Of a stretch of DNA of 64,000 bases, positions 1 to 64,000 are shown piece after piece. Every line of letters begins with the position of its first letter. Position 1 is the first letter of the stretch. The notes below the pieces were generated by a model. The model was not told the DNA's origin and ran no database searches. It saw only the letters and a list, made by a program, of their open reading frames with translations. This stretch comes from Terebella lapidaria. Lineage: Eukaryota > Annelida > Polychaeta > Terebellida > Terebellidae. Both the position numbers and the translations under genes were made by a program. The stretch lies in assembly GCA_949152475.1 (NCBI GenBank), contig OX424570.1, positions 25,168,694 to 25,232,693 of the forward strand. Direction: 5' to 3'.

Positions 1-3000
1 ATCCGACCATTTTGAACTCTGTTGATTGATTCTGAAGGGTTTGTTTTTTATTGTTTTCCCTTCCTAGTCCCTGGGCTATTTTTTGTTCAAACATACCCAC
101 TGGTCCTTGTTCGTGTTCAGCACTTGTATATGGCATTCGCTGAGATGCACATCGGTGTTCGGGGATGACTCTTGTGTTTGGGAACTGACGGAGCACGTTC
201 ATAAGAAATATCGTTCATCTCGATAGAAAATTTCATGTGTATCTGGAGCAAGGTTACGTTTTGCCTAATATTATCGTATGCTAAACATGTATGCCATATA
301 AACACGTGGCTAGTGTTGCATCAGAGTTATAGATACCAATCAACAATACGAATGCAATGCTTGTGCATCAATTATACCAGCTACGGAGCAACTACAAACA
401 CTCAGAAACACGCTGAAGTTGAGAGCATTCCTGAAGAGCACTCGTGAACATGGCAGCAAAACTACTGACTATATTAATTACTAGATACCAACTTATACAG
501 TATACCATGAAGCAAATGAGTTTGTAACGTATATGGATCAAATGTATAAGCTATAGTGTAAATAATGCAACTTGTTATCTTGTAATAACCCTTGAAACAT
601 TTTTTCCCCCCAAATACGTGATCGGCGAATACATTAATTCTACTGACGATCTAAGTCAATGTATGTTCTTGTGGTTCTCCGGAAGTGGACACGATTGGAG
701 TGTCTACCAAAAGACAGGAATGGCGCATATGCGTTTGACAAGTCCGTCTGTGTTACATAGCACGTTCGAAAACAACATGACACATTCGAAAATGAATGGC
801 AGGTGACATTTGATGTGTACTGATGTAAAATCTAATAAACAGTGTTGTCTGGTGAGGTACACGTGTATTACATTGTTAAGCGTAATGACCCATCGATTAG
901 TCAGTACGCTGGTGGCTGACCTTTATAAATTACGATTGGTTGAGAAATGTGTTCCAGCGTATTGAATGAACATCACTCCACTTGACCGTTAGTGTGAAAC
1001 AACAACTTATGGGAGTATTGCACTACATATAAATCTGTGACGTAATCTTCCCAGTCGTTATCAATTTTCTGCCTTTACCATCTTTATCATGTGTCACAAA
1101 TGGTGAAATTAGTTATTGTAAATGCTTAAACAGAATGTTCCTAATCTCTGCACATGCTGTATTAGTACTGCTGAAATGGAGAAAATAAGCAAAATGTACA
1201 TACTTCCGTTCGTCATGAAGTATGGCGAATCTTATGAAAGTTGAACAAACTCTTGAAAATATGAACATAAATTCAATTTTGGTTCAGCAACGCTCTGCTC
1301 GTCGAGGCCGTCAAATGACATTCACGCCATAATACGTAATATCACACCCTGTTTCAGCTTTCACCGACCATTCCCTCTTTAAATAAAATACAGTTCATCG
1401 AAATACATGTATCATATATACATGTATATGAGTGATATCATCAAATTTCAAGTCCTGGCTTTCAATGCAAATGCCTATTCATTGTGAATAACATCTCGAG
1501 TAACTACACAATAAAGGCCAAAATCAGTAATAATGAAAAACAACAAATGCATAGATTGGGGATATTCCATCCGAACATTCATTAATTCAACACCTCCTAC
1601 ATTCAAAAATACTTTTATCAGATTGAATTATGCTTGATTAAATCAATTCTCAGAAAATTGCTAAATTCCAGCTATTCTAATTGAATTAGATTCGTTTGCT
1701 CAAGGGAGGGCGATGAACCAGACATATTTACATGCCTTTCACACTCAATTGAATGCGTTCGATATTGTATATTAGCATGCGTCACACTCTTGAAATCGTG
1801 TCAAATATACCTTCTGCGTGAAAATGCTCGACAGGTGGGTTGGAAACACTAAATGACATCCGGTTGAAGTTACATTTAGTGATTTTAATAATTAAATAGT
1901 TGTATTATTCAAAGTAAATCACTGTAATGGGTCAAATGTTGTAGTCATAATGTGCACGTGCATTGTATTTGAAACGAGTGCATGTCACTCATCATGGAAA
2001 TGTGCCCAAACAAGACAACAAATTCAGCACCCGTTGTCACTTTCAATTATTCTACATTCATGTTTTTGCTTACCGGATATTTGCGCTCAACTTCATCTTT
2101 CATAGTATATCATATGGCTTGAATCACTCGTTTGCGAAAACATGGCTTGATCGCTCGTTCCAGACAATCTTCCAATGTTTCTGCCATATAGCCATCATCA
2201 ATGCACGAAACTAACGTAACTAAGGTTTGTATTACGCACTTGTATATGAAGTCAACGTTGGTTGGCATGCGACTTGACCTGAGATACATATAGAATGGAG
2301 TGCACACACCCAGTTTATTATTGCACCTGAATATATATCTGTAAACACATTTCCCCGATTACGACTTGGAGGAACCCAAACTGAAACGTTTTAAAGAAAA
2401 ACCCAACAAAATTCTTGCGAGGAAAACACTTGAATGTGGCGTTCAGGTTTGAAATATGATGATATATAAATTATTAATTTTACATCTGCTGTCTGTGTCA
2501 TCTTAACACGACCAATACCTAATTTCTTCATGATGAGAAAAAAGATAAACCTGACACAAATTTACAATAGAGCAAAAGTTTGACCAGACGCTCACAGCTA
2601 AATGCACAAGGGGTCATCAGGCGCGAATAGTATGTTAAATATATTTTGCTACGACACACCAGATATAATCTTTATAAAAGTGCCCAACAACCGAAAAATT
2701 AAGAAATTAAATCAATCATATTCAATCAATCATATAAAAAGATCACTTTATACATTTTGTGCTGGTAAGCTGCATGACTCTTGGTTCTTTTTTTTAACGC
2801 TTCCTCTGAAGTCCACACATGTCACGTAAATTCTTGATGTATTGCATCAGTACAACACTTTTGACATTTATGTCAATATTTCAGAACGGGAAATGGTGTT
2901 AATGAGAGTTTTTCATACCTGGACTAGATTGTTCAAGAGCTTGGACTTGGACTAGAAACGAATAAACTTAGATTGACATGACACGTTGTTTTACAAATTG

Positions 3001-3660
3001 TCCAAGAGCAGTATCAGTTGAAATGATAGCATCCAGTAAAGTCTCCTGGTGAAGTACGGGAGGTTGTGATGTGTCCAAACTGTTCATCATCAGCATTGCT
3101 CCCGAATCATTGTTATATACGAGCAAGCCAAATAGTAGCAATAATAGGAACTGTCAGAAAGTACATGTTAAACAATGAAAATTACACGTTAAAATGCATA
3201 AGCAGAGATTTAAAAGCACACTATTTTATTTATTTAGTCATCTGCAACAGTTGCAGTGGCATGACACATGATTGGCAGCTAATGGCGTCATGATTCTCAT
3301 CCATATTTTGAAATCACCCACAAAACACTAATTCCATGACCATATGGTGCCAATCAGCAGCCACACAAACGCTGTTTTTCTGCATAATAATTTTTAATTG
3401 TGCAGTTTGATAGATAGGTTGGATGGGGTGCGGGGTGTCTTGAGTCGAGTGAGTGTATACTAGGAATTCATTAGTCGATTTTATGGAACATTTAATTGCA
3501 CACGTGCAAAGCACCATCACATGTTTCTGACATCATTTGACACTTTAAAAGGAGACCAGAATTGTTTAATGCCACATGTGGATTTATGAGGAGGCCAAGT
3601 CTAAACTTCATTTACTATAGACATCATTTCGCATGTTGGTAGAGACAAGGCAGCATCTGC
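1..3660. other. Intergenic or intronic DNA, no confident gene
   Basis: This AT-rich stretch has only short scattered reading frames and no domain I recognise. The one part that could belong to a gene is 618-806 on the plus strand. That frame ends in a stop and is followed by a polyadenylation hexamer AATAAA at 834-839, so it could be a terminal exon. No clear splice acceptor lies before it and the peptide matches no family I know. The rest shows no inverted repeats or arrays that I could support by reading. Confidence 0.5.
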
Positions 3661-3663
3661 AAG

Positions 3664-6123
3664 ATGAAGACAGGTAAGTCTTTTTGAAGCAGCTAATGTC
3701 AATATGACCTATTGTTATGATTCATGATTTTGAGATCGAACATTGATGATCAAAGCTTGTATTGAGAAGAACAACAACTGTAATACTCGTTTGAGATGCA
3801 ACACAAATTGTCTCTTTGTTGATGATAGTATGGGTGACATTATCAAGACCATATACATGGAACAGGTGATCAAGTACAAAAGGGTGATACTAGTAGTGTC
3901 AAAGTCAAAACTATGTGAATGTCATAGACACCCAGCTATATTATCCATTGGCAAATCAAGACACAATAAATAAATAAACATATCCTATCGATTAACTATG
4001 CATGTCATTCTGATGTTGAAGTTGGTGGAGCCCAGGCGATCATGTTGCTGGTGGTAGCCTACCTCGTGGGACTTGCTAACGCAGGTAAGCAGTAAAGTGT
4101 CAGACAAAATCCAGAAAATCATATGAACTATAAACAATTTATATTGTAAATGTAAATAAAATTATTCAAAATTATAAATAAACTACTGTATAATTATATT
4201 AACTTGATGTAACCCCATATATGGCCATACTGATGTACAATTAGGTGTTCAAGAAATAGTGAGTATTCCCTGCCCCACATGTGACACCTAATGTATATAT
4301 TTACTTAAATAAACGAAATATGTTAAATATGATTGACTCATACAATTGATACGTGAACCACACAGAATGCGCAAGCGGAGAGTTTGAATGCAATGACGGG
4401 AGTTGTCTGTCCGATGATCTGGTGTGCAACGAGGATCGCGACTGTCCAAATTATGAGGATGAGAACAACGACCGCTGCATCGGTGATCTTCTGACTTTCA
4501 TATCACTCTCCTAATAATCAGTTTCCTATCCTTGGGACAGCTTACCCACCTTTACTGGGATTGATATTATTATGAAAAATGCACTTTAAAACAATCATAT
4601 ACATATTGGACGTGAATAAATTATATTAAAGAGCCAACACAAACAAGCAATATAAACAATTATCTACACATTGAACAATAACAAATATCAACAAAATAAC
4701 GCTATGCGTGATGTTTACAATATTCATACAAAAGACATACAATTGTTTTTAATTTGAGTGAACGGCTAAACAATGGTGGTTGATCTCTCGGGCGCAGATT
4801 GCCTGTGTACAGTGAAGCCAGAGGAACGAGTCGCGTGCCTTGGGCTCACTATTACAGACAAGTCCACCTGCGAGGTTATGGGTTGTTGCTGGCAGAAGAA
4901 TGAACCACGATGCTACGGTGGCAGAGGTAAGATTGTGGACATCCATTCACATTTATAAGGGAACTCAGTCAAAAATTATAAGGCTTCCGAACGCAATGAG
5001 ACCACCCAGCTATCAAAAATTTACAAAATGTATAATCATGTCATAGTGAGTTGTAAAGAAGGCAGAACGTTTCCCATGTATTCGCAATATATGGGTTGAT
5101 ATTCGGGTCAGAATGATCGAAATACATGAATGTTAATAGGATATGAAATAGCTCATCACAACAAAGTGGGATGAGGACTCGTATGATTCCAGTAGATTGC
5201 AATGTGAAAAGAAATAGCACAGGGTGTGGGCAAACATATGTACACGCTAGATGTGTGCAAATAAATATTTACTTTTGGCGATTCAATCAGTTGAAGCCCA
5301 CAATGAGAATAAATGACTTAGTATTGCTAAATCTTTTTATCACATTTCAAACATATCCATTGTCCTCTTCAATATGCTTCAGCATGTTATTATACAAATA
5401 TTGAAATAACTTTTTAATCTCCATTTACTGACATAGATGAGGACAGGATCAGGAAGACCGTTGAAGGTGAAATCCCCAATTCGATGCTGTATTTATTCTT
5501 TTAATCATTAATGTTTTTTTTATTTGTTTCTCAAGTATTAATATAGACTATTTTATATTATTGGAGATATGTAAGTATATCCGAAGAATGCACCATTAGC
5601 TTATACGTGTACGTAATATTGCATATTAAATATGATATTCCGGACAATTGATTACAAGTTGTCTTGATGTAATATCAACCTGATAAAACGAGTATTACAT
5701 TGTATAATGCCTCGTTATCTCACCAGGTTGTCCGATACTGAAGAAGAGCGAGCGAAAGGCCTGCGGCTGGAAGGGTATTACCCCTGAACAATGTGACTGT
5801 CTGGGTTGTTGTTTTCACAAGAAGTGGAAAACGTACTGGTGTTACCAAAACCCGCAGGTAGTATATTGACTTCTACCAGTTGGGACATTGTATACATCTG
5901 CACAGACTGTGACTAGGACAATGAAGGATTAGTTTGTGATGTATGTGCACATTACGCTAATTGGGTAATCTGCAGAGCACACACTTGTTCGACATAAATG
6001 TCACTATTCACAATGTTTCTAATTGTTATGATGTTGCATCGTGCAGTCATTCATTAACCGAACCGAATTTACTATTTTCAGGCTTTGACGACGAACACCC
6101 AGTCCAACAGTACATCAGTGTAA
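3664..6123 (+). CDS. Secreted LDLa-trefoil-trefoil protein, seven exons
   Basis: I see seven exons with GT-AG borders: 3664-3673, 4022-4084, 4366-4482, 4798-4926, 5437-5466, 5727-5857 and 6082-6123 (TAA). They join without a stop into about 173 residues. All introns are phase 1 except the last, which is phase 0. Exon 2 gives a hydrophobic leader (MLLVVAYLVGLANA), so the product is probably secreted. An alternative start is the second ATG at 4042. Exon 3 is an LDL-receptor class A module with six Cys and the acidic calcium-cage pattern CNEDRDCPNYEDE. Exons 4 and 6 are trefoil (P-type) modules with the GCC core and a final Cys (RCY, YWCY); each has one extra Cys. Exon 5 is a 10-residue charged linker. 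AATAAA follows the stop by 6 bases. Trefoil proteins are typically mucus-associated in animals, so a role in mucus or glandular secretion is inference. The exon 2 acceptor has a weak pyrimidine tract. Confidence 0.85.
4248..4290 (-). mobile_element. Short 3' tail fragment of the reverse-transcriptase element
   Basis: This stretch reads GTGTTC..AAA.AGTGAG.ATT.CCTGCCCCAC and matches the segment just after the reverse-transcriptase frame of the larger copy at 47.4 kb, in the same strand sense. It lies in intron 2 of the trefoil gene and abuts the left edge of the tandem duplication. It is a small fossil piece only. Confidence 0.5.
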
Positions 6124-6129
6124 GATGAC

Positions 6130-6135
6130 AATAAA
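6130..6135 (+). promoter_or_regulatory. Polyadenylation signal of the first trefoil gene
   Basis: The hexamer AATAAA lies just after the TAA stop. The same hexamer at the same spacing is kept in the duplicate at 11568-11573. Confidence 0.7.
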
Positions 6136-8160
6136 TCTATTTGTCTGCATACATGTCCTTCTTTCGAAATCATTGTGAAGAAGGTGATGAACCATTTTGT
6201 GTACACCAGAGAAACAACTTCAACCAATATTCATGGAGTTCATACCAGTGGATCAGCCAAACAAAGCTTACACATATGTACCGAGCTTCTATTGAGAATA
6301 ACATTTTAAAAAGCCCCCCCCCCCCCCTAAGGAACTCTGTGTCATTCCCGTGTCGATGTGTAGGGGGTCGAGGTCGTGGTAAGATGCATCATGTTTGACT
6401 TAATGTATGCTCGTGGTACAAAGGTTTTAGATTTGCATGCATGTTTCGCCATATGACTGCAATATATCAATTGGTTATACCGAGTATGATAATACTTAAG
6501 TCGTAATCTATATGTACACACTCAAAACCACCATAGAAAAACAGTGTGTGTTTGTGTAATGAATGGTATTGATCCCAACTACCAGAATAATAATATTTAT
6601 ATATGAAAGTTTCCACGCAAATTAATAATTTATTTGCTTGAATGGTCTACTCAGAATCGACCTTATAAATTCAGGCACTCTGGCAGTTCATACTATAGCA
6701 CTTTTTCATTCATAAATGGCAGTATAATTTGTGCAATACATTTATTTATTAAGCATAGAAGCATAGAAGAAGATCGTTTCGATGATATTTCATTTTTGTC
6801 AGAACTGAACTATGGTAAATTCTTGTGGAGAAAAACATACTTGAATCTCTAAAATCAATATCCTTAATTAGCAAACATAACACAATATAATATGAAATTG
6901 GCTCAAATACTGAAACATAGTGTGTCTCAAAAATGAATCAATATGATTTGGTTCTGTTAAAGATGCAAAGTCATCATAATGAGGGTCTCCATACCAAGCA
7001 CTAATATTATCGCATGGTAGTCCCTATTTCAACAATACAGTGATATTTGGAGCGTTTTGATGTGTTTGATGACGGCGACAGTTCTGGACGAATAACTGTC
7101 ATGAAATGGCCTGGTGGCACCATATCATTCCAAATATTCAATTTTCATTAGAAAATATTTCTATATTTACTTTGCGAACCATTACTAAGCCATTTCAGTT
7201 CGTCAATATTTGATACAGTTCCCCCTGAATAATGGATTAGCACCAACCAACCCAGTAATACTATCTAGCGCTTTCAGTAATATTTAAATAGTATAACAAT
7301 AGCACCACAACTCCATCGGATGGTGTCCCTCATGTATTGTTCATGAAGTACCTCATATCTAGGAGCCATCTTTATCAGCAGTCTCTACGCTGTATTCCTT
7401 TTCAAATTGAACTTTTAATAATTAATAATTCCTGGAATGTGTGTCCCCCTTGAAAATATACTGATATTAAGAATGCATATAGCTATGTGTTGAGTAGAAC
7501 CTCAATATGATGAAAACTTTCATCAATATGATGAAAATTTCCCAAAAGAAACAATGATATTGATGACGTCACTGAATATAGAAACGTAGTTTGGAAATAT
7601 AGAAACCACACTGATCCCTGTTATGAATGATATTCTCCTTTGTTGTAATTTCATTGATGATTTCAAAGAAAAGCTATTTTCCTCAGTGTACACAACTACT
7701 ATGTTACAACAAATCCACCGAATAGAATACAATATATGGATGATTTATCGAAAAGCTATGAATGGATTGATCGCTCATACACGTATAAATCAATGAGAGA
7801 TGAAAAGCAGAAAATCTCAAAGTTGGGATATTCAGGACCCATCCATTGGATGCCAGTGAGATTCAAGGCCGCCAGAAATGAGAAGACATGACCTCTGTAT
7901 CGAGAGTGCCAGGTCTGATTGATGTCGTTATGTGTTCTTCACAATGCAATAATTCCTGCACTGCCTCTGATGATTGTCATATTTGTTAGGTTTTGGCCTA
8001 CATGGACACCATACAATTTTTCAGACAAAAAAGAAACATTACTAGTGAAAATAATGAAAATCAGAGCAAAGGAAATGAGAGAACGGAATTCCTAAAATAT
8101 AAAATATCTGCAGAAAATAGCCGTCTTGCGTGAGCAATAACTGGTGTAAGTCGCGGGGAA
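6136..8160. other. 3' flank of the trefoil gene, unit 1
   Basis: No gene is recognised here. A C-run near 6315 is followed by a GTCGAGGTCGTGG motif, and both units share the flanking sequence. The plus-strand stretch 7827-7889 reads GPIHWMPVRFKAARNE, which resembles the LHWLPVRFR signature near the C-terminus of LINE reverse transcriptases. A very decayed LINE relic is therefore possible (also at about 13230 in unit 2), but the match is short. Confidence 0.35.
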
Positions 8161-8478
8161 TTAGTTATCTTGTTTTGGCAGCAAAATCACATTTTCTTTT
8201 GGTAGGCAACCAACTACAACAGAGTATAATGAACCTTGAGCCCTTACTGACATTACGAATGGAATATATTTCATCAATACGCCGCAACACACATTTCTTA
8301 TTATAGGATTGCACACATTGGTGCATTTGTTACAATGCATTCTGATTGATATTATATAATGTTTAGAAAGCTTCGTGTTTTGACTTAGTCCATGGATTTT
8401 GTCTGGAGGTATGAATGTGTCTGCCAGTATTTGTCGGTATCCATTTGTATTTTCATAGTCAATTAATCTGCTTTCCAT
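8161..8478 (-). CDS. Conserved 105-codon Cys-containing frame, copy 1 (possible last exon)
   Basis: I do not recognise the family. The minus-strand frame has an ATG preceded by a plausible splice acceptor (..ATCATAG then ACAATGG) and ends ..LLPKQDN stop. Its duplicate at 13561-13878 has the same length, start and stop, with about 18 residue changes and no indel, although flanking noncoding sequence does contain indels. Six Cys are shared, in the spacing C-x2-C-x3-C-x7-CC-x25-C. That pattern and the VVVGC segment are faintly reminiscent of cystine-knot cytokines such as IL-17, but I would not assign it. No leader exon was found upstream on this strand. Confidence 0.4.
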   Translation of the reverse strand: MESRLIDYENTNGYRQILADTFIPPDKIHGLSQNTKLSKHYIISIRMHCNKCTNVCNPIIRNVCCGVLMKYIPFVMSVRAQGSLYSVVVGCLPKENVILLPKQDN

Positions 8479-9321
8479 TGTCTATGATCACATCTGTTAT
8501 CGCAATTTTGTCTACTCCTGGATAACTGTGTTGATAAACCAATGTATAATTGAACTAAAATCCCAATTTAACTGTGATATTATGTAATTTGTGTGTGGAA
8601 CGTGACATCTGGAATACGACGCTCGTTATGATACTAGCATGGAAAACACGTTATGATATCTTGCATGCTGTGAATTGCTTATACGTACGAGATATTATTC
8701 GCTCGTCTGAGATTACATGATATATCATGGCCAGGTTTGTGCAAAACATATTTTCGTGCCTACAGCCGACAATCTCAACCCTGTTATTCATCAAAAAAGC
8801 TACAATTATCAAGCGATCAAATACTACAATTATCCAGCAATTTATCTGTATTTGCCAATCGAACTTAAGTGAAATCTGACACTGAAATTGATATTGTAGC
8901 GGATTTTCAGAACCAGGACACGAATTATTGCTAATATGGACTATGTGTGCCTATCAGCTGAAGGACAAACCCATTGTTATACATTACCATATGCCATGTT
9001 ATTTGGTAAAACACCATAAGTACCCTCGAAGATATCTGTCTTCATGAAAACACTTGCTTTGGTGTGAGTTTTGTCCCAAGAGATCATGCACAGCAATGCA
9101 CATGTGTTATGCGTGTCTCATTTAGATTGAACAATCTCCTTCAATATTACCGTATTTATACTATGCCTTGATTTTTCCGCCAAATTGCAAGGAACTGTCT
9201 ACTGTGGCCTTTCAAACCTATATTACGTGAGGAGATGTGGCACCTAATGTATATATTTACTTAAATAAACGAAATATGTTAAATATGATTGACTCATACA
9301 ATTGATACGTCAACCACACAG

Positions 9322-11561
9322 AATGCGCAAGCGGAGAGTTTGAATGCAATGACGGGAGTTGTCTGTCCGATGATCTGGTGTGCAACGAGGATCGCGACTG
9401 TCCAAATTATGAGGATGAGAACAACGACCGCTGCATCGGTGATCTTCTGACTTTCATATCACTCTCCTAATACTAATCAGCTTCCTATCTTTGGGACAGC
9501 TTGCGCACCTTTACTGGGATTGACATTATTATCAAAACTGCACTTTAAAACAATCATATACATATTGGACATGTTACACATTGAATAACAACAAGTATCA
9601 ACAAAATAACGCTAGGCGTCATGCTTACAATATTCATACAAAAGGCATACACTTGTTTTTAATTTGGGTGAACGGGTAAACAATGGTGGTTGATCTCTCG
9701 GGCGCAGATTGCCTGTGTAAAGTGAAGCCAGAGGAAAGACTCCCGTGCCTTGGGCTTACTATTACAGACAAGCCCACCTGCGAGGCTATGGCTTGTTGCT
9801 GGCAGATGAATGAACCACGATGCTACGGTGGCAGGGGTAAGATCGTGGACATCCATCCACGTGTATAAGGGAACTCAGTCAAATGCTATAAGGCTTGCGA
9901 ACGCAATTAGACCACCCAGCTATCAAAAAATTACAAAATGTATAATCATATCATAGTGAGTTGTAAAGACGGCAGAACGTTTCCGATGTATTCCCAATAT
10001 ATGGGTTGATATTCGGGTCAGAATGATCGAAATACATGAATGTTGAATGGATATGAAATAGCTCATCACAACAAAGTGGGACAAGGCCTCGTATGATTCC
10101 AGTAGATTGCAATGTGAAAAGAAATAGCACAGGCTGTGGGCAAACAATAAATGAAGTGACTCAGTATTGCTAAATCTTTTTATCACATTTCAAACATATC
10201 CATTGTCCTCTTCAATATGCTTCAGCATGTTATTATACAAATATTCAAATATTTTTTTCAATCTCTATTTACCGAAATAGATGAGGAGAGGATCAGGAAG
10301 ACTGTTGAAGGTGAAATCCCCAATTCGATGCTGTATTTATTCTTCTAATCATTACTGTTTTCTTGATATTGTTTCTCAAGTATTAATATAGACTATTTCA
10401 TATTATTGGAGACATGTAAGTATATCCGAAAAATGCATCATTAGCTTTCCATCAGGTGTACAGTAGAAACAACTACAGTTAACCCACTGTCTGCCCCTGA
10501 TGACGCCAGTGTATCTTTGGATAAACTATTCGGTCGGGCTTTGTTTCTATTGCAAAATATTGTATTTTTCGTTTGTTATTGGCATCATTAAAATCTCACT
10601 GTATTGGTGGTAATAGATTGATACTTACATTCATACCACTGAGTCGGTGTCACTGCTGGCGGACGTTAAATCTGTCCCCGAGGATACCATCAACTCAGTA
10701 GCCTTCGGGCTTGTGATTAGGTACTTATGTACTTGTCATATATCTGTTCCATTGGGGTTGTTTCGGATTTCTAAATTGTTTTCATAGGTTGTTGGGCAGT
10801 TGTATACTAATTCCATCAGGTGTACAGTAGAAACAACTACAGTTACAAACACTGTCTGCCCCTGATGACGCCAGTGTGTCTTTGGATAAACTATTCGGTC
10901 GGGCTTTGTTTCTATTGCAAAATATTGTATTTTTCGTTTGTTATTGGCATCATTAAAATCTCACTGTATTGGTGGTAATAGATTGATACTTACATTTATA
11001 CCTTTACGTTATGTTGCATATTAAATATATAATATATATACTAATATTGCATATTAATTTATATATTACATTGCATGATGTCCCGGACATTACAAGTTGT
11101 ATTGATGTAATATCAACCTGATAAAACGAGTATTACATTGTATAAAGGCTCGTTATCTCACCAGGTTGTCCGATACTGAAGAAGAGCGAGCGAAAGGCCT
11201 GCGGCTGGAAGGGTATTACCCCTGAACAATGTGACTGTCTGGGTTGTTGTTTTCACAAGAAGTGGAAAACGTACTGGTGTTACCAAAACCCGCAGGTAGT
11301 ATATTGACTTCTACCAGTTGGGACATTGTATACATCTGCACAGACTGTGACTAGGACAGTGAAGGATTAGTTCGTTATGTGTGTGCACATTACGCTAATT
11401 GGGTAATCTGCAGAGCACACACTTGTTCGACATAAATGTTACTAGTCACAATGTTTCTAATTGTTATGATGTTGCATCGTGCAGTCATTCATTACCTGAA
11501 CCGCATTTACTATTTTCAGGCTTTGACGACGAACACCCAGTCCAACAGTACATCAGTGTAA
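9322..11561 (+). CDS. Duplicate LDLa-trefoil-trefoil exon block without its own leader
   Basis: The exons are 9322-9438 (LDLa), 9708-9836 (trefoil 1), 10281-10310 (linker), 11165-11295 (trefoil 2) and 11520-11561 (C-terminus, TAA). All splice sites and phases match copy 1. The LDLa, trefoil 2 and last exons are identical to copy 1 at the base level. Trefoil 1 differs at ten bases, seven of which change residues (T to K, V to L, A to P, S to P, V to A, G to A, K to M), all outside the six canonical Cys. The linker has one D to E change. I found no signal-peptide exon between the first copy's stop and 9322. Because the entry phase is 1, the leader exons at 3664 and 4022 could splice to this block as an alternative 3' half. 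Otherwise it is an orphan fragment. Open frames and intact splice sites argue for use. Confidence 0.7.
10447..11003. mobile_element. Insertion of about 555 bp with a direct-repeat core, in unit 2 only
   Basis: Unit 1 reads through this site (ATTAGCTT then ATACGTGTACG), while unit 2 carries extra DNA. The insert is about one and a half copies of a roughly 364-bp repeat. A segment starting CCATCAGGTGTACAGTAG occurs near 10449 and again near 10813, each about 185 bp and nearly identical, with a different 180-bp stretch between. There is no coding frame, no inverted ends and no clear target duplication. Non-autonomous elements with tandem cores (the pearl or Helentron type in molluscs) are one possible class, which is inference. 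Confidence 0.6.
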
Positions 11562-11567
11562 GATGAC

Positions 11568-11573
11568 AATAAA
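11568..11573 (+). promoter_or_regulatory. Polyadenylation signal of the duplicate exon block
   Basis: AATAAA follows the TAA of the duplicate last exon with the same spacing as in copy 1. If the block is transcribed, it can therefore end its own message. Confidence 0.6.
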
Positions 11574-13560
11574 TCTATTTGTCTGCATACATGTCCGTCG
11601 TTCGAAATAATTGTGAAGAAGGTGATGAACCATTTTGTGTACACCAGAGAAACAATTTCCACCAATATTCATAAAGTTCATACAATTCAGTAGATCACCC
11701 AAACAAAGCTTACACATATGTTCCGAGCTTCTATTGAGAATAAGATTTCAAAAAGCCCCACCAAGGAACTCTGTGTCATTCCCGTGTCGATGTGTAGGGG
11801 TCGAGGTCGTGGTAAGATGTATCATGTTTGACTTCATGTATGCTCGTGGTACAATTGTGTGTAGATTTACATGTATGTTTCGCCATATGACTGCAATATA
11901 TAAATAGGTTATACTGAGTATGCTAAAACTTAAGTTAATGCATATGTATGTACACACTCAAAGCGAGCATAGAAAAACTATGTGTGTTCATGTAATGAAT
12001 AGTATTGATTCCAACTACCAGAATAATAATATTTATCTGTGAAATTTTCCACGCAAATTAATAATTTATTTGTCTTGAATGGTCTACTCAGAATCGACCT
12101 TATAAATTTACGCACTTTGGCAGTTCATACTATAGCACTTTTTCATTCATAAATGGCAGTATAATTTGTGCAATACATTTATTTATTAAGCATAGAAGCA
12201 GAGAAGAAGATCGTTTCGATGATATTTCATTTTTGTCAGAACTGAACTATGGTAAATTCTTGTGTAGATAAACATACTTGAATCTCTAAAATCAATATCC
12301 TTAATTAGCAAACATAACACAATATAATATGAAATTGGCACGAATACTGAAATATAGTGTGTCTCAAGAATGAGTCAATATGATCTGGTTCTGTTAAAGA
12401 TGCAATATCATCATAATGAGGGTCTCCATAGCAACCACCAATATTCTCGCATGGTAGTCCCTATTGTAACAATACAGTGATATTTGGAGCGTTTTGATGT
12501 GTTTGAAGACGGCGACAGTTCTGGACGAATAACTGTCATGAAATGGCCTGGTGGCGCCATATCATTCCAAATATTCAATTTCCACAATAAAATATTTCTA
12601 TGTTGCGAACCATTACTAAGCCATTTCAGTTCGTCAATATTTGATACAGTTCCCCCTGAATAATGGATTAGCACCAACCAACCCAGCAATACTATCTAGC
12701 GCTTTCAGTAATATTTAAATGGTATAACAATAGCACAACAACTCCACCGGGTGGTGTCCCTCATGTATTGTTCATGGAGTACCTCATATCTAGGAGCCAT
12801 CTTTATCAGCAGTCTCGACGTTGTATTCCTTTCAAATTGAACTTGGATTAATAATTCCTGAAATGTGTGTCCTCTTTGAAAATATACTGATATTAAAAAT
12901 GTATATAGCTATGTGTTGACTAAATCTCAATATGGTAAGAACTTGATTTGCCAAAAGAAACAGTGATATTGATGACGTTACTTTATATAGAAACGAGAAT
13001 ATAGAAACCACACTGATCACTGTTATGAATGATATTCTCCTTTGTTGTAATTTTATTGATGATTTTTAAGAAAAGCTATTCTCCTCAATGTACACAACTA
13101 CCATGTTACAACAAATCCACCGAATAGATTACAATATATGGATGATTTATCGGATAACTATGAACGGATTGATCGCTCATACACGTATGAATCAATGAGA
13201 GATGAAAAGCAGAAAATCTCAAGGGCGGGATATTCAGGACCCGTCCATTGGATGCCAGTGAGATTCAAGGCTGCCAGAAATGAGACGACATGACCTTTGT
13301 ATCGAGAGTGCCAGGTCTGATTGATGTCGTTATGTGTTCTTCACAATGTAATAATTCTTGCATTGCCCCTGGTGATTGTCGTATTTGGTAGGTTTTGGCC
13401 TACATGGACATCATACAATTCTTCAGACATAAAAGAAACATTACTAGTGAAAATAATGAAAATCATAGAAGTTAAGTGAGAGAACGCAATTCCTAAAAAT
13501 AAAATATCTGCAGAAATTAGCCGTCTTGCGTGAGGAATGACCAGTGTAAGTGGTGGTGAA

Positions 13561-13878
13561 TTAGTTATCTTGTTTTGGCAGCAAAATCACACTTTCGTTT
13601 GTTGGGCAACCAACTACAACAGAGATTAATGAACTTTGAGCCCTTGCTGACATCACGAATGGAATTGATTTCATAAGTACGCCGCAACACACCTTTCTTA
13701 GTATGGGATTGCACACATTGGTGCATTTGTTACAATACATTCTGATTGATATTACATTCTGTTTAGAAAGCTTCGTGTTTTGACTTAGTCCATGGATTTT
13801 GTCTGGAGGTATGAATGTGTCTACCAGTATTTGTCGGTATCCATTTGTATTTTCGTAGTTAACTAATCTGCATTCCAT
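13561..13878 (-). CDS. Conserved 105-codon Cys-containing frame, copy 2
   Basis: This is the duplicate of the frame at 8161-8478, with the same start context (..GTTCCTAG then ACAATGG), stop and length. All six shared Cys are kept, and one more Cys is present at residue 3. Eighteen or so substitutions without an indel suggest the frame was maintained after duplication. Function is unknown. Confidence 0.4.
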   Translation of the reverse strand: MECRLVNYENTNGYRQILVDTFIPPDKIHGLSQNTKLSKQNVISIRMYCNKCTNVCNPILRKVCCGVLMKSIPFVMSARAQSSLISVVVGCPTNESVILLPKQDN

Positions 13879-14624
13879 TGTCTAGGAACACATTATTTTG
13901 TTATCGCAATCTCGTCTACTCCTGGATAACTGTGATGATAACCAATGAATATTTGAACCAAAATCCCCATTTAACTGTAGAGGATGTGACGTCTGGAATA
14001 CAATGATCGTTATGATGATGAAGTAGCATGCAAAACACGTTATGATATCTTGCATGCTGTGAATTGTATATACATACGGTACGGAGTTCGCTCGTCTGAG
14101 ATTACATGATATATCATGGCAGGTTTGTGCAAGTGTTTTCGTCAATACAGCTCAAGAATGCTACAATTATCAAGCGATCAAATACTACAATTATCCCGCA
14201 ATTTATCTGTATTTTCCAATCGAAGCTAAGTGCAATCTGACATTGAAATTGATATTGTAGCGAATTTGCAGAACCCACACACGAATTATTGCTGATACTG
14301 GACCATGTGAGCCTATCAGCTGAAGGACAAACCCATTGTTATACATTACCATGATGCCATGTTAGTTGGTAAAACACCATAAATACCCTCGAAGATATCT
14401 GTCTTCATGAGAACACTTGCTTTTGTGTGAGGTTTTGTCCCAAGAGATCATGCACAGCAATGCATATGTGTTGTGCGTGTCTCATTCAGATTGAACAATC
14501 TCCTTCAATATTGTCGTATACGTACTATGCTTTGATTCTCCGCCAAATTGCAAGGAACTGTCTACTATGGCCTTTCAAATCTATATTACGTGAGGAGACG
14601 AGCTTTTTTGAGTGAGGAGACGAG

Positions 14625-14712
14625 TTTCTGTCCCCGGACTATGAGATTAGATAACGGACCCTGTTTTGTTTGCTCGGAATACTTAATACTGGATATTGAT
14701 TCCACGTCTATT
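14625..14712 (+). mobile_element. 3' tail fragment of the reverse-transcriptase element
   Basis: This runs from TTTCTGTCCCCGGACTATGA to GATTCCACGTCTATT. It matches the last part of the longer copies at 31.3 kb and 47.2 kb, with nothing upstream of it. It is a strongly 5'-shortened insertion, which is usual for target-primed retroelements. It sits at the right edge of the trefoil duplication. Confidence 0.7.
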
Positions 14713-15135
14713 ACATTATGTTGACTTTGTACTACTATTCATAGAATCCAATAAGCAGAGCATTTTGATAGCCAAATGTGTTTGTGCAGCAGATAATATG
14801 TCCCCAAACTCCCAATGCAATGCAATTTTACATGAGAGGATTGTAAATGTGTAACCGAACAATTGTTAAACTAGTACCTAATGACACGTATACAAAACAT
14901 GCCCCAAACCAATGCTCCCAGTTATATAGAAAATGGAATCTATGTTTTGTTCCATTTACTCCAGAAGGCATAATTAGGGAAACAGCCACTAGTCTGAATA
15001 TTCAAATTGGACAAAGTAACACAAAAAGATGCACAATTTTATAACAGTTTACCATAGCTACTGTGTATTGTATTACTGAATATTGTCAACCAGTGTACCT
15101 TATGTGCATGTCCCGTCACATCGAAACTTGTTATA
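14713..15135. other. Spacer with no recognised feature
   Basis: AT-rich sequence between the retroelement tail and the Tc1 element. I see no domain, RNA gene or repeat in it. Confidence 0.4.
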
Positions 15136-15512
15136 CAGTTTAGGAAAAAAGGAATATATCACAATTATTTTTATTTTTAACTTTTGGAATTTTTCTATGA
15201 GAAATTTATTTCCATAATGTGTGGCCATTTTTTATTTGCCCATATAATATCCAACCAATTGGTAGCAATTTATGTCAGTATTTAAATCACGTATGTGAAT
15301 TATTGGCTTTATTGTCAAACCATGACGAAAATACATGAAAATCATACTTTGTGCGATTTAATATTACTTCATTCTCACATCAGTATACAAGCTATAAATT
15401 ATTTCATTTTACCAAGTATGGTTTCAGTGATACAACAGAATACACAAAGTCACTATAGTACTTTGTATGACCCCCTCTAGCGTTGTATAAGACACGGGTA
15501 CGACGAGGCATA

Positions 15513-16193
15513 CTAGAAACTAGGTTTGAGAGTTTTTTTAGCAGGAATATCTCGCCAACAGTCATTTATAGCCTGGGCCAGTTCAGCTACATTTGTTGGG
15601 GAATTGTTCAGTTTTTTCAGCACCCGAGAGATATCCGACCACAGGTTCTCGATCGGGTTCATATCCAGTGACATCGCAGGCCATGCCATGTGCTCCAGGT
15701 CCGTGTTCCGATTTCTCACCACTATGGAAGGCGCCCCACATAGTGACTCAACCACCGCCAGCTTCCATCCTGGAGGGCCTCATGGTTCAGTCTGCGGACA
15801 TGGTCATCTTGTCGATGAAGCAGGAATCTGAAATCGTCACTGGAATAGACGTGGAATCAATACTCAGTATTAAGTATTCTGAGCAAACAAAACAGGGTCC
15901 GCTATCCAATATCAAAACGGCATGTTGGTCATGTGCCCATGCAAACCGTGCCTGTTGGTGTCGTCTTTGTAGCAGAGGCCGTCTGGCGAAATATCCAGCG
16001 ACCAGGAGTCGGTAGTTCACCAAACGACTCGTCACAGGAACGTTGGTGAAACGCATCCACTCGACCGTTTCAGGATATTAGAAACAGCTCCTTGGGTGAT
16101 CCGGAACGTCGGGGCAATCTCTTTCTGATTGGACCCCGCTTGCCGCATTCCAACCATTCTGTTGGACAAATCAGCACTCAGTTGACGCCGCAT
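15513..16193 (-). pseudogene. Tc1 transposase remnant
   Basis: The start at 16193 gives MRRQLSADLSNRMVGMRQAG.NQKEIA..F.ITQGAVSNIL, the N-terminal helix-turn-helix of Tc1 transposases. A middle piece reads ARRPLLQRRHQQARFAWAH. The C-terminal piece reads AWPAMSLDMNPIENLWSDI, which includes the last acidic part of the DDE catalytic core. Intact Tc1 transposases have about 340 residues, but only about 227 codons are spanned here and the pieces lie in different frames. The region between AWAH and the C-terminal part, which should carry the FSDES catalytic motif, is missing and is occupied by 68 bp of foreign retroelement tail. It is inactive. Confidence 0.85.
15844..15911 (-). mobile_element. Retroelement 3' tail inside the Tc1 transposase
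   Basis: The minus strand reads TTGGATAGCGGACCCTG..GAATACTTAATACTGAGTATTGATTCCACGTCTATT, the same terminal segment found at 14.7, 31.7, 42.7 and 47.2 kb. It lies in the transposase and happens to be open in the local frame (GPCFVCSEYLILSIDSTSIP). Confidence 0.8.
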
Positions 16194-16500
16194 GGTCAGA
16201 CAATCACCGCTTGTATAGCTCAGGGAGTTCCAGGCCAACAGAGACCTGTCATTTACTTTTATACCCATCGTTGTTAGAAAGGGATTGCTCGTGTAAAAAA
16301 CTATGTACTACAGTTGGTCAATTTCCATTGTGTGATCAGTCATATCATACCATCATATCGTCTGAGAAAACTCAGTTGAGGGTTTTGAACAGCCTAGCAT
16401 ATGTTAAGGATGACTGGATGTCATAAACCCAATTCACTGGTCGAGTGAATAATTAGAGTGTGAAACTTTTCGATATATTCCGAACTTTTTTCCGACACTG

Positions 16501-18310
16501 TAATTTCACCAGGCATGTGGTCAAGATATACATTGCTAATTCAACTGATATCAAAGTATGGGAGCTTTATTAAAATTGGTCGGAATTGAGTGGATGTCGT
16601 CCGAACTTAATAAGATTCCATTGAACTTTCTTGTCGGGAAGGCACAAACTAAATGACAGATATTATATAGACACGATGTGGCGCCATTAAAATGGTCTGG
16701 AAGCATGTTGGGTGGTTTTATTGAAAATGATGGGACTCAGTCCATTCCACTTTATTCCGGATATCCATCCAATCGCTGTGATGGAGTAGGCTATATACGT
16801 GTCACGTTATCAGCGAAGGTAACTGAATTGGTGAGTGCTGGGAAGCTTATTCAAATAAAACATATATTTTTGTTTACATTATAGGAATTTTGATCATGAC
16901 CTGTTGATGAGGCTGACTCAAAAAAAAATCTTATAAATGTTGTTCATCTTCTATGTCTGGATATGATACGAAACTTGATATCGAGGTAAGTGCACGCGTA
17001 ATACAACAACATATTTCGAAAAATAAACTATTTGTTTCATGTTTGATATATTGTGTGTATAGACAAACCCATAGTATTGTACAGCTTAACAGTTATGTCA
17101 TGTACAAAAGACATAGAAGATGAATATGCTCAGCAAGATGGTGTCAGATCATACATCTCCCTGCAATTTGTCATGTTGTGAATTTTATCTGGAAATACTT
17201 TATTTGTAAAGCAATTGTATGGAGATTGCTTCAGTATCTTACAGGGCACACAAACACAAGTTTTAACGATGGAAATATTCCAAACCTTGACCCTAGCCTA
17301 TGATTGACGATGAAGCGTTACAATATTCTCGGCAAGTCATTAGAATTTGGTTTGGCGAGTCATTAGAATTTCACACGCCTCAGATCTATAGAAAAGAATA
17401 TATATTATATGGTGTCTGATTTATCTCAGAACTAGTCACATTACACCTCAAAATGATTCACATAAAATGTTCAGATTCTCTCTGAAGCAGAAATGAGTTT
17501 ATTTAACGAACAAAATCTATCACGTGTGACACAGTTAGTATTGCACCACGAGAGTAACTGATGTCTAACTTCAAATGATATAAAACTATAAGAGCTTGAT
17601 TGAAATTGATCAGCATTGAGTTGATATCTTCAGAACTTGATAAGATTTCATTGAATTTTCTTGTCATAAAGGCACAAACTAAATGACCTCTATTGTATAG
17701 ACACGATATGTTACCATTAAAACAGTCTGGAAGCATGTTGGGTGGTTTTAATGAAAATGATGGGACTTAGTTTGTTCCACTTTATTCCGGATATCCATCC
17801 AATCGCTGTGATGGAGTAGGCTATATACGTGTCACGCTATCAGGAAACGTAAAAGAATTGGTAGGTGCTGGGGAGCTTATTCAAATAAAACATATATTTT
17901 TGCTTGCATCATAGGAATTTTGATCATGACCAGACTCAGACAATAATCTCATAAAGGTTGTTCACCTTCTAAGTGTGCATATATGACACGAAACTTGATA
18001 TCAAGGTGAGGGATTCTGCAATATTTCAAAAATAACTATTTTTTTTTGCTTGATATACTATTTGTAATGACAAAGCCACAAGTGATGTACATCATAACAG
18101 TTATGTAATATACAGAAGACTGTGTGCCTAGCCAGATCGCGCCAGGTCATACATGTCACTGCAGTTTGTCATCTTGTAAATTTTATCTGGAATATACTTT
18201 ATAGATATTGCATTGAAATTGCTAATTCATTCAGTATTCTAGAAGGCACACACACATGTGTAACGATAGAAAAACTCCAAACCTTGACCTTACACTATGA
18301 TTCAATCTGT
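16501..18310. repeat. Diverged tandem pair of about 750 bp, unrecognised
   Basis: The segment at about 16556-17313 aligns with 17580-18305, offset by roughly 1030 bp. Shared words include GTCTGGAAGCATGTTGGGTG, CCGGATATCCATCCAATCGC and CCAAACCTTGACC. The best-kept part is near 16690-16880. It is open in copy 1 as LGGFIENDGT..SIPLYSGYPSNRCDG VGYIRVTLS and interrupted in copy 2. This could be a decayed exon of a duplicated gene, but I do not recognise the peptide. Confidence 0.55.
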
Positions 18311-19916
18311 TCCCCATGCAAGCCAAGGCAATCCGTTGTTGACGATTGTCAAATTGTGGTGACTGACAGATCAGTTTCAGAAATGTAATCAAGAAGAAAC
18401 CGATTACACGGCTGACAACACCACAAGATATTATCGAAGATTCTCGTCGTCTATCCGTCCGAGAGCTCACGGTCGTTCCAAAGTAAGACTGACACGAGCT
18501 AGATGGGCATTGAGATAACGTTGTCTCTATACCATAGGGCATTTACCTTGCGTAAGGGTTTATTTCGCCCATGTACTATGCATAGAATCCTATGTGTCTG
18601 TGCGGTGATGTTGAACGGGACATGTCGCTCACATTGAAAAATAATATTGATGAGATTGATGAATAGTTTTCCATGATGGTAATTGGAAATTGATTGCAGG
18701 AATTTGGTTTTCGTTTCACAGTTGTTTGCACAGTCAAGTCTGTGTCATTATAAGCAAAATACTAAACATATAATTATGATATCCAAGTAAATATATAACT
18801 GCCTCAGATGGTTTCCTCTCCCCGTTCCCCAATCCAAGTGTAGGCGTAACTCAAGCCTGTTGTACTTTAAGCCGCAGACGGGGGTAATAATTATAGCCGC
18901 ACCAAATGATATAAACATCAATTTCAGAAATGTAATCTAGCAGATACCAATTATAGTCTATTAGAGGAAAATAATAGTGTGAAGGAGACGTGATGTATCT
19001 ATGAAATTTGATACATATCCATGATGTTTCATGTTTTTCTCGTTCATCTGATTTCCAGTTGTTCCATTCGTTTCCAGGTGTTGATTCGATTAGGATATAC
19101 ACAGAAAAGTTACAATCAACTCAGAAAGAATCCATTGGAATCGTAAATATCATTAGTTGCAGATATCGCATAACCAATGCAAAGAAACAGCAAAATAATC
19201 ATTTTGATGATATGATCCGGATTCCTCATATTATCTGACAGTGGTTCGCGAAATAACAATGATCTGATGGGAAGAGCGACACATTTACCTAGAGATCTTG
19301 GGAAACAAAGAGTTATAAAAAAGAAAATCGATTGTTTCAGGTTCCATCAGATATACCGTTTGCAAACTGTTGTTAGTGGCTTAGGCCATGAAACCTATCC
19401 AATGAAGACTTTATGTCATCTATCACCTCATCCAAACAACTCCCTTCACAGTATTTATTACTGATTCCTGCCTCAGTGATTCGCTCAGTAGAACACATTG
19501 AAACACCGATAAAACAATTGTTAAATCAATACCTCTCCAATGGCATGTGGCGCCAAGGCATGTTCATTGAAAAAGTCACTCATTCCATTTCGTTTTGTCA
19601 TTTTTAGTTGCCTGAATACAACCGTCACAAAACGATATTAAAAGCATTTTACTCTGAAAAAAATCCAAGGCCTTCATACAAAATTATATTTGCTCAACGT
19701 TTAATGGAATTGAAGTACAATAGCTCCCCTCAGATAAAATTCCCTCAATACAGACTTCCCCCATCTGTAAAAACCTTCTTGTGTGGCTCTAGGTTAACGT
19801 TAACATGTACATGAACTCCTCTAATAAGACATCCCCTTAGATAAGACCTTAATTGTGTGGCAGAAGGGTAGGTTTTATCTGAGGGGGACCACTGTATTGT
19901 CTCTAAAATATACTCT
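18311..19916. other. No recognised gene or repeat
   Basis: Short frames on both strands, no domain signature, no inverted ends. Nothing here can be supported as a feature by reading alone. Confidence 0.4.
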
Positions 19917-20995
19917 CTTCAACAATGCATTTTGACTGTAGAGATGTGAAAGGTATACCTCACATGCCAACATGTGGTTTCTCTTCTCTGTTTACATACA
20001 ATCCCCTGCCTTTCAGGATATATGGATAATTCCATGAGATCAGTTTTGCAGCCCTACCACAGACTGTTGGCAGAACAGAATACCTCCTCATGATGCTGTC
20101 AATTATGGCTTCATCTACAAAATATGCTTTTGTACTCTGCGTGGATAAGCGTGAGACTATTGCCGGTGATTGATGTATGCTCTAAATACATTGTGGTGTT
20201 CACATATGAAACAAATTGATACTGTTAGGAGATCAAAAGCATTAGCCTATTGCATAAAAGTCCACATGAACAATTGTGAATGGTTTTAAAATTGGCGGTG
20301 TCCTTTTTTCATATGATAAAGTATAATAGTGGATATAAGAAACAGTGTTTTGCGGCATCATCATTCGCCATAGGACGAGGAAGACAAGATTGTACCATCA
20401 TATCCAAAACATTTGGCCTGGTGAATACTTATCCTGCAAAAGAATGAGTCAATCGATATATAACAAATTCCCCGAACAAGTTACACTCCTTTGAATTGAA
20501 CCTTGACCCGTAACAACATAAGGACCAATCCATACCATCTTTTTATAATTTTTATTCGCAATTTCTGAGACAACCACCGCAGAGCAATACTGCAAGCATA
20601 TTTTACTCTGAAAACTTTACAAGACTTTCATACAATTTGCTTAAAATATTATGGAATCTATGAATTGCCTTTAGCAGTATAATCTCTTCATCAATGCATG
20701 ATGTTTGTAGAGATGTGAATGGCCTGTCTCAGATGCCCTCGAGTGGTTCCTCTTATCTGTTTACGTACAATCTCTCTGCCTTCCAAGATATATGGGTAGT
20801 ACCGTGTGATCATTTTTGTTGCCCTACCACAGGATGTTGGTGAAAATGAATACCACTTTTCATGATTCAGTGAATTATGGCTTTACCTTTAAAAAGGATG
20901 AGATTCGCTGAGCACGCTTCTGTGCTCTGCAAAGTGAATAAGTGTGAAAAACTGATTTGATGCACGCATTGAATACATTTTGATGTTCATGTATC
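19917..20995 (-). repeat. Second diverged tandem pair with a possible decayed minus-strand exon
   Basis: The sequence at about 19917-20215 recurs at about 20671-20990 (GTAGAGATGTGAA, TTATGGCTT, GCCCTACCACAG). On the minus strand both copies contain a similar peptide, YSFSPTSCGRATKMI and YSVLPTVCGRAAKLI, each followed by YPYIL.GR. That conservation suggests an old coding exon duplicated in place. The family is not recognised and the surrounding frame does not hold in either copy. Confidence 0.45.
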
Positions 20996-23900
20996 GAGGA
21001 ATCCTTTTAGCACACCAACAACATTACTACACACAGGTTCACAAGAGCAATTGAGAATGGTTTAAATTAGGCAGTGTTTTTACCATATTTAAATCTTTTG
21101 TTTGATGATATATTTAAACATACATACAGTGTACATCTTTTTTTTTGCTGGTATAACTACAGAGCACATCAGGACAAAATAAACCACCAAAATTTTATAT
21201 TCGGTGAGCTTCAAAACAACGTTGATGTACAGCTGGGGGTAATATACTTCCAAATGTATAATGGGTCAACAGACATATCGGAATAAGCCTCATTCCGATA
21301 TAGGGATCAGACAGTTGATATAGTTTAAAGGTCGGAAACACTAAACATGTCTCACGAGCTGTCACACGTATACTTTGAAAACTACCAATAGGGAATGAAA
21401 GTGTCGTTTGACGAATAATCTAACACTGCAAACTACTGGACCCAAATGACTCGAAGACATCAAAGGCCAAGCTGTTCGCCAGATTATGTCTTCGGTCCCA
21501 TGCAAGAATTGTTTTTGCGTTCAAATTTCAGTCATGATTAAAGACGTGTTAATCGATCAGAGCATTCTCTTCACTTGACGTCAAAGAGTGTAATTTACTG
21601 GGTAAGTTATGGAATATAGTCATGAGATGGAACTGTAATCATAGAACATCATAGGGCATTATCCACACAAAAAAATGCCTGATTTTAAAACACCATGATA
21701 CATTCTGTAGACGTCTTTTTAAACTTCTCGTATATCACAATAGTCATGGTGAAACTGTGAATAATTAGTTGGGTTTGTTCAACTCGATTGTCACCTTGGG
21801 AATATGCCCGGTAAATAAAGCCAATAGCACCCCGGTTTCAAACCGTTGAATCGTGGAGACCCAGACGCTGTGAGTAGCCACCTGTGGTAGTCTCCTATCG
21901 TTAGTACTAATGCGTTGTGACAGTTAGTTTTCGGACCTTTCTGCCCATTTGTTGCGGTAAGTTTCTTTGTGGTACGGGGACCACAAATTATTTATTCATG
22001 GGAAGAGACATAACATTCCGAACATTCATTGTCGCAATAAGATAAACAAGAGGACACAAATAGGGCATACACTGAACCAACGCTATGTGATTTCTTGACA
22101 AATATCAGAAAGTAGTATTTCACGACATCTCAATCAAAATAGAACGAGGAAGACAAGATTGCCCCATTACATATATCAAGAATTAATCCAAAACAACTCG
22201 AAAATAATTCCCTCCATCGTAGAGAACGTGTCAGCAGACTGTGCTGTTTCCGGATGATAGCCCGTGAGGTACAAACGGTGGGCGACGATATCTGTTTAAA
22301 TCCGGAAGATCGTATTAAGCCAGCTTAATGTTACATCACAGATCATGCTGGATACTTTGGACAGCTCTGCCGGCAAGACTTGTTTTGAAGCCGTTTTTCG
22401 TTTCGAGGAACGCAGTCACATTGAAATACGTTAATCACGTTCAGGTTACATCCCAGCAGGACATGGGCGATTTTGGTTGGAACATCAGTGTTAAATATGT
22501 GGCAGTTGGCATTAAGCCCAGACCATTCAGGTTGCACATTTATTTCAAACAGCTCACTTCGTTTATTATGAGGTGACTAAATATGTGAGGCAAGCGTTGT
22601 CTTTGGCTATCATATTTCTCTGCTAATTATGTGGTAAAAAAGGTACAGACGCATAATATTTTTTTCTTAAGTAATGAACATCATAAATATTGGTGCCTGC
22701 TAGAGACAAGTCATATCAACCTAGCAGGTAATTACACTATGTATAGCTATGTATTGGACGATAATAATGAAAAGAATTTTAGGTGATTTTTTTATTGATA
22801 TACGTGTATCGAATTGTAGTAGACTAACAACTACTACGGGCAGACACAGGACCTTGGCTTCGTGCTGCAGCTCGTCATAGACATTCGTGATATCGTTGTT
22901 CTGGTTGATAATTCTTCTTTCGTGCTTTCACATTGGAAGTGTTAAGTGAGAGAGGAACTATCATTTAATGACATACTTGTCTGAGCGTGACTTGGCTGTT
23001 AGGTGATTCAAGTTGCTGCCATGTTATTTCTGAAGATGGGTCATCAACACCTTGTACAGCAAGGTGTCACAAAGTGATTTGTGATAACGATGAGTGATAA
23101 AACTCGATTTATATATCATTACATATAAAAGTATCATTGGTGACAGAAAAATCCTCTTCTGCGTCACAAAATATCTTACATTTGCATTGATAGAAGCTAG
23201 ATTTTGTAATGTGAAAGTTTCTTTACAAAGGTTTCTTGAAGTTTTGAAAACGAAACAATAATCTCAAGAGTAAGACATAGTTTTATTGGTTGTCAAAGAA
23301 AATAACACAACTACATCAAATCCAAAACATTATGTGACGACAATGGACAACTGTTGGTATATGGGGCAAAGAACATAATGAACATATTAATAAGAATATT
23401 CATAAGTCATGCAGCAGTGAGTGCCAGTCACTGCCGGTGGTACTGTTGATTGGAAATATTGCGTCATTTCGTTCGTGTCTATCCTAGAAGGGATTGCCAA
23501 ACACAATAGCTTGTATCGTGGGAATCAACTTCGAGTGAAAAGAACCAGTATCCCAGGTAAACCCTTTCCCATACAGTTCATTCACCGGGAATCAGTGTCC
23601 GGAAATGTTTTAGGCAGTTTCAGCCTATGTCTTGTTGGTGTCTTGGAATCTGGAGAAATGCGATAAATTGTCTACTAGGTAATTTCCTGCTTTTATTGAA
23701 TGGTAAGCGGATATGGACGTGGCTAAAATGCTGACATTGTGAACATTTTATAATGATAACTGGTTGGACTACTGATGCAGAACACGGCGACTAGGTTTGT
23801 GTTATAAAACCAGGTTCAGTCACATTGTGTCCGCGTTCACAAATTACATGTACATTGATAACTGTCATATACAGGTGTCAATGCAAATTCCCGGTACTGT

Positions 23901-24921
23901 ACGTATTTTCAAATGTGTACATGGTTAGTACCCACATATTCGTGTGATATGATCAGTGAAATTTGAAATTAGGAAGTTTGGTTTTTGGGAAGTTACTCAT
24001 CTACTGGCATTATTTCTAATCCTTAGCGACTCATTGCCGCATTTACAAAAAATATTACAGTAACTATCAATATGCTGATGATTTTTCCTCTTTAGCCATA
24101 TTCATCTTCATCAGCCTTTGCAATTGTGGATGTTATTTGGACATGATTTGCACGTCGGTAATTCACGAGCTGTGAGTTCCTAGTCAACAAAAACATCGCA
24201 GCACCAGACCAAACACGACCGGTATCACCATTCTTGATGCTCCACTCGGTGGTGTACTCGAGCACATAAGGTACACAAATTCCACAAATTCGAAACTGAG
24301 TTGTACACTTCAAAAAATCTGATCTTATAGATAACTTTTGCTGTTTGCAATCATTTCACGTGGTAGTTCGCTCATTTAGTATTGGGTATTAGTGAACCAA
24401 TCTTGTGAAAACCTGGAATCATCAGTTTGATTAGGTCTGAAATTTTGCACGTCTAAGATCTTTTTCACCTCAGCTGATATATATCTGGCTCTTTTGCAAG
24501 CGGAACTTGAACGTAATTGAACTAATATTTTCCATGTCAAGATTGATCAAGGATTGATTTGTCATATTGCCCAAACGCTGAAGCATGGTAGAAGCAGTCC
24601 GCTACTAATATCTAGCAATATATTTGCCAGCATCTGTCAATTCTTGCCTGTATTTTTAGTTTAAGATACAGAAATGTCCCCATATGATGTGAATTGTCCC
24701 CATATGATGTATAATCACATTTACAATGTGAATCAATAATGTCTTTGGCATTATAACATGGAACAATACCTTTCATACAAGGATGGACAAGAAAATTAAA
24801 AGGAGTATAAATTTTCCATTAAAGATACGAGGCTGAGGATGGGATGATCAATTTTGTTTTGCCGTAGTTCCTGAGTTTGACCATAGTGTTGTTGTTTTTT
24901 CAAACAGCATGAAATAAAATT
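20996..24921. other. Mostly unassigned; one Cys-rich minus-strand frame
   Basis: Words near 22140-22170 (AACGAGGAAGACAAGATTG) repeat those near 20375-20395, so the local duplications extend this far. The minus-strand frame 22343-22537 carries several Cys (GCNLNVINVFQCDCVPRNEK) but has no splice signals that I trust and no family match. The minus-strand frame 24092-24313 is likewise open but unrecognised. No transposon ends were found. Confidence 0.35.
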
Positions 24922-26110
24922 TTGCATGTTTTTTATTTTGAAAGGTCAGTGGATCTTATTTTGCTTTTCACTTGTTATTACTGTGGCTGCTTATTGCGAG
25001 TCTGCACCCAACAACAGACAAACATGAAAATCTCCTTCATAAAGAAAATAGCTGGAGTCAGAGACACGCCATTAATGGTGTTGCACCAACTTGTTTTGTT
25101 GACCTTGTCATTCAGTTACGTAGTTATTATCTACCACCAACCTCTTGATGTCTGTGTCAGGTTGTGTGCAACGCTCCGCGTATCATACTTTATGTTGGCC
25201 ATATTCCAGCGTGTCTCTTCTCTAGAAGTATATCGGAAAATCCAAAATTGAAGGAAACATTGGTGTCAATCTGACAAATCGGAATGATCTCAGTCATTAT
25301 GTCTGTGTTCTCTGTCAGTCCAGCGCCGATGTGATGAATGAAACATTTACTTGAATGCCCTAGCAAGTGAATTGTTAGTCATCAGTTGATACACTCCAAC
25401 AATAAGCGTCCCGTTCAGGACATTCAATGGAAATATCGCTGATTTGCTCTTTATATGTGAAACTATTTTGTGAAAATATTTTGTATGTTCGATTTAAGGG
25501 ATTTAGGGAGTATTTTTCAGAAACTCCGTTTGACGGCACATTTCTGGCGAAAACTTATGTGGGATTTCAGTAGTGGATGTTTGCGGATAACATACTTCTT
25601 TGACACATGTGTATAATTCAAAAATGAAGAGTAACAGAGGGTGAATCAACTACCTACATAATATATGTTACATAATACCAGATCATATAACTGCGTATTT
25701 TACTGTCACAGAAAGAAAAAAATTAAGCGAGTGTAGCAATTTCAAATTTACCCTTATCATACAAACGTCACAACAGGAGTGGCAGAAGCAGTGGTGGTCA
25801 ACTTGCGTCAGGAATATTATGACAAATGCTATCACTTTCCATTGATTGGTTGTTTCCAAATGACACTTCAATTTGATATGGACTAACTGCGATTTTACAA
25901 CAAAATACCTTTATGCCATAAATGTTCTGAATTACCAGGTGTGCATGTGCCCACTTTGAATAAAAAGGAGAATGATTAACTGCTGTCGCAGATGAACAAC
26001 AAGTGTCCTTGCAATATCCTCGCCTCTTTTCATGCATATAATCACCATATACTTGATGACACTTGATTGTCAGATCTGTCACCTCAATGCACTCTTTTGA
26101 AAGCTTCAGT
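24922..26110 (+). pseudogene. Copy 1 of a small tandem gene family, decayed
   Basis: The leader-like segment after 25024 (MKISFIKKIAG.., then a hydrophobic run ending SFSY) matches the first exons of copies 2 and 3. The stretch 25700-25965 aligns with exon 2 of copy 3 (CACAACAGGAGTG.CAGAAGC). It keeps the acceptor-side context and a GAATTACCAG-GTGTGC donor, but its frame is not open through the Cys-rich part. I read it as a dead member of the family. Confidence 0.5.
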
Positions 26111-26762
26111 CAATCTTATAGGCGTACTGGTTAACGTCAGTTTACTTCGCAAACAAATTCAATTAGATTACAAAGTACTTAACTCTTCTGGTGCAAATTA
26201 GCGATGCAATCTTGTAAGAATCCTGACCATTAGCCTAATTATTTCAAACAGCATTCTGATGTCTAGGAGTTGATACACAAGTAGGGGTATCAGTACGTCT
26301 GACATTTGTGTACTAGTGTTGCATTACGTAATTGAACAAATGCTCGATATGAACAGTAGGGCCCAAATATCATATCCTGCGCTTTCCTCTATATTCAATA
26401 AGGATTAAAAAGGTGACAGACGGATTAAATGGTATGTTTTCAGTGGGTGAGTAGTATTGAGGCACAGTGTATGATACTTGGGCCAAAAGGGCTTTCATTT
26501 TCGCTGGTGCTCATTGGCATTGTTGCAAATTAACTGAAAAGTTATTGTACTCGTGTATTGTCGACTATGATACTGCGTTATATTATATTATGATGATAGA
26601 GATAGAATGAAAGGGTGATATTCATGACCTATTCAATAATAAGATATTACCATTGATTCTATTATACAGTTGGTGTTTGATTCCTTCAAGGCGTTTTTTT
26701 TCTTGAAATCATCCGACGCAGCAGCGATTGCAGTCAGTAGGGTTGCATCCAACAACATAACA

Positions 26763-29700
26763 AACATGAAAATCCCCCTAATGAAGTTGCCTGTATTCAG
26801 TTTCAGTCATCCACAATCCATGAAGAGTGTTGCGCCAACATTTTTGTTGACCTTGGCATTTAGTTACTAGTCGGGCATGTACGGGGGGTCCCTTTGCACC
26901 CCCCCCCCCTCCATGATCCTCCAAAACCAACTTTTTTCTCAAGGTTTTTTAATACTAAAAAACATAACATATGTCTCCGGTTGCGCATCCATTGCAAAAA
27001 TTGGTTTTCGGACCATTTTTCAAAATGGCCGCCCCGCGAAATCTCAAATTTTGAGATTGCTTCACTTTAGGCTGCATAGGTCTACAAAATAAAATCTTTG
27101 TTACCTTTTGCTGCTTATTATAGGGGCCTGATACATTGTACATGAGAAAACAGTGCTTAAATAAATATTTATAATATGAATATGTCCATAAATCCAAGAT
27201 GGCCACCAAAGTTAGATAAATTTTCACTAAAATGTCCATAACTTCGGACTCGGTCAACCTAGGATGTTCATTTTGGGGTCTATACCTAGGTTTTCATATA
27301 CAGGGAATCCATTTAGACCAAAATAAATACAATCAAACTATTTCTTTTGATGCATGTACACCTGCACACATGGTACACGCTACATATTCATTTAGATATC
27401 TCTCGAACATAGCCCCCTTGACACCCCTATGGTCTTAATTGTGGATCTTGCTTGGATATTTCTGATAGAGACTTTTACTGATTTGCAATCCCAATAAATC
27501 CTTGAACAAATAGAGCTTGATTTGGTTAGTTCTGGTAATTAACATAAACCCAAGATGCCTGCTAAAAACACCCCGAAAATTCAAGTTCGTAACTAATTGT
27601 GCTATAAAGATGTGTGATACCTACTTTTAAGGGTATTTTGGTATGTAGATTCCATTTTTGGTGTTATTCTAGCTATATAATATCAATTTAAAATGATAAC
27701 ATCATCTAATTAAGATGGAAAGCAAATAAGAACACATTGTTATTCGAATTTATTCATACACTCATGAATTACGCATTACTCACAAACATGCTTTGGATAC
27801 ATTTTATATCACAAACAGAGAACAATAATATAGATATCTTCATTGACAATCTTTACACATGAACATGATGGAACATGAAACTATGATATTGGTACTGCTA
27901 TGTTGGATGAATTGACGTATCTTCACCATTGCCCTGCATGCTCTTGTAGTACAACAACGTTGTCTTGAGCTGTCCGACATCATACTCCTCAACATCCTCT
28001 ATCTCCTCAGTTCTGGAAAAATCTACATCACTTTTGTCACAACAGTCTCATTCATTGATCTAGCTTAGACACACCTTCGTGTATGGGTTGCCACACTCTC
28101 CTGGAGCAGAACAGTTGCTGTACAAGTGCATCACTGGTGTGTCCAGTGACAACTACTCAGTACATCCCTTGGTACTACAATTTTTCTGACTATCTTTCAT
28201 TGACACTGGATGACATCACTGAGCCTTGAAGGGGCTGGGTCACTTTTGGCAACAGCATGAACTGAGCTGTCATCTACATGTATAATATCCCAGCCAAACA
28301 AGCAATTGTTTTAGTTGATCTGCTGATGTGAGTAGATCAGCTGAATGCTGTCCAAATTTCTTGTATGTTGGCATATGGAGAGGATGTTGAGTTGATGCTG
28401 CTTGGCCATTGCTTGTGTCTGGCAGAGCTGCAATGCATGTATGGAAGGATGCGACGGATCATTACTGGATATAAAAGCAACATGTGCTAACCTAGGATCA
28501 GAGTGCCTGCAGCTATTTGGTATGCACCCTCTCAGCTACTGCATGACATCTTTCCCATATGAATTTGACGAATTGTTGTACGAATGGATGTATTAATACT
28601 TGTCACTGGACACACCAGTTATGCACTTGCACTACAACTGTTCAGCCCCAGGAGAGTGGCAACCTGAAGGTGTGTCTAAGCTAGATCAATGAATGAGACT
28701 GTTGTGACAAAAGTGATGTAGAATTTTCCAGAACTGAGGAGATAGAGGGTGTTGAGGGGTATGATGTCGGACAGCTCAAGACAACGTTGTTGTACTACAA
28801 GTGAATGCAGGGCAATGGTGAAGATATGTCAATCCATCCAACATAGCAGTACCAATATCATAGTTTCATGTTCCACCATGTTCATGTGTAAAGATTGCCA
28901 ATGAAGATATCTATATTATTGTTCTCTGTTTGTGATATAAAATGTATCCAAAGCATGTTTGTGAGTAATGCGTAATTCATAAGTGTATGAATAAATTCGA
29001 ATAACAATGTGTTCTTATTTGCTTTCCATCTTAATGAGATGCTGTTATCATTTCAAATTGATATATAGCTAGAATAACACCAAAAATGGAACCTACATAC
29101 CAAAATACCCTTAAAAGTAAGTATCACACATCTTTATAGCACAATTAGTTACGAACTTGAATTTTCGGGGTGTTTTTTTCTTGGATTTATGTTAATTACC
29201 GGAACTAACCAAATCAAGCTCTATTTGTTCAAGGATTTATTGGGATTGCAAATCAGTAAAAGTCTCTATCAGAAATATCCAAGCAAGATCCACAATTAAG
29301 ACCATAGGGGTGTCAAGGGGGCTATGTTCGAGAGATATCTAAATGAATATGTAGCGTGTACCATGTGTGCAGGTGTACATGCATCAAAAGAAATAGCTTG
29401 ATTGTATTTATTTTGGTCTAAATGGATTCCCTGTATATGAAAACCTAGGTATAGACCCCGAAATGAACATCCTAGGTTGACTGAGTCCGAAGTTATGGAC
29501 ATTTTAGTGAAAATTTATCTAAATATGGCGGCCATCTTGGATTTATGGACATATTCATGTTATAAATATTTATTTAAGCACTGTTTTCTCATGTACAATG
29601 TATCAGGCCCCTATAATAAGCAGCAAAAGGTAACAAAGATTTTATTTTGTAGACCTATGCAGCCTAAAGTGAAGCAATCTCAAAATTTGAGATTTCGCGG

Positions 29701-30595
29701 GGCGGCCATTTTGAAAAATGGCCCGAAAACCAATTTTTGCAATGGATGCGCAACCGGGGGATATGTAATGTTTTTTAGTATTAAAAAAACTTGAGAAAAA
29801 AGTTTGTTTTGGAGGATCATGGGGGGGGGGGGTGCAAAGGGACCCCCCGTACATGCCCGACTATACCTGGTTATTATCTCTCGTCAACATCTCTCAATAG
29901 GCGCATCATATTATGTAGGTGCACCACTGTATGTTCTTTCTATGTACACTATCTCCCAATACGATTTTCTTTTGGTACAGAAACTTTTTTTAAATCTTGT
30001 TAACCCCATAATCAAACAAACTGAATAATCTACCAATCCCAACTTTTTGGAATAAATAAGGATACGTGTCAGGGAAGAAATCAGTAGGATTCACCGGACT
30101 GGCTTAACAAAGATTGAAACTGGTCTTTAAAGTCACTCTTAAGTTTTCAATTCCATTCACCACATTAAGACTATGGCCAGACAACACTCTATTACATTCT
30201 ATATTTTCTGAACACATAGCTGGTGAAAAATCACATGTAATTTTACAAATCATGATTGAATATTTATATTTGTACACACGAAATGCAAATATTGAAAGCC
30301 ATAAAGGTTTATCCAATTACACCATCTTTCTTGTCGTGTCCTTTCTTGTGTGGTCGCGTCTTGAATGATGCATGATTCCTTGCTATCACAGCCGATCACC
30401 ATTTGTCCCTGTGAAATCTTCACATTATTTCCAGAATGTACTTCCCGTATCCTTGATTACACTGGAGTGACTTATCCGTCACCTCAACACACTCACGGAT
30501 ATTGCCTTGAGAGTGATCCCTATTGCAGTAAACTCACATCCAAGTGGGAGCAGTTGTATAGGTCTATTTGTAACTACCTGGAAGTATCTAGCTGA
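26763..30595 (+). pseudogene. Copy 2 of the tandem gene family, split by a 3-kb element
   Basis: The first-exon segment begins with MKIPLMKLPVFSFSH at about 26766 and ends ..TLAFSY at 26867, exactly where a 2992-bp inverted-repeat element starts. The sequence resumes at 29862 with intron-like DNA resembling copy 3. A well-formed terminal exon lies at 30435-30595. Its acceptor is ATTATTTCCAG and its entry phase is 1. It encodes ECTSRILDYTGVTYPSPQ.. ..GYCLESDPYCSKLTSKWEQL..SIC.. and stops at TGA. The C..SDPYC......C spacing recalls GDNF-receptor-like modules, but only weakly. Exon 2 is not identifiable here. The insertion removes the first donor site, so this copy is probably broken. Confidence 0.5.
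26870..29861. mobile_element. Giant inverted-repeat (foldback) DNA element, TA target
   Basis: The left end GTCGGGCATGTACGGGGGG is the exact complement of the right end, and TA flanks both sides. The arms run inward for about 1280 bp each (to about 28155 and from about 28600). They stay nearly identical, including mirrored G/C runs, mirrored open frames and a mirrored AAGATGG.GGCCATCTTGG-type word. The central loop is about 440 bp. Each arm's inner part, read outward, encodes RTEEIE.VE.YDVGQLKTTLLYYK; this runs on to a stop in the left arm and stops at once in the right arm. That looks like the end of a former element protein. No transposase domain is recognised. The TA target suggests the Tc1/mariner superfamily, which is inference. 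Confidence 0.8.
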
Positions 30596-31329
30596 TGTAC
30601 GAGATATTCATAAATTTCTATAAATATAATACATTTTCCTCTGAGTTGCACTCTCATTTCTAATATCGTCATTAATATAACATGTAATTTTATGATTACC
30701 TTTCAGATCGCAATGGCATGTCCACAATCAGCATTCATATTTACTTGAAGAAATATGATTGCGCTTAAACCATCTATGGATTCTAATCTACACAGAAATA
30801 TGATGGAGGAAGACAATGTGTCCATGCAAAACATAGTACCATATGGGAATACATGGTTATTAGAACACGCTAAACTCAATTAGTTTGTATTTCTGACAAC
30901 TTGTATTGCCAGGATTTTTCAACCAATAGCCAGTCTATTCAGATCGATATGGTGTGTCCAACAACATCATCTGGGGCATAATAATAGCATATTGTGCCAT
31001 GGATACAAGGAATAATTATGGTACAAGACATGCTAGTGTAACCACCTCCCACTCAAAGATATTCTGATGAAAATTGTGAAAATCTTTATTAAAGTACTTG
31101 CTTGCGTGCACTTCTCAGTGTTGCTCGAAGCCGTCAGTGTCAAATGGCATAGTTCTTGGGGTTGATGTCATCATATTTTTGTTATTCCAATAGCTTGTCA
31201 TATAATTACACATCGTATGTTTTGGTGGTGGTCAGTGGCAGTTATTTTCCTCTTATATGTGATTATTTTAGTATTTGCATTCTGGCGGTGATCAGATCAC
31301 TATATCTCAACATCAGAGGTCTGTGTGCT
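30596..31329. other. Spacer, no recognised feature
   Basis: AT-rich DNA downstream of the copy 2 terminal exon. I see no domain, inverted repeat or RNA gene. Confidence 0.4.
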
Positions 31330-31702
31330 GCGACAAGGATATGTTTTACCAAGACTTAAAGCTGCTTTTGAGAAATTATATGGACGTCATCATGATCTGG
31401 TTGATAAATACACCAAAATCCATGTCTGCCATGCAACTACATGTAGATCTATTTTCATGTTAATTTTGGGGAATTCATGACGGGTGCCACTAGTGGGGCA
31501 GGAAATGCTCACTTTTTCCGGAACACCTGATTTCTCCTCCTAATGGCCATTTTACGGGGTTCATGACTTTCCCTGTCATTTTTGTTTTCTCTCACTTCGT
31601 ATGCCTGATATGACTTTCTGTCCCCGGATTATGAGGTTGGATAACGGACCCTGTTTTGTTTGATCGGAATACTTAATACTGGGTATTGATTCCACGTCTA
31701 TT
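31330..31702 (+). mobile_element. 3' end of a reverse-transcriptase element
   Basis: The plus strand encodes GYVLPRLKAAFEKLYGRHHD and further C-terminal residues, followed by a roughly 230-bp tail ending GATTCCACGTCTATT. The same order of protein end and tail occurs on the minus strand at 48.2-47.2 kb. It is a broken, 5'-shortened fossil. The protein matches the C-terminus of the invertebrate reverse-transcriptase family that I take to be Penelope-like (assignment from memory, moderate). Confidence 0.75.
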
Positions 31703-31988
31703 TGATATCGAGCTCCGAACCCCCACACATGCAATGCCGATATTCTGCTATTCCGTGAGTTGAAAGTATATGAATAGTTTATATCACAGAATATTAACCA
31801 CATACCATAGCAAGGAGTGACGAAAGTTTTCACATACCAGATTACCAATCAATGCAAATGAATTGATTTGCATTGATTGGTTGTTTGATAGAGCTGAATA
31901 CAGACACGCATGTTTATATGATCTCTTTACATCACAACTACTTAGTTTCGTAGGTCAGTATTCTCCATGATTGGTGATAATATAACAT

Positions 31989-32160
31989 TAATATGTTTTT
32001 GGAGGGCGTAGTGATTATTTACGGCCCAGCTCAGATTATTCACAGCCCGACAAGGTTCATTTGCAGCCCGAGCTTGCGAGGGCTGCAAAACCTTGGAGAG
32101 CTGTAAATAATCTGAGCTGGGCCGTAAATAATCACTACGCCCGCCAAAAACATATTATTA
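31989..32160. repeat. Near-perfect 170-bp palindrome (foldback MITE)
   Basis: The left arm TATGTTTTTGGAGGGCGTAG and onward is mirrored by the right arm ending CTACGCCCGCCAAAAACATA. The centre is GCAGCCCGAGCTTGCGAGGG. Almost the whole length can fold into one hairpin, with mismatches such as GGAGGG against CCGCC. It has no coding capacity. Sequence to about 32480 (GGGCTGTAAAT, ACGTCGTAAATGC) shares vocabulary with it and may be a relative. Confidence 0.75.
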
Positions 32161-32809
32161 CTATTATTACCTATATCAATTGGTCTACAAGGAGATAAAC
32201 ACAGTAGTCAACAAACATCATTTATTACCTTCCAGGTTACATCACGAGGCCAAAATTACCGGTAAACATAACTTCAAGAACACATCACACATACATTGCT
32301 GGTACAAATCAATGTTTACTGCTAACCTCATTAATATCCTTGCCTGATGTGCTATGCAGACGCGATCACGTGACTGCTGGGCTGTTATGAAGTATTTACG
32401 TCGTAAATGCGGGCTGTAAATATATTTGCGTGTTGGGGTTTCAATCATAACGCATAACCACTGCCGAATTTTCGCCTCGGAAAGTAACGAGAATCTACTA
32501 GTTAACAGCCGATTTATAGGTAATAATTAGCATTCTCACGCAGTAAGAGGGCAGTTAACTGTACTCGTGTATTTTTGTGTGTGTCATTTGGTTCTCTGAT
32601 ATCAGGTTTCGCACCAGGTACACTTCCCCTCGGTCTTCTACGACCTGTCTCACGTGAATACCACATACATGAACCATGATAAGTGCCTGACCAACATGGT
32701 TCCCACCAAAAAGCTTGTCTTTTGGTCTTTCAAGGAGCCATGACCTTATGACATCGTTCCACGCAGTGGCGTCAGCATCTCTGATAGTTCGAATTGCACC
32801 CAGCAACTG

Positions 32810-33571
32810 ATGTACATGAAACTCCCCTTAATGGAATTGCTTGGATTTATCCTCGATCAGAGACACTCCATAAATGATGTTGCACCAATTTTGTTGTTGA
32901 TCTTGGCATTTAGTTACGTAGGTATTACCTATCATCAGCAAGTGGAACTGATGTGTGCGTCTCTTCAGGCGCTCCCTTTGCATTTTTTATTCATCAACGT
33001 GTACCATGTCCCGGTAGGATTCCTTTCTCTTCTTTCTTATATTACCTGCAAAACTCCATGAAAGATAACTTGCACGGAACTAACAACGCTGAAATGTACT
33101 TGAAATAACACGAGTGATTGTTTCTCTGTCAGTCCAATATCCATAGCATATGTGACATTGGTCATTAGCTGTTATTTTCACATCCATATTTTAACCTTTC
33201 ATGAAATTCTGTGAAACGAGAATCCCATAAGTTAAATGTTCGATAAAGGAATTTAGTGAATATATTCTTACGTTCCATTTTTGGACATCTCTCTGTCTAA
33301 ATTATACGTTCTTACATGTCATTTGAATACTGGAATATCACAGAAATTGACATTTCAGCGATTGTAGTATTTGCACAAGATAGTCACAACAGGAGTGAAG
33401 GAAGCAGTAGCTGTCAATTTGGATCAGAAGTATGCCCAGAAAATGTTACTCACTTTTTGATAAACCGTTCTTTCCAAGGAACATTTATTCACATTTGTAT
33501 GGCTAGCTACCAAGTGACAATTTGTTCCAGGAACATTACACTTTTCTGTGGCGAATGTCCTGAATTATCAG
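32810..33571 (+). CDS. Copy 3 of the tandem gene family, two exons visible
   Basis: Exon 1 (32810-32921) encodes M..KLPLMELLGFILDQ, then a hydrophobic run VAPILLLILAFSY, and ends in phase 1 at G-GTATTA. Exon 2 (33359-33571) has acceptor GACATTTCAG and donor TCAG-GTGAGC, enters and leaves in phase 1, and joins without a stop. It encodes about 71 residues with six Cys (CQFGSEVC, ICMASYQVTIC, FCGEC) and NRS/NVT/NIT glycosylation sites, so a secreted or membrane-anchored protein is likely. The region corresponding to copy 2's terminal exon (about 33650-33840) is present, but its acceptor and frame look lost. The gene may therefore be incomplete, or end elsewhere. I do not recognise the family. 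Confidence 0.5.
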
Positions 33572-33844
33572 GTGAGCTCCTCTATATTCACTCCCATTTT
33601 GAATCATCCCCTGCTATCTTCACAACTAATGTGACCTTGTAATATCCTCACCTCATTCCAAGCATGTAATTGCCTTATCCTTGATTGTACTGAAGTAGCA
33701 TTTCTGTCATCTGAGTACACTCACTGTAAATGGTCATGAGAGTGGTCCCTACAGCAGACGATGTATACATCTTTCAGTGTCCGAGTGGGTGGAATTGTCC
33801 AAGTGTATTTATGTTAGTGCAATAACTAGACGTCAAGGTTTCCA

Positions 33845-36574
33845 AATGACTTGGAGGCACTTTCGTGTCAAGAATGATATAAAAGATCAATCAACAAATT
33901 TGATCGGACAAGAGAAGGTAAGACAAAAATGCTGATTCAGCCAAAAATAATCCGATCATGGTAGAGGTTCCTTCAATTTACCCCTAAGACATGCATGCTT
34001 AGGGCAAGGAGTCTGGGAATACCTTCCATTTCGCTATACAATGCACTGTTCCCAAGATACTGACTCAGTCAACAATGGTATTCATTTCACTGTACGACAT
34101 ACTGTCTCCGAGATATTGTGAAAACAATGAATGCTGAGTCAGCCAAACAATTTCAGGCAAGGCCAAAGTTCATCCCTAATACCCCTAAACATGTTTGCCT
34201 GAAGTGATGAGTCCGGAAGTAGCATCCGTTTCCCTCTATAACACACCATTTCCGAGATATCGATGAAAATAACTGCTGAGTCAGCAAAAAAATCAGGTTG
34301 AGATCAAAGTTCACCCCAAATAGCCCTATGACATAATTGTCTAGGGCTATGAAATATTGTCACGACCCATAACAACGGTTACCAGACACATTTAGAAATT
34401 CAACTCCACTATAAATTTTCATGAGAAAAATTACTTACAAAATGCTTCAATTTTAATAAAATAAGTGTGTAGAAGCAACATATATAACTTACAAAATATT
34501 TTAAAAATTAACACATGTTGTAGAAATGGATCACACACTATAAACATTTAACCGTAACCTGCTGACACCACTCTCCCGAAAGCAAACTCCGAAAAAAGTT
34601 TGGTTTGTTAATATGCGCATAATAACAGCTCCAAACAACACGAAAAATCACTTGTACATAGAAAAAAATGTCTCTAATACAAATATACACTGTCGAGATG
34701 ATGTATTTACTTAATAATTGTACTTAAAAGCGGTGTACAAGCTACAACTGGGAGCTACAGCACCATGTTCATCAGCCATGTGTCTTGGCATATCCATGGC
34801 TAATTAGTAAGAAAAATTATGTTATCTTGAGGTATCTAAAAGCTCTTTGTACAACTGAATTAAAATATTAAAAGAAATATTATGTAAAAGGATTAATCAT
34901 ATACGGACTAACGAACGAGATTTTTTTACCTGTATATTGCTGGTTAGGCGGGTAATGAACCCCTTTTCTGTACTTTGCTCTCAAACCGTGTTCCTATCCC
35001 CACTCATTAATCAACTTTGAAGTATTTCTTTTCATCAAGCGTGTTGTCGTTTGAAGTAATTTGATTGTGCCTTACTCAATAGATCTTTGCTTGACATTTC
35101 AAATGAACCATCGGTTACTGCTCTTTAGCAGTGGAACATTGTGCCGAGAAAGTCAATGCCTGATCGAGATGTTGTACAGACTTTCCTGCAATTAAAAAAA
35201 ATAGATTATACACGAACATATCCTTACGTAATCGGTGTAATATATGTATGATGAACAGATCAAAACTGTACAAGTGATCAACGAACTTCAGTCAATACTA
35301 GTTTATTAGTGGTTATGCTCGGGTTATTAGGTTATCCGTTTTTCGTACGGAGTTCCATATTACATTGACGCAAATGCTCGACTATTGACAATAGCACGCT
35401 GAACTGAAGTTTGAATATAATGCAAATTGAAAAACTGCCAAGATAATCATGGTATGTAACTGGCTTCATTGCAAAAAAAATCATACAATTCTTTGAGTGC
35501 TATATTTTCAGGGTTCTGGGAGAAATACCCACATCTTCCAAGTATCTACATTCACCTGGATCACGTGGTGGTGACAAAGAGCAAATCTTTTCTAATGTCT
35601 TCACACCTTCATGTTTTTAAAATAATTTTACTGGCTTAGTTTTGTCCTAAGTTTTGTTTTGTCCTGCTTAAGTGGTTGAGCATTGGGCGTTTGTATGATT
35701 AACCACAAGGTTAACAGCAGAAGCAGCTACACATTACACATACGGCCCGATATTAACAAGTGCGGGTATTGATATAAATGTTCGGTCGAGTTCAGCTTCA
35801 ATGCAACATGTAATTCATACTGGGGGTATATGTTCACTTTATTACAATCTTCATAATTGGTAATAGTCTGACTAGTGATGGTGATCGAAACTGTCTTCAA
35901 TTGAATTATCGATTGCGTTTTTGATAAATCAATTATTCAAATCAAACATGACCATAAACTTTTTTATCATAACATCTTCTGATAACTTCGAGATCCAGGA
36001 AACTCTGTCTGTTTTCATCTCTTTTCGATGGTGTTCATAACAAAGTACATGCATGTTGGGCTTGATGACAGAATTTGAACAGGACAGAGAAAATCAATTT
36101 GTCCTTGATATTTTTTCGACACCAGGGCAAGCAAAGTAATGTGACTCGACTCTACGTACAATTAAGTTTCAAATAAAAATCGATGATCGAATGAAAAAAA
36201 ATTCAATCATCAAACATGGTCAAAGATTTCAATTCCCAACACTAAGTCTGACACATATAATTGTTTCCGTCGAAATAAAAGTTATCATGTGCACTGAACA
36301 AGGAAAAATGAGTCTGAAGGTAGACCAGGTGGCGTCGTATGATGTGACCATAATTATTACCCCCTCCCACCCCCAACCCAAAAAGTGCTGGATGAGCCCA
36401 GCCAGGTTCGTAACAGCATGAATACCCTTGCATTCAGTTACCTAGAATTGACCGGGATCAGCGACACTAGATGAATGCAAATCATCCAGGGAATTCATTT
36501 GTCGACCTTGGCATTCACTCACATACCCATTGTATACCACCATTATGCCAGTCCTCAATTCATGCCATGCATAA
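33845..36574. other. No recognised gene; short internal repeats near 33.9-34.35 kb
   Basis: At 33.9-34.35 kb a loose repeat of about 120-140 bp occurs three times, with words such as GCTGAGTCAGCCAA, CGAGATAT, CCCTAAACATG and GTCTAGGG. It looks like an old satellite. From 34.4 to 36.5 kb I see only AT-rich DNA. Near 36.4-36.5 kb a weak echo of the tandem family's first exon (TTGGCATTCACTCAC) is present. Confidence 0.35.
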
Positions 36575-37479
36575 CGACACACTAAAGCAAAAATGGCCTA
36601 AGTCAAAAAAAGCGATTTTTCAGGAGAAACAAAAAACTGTCTTTGCATGTAGTTTTTAATCCCACCAGCAAAAACTTTCGCTATCATATTTCTTGGCATG
36701 ACCTTTGAGCACGCATCTGATCCTATAATCATTATCTTCAAATATTTAGGAATAAAGTGACTTAGGCCACATTCAGACTAAATCGACTGACTTAGGCCAT
36801 TTTGTCTTTCGTGACTTAGGCCATTTTATGCACAGCTTGTTATTTAGGCCATATGCGTTTTGCTGTTTGCAAGTGAATAATTGGTGCAATATGAATTGAA
36901 AGTACACAAACTGAGAACGAATTATCTGGTAACAGGTTTATTAAACATCAAAGAATACCAACAATTGTTATTTTTAGGTTACCGAACCTATGGTCCGATA
37001 ACTTATTGCCGTCGTGTTGCGTCCGTCGTCCGTCTAGCCGTCGATTCGTCCACAATTTTTTTCTCTAAAGTGTATGGTCCCATCTTTCTAAAAATTTAAA
37101 ATAATTCAAGAAGGGGGCAATTTTTCATAAATTTTCTGTTTTTTATTCTTTCTTTTTTATTTATTCTCATTTATTTAAGGAATAGGACAAAATCTCATTG
37201 TCAAATACACAATCGTGGAACACCTCTAATTATATATCATGTATATATCATGTACATCATGATATAGTGCATTGATACTTATGTATAGTAAATTATATAG
37301 TCAGTCATTTCAACTGTTGCCTGAATCAGTTGCCACTCGTCATGCCATGTCATGAATGTGTGTTCTGTATATTGCACTTCATTATATGACACTGATCTTA
37401 TATGGGCGTTTCACAACATGGTGACACTTATACCGTGGTGTTACATGAAAAAAACAATGGCACCGTGTCTTGAAAAAGC

Positions 37480-37840
37480 GCCCAATCCCGGAGGCTCTAA
37501 GCACTGTACATAAAAGGGGTTAATACAATGTTGTATAAAATATTAAAAACATGGAGTAAAAATATTATATGAATCATTATAACAAATGTATAATCTAGTT
37601 GTGGTACAGTTTATAGTAAACTGTTTTCAAAGTTTTCTTGAAGAATGAGTTTGATGACAGTTCTCGGATGTTGGCCGGAAGACGATTCCACAGTGACAGT
37701 GGCATGTGCCTGAATGCTCAGCCACCAACTAGCTTGTTGACAGGGTGACTGATCAGTGACGTGGTATCAGACGCTGATCTGAGAGTGCGGCGAGGGGTGT
37801 ACGTGTCGAGGAGGAGTTGATCGGGTGTGTTCGGCTGAAC
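37480..37840 (-). mobile_element. 3' end of a LINE (CR1/L2/Jockey type)
   Basis: The minus strand reads DTTSLISHPVNKLVGG then FRHMPLSLWNRLPANIREL, followed by SSNSFFKKTLKT. That is the conserved C-terminal region of LINE reverse-transcriptase polyproteins (consensus ..LWNSLP..IR....FK..LK). An in-frame stop lies after LVGG. Downstream, the noncoding tail includes GTGCTTAGAGCCTCCGGGAT. It is 5'-truncated. Confidence 0.7.
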
Positions 37841-38423
37841 CGGAGCTTGTGAAATCAATTGAATATCGATTGAGCATAGTCAATCGAAACTCACTTCACA
37901 TGTACAATTTGAAAGATAAACTCATGTGAATTCAGATGTAGGCCTACACTACCTTTTGCTTTTGGACTTCTTCAATGACGTTTGCAGGAGCATCTGGCCC
38001 CGAGTCATTGGAATACTTTTCGAGGCCAGCATTTTGCTCCCTCAGCAGACCAAACGTGAAAGTATTGGAAGTGTCCACAGTGGCTTCTATCTGCCAGAAT
38101 TTTGAGTTTTGCTCCCGAACAGAAGCTTTAAGACGAAATTATAAAATGCAGCACTTTCCGACTCGTCGGAAATATTTCGGACAGATCGGAAATAGTTTTA
38201 GACGCATCGAAAATATTTTAAGACGCATCAAAAATGTTCTAGATGCATGCATTGGAGGCCGGACAGTTGATGTGTAGGGAAGCTTAATAGAGGCATTCAA
38301 ATCTTCCTTTTAATTTGATGTTTCATATAATCAATTCCCAGTTTCAAGAGTGAGTAAATAATTTTTCAGAAGAAAAGCTATATCCTAAATAAAAAAGTTA
38401 CTGCCACGCACAAGCTCCTCTAA

Positions 38424-39724
38424 GGCCCGGTCAGACAGCCGACAACGCATGAATCAAGTGAAAGTTTGGTGAAGATTTGGCTTGGTTGTGTTAGTGGAGA
38501 ATTTGACCATTTTTGCTGATTTACGTGATGAAAAATCACCAATGAACTGCGCAAGAACTACGGAAATGTCACGTACAAATCACTATTAAAGCATGCACTT
38601 AGCACGATAAAGATTTTTAAAGTGATTGTCAGTGATTTCAAGTGAAATATACGTATTACTAGTGTAGAATATTTAGTGACTGTAACGGCCCGTCCCTCCC
38701 GCGCACCACATTTCCATGACAACACCCACTCGCTGCATGACTTAGCACACAATACACGGCCACTACACAATCAATACACGGTCAATACATACATGTAAAA
38801 CCACACACAACCACGGCCCCGATCAATATAAGCTCACGCGCACTCGACACCCCCTGCACCGACATACATGCATATACTTCAGTACATGGAAAAGTACAGA
38901 CACCTGCACTCAGATCACGAGACCAAACATGTCAGGACACGAACATGGAAAACCCCACATTCTCGATGAGATGAGCACATACACAGCCAATCACACGACC
39001 CCGTATGCTCTAGGCGGGAAAATCCACCCACATGTCCCTGGGCCCCGGGCACTTGTCCAGAATCTGATCTAGAAGATGGCCGTGTTTGTATAGTGGGTGA
39101 CAATATATTGCAAGAAGACGATAAACTGTGATATCATATACGTACTAAATTGTAGAAGATATATATACGTGACGGGATTATATATCACCTGGACATAGGT
39201 GTGAGTGTCCGCCTGTGAACACCTGCGACATCGGATATTATCATCCGAATAAACAGTTGAACTAAACTGCCGGCTTTTTATTCACACGACATCAAGGTAC
39301 ATCTCCTGTCTCCGGCCTGATATCGGCCCGTGAACGATATTCGTCACACTAGTGCGGAACACGCGTGATGTCTGTTATTCTTCTGTGAAAGCCATCGATG
39401 AACGCGATAGCGGCAACATTCTCGAGAACAATCACTAATATTCTACGCATATTTCGTGCATTGTCCACGTAAGAACTACGCAACCTACACAAAAATAACA
39501 TAAAAACAGCTTAAAACTGCGAAAAGTCTTACGCGAATTGATTTTTGAGTTGCTCAAAACCCGGAATCGCGTGAAACGATGATCGGGCATACATCCACAT
39601 ACAACCACTGACGTTCCACGTCAGAAAAAAATGGTGAAATACGCAAATGACAGATGTATCGCGTAAGACTAAAATAAAACGAACTTCATACGTAGTTCAT
39701 GCGTTTGGGCAGTGTGACCGGGCC
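38424..39724. mobile_element. Harbinger-like non-autonomous element
   Basis: The left end GGCCCGGTCAGACAGCC..ACGCATGAA is mirrored by the right end TTCATGCGTTTGGGCAGTGT GACCGGGCC. TAA precedes the left end and TGA follows the right end, which fits a 3-bp TWA target with one mutation. GGCCCGGTCAC-type ends plus a TWA target suit PIF/Harbinger or ISL2EU. About half its length is an inserted solo LTR, and no transposase is present. Confidence 0.7.
38681..39348 (+). mobile_element. Solo LTR, Gypsy-like (fossil)
   Basis: The segment begins TGTAACGGCCCG and ends TTCGTCACA, so it has the TG..CA ends of an LTR. A polyadenylation hexamer in GAATAAACAG lies near its 3' part, in a position usual for Gypsy LTRs. 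It lies within a Harbinger-like element and has no internal region, so it is a recombined remnant. The exact edges and target duplication are uncertain; TAGTG occurs near both edges. Confidence 0.5.
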
Positions 39725-39780
39725 TGATGATATGTAACATTGGACCCTAATTACTTCGACGAGCAGGACATAGATACTTA

Positions 39781-40485
39781 CAGTGGCTGATTTATGCCAT
39801 AATGCGTTTTGCCTGAACAGTTTTCGTCGCGAATTTAATTGTCACGACTAAAACCGTTTAAATCGCGACCAAAATCATTAAATCCGTGACCGAAACGTTT
39901 TCGTTGCGGCAATAATATTCTCGCTGCGAATTAAATACTTTTAGCTGAGGCAAGAACATTATCGCTGCGACCAGAATCATTTTCGCTGCAGCGAAATTGT
40001 TTTTGCCGCAACTTTAATACTTATAGGCGCGACTAAAACATTCTCGCTGCAGCGAAAATGATTATTGCCGCGGCGAGAATGGCCATACTTGTTACACAGT
40101 TTTCTTACCATCAACTCAAAGAGAACAAACTAGGCCTATTTATTATTGCAATTATCGCCGCAACAAATATTCACAGTTAGTGTAATTATCGCCACGGTGG
40201 TAACTGTTCTGGCTGCAGCAGAAATGTATCGGTCACGGCAACAACGATTTTCGCTGCGGCGAGATTGTTTTGGTCGTGGCAACAATGGTTTTCGTTGCGA
40301 CCAAAATGTTTCAGTTGCGACATCAACTATTTTCGCTGCGGCGAGGATGTTTGGGTCGCGGCGAGAATATCTTCGCTGCAGCGAAAACGTTTTGGTCGAG
40401 GATTTAATGATTTCAGTCGCCACATTTAAATTCGCGACGAATACTATTCAGGGAAGAACTGACTATGACATGAAATCAGCCACTG
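39781..40485. mobile_element. hAT-like non-autonomous element built of short palindromes
   Basis: The left end CAGTGGCTGATTT and the right end AAATCAGCCACTG are inverted repeats. The similarity extends inward for about 60 bp (GTTTTCGTCGCGAATTTAA against TTTAAATTCGCGACGAATAC). TAGATACT lies just outside on both sides, an 8-bp repeat, with an extra TA on the left. An 8-bp target duplication and CAGTGG ends suit hAT. The interior is an irregular array of roughly 20-bp units around CGCTGCAGCG, CGCTGCGGCG and TTTTGGTCGCG. That makes both strands look open without being genes. Confidence 0.7.
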
Positions 40486-41013
40486 TAGATACTCGTAGGA
40501 TACTCGTAGGACATAGATATTTCAATAGATGATGGTATAGGCTGGAGAATGTGCTTCTCGCACATTTTATAAATGGGATGTGTGCATATATCGGTGTAAT
40601 ATTTATGCTTTAGTACTACCTGGGCCAGGGCCCACTGACCTAATAACACTTTCCGATGGAAAGTTAAATATTTGCTGTTTATTACGTTAATTAGGCCTAA
40701 TAAACATGATGTATAATAGGCTTGACTTGGACAGACCGAACGACCCCGCTGTCGCGGCGACATAGGGCAAAATTTTGTGAGTTCACAAGATAAAGTTGTT
40801 TATTTTGTTGGTGTCCGTTGGCTGTCCCGACTGAATGCAGTACTTTGAAATGTCCTGTAGTGATGTTCAGTTTTGAATAAGAGAAAACCAATTGATGCTA
40901 CACAGTATCTTAAGGCTAAGTATACGTGCGGGCCTAGTAGTAGGCCTATGGCACATGGATGGCTAGATCCAGGCCCTCTACTGTGGGCCTTGAACTCCAT
41001 GTATGCTTATTAA

Positions 41014-41163
41014 CCCTATGCTCCCTGAGGTATTTTCAGAGCCACCCATGGGAATCTGAATTAATTTGAGATTATTTAGATATCTTCGAGTTTGGCATTT
41101 TCCGAAGAAAAGACTTTCTGAAGCTTAACGAAGATTTTTGCTGCATGTAAATCAGGCATAGGG
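41014..41163. mobile_element. piggyBac-like MITE, 150 bp
   Basis: The ends CCCTATGCTCCCTG and CAGGCATAGGG are inverted and lie between TTAA at 41010-41013 and TTAA at 41164-41167. A TTAA target and CCCTATG-type ends are the piggyBac signature. It has no coding capacity. Confidence 0.75.
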
Positions 41164-41859
41164 TTAATAATGGTATCATTAACAATTTGGACTATCGGAT
41201 AGACAATAATCGATTCATACCATTTTCCATAGATCTTCTAGGCATAAACCTAGCTTCTGCTTATTGTTTTGCCAGGCATGAGATATGACATTGCCTAAAT
41301 TATTTTATTTGGCAAAGAAATCTTGCAATCAGACACGTATTATCTGCATTATATCGCTCATGGCGACCACATATTCTGGTGGATATTTTTGAGTCCCAAC
41401 TGTTCAGCATGCAAAAACAGACACCAACCTTTAGCGCTCCGAGAAAACTTTCTTTAATAGACATACTGGTGATAAAATCAGTAGAAATGGGGAAAATTGA
41501 AATGCCTTCACGAGTCCAGAGAACAGTTTGATAGAAAATACCCGCACCATGAATACACGAGAAACAGCCTGAATCAAACATGACACTATGCAAAATGGCC
41601 TAACTCAAATATACCAAATGGCCTAAGTCTCTGCAGACAGACTGCAGTTGTGAGAAAATGGCCTAAGTCAAATATGGGAAATTGGCCTAAGTCATAACGA
41701 GTTAGGCCAAATAATTAACGTTAATTATAAATAATTTCCATGCATTTCTCCGCACATGTTTTCATTTTTATTGATGCAGAATGGCGAAATGAACAATATG
41801 GAACAAAAATCTCATTTTGCGAAAAAAATGACTTAGGCCATTTTTGCTTTAGTCTGTCG

Positions 41860-44389
41860 ATAATTAAAAACAACTACAAGCTGATACAAGCGAAGTTATA
41901 TTGCTCTATTCTCATCAACTGATATTATTGTTACTAAATATATCGAAACCTTCAAATGTACCTTCATGTACAACAACAAAATAGGTTCATCCGCGAAAGT
42001 TTTACATTCACTTCAATGTCTCATTTTTGAGTATTGTTTTTCCTTTTACTTCTTGGCGGTGCATATCTGAATTGATTTTTGTTGATGAACGCTTATTGAA
42101 TGCCTGTAATCCGTTAGAACTCAGGGATATTATGAGGATGGTCCTATACATCTAAGAGATAATCATGTTACACAAAACAGCGTCGCCGCCCACCCACCTG
42201 TCTTTGCTCGTTGAGTCATTCAGAAGTAATCGGTGGATTATACATCAGATGATTTTTCACACTCAAACTCCCGCCCACACACCACACAATGCTTTTTGAT
42301 TCGTTTGTTTAAAATCCAATGGACTCAATAGCTTAACAGTGCGTTACCTTTATGTACCAAACTGTATCGATGTAAACGCGTATATGAATGATGTTATGCA
42401 AGAAAGCAAAAGATGACAACATCAGAGAAAAGTTGTATTTCCATTCTCTATCCTACCAATCATAGCAACTCAGAACAAAAATGACTTGAATAGCACTTGT
42501 TGGTCGCCGCATTAGCGGCGGCCTATATCAAATACGAAGTTACTTTAACTTCCAGTGCCGCTCAACACAGTGCAAATTTTTCCACCTGCCGCTCAGCGCA
42601 CGAACTGATATTCTAGCACAAACATCATCCAATTTTATTAGTTGATTTGACTGACGATCTCACAGCAAGAATTTTGGCCAACGCATTTGTTATTGGATAA
42701 TTGGATAACGGACCCTGTTTTGTTTGCTCGGAATACTTGATACTGGGTATTGATTCCACGTCTATTTCATGCGGCGACCACTTTTGCTACTCTGGATCCC
42801 TGACGTTTACTTGTTTATACCATAATAAATAAAAGGGTTATACATGTATATATGTGGTACAAGCCGGTTATCTTTTGGTAAGTTTTTACTACAGGCTGTA
42901 CAGACAGGTGGTACTGACCGTAGTACAATCAGGTAGTCGCATCGCAATGATCATAGATTTTAACCAGGTGTCGGTGGTAATATTTCCAGTAAATTCAAGT
43001 TTACAGTTTGGCGTTTAACTTGAAATCAACATGCGCCAATGACGTCTCAGTTTGCATGTTTCCGAAATATGACAACTGAATATACAAAAGATGCTTAGAA
43101 ACATACCAAGCCTGATATATCAACCTATATCTACTCACAACATAACTAAATAGTCATGGCACACCGCATGCCACGAATGTATCTGTATTTCAATGACACG
43201 CTAGTGGGGACTTGTAGGAAGACTTATTAACCTACTTGGTTGATAATTATGGTGTACCCGTCTGAGCGTGACTGGACTGTAGCTGATCCAAGAGCTGGGC
43301 TATCGTAGGACGTTTGAAGTGGGATATCAGTCACTGTTACTGGTGACACGGTCGCTGGTTACCACACGCGATGGGGTCATTACTTCAATATAAGCCGGGG
43401 GATGTATTGTAAGAGGTATGTCCTCTGTCATATACAACATCCGTAGATCAACACCCGTGTCCATTGGCATTTCGAACATATCAATGAATAACTAGATCCG
43501 GTGAATGTCTAGATCCAATACATTTATATCCAGACGTCGGGAATTAAAATAGAAAAAGGGGAACCCAATGTCAGCCACTAATTTTTACATTTCTCTTGAA
43601 ATTAACCATTGTGTACAGGCATATTGTACACAAGATTTATACGTGCAAACGTGCAGATTTTCACATCATCAATGTCCCTGTCTTGTGCAGTATTATCCTA
43701 GCATCACCCGCATATCGTATCTACATATCACATTCAATCCCCATTTCAGAGCATGTTCTTCTTACTACGTAAAAATACAGTGTTGGCAATTCTTGGAGTC
43801 TGAATAAGTATCCTTTAAACCATTGAGACGCCAGGAAACAGCTGCTAGTCACGTGTAAGTGTGACATTCGGGTGGGGAGACCAGTCCATATATCCTCGGT
43901 GAAGCTGAGAGTATGAGACTAGTACAAAAGAGAGGAGACTAACAAAGTCAGGGGACTAACAAAATGTTGACGGTCTAGACTTCAATCTACTGACTTTGCA
44001 GAGTGTATGTATCCCCGTATTGTGTTTGATATTGAGTTCATTGAGTTATTGTGTTTGTTAATGTCTGAGAAATCAATGAAGGGTAAAGGGAGTTTGCACC
44101 TTTCAGGGGCACCTAACGTGATGTTGACCAATGTTACTATGGTTGACAGATCCAGAATGCCTCACGCTTTCCATTACAAAAGTTGACAATGCCACAGAGA
44201 ACGACACACAATTGAAAGTTACTTAATTTCACTCTCGAAGTTTCATCAGATTTAGTAATCCAGCCATGAACGGCGAAAGGCCTGCGAGTGGCGTATCCAT
44301 TAAGACAATTAGAAATGTCTTTGATGCAGATGCAGAGAGTAACGAGACAATCAGAGATTGCAGACCCTCGCCCCTTCAGATTTGGTTAC
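41860..44389. other. Unassigned DNA with a small inverted-repeat remnant and a retroelement tail
   Basis: TGGTCGCCGCAT at about 42502 is mirrored by ATGCGGCGACCA at about 42770, suggesting a MITE of about 280 bp. Near its right end lies a retroelement tail (42701-42766). Sequence near 43255-43330 (GTCTGAGCGTGACT) also occurs near 22980, so it is a dispersed repeat. No gene is recognised to 44.39 kb. Confidence 0.4.
42701..42766 (+). mobile_element. 3' tail fragment of the reverse-transcriptase element
   Basis: This runs from TTGGATAACGGACCCTG to GATTCCACGTCTATT. It is the shortest form of the tail seen at five places in the window, and nothing upstream of it belongs to the element. Confidence 0.7.
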
Positions 44390-45953
44390 TAAAATCAAAG
44401 CTGATGACCCTTACATTTGTCGACCTTGGGCGATAAAAGGGAATTTGGATCGTACGACCATTGATCATATAGCAAATGATGTGGAATGGACTATCGAAAA
44501 ATACAAAATTAATGCGGGAAATCGATAATGAATATATTAAAGCTATAATCACTTTTAGAATTGACAAAATTTATTCATTCTGCGGTAGCTTTATATTGTC
44601 TATAGAATGAGAAATCGTACAAATTTGAGTCTGAAAATGTGTATTATATCCCTAAATTGAGTTGCCAAATCAAGATTCAAATTCGGGTCAGTCAATCTCG
44701 CATCAGTTTTTTCCTCAAAGCGGCCCGCCTTGCGGGCGAGTTCTACACAGAGTCTCATGACGTCATTGATATTTGTCTAGATACAGTGGCAACCGGCAAT
44801 GTAGGCAGGCCGATCATTCTCTATCCACTGTATTCATGCACGATTAAGGCTGATTTTAAAATTGATTCTAACTTAAAAGCAGAGCTATTGCGACTTTTCG
44901 ATTTTGACCTTTTCCGTGTCCTTGACCTTGTCGCTCAATATTGTGCTGTAAAATTTCGCAATGTTGTTTCTATTATCAAGGCATGTCTCCTGAACGAAAA
45001 CGGTTCAAAAAGATTGAAAATGGCTTCGCAACATGTCATGGTCTTGAATTTCAGTACACCCAAAGTAAAAAATTGTGACCCCCAATTTTTCGACTTTGGG
45101 CGATAATAAGTTTTCGTCGTACTACCATCGGCTTCACACAATACGATCGGGAATTGGTCAAAGATAAATACAAAAAATAGTTGGAAAAATTATTATTGAG
45201 TAGAACCGGAGTTGTAGACAATTATGTGATTTTCACTGTTTCCGTTGTCATGGCAACCTGTTTCATCCGATTTTGACGAAATTTGTGGAGAACCGAGTCA
45301 CTACCATAACGCTTCAGCCCTATAAATTATAATTTTCAATTGATTGGATTGTGTGTCGTCGAGTTATGAGCGCAGGCATGCACTGAAAAGTCGCTGTAAA
45401 AAAAATAATCAATGTCGGGCTATAATGGAGAGTTTTCATTCTACGATAATCGATCGTACACCATGCGATTCGGAATTGGCCAAAGAAAAATACAAATATT
45501 GATGGAAAAGTTAATATCAAGTAGAACTGGAGTTATAGCCAATTATGTGATTTCCACGTTTTCTGTTGCCATGACAACCTCTTCCATCCGATTCCGACAA
45601 AATGTAAGGAGAACCGTACCACTGCCATAACGCTTCGGTCCTATAAATTTCAGATTGATCAGATTGAATGTCTCTGACTTATGAGCGCAGACATTTGCAC
45701 TGAAAAGTTGCTGGCAAAAAATAACCAAATTGGACCCCAAATTTTTCGACATCGGGCGATAATGGAGAATTTTCGTCGTGCGATCATTCGCCGTACACCA
45801 AACGATCGGGAATTGGCCAAAGAAAAATACAAAAATAGTTGGAACAATTATTATCAAGTAGAACCGGAGTTCTACCATTTATGTGGTTTTCACGTTTTCT
45901 GTTGCCATGGCAACCACACCGCTTCATCCCTGTTAGTTTGAAGTCTATAGAAC
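44390..45953. repeat. Tandem satellite, period about 335 bp
   Basis: The block GGGCGATAATGGAGA.TTTTCG, followed by CGATCGGGAATTGGCCAAAG, AAATACAAAAATAGTTGGA, TTGCCATGGCAACC, TAACGCTTC.GTCCTATAAAT and GAGTTATGAGCGCAG, repeats with starts near 45087, 45415 and 45752. A more diverged unit lies near 44400. A 155-codon plus-strand frame (44639-45106) runs into the first unit. I recognise no domain in it and do not call it a gene. The last unit is cut by the 10-kb element and resumes at 55995. Confidence 0.75.
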
Positions 45954-46879
45954 CACAGTGCCGAAACCGACTATGGTAACGCGCATTACCATAGTCAAAA
46001 ATGGCGACAGGCACTTGTGGTTCGAATTTGCTCGTGAATTTCTATGCATATAACGTGTATAAATCGAGGGGATCTTTGAAATATAGCGATATTGATACAT
46101 GTAGATTAATCCCGATTATGTGCAATGAGTCATTTGGTGATATATCAGTGGAAACGGAGTGTGGACAATTGTGTCCTGACTAGGGTAACGCGAATGTCAG
46201 ACTATGGTAATGTGATTTGTAGGAATTTTAATGACTATGGCAATGCGATGGGGTTTTCGTACATAAACAAATTTCTATGTCAACATAACAATGATTTGAG
46301 GGGTAGAATATATGTGTTGAAAACTCTCGAATCGTCTGTTAGTATCACAAATCCATGTAAAAAAAACATATGCGATTTTATTACTGTACACAGGTCAGCA
46401 ATTCCATCAATGTTATTATTTCAGACCCATGCTACACATGATGAGAAACACCAAGTTGTCGATTAGACTCATTAATGCCTAGGTCACATTTGCACCGGTC
46501 GCCGGCCGATGCGAATACATCGATGGTTCTCACCGATGTTCCGGCCGCCGGTAACTTTTTTCAGGTATCTTCTACATATCTCTCAAGTGGTCATGGAAGC
46601 ACCGGGCATTGGCAGATCACCCGTGGACACCTATCCGGACATCGTACACTGACCGGCCGGCATACGTAGGAATTGGGGGAAAATGTGTGCCTTGATGCCT
46701 ACGGGAGACCAACCAGTCACCTAGCAGGCATCGGCCGGTGACCGACTGACGTCCGGACGGTTCTTCCCTGGCGGCCGAAAGATCGGCCGATTGCCGGACG
46801 GGTGCCGGACAGTCTGCCTCCGATATATAAAGGCAGTCGGTGGTTGCCCGCCAGATACACATTAGATGGTGCGTAGAGT

Positions 46880-47042
46880 GTCCATGCAAAATTACAGAAT
46901 TCTTCGAACTTTCTCATAGATTGGGAATGCTTGAAGTCTCCATGATGCTCCCTCTCCAGCTCTGTCATCGAAGTATCAAAATAACCATATAGCAGGGCGT
47001 CTCATCAGCCACGGCCGGATCCACCATCTCCGGCGGCGGCGA
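46880..47042 (-). pseudogene. PIF/Harbinger nuclease, N-terminal remnant
   Basis: The minus strand encodes RRRRRWWIRPWLMRRP, then in another frame DTSMTELEREHHGDFK..MRKFEEF. This matches the conserved N-terminal block of Harbinger DDE nucleases (RRWWVRPWL..R...G.Y..L..EL...D...F..F.RM....F). A frameshift lies between the two parts. The catalytic domain that should follow is absent; the sequence instead passes into the subterminal repeats. It cannot encode an active protein. Confidence 0.75.
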
Positions 47043-47696
47043 CATTGCACCCTAGCAACCCTCTCCTTCTCCTGCGCCTCCCCCTTGATGGAGACGAGCA
47101 CGGATCTGCAGCCAAGCAAACCTCACTCTCTGAAGAGGAATTACCATCCTGCCAACTTTTTCTGGATACTGTATAGATTTGCCAGTAGATTTGTAGACTA
47201 AATATCCTGGAATAGACATAGAATCAATACCCAGTATTAAGTATTCCGAGAGAACAAAACAGGGTCCGTTATCCAATCTCATAGTCTGGGGACAGAAAGT
47301 CATATCAGGCATACGAAATAAGAGAAAACAAAAATGACAGGGAAACTCATGAACCACCCCCCCCCCCCCCTCCCAAAAAAAAATGGCCATTAGGAGGTGA
47401 AATCAGGTGTTCTGGAAAGAGTGAGCATTTCCTGCCCCACTAGTGGCACCCGTCATAAATTCCCAAAAATCAACATGCAAATAGATCTAGTTGCATGGCA
47501 TTCATGGATTTGGTGTATTTATCAACCAGATCATGGTGACGTCCATAGAATTTCCTGAAGGCAGCTATAAATCTTGGTAAAACATATTGCAGCAGTTTCG
47601 AGACTAGCTGGGCACTTCGATATACAAACTCCTCATATTTGCAAATAGTCTGGAATAGCGTATACAAATGTAAGTTGAGAAACAAACACACCATAT

Positions 47697-48057
47697 AGAT
47701 AGATAGATAGATTATACTGACGTAACCCTGTAAGGGAACTTGCCTTACCACCATCCGACCAACTTTGGTCCGCGATATATTGGTGGCGCGTCGCCGCAGT
47801 GCAGCGCCTGGCATATTTTTGGTTCCCGTGTATGAATGTAGTGTATGGACGGGATTTTCTGGTGTACTGCATTGATGGGTATTTGTAGCGCGGCCCATGA
47901 CAGATCCGGGTACGCCTAGTGAACTAGGTTTCTGCCCCTTCACCACCGCCGATACACCGAGTGCAGCTGTCTACAATGTATCACCTGGTCACCATATTAG
48001 TGTCCGCTCCAGGCCGACGGACTGAGAAGTGAGGGGTAACCCTTGACTTCTCAGTCC
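47697..48057 (-). mobile_element. Short SINE-like insertion ending in a TATC microsatellite
   Basis: About 360 bp of unrelated, GC-richer DNA separates two parts of the reverse-transcriptase frame that should be adjacent. On the minus strand it starts with GGACTGAGAAGT, which pairs with ACTTCTCAGTCC 15 bases later to form a perfect 12-bp hairpin. It ends in four TATC repeats. A microsatellite 3' end suggests a SINE or a short LINE-driven insert. I see no tRNA-type A/B box that I trust, so the class is open. Confidence 0.5.
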
Positions 48058-48579
48058 TATGCTGGTGACACAGGAATGTTGCTGCGTAGAAAAGGGAAAT
48101 TGACTATAGGAACATTGAAATCATCACGTTTGTCCTACAATCTGGTTGATTATGGAGCAGAATTGGGGCCAAAATTAATGACATGTCATATTTTGCTATA
48201 TTCAATTTTTATCTCGAGATTATAGAAAGCTAAACTATCAATTGTAGACATGTGAACTTCAGATTGTAGAAAGCACAAACAACAATAGGTACATTATTTG
48301 TTTAAAACTCTAATATTTAAACTTTTTCGTCAAAATCAACAAACCATATGTGTGAAGAAAGGAAAATAAAATTTATATTTTAATAGTCTATGATTCAGTA
48401 AAATACAATAAAAAAACAACACTTTAAATAAGTGGTTTTCTCCTTACGTAGTTCTATAGTTTATATGTTTCTGATTCACGTTCTGTCATTCATCCATTGA
48501 CAATTCGGCATTCAGAAATCTATCTTCTGCATTTTGACATTTTGAAGTTCGTGTTGGAAAGTCTACAAATGACTCTCGC

Positions 48580-50466
48580 ATGTGGAACAGAGGGCGCGTG
48601 AAGCGATATGAGTTTTGTTAATGTGAAACCGAATACTCCCTCACGCCATGCCACCCACACACCCGTGCAAGACGGTTCACTCGCGGGGGGGAACTTGAAC
48701 GCCTATCGGTATGCATCATGCTGATGATAGTGTTTGTGAATGGGAATAACTAGGCATATATATTTCCTACATCCAAAACATTATATTTAAAAATTATTAT
48801 ATCATTGTAAGTTATGCAAGTTACGTGTGTGTTTCTTCCTATTTTGTCATGTCCATTCATGTCATGTCCATTCCTTTATTCATTCCATGTTTGCAATACT
48901 ATTTGAAAAAAGCTTTGGAGACATATAATTTTATTGTATATCAACAACAACAACAACAACCGCAAGTACACGACAAGTTGTTTTTGTTAGTTTCGCGGAA
49001 ATATATATATTCTGGATTCTATGCACATAATGGTGATAAGATGGCACATAAATATGGTCACTCATTGGGATTGGTTAATTTTTTTTCAAAATCATAATTT
49101 AGGGAAAAATATCATGTGCAAGAACATACTAAAAGTTTTGTGATGAGTTAGAATCACCAAAAATTGTGTGTTTACCACAACAAAGACAATATTTATGACA
49201 AAGAACCCTTGCGATGGACCGTGTAAAGATGTTTATTCCACAGTTAGACTCAACAAGACGAGCAATAATATCAGTACATTATAAAAATAGAATATATTTT
49301 CAAAATTCAGTTACACTTCAATATTATCAATTAACAAGCTAACTCCTACACAAATAAATCATACAAGGGAGGTTACAGACAACTGAGGCCAGCAGAACTG
49401 AAGTACAGTAAATAGCTGAACACGAATGAAATTATATTCATCCTACAAATACTAGTACATGTATAAATGCCTTGACCACATATTCGTAAAAAATTGTTTA
49501 TCAGAAAATGATAAATTACTGTGCTTATGTTATTAAATGAACCAAACTAGATATAAATTTCACAGACCATGCAGGACTGACACACATACATGTCTAAGCA
49601 CGCTGCTAACACAGCTTGGAAATTCAGGAAGTCCAAAATAGCAATTTAAATGTGCTTCTGCACTGAATACATTGTCTGTAATAGATATATTGTTTGAATC
49701 AGGTATATCACAAACATATTAGTCTGTTATGAATGTGATCAATGTGTATACAAGTTCTTGGAAAATTTCAACTTTAAAACTTTGTGAAACCATCATTGAG
49801 CATCAAATCCTATACATGTACTACATAGGGAATGCTTCTGAACATGAACAAAACATACTTCATCATACCAAGTACATACCGGGTATGCATTTACATTTTT
49901 ACTACCAAACTCATTATTTATCACACTATCAGCTCAAAGTTCAAGATGTTGAAGACAACATCTTGAGTGTCACCCCCTTTCAGTCAGCTTTCGATCAGGA
50001 GCCATGCCTCCTTCAGTTCACCTGTGGTCTTGATGCTGATTTCAGTCAGTCGATTATCTTGACTTCAGGCCATAACATCAGTCATCACCTAACAAAAATT
50101 TGAAAGAAACATGTTGAATTCCAATACACATGTATGCAACTATCAGGTCATAACTTGATCATTTTATTATATTTATATAACAAAAATGCAGAATATCTTG
50201 GATGATAAACTTTAACAATTTGTAATTCACCTGTCAAAAATCATCAATTGCAGTTAAACCATCCAATGGCGCACCCACTTGCACCTAAAAAGTGGAAGAA
50301 ATATCCAGTAGAAATGTATATTTATAGGCTATTACTATGTGGCGATTTCACCCAAAGATCACGGCCAAAGGAGATTTTTGTAAACACTACTCTTGTTTTG
50401 GCCGCTTCGTATTCGAAGCACGTGCGCTACATAGCAACGCCCTCTAATCCTCTCGCTCCATTGTAC
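48580..50466. other. Interior of the 5-kb element, no recognised protein
   Basis: This part contains a short CAA microsatellite near 48942-48962 and AT-rich DNA. A plus-strand frame of 124 codons at 49729-50103 has no domain I know. TTTATT near 49233 could be a minus-strand polyadenylation signal. Upstream of the next feature, CACGTG (near 50419) and TTACGTCA (near 50480) are E-box- and CRE-like words. Confidence 0.35.
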
Positions 50467-51034
50467 TGTAACAATGGCCTTACGTCATCACTCGTGTCTC
50501 GTTTATTTAAGAGTTATAAATACTCTGAAGCCGTCTTGTTCAGTGGAGTTGTCTCAGTGCTGGCAAGGCCAGAGGACGACGGAGGGCTCGGGCATGAGCT
50601 CTATGTCCGTACTCACCGGCTAAGGCCCGCAGGGGCCCTTGGGACGATTCCCATAGGGGGCCCAGGAGGGAGACCGTGATGATTCGGGGCCCTGTGATCA
50701 CCGGTCTCTCGCCCTGGGATGGTTTGACACAGGCTCTGGCAGACCGTCGGGCTGTCCAGGGTTCCAACCCTGTGGCAGTGCCGTCGGCGAGGCCGGCCAG
50801 CAACATGCCCACGTGTGCGAGTTCTGTGGTGCCGCTCCCATGGCATCTGAGGCTCTGCATACGGCAACATTACCACAATAATGTATATGTTGTATGTGAT
50901 GATGTTGATAATGATGTGTTATGATGTGATGTAGATCTATGATCAGCCGGACTCGTCTGGACAGACTGTTACCTGGTTGTAGTTCTAGTAATTACGACAC
51001 CGGCCACGTGCACCCTGTGTGCTGTGAGCGTCAA
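50467..51034 (+). promoter_or_regulatory. GC-rich island with TATA box; possible solo LTR
   Basis: Within AT-rich DNA this stretch is strikingly GC-rich from about 50530 to 50870. TATAAATA lies near 50515, and GTTCAGTGG, a plausible initiator, is about 25 bases further on, so it resembles a polymerase II promoter. It could also be a solo LTR: TGTAAC at about 50467 and CGTTACA at about 51034 would be inverted ends, but no target duplication convinces me. A GGGTTCCAACCC word resembles a tRNA B box, but no tRNA folds around it that I can see. Confidence 0.3.
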
Positions 51035-51121
51035 ACGTTACAACTAGTACATGGATAAACGAATAGTAGTATTTTATTTTCAAAATCTACAGAATGGATC
51101 TGTACATAATGGGCACAAGAT

Positions 51122-52403
51122 CACGGTGGCTAGGCGTTACGCGTTATTCAGGGAGTACCGCGTAAAATCGTGAGTATTACGCGTTATTCGTGAGGAAATT
51201 GCACAGGAAACGACATAGGTCCCCATTTCAAATGAGGTGACTTCGTGAAAATGTTCATTTACTTCCTAAAATTTCGTATCCACGGAACATCCCAATGAGC
51301 AAACATCACGTATGATACTATGAATTACTTGCATACATCGTTATATCTACGAAATGGACACACAGTTCGTGACATCACCCGCACGCTTGCGACTTGTTAG
51401 TGAAATATCATCGGCTGTCAATTGAAACCAACAAAGTGCATGTTGGTAAATCATGGAATGCTCGCAGAAATCTTTCTTTATTGTTACATCATGCAACCAG
51501 TTGTTTTTATCGAGTATTTTATGAAATGAGAAGCTTTTTATGGTTTACGCGTATCAGCCTGAGGGCGAAAATCTAAACACGCGTTACAGCATGAGGAAAC
51601 ATGTGAGCGTTGTCGGGGATGGTCGAGGTGGCAATGCATACACAAATATTTTTAAGTATGATTTGAGGCTGTACATGTTCCAAAGATGATACTTCTCACT
51701 TTGTTATCGTTATCCTCCATATGTTCCTCCCATTTTTCATAAATCTGAAATTGACAATACTGAGAGCTTTTCGTGTCTTTTACACAAAATCTCACCAAGT
51801 GAAAACATTATCCCTTGAACTTGAATTTATCCCATCAATTGAGCAGTAAAAACTGGAGAAAAATTGGAGAAAAATACATTAAAAAAAGAAATATCCCAAC
51901 CTCAACAAAATATTTACTCATTCACATATGCGTAATGCCCTCACACAAATCGCGTAAAGTATAGCAAATAAACAAATGACACATTCAACCTAGATTCGTG
52001 GTGCTTTCGACCATTCTGAAACATTTTCAAGACAGGCACACGTGAAGCCCATAATATCAATATTATAGAACTCTCATTCTATTCACTTCACAATAATGCC
52101 GATATGTAACATTTTTCAACCCCAAAACCGAGGAGAGCGGCTGTCGAAGCTACATTGTCAGATATTGTACAGCCGAAGGTATCGCTACACTGGCTCATTT
52201 ATTTAATTTAAACTCTCAACAACAATCATGAATAATGTTCCGTGCAAAACCAAATCCGACATTTCAAAACGGTAAAATTAGAGAAATTGTATGTATTTCC
52301 TGCTAGAAGTCAACCAGAGGCTGCCATTTCCTCACGAATAACGCGTAATACTCATGATTTTACGCGGCACTCCCTGAATAACGCGTAACGCCTAGCCACC
52401 GTG
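51122..52403. mobile_element. 1.28-kb element with CACGGTG ends (Transib-like candidate)
   Basis: CACGGTGGCTAGGCGTTACG at the left and its complement at the right begin inverted repeats of about 80 bp. These contain ACGCGTTATTC twice, once in each half. AAGAT precedes the left end and AAGAC follows the right end, a 5-bp duplication with one difference. CAC-initial heptamer-like ends plus a 5-bp target are Transib features. There is no transposase, so it is a non-autonomous copy. Confidence 0.6.
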
Positions 52404-52545
52404 AAGACGGGCGTTTGCTTCGTTTTCATCTTCGCCGATTACAAGCCTATGAGCCCTAATTATCGCCCAGACACCACATTTCGGAGATTAAATTCAACAA
52501 AATAAATTGATTGTGTACTTCGAAAACTTGAAAAGGAGAACTCAC

Positions 52546-52725
52546 CGTTACTTTTCTCTTCATTAAAAATCTTTTGGCGGAGTAAAAACGGCTGGTAGAT
52601 GGGTACAACATGAAAGTTTTGTCGAAGTCGGCTGTGCAGACACCAGCCAGGAGTCTTTGCGCCGGCAGGGAGGCCGCATCAGGGGGGCATTTAGTTTCAC
52701 ACTCCTCTAACATACTTCGCGACAT
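52546..52725 (-). CDS. Possible first exon inside the 5-kb element
   Basis: The minus-strand frame starts MSRSMLEECETKCPPDAASL and runs 60 codons to KRKVT. There a strong donor GTGAGT follows in phase 0. Just upstream lies a short array of CATACTTCRYGA units. No matching downstream exon was found, and I do not recognise the peptide. It may be a captured host exon or part of a former transposase gene. Confidence 0.25.
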
Positions 52726-53880
52726 ACTTCATGACATACTTCGTGACATACTTCAAGACTTCCAAATACGAACTTTCAAACATGAACTTTCAAACACGAA
52801 CTTTTGAAATACAAAAGATAGATTTGTGAATGCGGAATTAGCAATGGGTAAATGACAAAACCTGAATTATATACATATAAGGTGTTGAAATACGGAAGAA
52901 GAAAACAAGTTATATAAAGTTTTCTTTGCATTTTACTGAATTGAACAATGAAATATAAATTTTATTTTCCTTTCTTCACACATATGGGTAGTTCATTTTT
53001 GAAATGTTTAAACATTAAAGTTTAAATGATACAGTTTTAAACAGAGAATGTGCCTATTGTTGTATGTGTTTTCTACAATCTGAAGTTTACATGTCTTTAA
53101 TTGATAGTTTAGCAATCTATGATCTCAAGGTAAAATTGAATATAGCAAAATATAACATGTCATTAATTTTGGCCCCAATTCTGCTCCATAGTTGATAGGT
53201 TAGAATCATTATCAATCTCCAACCTCAGGTCTAAATAGTTGGAAAAATTAGCGGAGTCTGTAGTATTCTCAATTTCAAGTTCCTTAGGATATATGACATC
53301 CAAATAGTCAGCAAACTTGGGATTATTTAGCCACAATACATCGTCTATATATCGGAAAGGGAAATTATAATTACATGTTATTTTTTTAGCACCTCCTCGT
53401 TGAAAATGTTGAATGAAATCTGATTCATGTGAGTATAAAAACAGGTTTGCCAAAAGTGGTTCACGGTTTGTACCCATGGGAAAACCAATAGTTTGTTGAA
53501 ATATTCGACCACCAAATTCCAAAAATATTATCAATCAGAAAATCAACCACATCTATTTCAGTATATTTGTGTGGGGCATCAGAGTCGCCTTTAAAAAAAT
53601 AGCGATATCATATTTAACTACAATATAGTGGTATCGATGTTGTCCTTTTTTTAGAGAAAAATGAATTATTCATGAATTTTTTGAGCTGAGACTTAAGTTC
53701 AGAATGGGGTATAGTTGTGCACAAAGTGGAAAAATCAAATGTTTTGATAAACGTTTCTTTTTAAAGTGTGTGAGCATGTAGATATTCCAGTGAAGATTTA
53801 GAATTTTTTAATATCCAAATTTGGTTTATACTACTTCTAGAATAGATGGTTTCACAGAGACCTTGTTTAATTTTTAACAA

Positions 53881-54637
53881 TATAACAGTTAATTGCTTAG
53901 ACAAAAGTCAATAGACAATTAATTAATAGACGAACTAATAGACAAAAAATTAATTAATACAAATTGATTAATAGACAAAAAATTAATTAATAAAAATTAT
54001 TGGACAATTCGCTGTGCTCGTTTATGTAGGCCTACAGTAGTATGTAGGCCTCCAAAACATAATGGGTATCGACCGGACAACCAATCATGCCCTACAGGAG
54101 ACCCCACGGTGCCCAACTGATAACTGCTAGGTGACCGTCTGGTATGTACAAATCGTCCGAATATCGGAAAAGCACCTCCCGCACATCCATCGGTGCCTGG
54201 CATGATACCCTGCGATCACCATCTCGTATGAAGGAACCGATCGATAATCTGAAAAACACCCACCGCACATCCATCGGCGCATGACAGGATACCCTACGGT
54301 GATCGCCTGGTGAGCTACTCTTATCAATCGGACGATAAATTTGGTTGATCCCCTCGTCGCCCGGTGGGCACATGGAGGAGCTGTGATCGGTCGCGGGCAG
54401 GTGTGATAATGATTGACAGGCGATGTCATTTTTTCCACCGGTCGCCGCAAGAAAATAACTCTGCGTTATTTTCTTCCGATGCCTCCACCGACGTGTCTAC
54501 GATGTCCGATTGATGCCCGATAGTCACGGATGACCCTCCGGCGCTCGGTGGGTGACCGGTAGGAATGGCCAAATTTCAGCCTTTTCACGCATCGTAACCA
54601 CATCCGAGGAGGCATCGGTGCAAATGTGACTTAGGCA
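53881..54637. repeat. Right arm of the Harbinger element: AT repeat and subterminal units
   Basis: From 53.88 to 54.0 kb a loose array of ATTAATTAATAGACAAAAA occurs at the 5' edge of the retroelement. From 54.05 to 54.6 kb, GC-richer subterminal DNA includes two related units of about 105 bp that share CGCACATCCATCGG, GATACCCT and CGATC words. Reading frames here are by-products of the repeats. Confidence 0.5.
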
Positions 54638-55994
54638 TAAACGCAGGGTCTGGCATAAAGCCACATTTGAATTTTTACAAATCTGTGCATTTCCTCATCA
54701 AGTTGTCAGAAATATTGAGGAATTTCAAAACCGGAGACAATGCAGGTTTGACTTAAGCTTGCTCTCAAACTATGCGAGTCAGTTGCAGCAACTCGGTTGC
54801 ACGCCAATCGCATGCGATCTGGTCGCGACGACCGTCACTGGTCACACTGTGCGTTCGAGTCGCATGTAAATTGACGATATTTGAGTGCGATTTGTAGAGA
54901 ATCTGTATGCAGAGGGGTGTTTTGTCGTGTGAACATGGATCACCATTAATGTAGGCTATGTCGGTGCCTTTTCACGACAACAATCATGCCTAAAATACGA
55001 AAGAGAAGGCAAAATAGAGGTCACAAAAAGACTGTATTGGGCCTGTGGGTCATACCTGTGGCACCGTTCATCTTGTTTTCTATCTAGGTATGTCGGCACT
55101 GACTTTGGGACCATGCTCTTTGGGCCTCTGGGAATTTGCACCCCAATTATACTACTATTATGTTACTCCATGATCCACTAAATGTGGATGCCATTCTATC
55201 TGTCTGCCACCTTTATCTCTGAAAAATATACTGAGTAGTAAGAAGAGTAGGGAGTTTAGTTCGAGGCAACTTTCTTACAACTGATGTGCGAGGGGTAAGA
55301 AGTGTCCCATTTTATTAAAATATTTCAATATTTACTAGTCCGACGCACCCTTGTCCTTGTTCCTGTATTCAGGGTAGTGACGTCGGAAAGTGACAGACTG
55401 TGTTTTCATATATTGGAACATCGTCTGCAAACTGTGTTCAGTCCATCGATCTTATTGTCATCGAATTATCAATTGTCAGCATGTTACCGGGACTAATCAC
55501 ATGCGACTCAGTGGTTCTACATCTCACGATGTCAGCATGGGTTTCAGCACGGTACTACACCCAGTATATGCAGTTTTAAAGAAAAAAATGCACTGTAACC
55601 TGAAATAGACCTATTCATTGTAGTAAATATACGAATATCGTATGAATTACAGTTCAATTCTTGTGTTACCGGTATATATTATTTGCAGTGAAGTAGTGAA
55701 TGCATTACCATAGTCGACACTATGCGTTACCATAGTCAATGTATCCTTGGACTCGGCCATTACCATAGTCAGCCACGATTTTCAGTCGCCGATATCTCGT
55801 AGAAAAAGTCTACTTTTCCGTAACTCGCCTTATTAATTATGTGCAGCACAATCAACTTTATATCACAGACTTCTGAATGCTTCAAAATAGCCTCTCATTC
55901 AAGTTGTTAAGCTCGATCAAATTCGAACCACAAATACCTGCCGCCATTTTTGATTATGGTAATGCGCGTTACCATAGTCGGTTTCGGCACTGTG
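54638..55994. other. Right part of the 10-kb Transib-like candidate
   Basis: This is the outer element's own DNA to the right of the Harbinger insertion. It has no recognised coding region. GCATTACCATAGTC-type words lie at about 55706, 55731, 55757 and 55960, mirroring those at 45.97-46.24 kb. Confidence 0.5.
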
Positions 55995-56110
55995 AGAACG
56001 ATATGTTGTCGAGTTATCCGCGCGGAAGGACAGACAGACCCAGATACAATACCCTCTCCCCCTATCGGGGCGAGTGTAAAAATGAGCTGTATGAACGTCG
56101 TTTGTGGAGC
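55995..56110. repeat. Resumption of the interrupted satellite unit
   Basis: After the AGAAC duplication the sequence reads GATATGTTGTCGAGTTATCC, the counterpart of GTCGAGTTATGAGCGC inside satellite units at 45350 and 45665. The 10-kb element therefore landed inside one satellite unit. Confidence 0.6.
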
Positions 56111-59100
56111 TACACTTTATGCAAAAAATGTAGTTACTGATAATTTCAGGAATGAAATGATTTTAAAAAAGGCAAGATCATTGAATTTGATTGTTTACCT
56201 TTTTTTTCACAAAATCGTCACATTTACAAATCCCAAATAAAACGAAAATTCACAAAACAATGTTTTAACAATGTAATACATTTGCAGATCTCAAAAACTA
56301 TCAAACGCATGAACAGTTGTTTTTTTTCCACCTATTATTCGTTGGCATTACACATTGACCGGCTGTTCTCCAGTGAACGGTAATTAAAAGCCATCAACCA
56401 AAGGATGCCCGCAGGATATTCAGCACCCACGCATGTTGGGTACAGCCAATAACCTCGATTGATCACATTTCTGTGATTATGAAACATGTCTCACGTTTAA
56501 TACATTGATGTCTAATGTGATTGCTTGAAATTTCTGTGAAGTTGTCCTTCAGGAAAGCGGTAAATCCCTAACGTAGAATTAATGTTTCTTCAACCAAAGG
56601 AATAACGCTAATGCTACTATTGTCTGGACGTCTTTTTCACCGCTTAGCACCTGAGGTGGACACCAATAGGCTGATATTGATTGAAGCCACAACGTATTCA
56701 TGATTTATACACGTTTCATAAAGCAGTAACAAATTCAAACTGATGTTCATTTGTACAATAATCTCATCGGGTACAGGGTAGGACAAGCCATATCTTCATA
56801 GTTCTTTTTTGGCGTCCCAATTCCTATCTTTATCTTACAAGACCTCCCTGATGTTGACAGACGTTTGACAAACTTCATCTGGAAAGAGAGGTGTACAGCA
56901 GAGACAGCCATATACAGTATGACATCAATGTAATCGATATGGTTGTAAAGTATCGTAGTGCAATTCATGCATGTATCTTACAAATAATCACCTCGTAACT
57001 TTTCTCTTATCATAATCATGTGAGTTTAGTCAGCATAAATCAGAACGTGGATTTGTGATCTATGGAGGGTTGTGATCGCTTAGATCACAACGCTTAGATC
57101 CGTGGTATTAGATTGATACTTACTTAGATACAAAACTGAAAAAAAATATATATAAATTTCGTTGGAAAGTATGAATATTGCGGGATACCGCTGGAACTTG
57201 TATATGAACCTAGGAGAGCGAGTTTTGTGATGTATGGGCACGCTTGGTATTTTCATTATTTGGACCTTGGTATTTTCATTGAATGTAAAAATATCAGCTA
57301 TAGTATCCAGTTGTTTTGAATCATAAAAAAAAATTCCACTGATGAAAGTTTTGATGAAGAAAGAACGCAAACAAAGTATTTATATCCTAGATGGGTATGT
57401 TTTCAGTCAACTAAATCTCAGCGTGATATGAAAGAAATAAATTCACTAGACTGTCTTCAGAAGCGTGAAGTTTGACATCCGTTACAATTCCCACCTCTCC
57501 AGAAAGGCACTGGTTACGACACGCAAAAGGGTCATTAGTCGGTCGAGTGCTGTTCCATAGAATGCTCCCTTACATCGAAGTTAATATAAATATTGTGGTG
57601 CTTCTTGAAAAACATTTCAGTATAATCCAGATATAATTTGATTATTTCTGGCGCAAACCTATGTGACATGAGATCTGGATCGAATGTTGCGTTCAGAATT
57701 TGTATCGCAATCTGGAAACAGAAATAGGTTGAGTCAGAGGTAACTCTGAGTAGCATACAAACCAAGAAGAAAGTGGCTGCTAGTACTGTCACATGCTTGA
57801 ATTATCCGTCTTATCAAACATAGTTTGTTTTGTAACCTATTTTTCTGAGACCACAGGCATATATGTAATTGTTTTGGAAAAAATAGTTCTCCTGCCAAAA
57901 TCACTTTAACCGAATAATGAAGTAGGCACAAGAGACGCATCGAATATGTACATCAATCTTCATTACTGATACACTATTCTGACAGCACTACATTCATCCA
58001 TGCCATTTTCTCTCATTATATTGAAATTTTAGATGGGATATATAGTATACACATCGCCGTTATATGAAAATGTCAAGTTGGAATACAATTGTGCACATTG
58101 ACTGATTGCAAGATTGTTCCATTGTTTCGTTGAAGTTGTTTTCCGTTTTCGTGTGAGAGCTCGCGAACAGTACAGCAGCTAGTTTGTTTTCTCGGGAAGC
58201 AGATCCGTGTGATGATGTTGTTCTATATTTACAATCTCTCGGACATTGAATACATTTCGTGTGGATATCCTGCAATATTCATATATTCTACCAGTATTAT
58301 AGCAATATATAACAATGGTTATGTTCATCATATGACAGACTCCCCAAAGACAGTTAACAATAAATTTGTGTGTGGGTTCTGCAAATTTGTTTGTCAAATT
58401 GCACTTAGGATCGATTTGCAAATACAGATATATTGCTTAATAATCATAGTCTTTTGAGTTATAGTCATTTGAGTTTTCATGGTGAATAGAAATGCTAATT
58501 ATATCAGGAGAGATACGATCATGTTCTGTAGATACCTTTCTTATGATAACCTCAGATGGGTAGATACTATATCATATATTTATAAGCTTTCTTCGGTATG
58601 AAAATATGGTTTGCATTGTCATCATTATATACCCGACTTTTAGCCTTTTACACTTTGACATACTTTTGACAAAATGCATATCTCGTGAAAATGCGTATAT
58701 GCAGTTTCCATTGTACAATCTTCATTAGCACATCTGGCAAACGTAGACGAAATGGGGTCGACACGCGTGATCATAAACACTGGAATGCTGTTTATTGGGC
58801 TATGAACCATTGTTATTTCATCTCCTATGAAAAAAAAACCCTGATATATTACCAATCAGACAGCCTTGTAATGCGTTAGGATATGCAATCCCATAGTTGA
58901 GTTGAGTATTGTATGACCCAATAATCTACATATTATTGTTGTTACACTATTAAAAAGAGATGCTATTGCCCTTCTCATGCAGTGGCCATTCCTACTACCA
59001 GAACTTTATTTTATGGATAAACTTTATTCTCGCGTTTGCCGTCGTTTCCAAACCATGTTTCTGAAGTGCCAGAATGGAATTCAAAGCTAAAACGGATTAA

Positions 59101-61421
59101 TGTAAATTAATTTCTTACCTTCAGCTATCATTTATTGTGCATATGTTCATCAGTTATCAAGTTATATATAATATTGGCGTGATCATAATCATAGTCATAG
59201 GGTTTTCACTTAAGTTATGCAAATTCAGCGAAACAGTGTGGACATGGTGAAAAAAGAACTTATCATATGTGCCAGTGTAGGACCTACCAACAAAGTTCAA
59301 TATCACAATTAATATTGATATTAAATTTCTTGCTTCAATGCAAAATAAATATTGAAAATAAAAGTTTCATGAGAAAAACAATTAAACGAGTTTTGCAAGG
59401 AGATTGTCATGTGTTATGAGAGTATGGCGAGACACCGTGTCGGGGTGAGGGGGCTGACAGGTTGTGTACAAAAAATGAACCTTTGAATTGACAAATCCAT
59501 CAATGTCCTATCTTGATATCATCCAAGCACTGAATATACCTTGGTTACACTCAAGGTAAATTTCAAGTGACTGAATACTGGATGAAACGGAATTTCCAGG
59601 GTGGTCTTAAATTTGTGGCCATGACTGTATGTATCTTGATTGCTATCCGAATAAATTTATCGTATCGTATCGTATCGTATTGTATCGTATCATCTCCACG
59701 TCTTCATCAATCGATGTAGTTTTGTATAAGTGGAAATAATTCCAAGTATAAAGTATTCATATAGCGAGTGAGAAATCCAGTGTCGGACAAAATTGGGATA
59801 ATCCATATATGGGCACAACAGGGGTTGAAAAGAGGTGTTTCAAAAGAATGGGCATTTCTTGTCCCACGTGTGGCTCCCGTCATGAATTCACCGCAAACTG
59901 GCATGTTCAAATTTTTTGTTCATTTTTGTAGATTATGCGGGTGTTCTTGATGTGTGTATATTTCACCGAGGGCACCGTAGAGGTATGATATATAGATTCA
60001 TTCTCCCGTCCTCAATGGAATAGAATTGACACCAGCAAAGCAACCTGCATCGGATTTGTGTTACTCATACACAACACAGGTATCTTGGTGATATACGAAA
60101 TCCTATTTCCTCATAACACTCGTTGATATTTGAATATTTAATAGTATTTAGTTGTAGTTTCTCTTCTTAATATTAATTCATATATTCATACTGTGCACTA
60201 CTAGGTGTGTTCCCTCAACTTGTTATGTTGATGTACTCTTCAGAAACCACCAGCTGATATAAAATATAGTATTTCATTGTAAACTACGGAATGTCCTTCA
60301 AAGTCGTTTGTTTATGACAAAAGGTGTGTGGAGGAGAGTTCATCGAAATGTTCAATGCACATAAGAATGAATATCTCATGTTTTAGTTGCATTTTATTAG
60401 CTTGTCCCTGCTGTGTCCTGCGAGGTCCGACTGTCAAATGTCACGATGTGCTCACCGTGAGCACGCTTGTAGGATGCAGAATCGGCCCACTCCCCTCGAG
60501 GAGTTATTACTGCAAAAAAGAATAGAAAGTCTCCTTCTGCCTCAGTTACAGTCAGAGCATTCCATATTCTGACACCCTTGATACACCATAGGTAGTAAGT
60601 GGGCATTTGGCTTTGTGTTTAAAAAAGCAACTGACTGACTGGGGGATGAATGTAGTACATATTAAAAGAATGTTTTCGTGAGTTTTGATATTCAATATAT
60701 TTGTGGGGAAATAAGCACTGTTTCCAACAATGTAATGTCGAGAAAAGACCTCACTGAACGCAGATGCGAACCAATGAATCCAATTCACACAGCCTGAACA
60801 AGAACTATGTGAAGATATTCGTTTAGCTCATAAAGCCATCAATCAGACAGGCACACTCGATGTCTAGACCATCCCATTTCGGACGTCCTTGAATCTTCCA
60901 GGCATCCAATGGACGGGTCAAAGTTCCTAGCGCTATGATGATCTGTTTTTCATCTACTATTGATTAATATATGAGCAATAGATCCATACATCAACTTGTT
61001 CGATACATCACTTATATTGTGATTGAGTCGGTGGATTTGTTTCTTTTCTATATTCGGTATTGTTATTCATGCATGTATTAGGGATTTAATCAGAGCATTT
61101 TTAAATAGGACATACAGTACGTCCAAGCGTACCTCTACCTTCAATAGCCAAAATATTTTCAAAATGATAACACCTCGACGGTGGTGTGTGTTGATGCAAA
61201 GAAGTTTGGGTTTTTTTTTTAAAAAATGTTTGTATATCAGCCATGCTCACATAAGTCGTCTATAGATTAAATCACAGCTTAACACAAGCGTGACGAGATA
61301 AAAGTAAAAAAGTAAGTTTTTCTGTCTCTATATCAATTTTGCGAGTACGTCATATGCGAGAATAAAGAGATACTCAAGAGATGATATACTAGAGTTTGTA
61401 TGCGTTAAAATCTTTAAATTG
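56111..61421. other. Mostly unassigned DNA with a few small relics
   Basis: The minus-strand frame 57535-57792 has a pyrimidine-rich acceptor (CTATTTCTGTTTCCAG) before IAIQILNATFDPDLMSHRF and ends at a stop. It could be a terminal exon of an unrecognised gene. At 59838-59892 the words GGGCATTTCTTGTCCCAC and TGGCTCCCGTCATGAATTC form a small minus-strand relic of the reverse-transcriptase element. At about 59663-59693 a TCGTA pentamer repeats after CCGAATAAATTTA, like the 3' end of a LINE or SINE. The minus-strand frame 60397-60606 (GVRIWNALTVTEAEGDF..) looks protein-like but is unrecognised. Confidence 0.35.
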
Positions 61422-62833
61422 ATGAAAGATATGATCACCTTGGGATTTGTGCTGCTGCAGATATGTGCTTACGGTGAGTACTAGGCTAGGTACGGGAACA
61501 TTGATGATATGTCAGAATATATATTTAGCAGAAAAGTTAATCTTGAAAGAGGAAATCGTATTCAAGATCGAACAAATGTGTCTCATGTTATATATACATT
61601 CATACACAACTGTGTAATACACGAGTCCCAGGCAGAATAACTTACATCCTATGTTCAGAAGAACACTCAACTTTCAGTTTCTTTTCTTCGTAGGCAACTC
61701 AACACTGGATTATTAGTTCATTTCTCATGACGCATTTATTCAGACATCGCCTATATGTTCATGACACTAATACATGCAGCTTTCATTTGAGTATCAATAT
61801 ACCACTTTTACAGAAAACAACATTATTCACCTCATTTCATTTCAATTCAGCGCGACTTTAAAACTTCCGTGCAAACTCGGCTGGGCGTAATCCGAGGCTC
61901 CATCTGTTCTCTTCCAGTGGTCGAATTTTGATAGTACACCCGCTGACTAGTGCCTCACCATACGAGATTCACAGAGAAACCACGCCAAACGGTTTGTGTC
62001 TTGTGCCATACAATACGACTGAAGGCTCGACTTGGGAAGATAGAAGATCTTCATGTATAGAGGAAAGATATGCGTTGCCATCCATACCCGTGGAAAAAAA
62101 GCAATAAACCGGACTGGACATATATCAATGGACACAAGATAGAGGGTATGTTTTATTACATTTACGTTTGTGACCCTGTTGTGTTAATTAGACTGTCCTG
62201 CACATCGTGGCTACCATGAACAATGAAGAATTACTCGCCATGCTCACAGCTCGTATCACTATTTGGGGGGACGGATCCTGGTGATTACTGCGTGCGCATG
62301 CTTCGTGTCGATGATTCTTACGGGTTTCATCAGGACAATTGTGATCAGGAGAATGCAAACGTATACCCATTTTATCAGTTCGTCCCTCAAACACAATGTA
62401 TATGAGTTCATCCCATATATATTATATGTCTACCACGCATAATAGTTTTCAATTCGTCGAACAACCCTGTTTAAGAAGCAAATTTCCAGATGTATTAGGA
62501 GTACACAACATCGCAAATACAAAATCTACAATTATGGTGGACTTGACAGAATGCTGATTTTTCTTCGTGTAAATATATTGATCTAACATCTTGATGCAGG
62601 TGAAATCTGCACAATGCGGATGTTTCAGGGATTTTCATATTCCAATATATGTTACTACCTCCATGATACAATGCCTGGTAGAGGTGGCTGGTATGATGCC
62701 CAAACCTTTTGCTCAACCGAGCTAGGTGAAGATCTAGTGTATTCGCGTATAACTAATACTTCCTTACTGGGTGAAGCTGGGAGGCAGGTCTGGATTGGCA
62801 TCAGTAAATACCATTGGTATTCATTTTGGTGGT
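61422..62833 (+). pseudogene. C-type lectin-like gene, four exon candidates, probably damaged
   Basis: Exon 1 (61422-61473) encodes a leader, MKDMITLGFVLLQICAY, and ends in phase 1 at a GTGAGT donor. Exon 2 (61918-62145) contains NGLCLVPYNTTEGSTWEDRR and SSCIEERYALPSIP, the first half of a C-type lectin-like domain. Exon 3 (62192 to about 62403) holds the second half (DPGDYCVRML..DNCDQEN). Exon 4 (from 62600) starts a second domain: EICTMRMFQGF, NICYYLHDT, GGWYDAQTFC, QVWIGIS, FWW, with a donor near 62833. I see no EPN/QPD sugar-binding triplet. Exon 2 does not accept the phase of exon 1, runs into a stop after an A-run near 62095 and changes frame there. Exon 3 begins DCPAHRGYHEQ in one frame and continues in another. 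These breaks suggest a pseudogene, although assembly indels in homopolymers could mimic this. Such genes are often expanded immune-type lectins in molluscs. Confidence 0.6.
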
Positions 62834-63480
62834 AGGTAAGTTGCGTAAATGTCTTTTCAAGATCGAGTTTACTGATCCTAGAAATTCAGGATGAGGTAAC
62901 AGAATGTCTAATTTGCATTTTGGCGTAATGTGAGGTCCTAATATCATATGTATTAGAAATATGGAACCAGCATATCATGAAAACCAAAATGAATCCACAT
63001 ATTCAACAACATTCTATTGTGAATAGTGCGTGAACTGAATATTAGGTAGATCCTGAACTGATCCTGTTGTAAGATTGGTATGTTAGAATCACACAGTCAT
63101 TTTGTCATTGATGGTATGCACCCGAGTATTCCACTCTTGGGGATACTGGCCTAGATCACACAGAAAACGGAGACGAAGTTCCAGAGACAGGCTTTCCATA
63201 CAGATATAGGCTTTCCATACAACATGACCTGACAGATATAGGCTTTCCATACAACATGACCTGACATCGTTTGCTTTGACTGATCGACAAATGAAGTATA
63301 AGTATGGTTTTTGTGCTATTATGATATTGCCAACTACGTATAAAGAACTTCAGTCTTCAACTGTTTATGATATCACAGGTTTGTGGCCAACCCTATGTGA
63401 ACTTGCCCCTTATTGGAACTATAAGTTTACTCGTGGGCGATAATCAATGATCCTCTGACCCAGCATAACAAACTGCACGC
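62834..63480. repeat. Spacer with a small 32-bp direct repeat
   Basis: GATATAGGCTTTCCATACAA, continuing CATGACCTGACA, occurs twice in a row at about 63203-63266, with a partial copy before it. Otherwise no feature is seen. A further lectin exon could follow near 63380 (acceptor GATATCACAG), but its frame is short. Confidence 0.4.
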
Positions 63481-64000
63481 ATGAGTGATTCTACTTTGGC
63501 TTCTGCAGAAGCATTCATTGATTCATTGTATACAAGTGTTATGGAAGCCCACTCGGGTCACAGTCAGCCCGGCGTTGAAGTCTCCAGTGATCAAGCTGTG
63601 GCAGCAGTAACAACACAGCCCGGGGTCTATCAAATGCAGAGCACACCGATGATCGATCTTGATATGTCTAAAAAACGAAAGGCTTCCACCTCCCCATTAA
63701 CTCTATTCGAGAGCTTTGAGTCATTCTTGAGTGGTGACATGCCGGGTATGAAAGACAGTCTTAGTAAAAAGATGGACACTCTATCCGACAAATTGATCAG
63801 TGTTCTGGATGAGGTAAACGAGACAAAGACTGACATCTTGTCCAGATTTGACAGCCTGCATACCTCACTCAATACTATGCAGAATGACATCACCTCAAAC
63901 CATGACGCAATCAAAGTACTCAAACAGGAGAACCGAGAGTTGCAAACGAAAAATCAAACGTTGGAAGGCCGGCTAACACGTGCAGAAAAACAAATAAATG
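63481..64000 (+). CDS. LINE ORF1 protein, 5' part, continuing beyond the window
   Basis: An ATG at 63481 opens 173 codons that are still open at the window end. The first roughly 60 residues are low-complexity and Ser/Gln-rich. A basic patch (KKRKA) follows. From about residue 100 a long heptad-rich helix appears (KKMDTLSDKLISVLDEVNE, ..LNTMQNDI..NHDAIKVLKQ). A coiled coil after a disordered N-terminus is typical of ORF1 proteins of L1- and CR1-type LINEs, which bind element RNA as trimers. The missing part should include an RNA-binding domain and then an endonuclease/reverse-transcriptase ORF2. The lack of breaks suggests a young copy. A host coiled-coil protein is the alternative. Confidence 0.65.
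   Translation, partial: MSDSTLASAEAFIDSLYTSVMEAHSGHSQPGVEVSSDQAVAAVTTQPGVYQMQSTPMIDLDMSKKRKASTSPLTLFESFESFLSGDMPGMKDSLSKKMDTLSDKLISVLDEVNETKTDILSRFDSLHTSLNTMQNDITSNHDAIKVLKQENRELQTKNQTLEGRLTRAEKQIN

Follow-up and report, generated by a model that had tools for sequence, protein, structure and literature searches.

The segment at positions 45,954–55,994 of the window (a 64,000-nt stretch of Terebella lapidaria contig OX424570.1, assembly GCA_949152475.1) is, with high confidence, a single member of a non-autonomous family of cut-and-paste DNA transposons, ~1.9 kb long and present in medium copy number; this confidence applies to the family and to how it moves, and excludes the superfamily. Most likely the family is moved in trans by a Transib/RAG-like or a hAT5/hAT6-like transposase, and its kinship to RAG is possible but unproven.

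The inverted arms of the segment are 81 nt each, 94% alike, and carry CACAGTG as their outermost bases (Table 1). An earlier sequence-only reading of the window had reported this heptamer in inverted orientation at both ends, AGAAC on each flank, and no nonamer at a 12- or 23-bp spacing; all three were confirmed by direct reading, and agreement with the V(D)J nonamer ACAAAAACC at these distances was just 4/9 and 1/9 bases. Its description of a 10-kb element was wrong. The element measures ~1.87 kb without a nested 8.2-kb insert, which enters near element position 512, contains ORF remnants, and is a later, unrelated hit on this copy. The window copy landed in a dispersed repeat before receiving the insert. 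Across the whole window CACAGTG was observed 7 times (9.1 expected) and is not enriched, so the heptamer by itself carries no meaning; the informative features are the 81-bp repeat and its family. This lack of enrichment would suit inverted repeats paired by chance, a reading whose probability is reduced to practically nil by the repeat family, the target duplications, and the unfilled repeat copies described below.

Table 1. Features of the window element (positions in the window; strand given where noted).
Feature	Position	Strand	Remarks
Left target-site duplication AGAAC	45949..45953	.	Direct reading and family-wide test
Left 81-bp terminal inverted repeat (TIR)	45954..46034	+	Starts CACAGTGCCGAAACCGACTATGG
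Left heptamer CACAGTG	45954..45960	+	
Left terminal palindrome	45969..45996	.	Motif GACTATGGTAACGC back to back with its own inverse (1 mismatch)
YY1-type motif, left TIR	45998..46006	-	Reads AAAATGGCG, other strand CGCCATTTT; TIR positions 45-53
Three further left subterminal motif copies	46178..46246	+	At 46178, 46200, 46233; 1-2 mismatches
Nested insert, ~8.2 kb	46466..54640	.	Limits accurate to a few bases; outside the family
Inverted ends of nested insert	46472-46497, 54616-54641		26 nt, 92%
Three right-side subterminal motif copies	55702..55770	-	At 55702, 55724, 55757; converted from insert-free version of the element
Right 81-bp TIR	55914..55994	-	
YY1-type motif, right TIR	55942..55950	+	
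Right TIR terminal palindrome	55952..55979	.	
Right heptamer CACAGTG	55988..55994	-	
Right target-site duplication AGAAC	55995..55999	.	Direct reading

Further copies sharing these ends, which the sequence-only reading had proposed to look for, were found by genome search. The outer 22-mer of the TIR occurred exactly 294 times in the 762-Mb genome (reversed control, 0) and 393 times with ≤3 mismatches (control, 3), corresponding to ~150–200 copies (half of the 294 to 393 ends). Outer ends with a next base other than G (pattern CACAGTGCCGAAACCH) were found at 4 places (control, 0; ~1 expected). Both ends were present in 18 of 20 fetched stretches; with the window copy counted, 13 of 19 paired copies were 1.87–1.99 kb long. 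On C1–C5, 43 end pairs were paired by hand (covering C1–C4 and the first part of C5), and 27 of these were spaced 1.68–2.26 kb. Mean pairwise identity among 14 copies was 0.977 and 0.962 in the TIRs versus 0.904–0.944 in the interior, the value of 0.977 being biased upward by the choice of copies through a TIR. A 14-bp motif forms a mirrored array of five copies at each end, with 10 per copy in 4/4 copies scanned and 0 in 20 shuffles of each. A YY1-type motif (defined as in excerpts of PMC7481187) occupies the identical place in 28/28 TIRs of the 14 copies, separated from the heptamer by 37 bp. When 8 elements were translated in six frames, with up to six of the longest frames (≥90 codons) listed for each, the longest frame had 166 codons and lay inside the nested insert of the window copy. 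The proposal of a non-autonomous transposon with CAC ends was borne out, with no long open frame in the 8 elements and none long enough for a Transib transposase.

Among the 19 paired copies, target-site duplications (TSDs) measured 5 bp in 13 and 6 bp in three, and no clear duplication was seen in three (L018, L020 and L026); in a control with flanks of mismatched copies, 1/342 agreed at 5 bp and 0/342 at 6 bp. The anticipated 5-bp duplication held for 13 of these 19, and a different length, which the sequence-only reading had named as grounds for refutation, was seen in part, in the three 6-bp copies. The duplications are AT-rich (15/83 bases GC vs 0.39 background, p 4e-5), with C before in 10/16 and G after in 11/16; of the 13 that are 5 bp long, 8 have T at position 2 and 8 have A at position 4. 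The target consensus looks like C|N5|G with an AT-rich N5. An unfilled site was present for L010 in a neighbouring repeat copy, which is 94% alike and has ATAATG just once, and for L025 in an 81% repeat copy with a single TAAAT, and the joined flanks of the window copy aligned across the junction in 30/64 rows with ≥20 bases on each side. The family, its ends and its duplications are established directly, and insertion is supported because unfilled repeat copies exist. In the proposed mechanism, a transposase made elsewhere would bind the terminal and subterminal motifs, cut exactly at CAC, and join the ends to a target opened with a stagger of 5 (occasionally 6) bp, generating the duplications. 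Counting against this account are the three copies lacking a clear duplication, the variable duplication length and the failure to find an autonomous partner. In addition, several junction-spanning repeat copies were gapped at the junction, and the rows spanning the window-flank junction differed from the query in length by about −2 to +65 bases, with the location within the row not given.

The same genome carries RAG1L-RAG2L (RAGL) transposons. Judged by mutual similarity, their RAG1L loci fall into three or more sequence groups, and five loci have both ends, which read CACATAGAAACGT; this end comparison represents one RAG1L group, the L034 and L035/L038 groups lying outside it. The L034 locus is at C1:81376235, and L035/L038 are at C12:27916267 and C5:16501824. 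Two RAGL TSDs were readable, AAAAG and TAACA, both AT-rich. RAG1-family loci were considered as the autonomous copy and rejected: they are real RAGL elements, but their readable ends differ from those of the family. None of the six C1–C5 RAG1L loci lay within the 43 end pairs. RAG1L and RAG2L fragments taken from this genome and searched by tblastn against the window and the 20 copy stretches returned 0 RAG1L rows and one RAG2L row (E 0.51); ten further rows came from another ORF, reverse-transcriptase-like by eye. A 71-aa C-terminal Hztransib fragment and a motif that matches Hztransib at 6.3e-25 retrieved RAG1L loci only from the genome (8/8 and 7/7, respectively); a Transib copy lacking this C-terminal region would escape detection. 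L045 (C1:66168521), a weak RAG1 match considered as a Transib, was judged by eye to be a degenerate RAG1L belonging with L034.

No autonomous partner with the TIRs of the family was found in the stretches read, the longest end pairs lying outside these, and searches for hAT, KDZ and Transposase_21 placed no transposase inside the listed end pairs (KDZ and Transposase_21 compared by eye). Long end pairs beyond the stretches read include C1:49383725-49405426, C5:55455-62319, C3:28743270-28747898, C1:54926932-54931357 and C3:36903826-36907964. Candidate autonomous copies were rejected where single-ended (L016 and L019, whose interiors match other dispersed repeats in the stretches compared) or longer (L011, L025 and L028, which consist of family sequence plus extra stretches). 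In L013 and L014, ~2.1 kb of other sequence replaces ~560 family bases; this interior matched nothing else among the stretches compared, the two copies have no listed frame >124 codons, and the interior may be the remains of a decayed autonomous copy. A TIR scan of viral contigs returned 0, and a TIR 18-mer scan of genome contigs returned 9 bacterial records (~7.5 expected). No recognisable description of the family was found among the papers surveyed, as judged largely from titles and abstract openings. Subterminal repeats are shared with EnSpm/CACTA transposons. These also have CAC..GTG ends (excerpts of PMC12730594) but differ in their 3-bp duplications: flanks of the family agreed at 3 bp in 2/19 copies, L009 (which matches at 5 too) and L026 (5-bp flanks 4/5). 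Of four genome matches to PF02992, three were on C1–C5 and none of these fell in a listed family pair by eye.

A Transib/RAG-like (CMCT-clade) transposase, either an extinct Transib or another RAG1L group of this genome, is given a little under an even chance of being the mover. CMCT members mostly have CA..TG ends and 2–5-bp TSDs (excerpts of PMC12730594), in keeping with the CAC...GTG ends and predominantly 5-bp duplications of the family; the latter also resemble Transib, with its CAC-type ends (PMC7204232, in part) and the 5-bp TSD GCTCG of Hztransib (PMC1852546, in part). RAGL elements reside in the same genome, RAGL and ProtoRAG transposons likewise have CAC ends and 5-bp duplications, and amphioxus ProtoRAG has a YY1 site inside the TIR, located at TR5 and preceded by a spacer of 27 or 31 bp, although in the opposite orientation to the motif of the family (passages of PMC7481187 and PMC8289069). 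Against such a mover, the family ends read CACAGTGCCGAAAC versus CACATAGAAACGT in local RAGL with readable ends, and the protostome RAGL consensus CACTWMCAAACKTYKBB (PMC7204232, in part) was not matched, AAA standing at TIR positions 11–13 instead of 8–10. A GC bias is described for the duplications of RAG, Transib and ProtoRAG (PMC8289069, in part) whereas those of the family are AT-rich, although the two readable local RAGL duplications are AT-rich too; the 6-bp duplications are a further departure. The family also differs from Transib in having no transposase in the listed elements and no Transib C-terminal match in its genome, and from RAGL and ProtoRAG in having no RAG1L or RAG2L between its ends and in its 81-bp TIR and mirrored motif array. 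Non-autonomous RAGL elements, reported in P. imbricata and several deuterostomes (PMC7204232, in part), share with it a TIR pair, a TSD and the absence of intact genes, but no TIR is common to the family and the one local RAGL group with ends read. The relationship to Transib and RAG put forward by the sequence-only reading is favoured by the CAC...GTG ends, the 13 5-bp duplications and resident RAGL elements, and is opposed by the different readable RAGL ends, the position of the six C1–C5 RAG1L loci outside the 43 pairs, the lack of a Transib match, the AT-rich duplications, the three 6-bp duplications and the mirrored motif array; it stands as a candidate relationship. That the L034 or L035/L038 RAG1L lineage in particular moves the family in trans is improbable.

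Target sites of hAT transposons follow nTnnnnAn, their TIRs have the form YARNG, and subterminal repeats are usual in them. A hAT5/hAT6-like mover, with the heptamer match arising by convergence, is rather unlikely; it would accommodate the subterminal repeats, the T at position 2 and A at position 4 as a shortened form of the target rule, and CACAG, which agrees with YARNG in 4/5 letters, the third base C breaking it. Some hAT groups have TSDs of 5 bp and others of 6 bp (excerpts of PMC12730594), and one or the other length was found in 16/19 copies. Domains of hAT type are numerous in the genome (150 matches, with 150/273 candidates scored), but 0/67 of the C1–C5 matches lay inside the 43 end pairs, 3/67 falling past the listed part of C5. 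An enzyme of a different or undescribed superfamily is unlikely. No autonomous partner was found among the copies read, which is weak evidence for such an enzyme, most long pairs lying outside the stretches read. We know of no group that neatly fits AT-rich 5-6-bp TSDs together with flanking C and G and CAC ends.

As a non-autonomous cut-and-paste transposon family, it is an additional representative of a known type. If a hAT5-like enzyme moves it, the family would be a caution against calling RAG kinship from a perfect CACAGTG terminus plus a 5-bp duplication. If the mover is of RAG type, hundreds of natural ends with a true RSS heptamer would lie beside RAGL transposons with open genes, so that a single animal would allow pre-V(D)J end recognition to be studied. 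Movement by the L034 or L035/L038 RAG1L lineage would make this a RAGL-moved non-autonomous family of ~150–200 copies that combines a perfect RSS heptamer with a YY1-type site at fixed spacing and an extra array of subterminal binding motifs, and would provide natural substrates for tracing changes in RAG end recognition.

The sequence-only reading had placed CACAGTG heptamers at both ends of the window copy, with a flanking AGAAC duplication, and both were found where it put them. The window contains CACAGTG 7 times where chance alone predicts 9.1, so the heptamer by itself was given no weight; the inverted repeat bounding the copy (81 bp, 94% identity), unlike the heptamer alone, does carry weight. 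A 77-base end, searched against the genome from which the window comes (762 Mb in 438 contigs), gave at least 41 matches (40 of 379 candidates scored). The outer 22-mer had 294 exact occurrences genome-wide, 147 per strand, against 0 for its reversed control; with up to 3 mismatches it was found at 393 places (control 3).

Copies were sampled as 20 stretches of 9,951 bases, taken from the 20 entries that come directly after the end of the window copy among the 77-base-end matches. Both ends were present in 18, giving 19 paired copies including the window copy, of which 13 were 1,873-1,990 bases long and six 2.8-10 kb. On contigs C1-C5, 43 end pairs were formed by hand from the first 100 exact ends listed; spacing was 1.68-2.26 kb in 27, and two, spanning 21.7 and 45.2 kb, are possibly not single elements. 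The "10-kb element" of the earlier reading proved to be family sequence plus an insert of ~8.2 kb: the window copy matched L012, an element of 1.9 kb, as three blocks (~93%), the first two being separated by ~8.2 kb of other sequence, and insert-free relatives were uninterrupted at the insertion point (GATTAAACGCAGGG in copy L010). The ORF remnants of the insert, which we think are of Penelope-type reverse transcriptase, gave a match to a frame adjacent to a RAG1L locus; a Pfam scan of seven frames (six from the window) matched one of the six window frames, below its cut-off. In the eight elements listed, no frame exceeded 166 codons. Two very similar copies, L013 and L014, lie 20 kb apart in inverted orientation, with nearly the same listed frames, repetitive interiors and different duplications (GTCTC and GTTAT). 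Adjoining the left side of the window copy are three copies of a tandem unit that is part of a dispersed repeat present at many places.

Coordinates of the window features, of two neighbouring family copies and of RAGL (RAG1L-RAG2L) transposons with both ends found
Feature	Location	Remarks
Tandem unit	window 45111-45915	three copies, 320-337 bp
Nested insert	window 46466-54640	8.2 kb; own 26-nt inverted ends; ORF remnants
Inverted copies in nested insert	window, about 48151-48562 and 52786-53190	~400 bases, 80%
L013	C4:41404568-41408044	3.48-3.50-kb copy
L014	C4:41380993-41384490	3.48-3.50-kb copy
RAGL	C7:27373894-27383469	L039, L029, L040
RAGL	C1:85232550-85242172	
RAGL	C3:39076989-39090514	
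RAGL	C9:33530560-33543522	
RAGL	C14:19996041-20005424	

The sequence-only reading had proposed checking each copy for a 5-bp duplication. One was present in 13 of the 19 paired copies; three (L010, L017, L027) had 6-base flank repeats and three (L018, L020, L026) no clear duplication. When flanks of different copies were paired as a control, repeats arose in 1/342 combinations at 5 bases and 0/342 at 6. The 16 clear duplications were AT-rich (GC in 15/83 bases, background 0.39, p 4e-5), preceded by C in 10 and followed by G in 11. Unfilled repeat copies of the target were found for L010 (a neighbouring copy, 94% over 288 bases, single ATAATG) and L025 (81% alike, single TAAAT), and the window-copy target had a 278-base match in L026 (70%) with no gap at the junction; 15 rows spanned a junction, several of them gapped there and so weaker as proof. 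The joined flanks of the window copy had 64 genome matches, 30 crossing the junction by at least 20 bases on each side. These 30 were 71-84% alike, and the query's length was changed in them by some -2 to +65 bases (positions of the differences not displayed); they therefore reveal a dispersed repeat, some of whose copies are unfilled, rather than an unfilled allele. That this is a transposon family, and that it moves by cut and paste, is secure.

Each TIR has the heptamer, followed by a 28-bp palindrome of the 14-bp motif GACTATGGTAACGC and its inverse and, at position 45, by AAAATGGCG. Further copies of the 14-bp motif lie on the left at 225, 247 and 280; of its five distances from the end, the right side shares four with the left and has 258 in place of 247. 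The motif was present 10 times per copy in all four copies scanned (up to 2 mismatches) and absent from 20 shuffles of each. AAAATGGCG fits the YY1 motif given for ProtoRAG in an excerpt of PMC7481187, CGCCATNTT, but in opposite orientation, and the heptamer-to-motif spacer is 37 bp against 27 or 31 bp in ProtoRAG (PMC8289069, in extract). It stood at position 45 in 28/28 TIRs of 14 copies, which is not independent evidence because the entire TIR is conserved.

A PF12940 search of the genome gave 18 matches, the best (6.1e-87) in L029, whose nearest solved structure was amphioxus RAG1L (6b40, E 7.5e-175). Flank comparison of three loci gave the ends of this RAGL group as CACATAGAAACGT, differing from the CACAGTG-family ends. 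The 13-mer has 22 occurrences in the genome against 36 for its control, so that isolated occurrences may mostly be due to chance. Five pairs, spaced 9.4-13.5 kb, account for ten of them and enclose RAG1L loci; another adjoins the C2 RAG1L locus. Duplications of 5 bp, AAAAG and TAACA, were read at the two loci with both ends read (C7 and C14). Where central pieces were compared, the C7, C9, C3 and C14 elements agreed at 94-99%, and C1 agreed with C7 at about 91%; the C3 and C9 elements have an extra 3-4 kb, and C14 has a shorter RAG1L frame. At C7, the only locus where RAG2L was read through, the open frames are RAG1L (1046 codons, Cx2Cx3GHx4C tail) and RAG2L (494 codons). RAGL is likely to have moved recently. 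Further RAG1L groups (L034, L035/L037, L038, L045), some decayed, shared roughly 65-70% DNA identity with the first group across their main matches.

C1-C5 carry six RAG1L loci, all outside the 43 pairs; the closest pair was 1.96 Mb away and the closest individual end 1.07 Mb (by eye; exact ends only). Neither the window nor any of the 20 stretches showed RAG1L by tblastn, and blastn of 14 family copies against pieces of the C7 RAGL found no shared DNA at E 0.01. A C-terminal Transib motif, matching solved Hztransib at 6.3e-25, retrieved RAG1L loci only (7/7), as did an Hztransib fragment (8/8, the last a decayed locus at E 1.44). Because both queries reach RAG1L loci only, no Transib is visible in the genome by its C-terminal region; a copy without that region would be missed. 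Among rival enzymes, hAT domains had at least 150 genome matches, with 0/67 on C1-C5 inside a pair (three beyond the listed part of C5); KDZ had 20 (seven on C1-C5) and Transposase_21 four (three on C1-C5), none inside a pair by eye.

Superfamily assignment of the mobilising enzyme is not secure. Within CMCT, the clade of Transib and RAG-like transposases, the member with 5-bp duplications is Transib. An excerpt of PMC1852546 is in line with this. The CAC...GTG ends and mostly 5-bp duplications speak for the candidate kinship with Transib and RAG proposed from sequence alone; AT-rich targets, 6-bp cases, the motif array and the different ends of the one RAGL group with ends read point away from it, the first objection being weakened by the AT-rich RAGL duplications of the same genome (n=2). 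Duplications of 5 and 6 bp also occur outside CMCT, in hAT5 and hAT6, as part of PMC12730594 shows. Non-autonomous RAGL elements have been reported before (PMC7204232). For the window family, the CAC...GTG ends with mostly 5-bp duplications favour a CMCT group enzyme as the mover, at somewhat below even odds.
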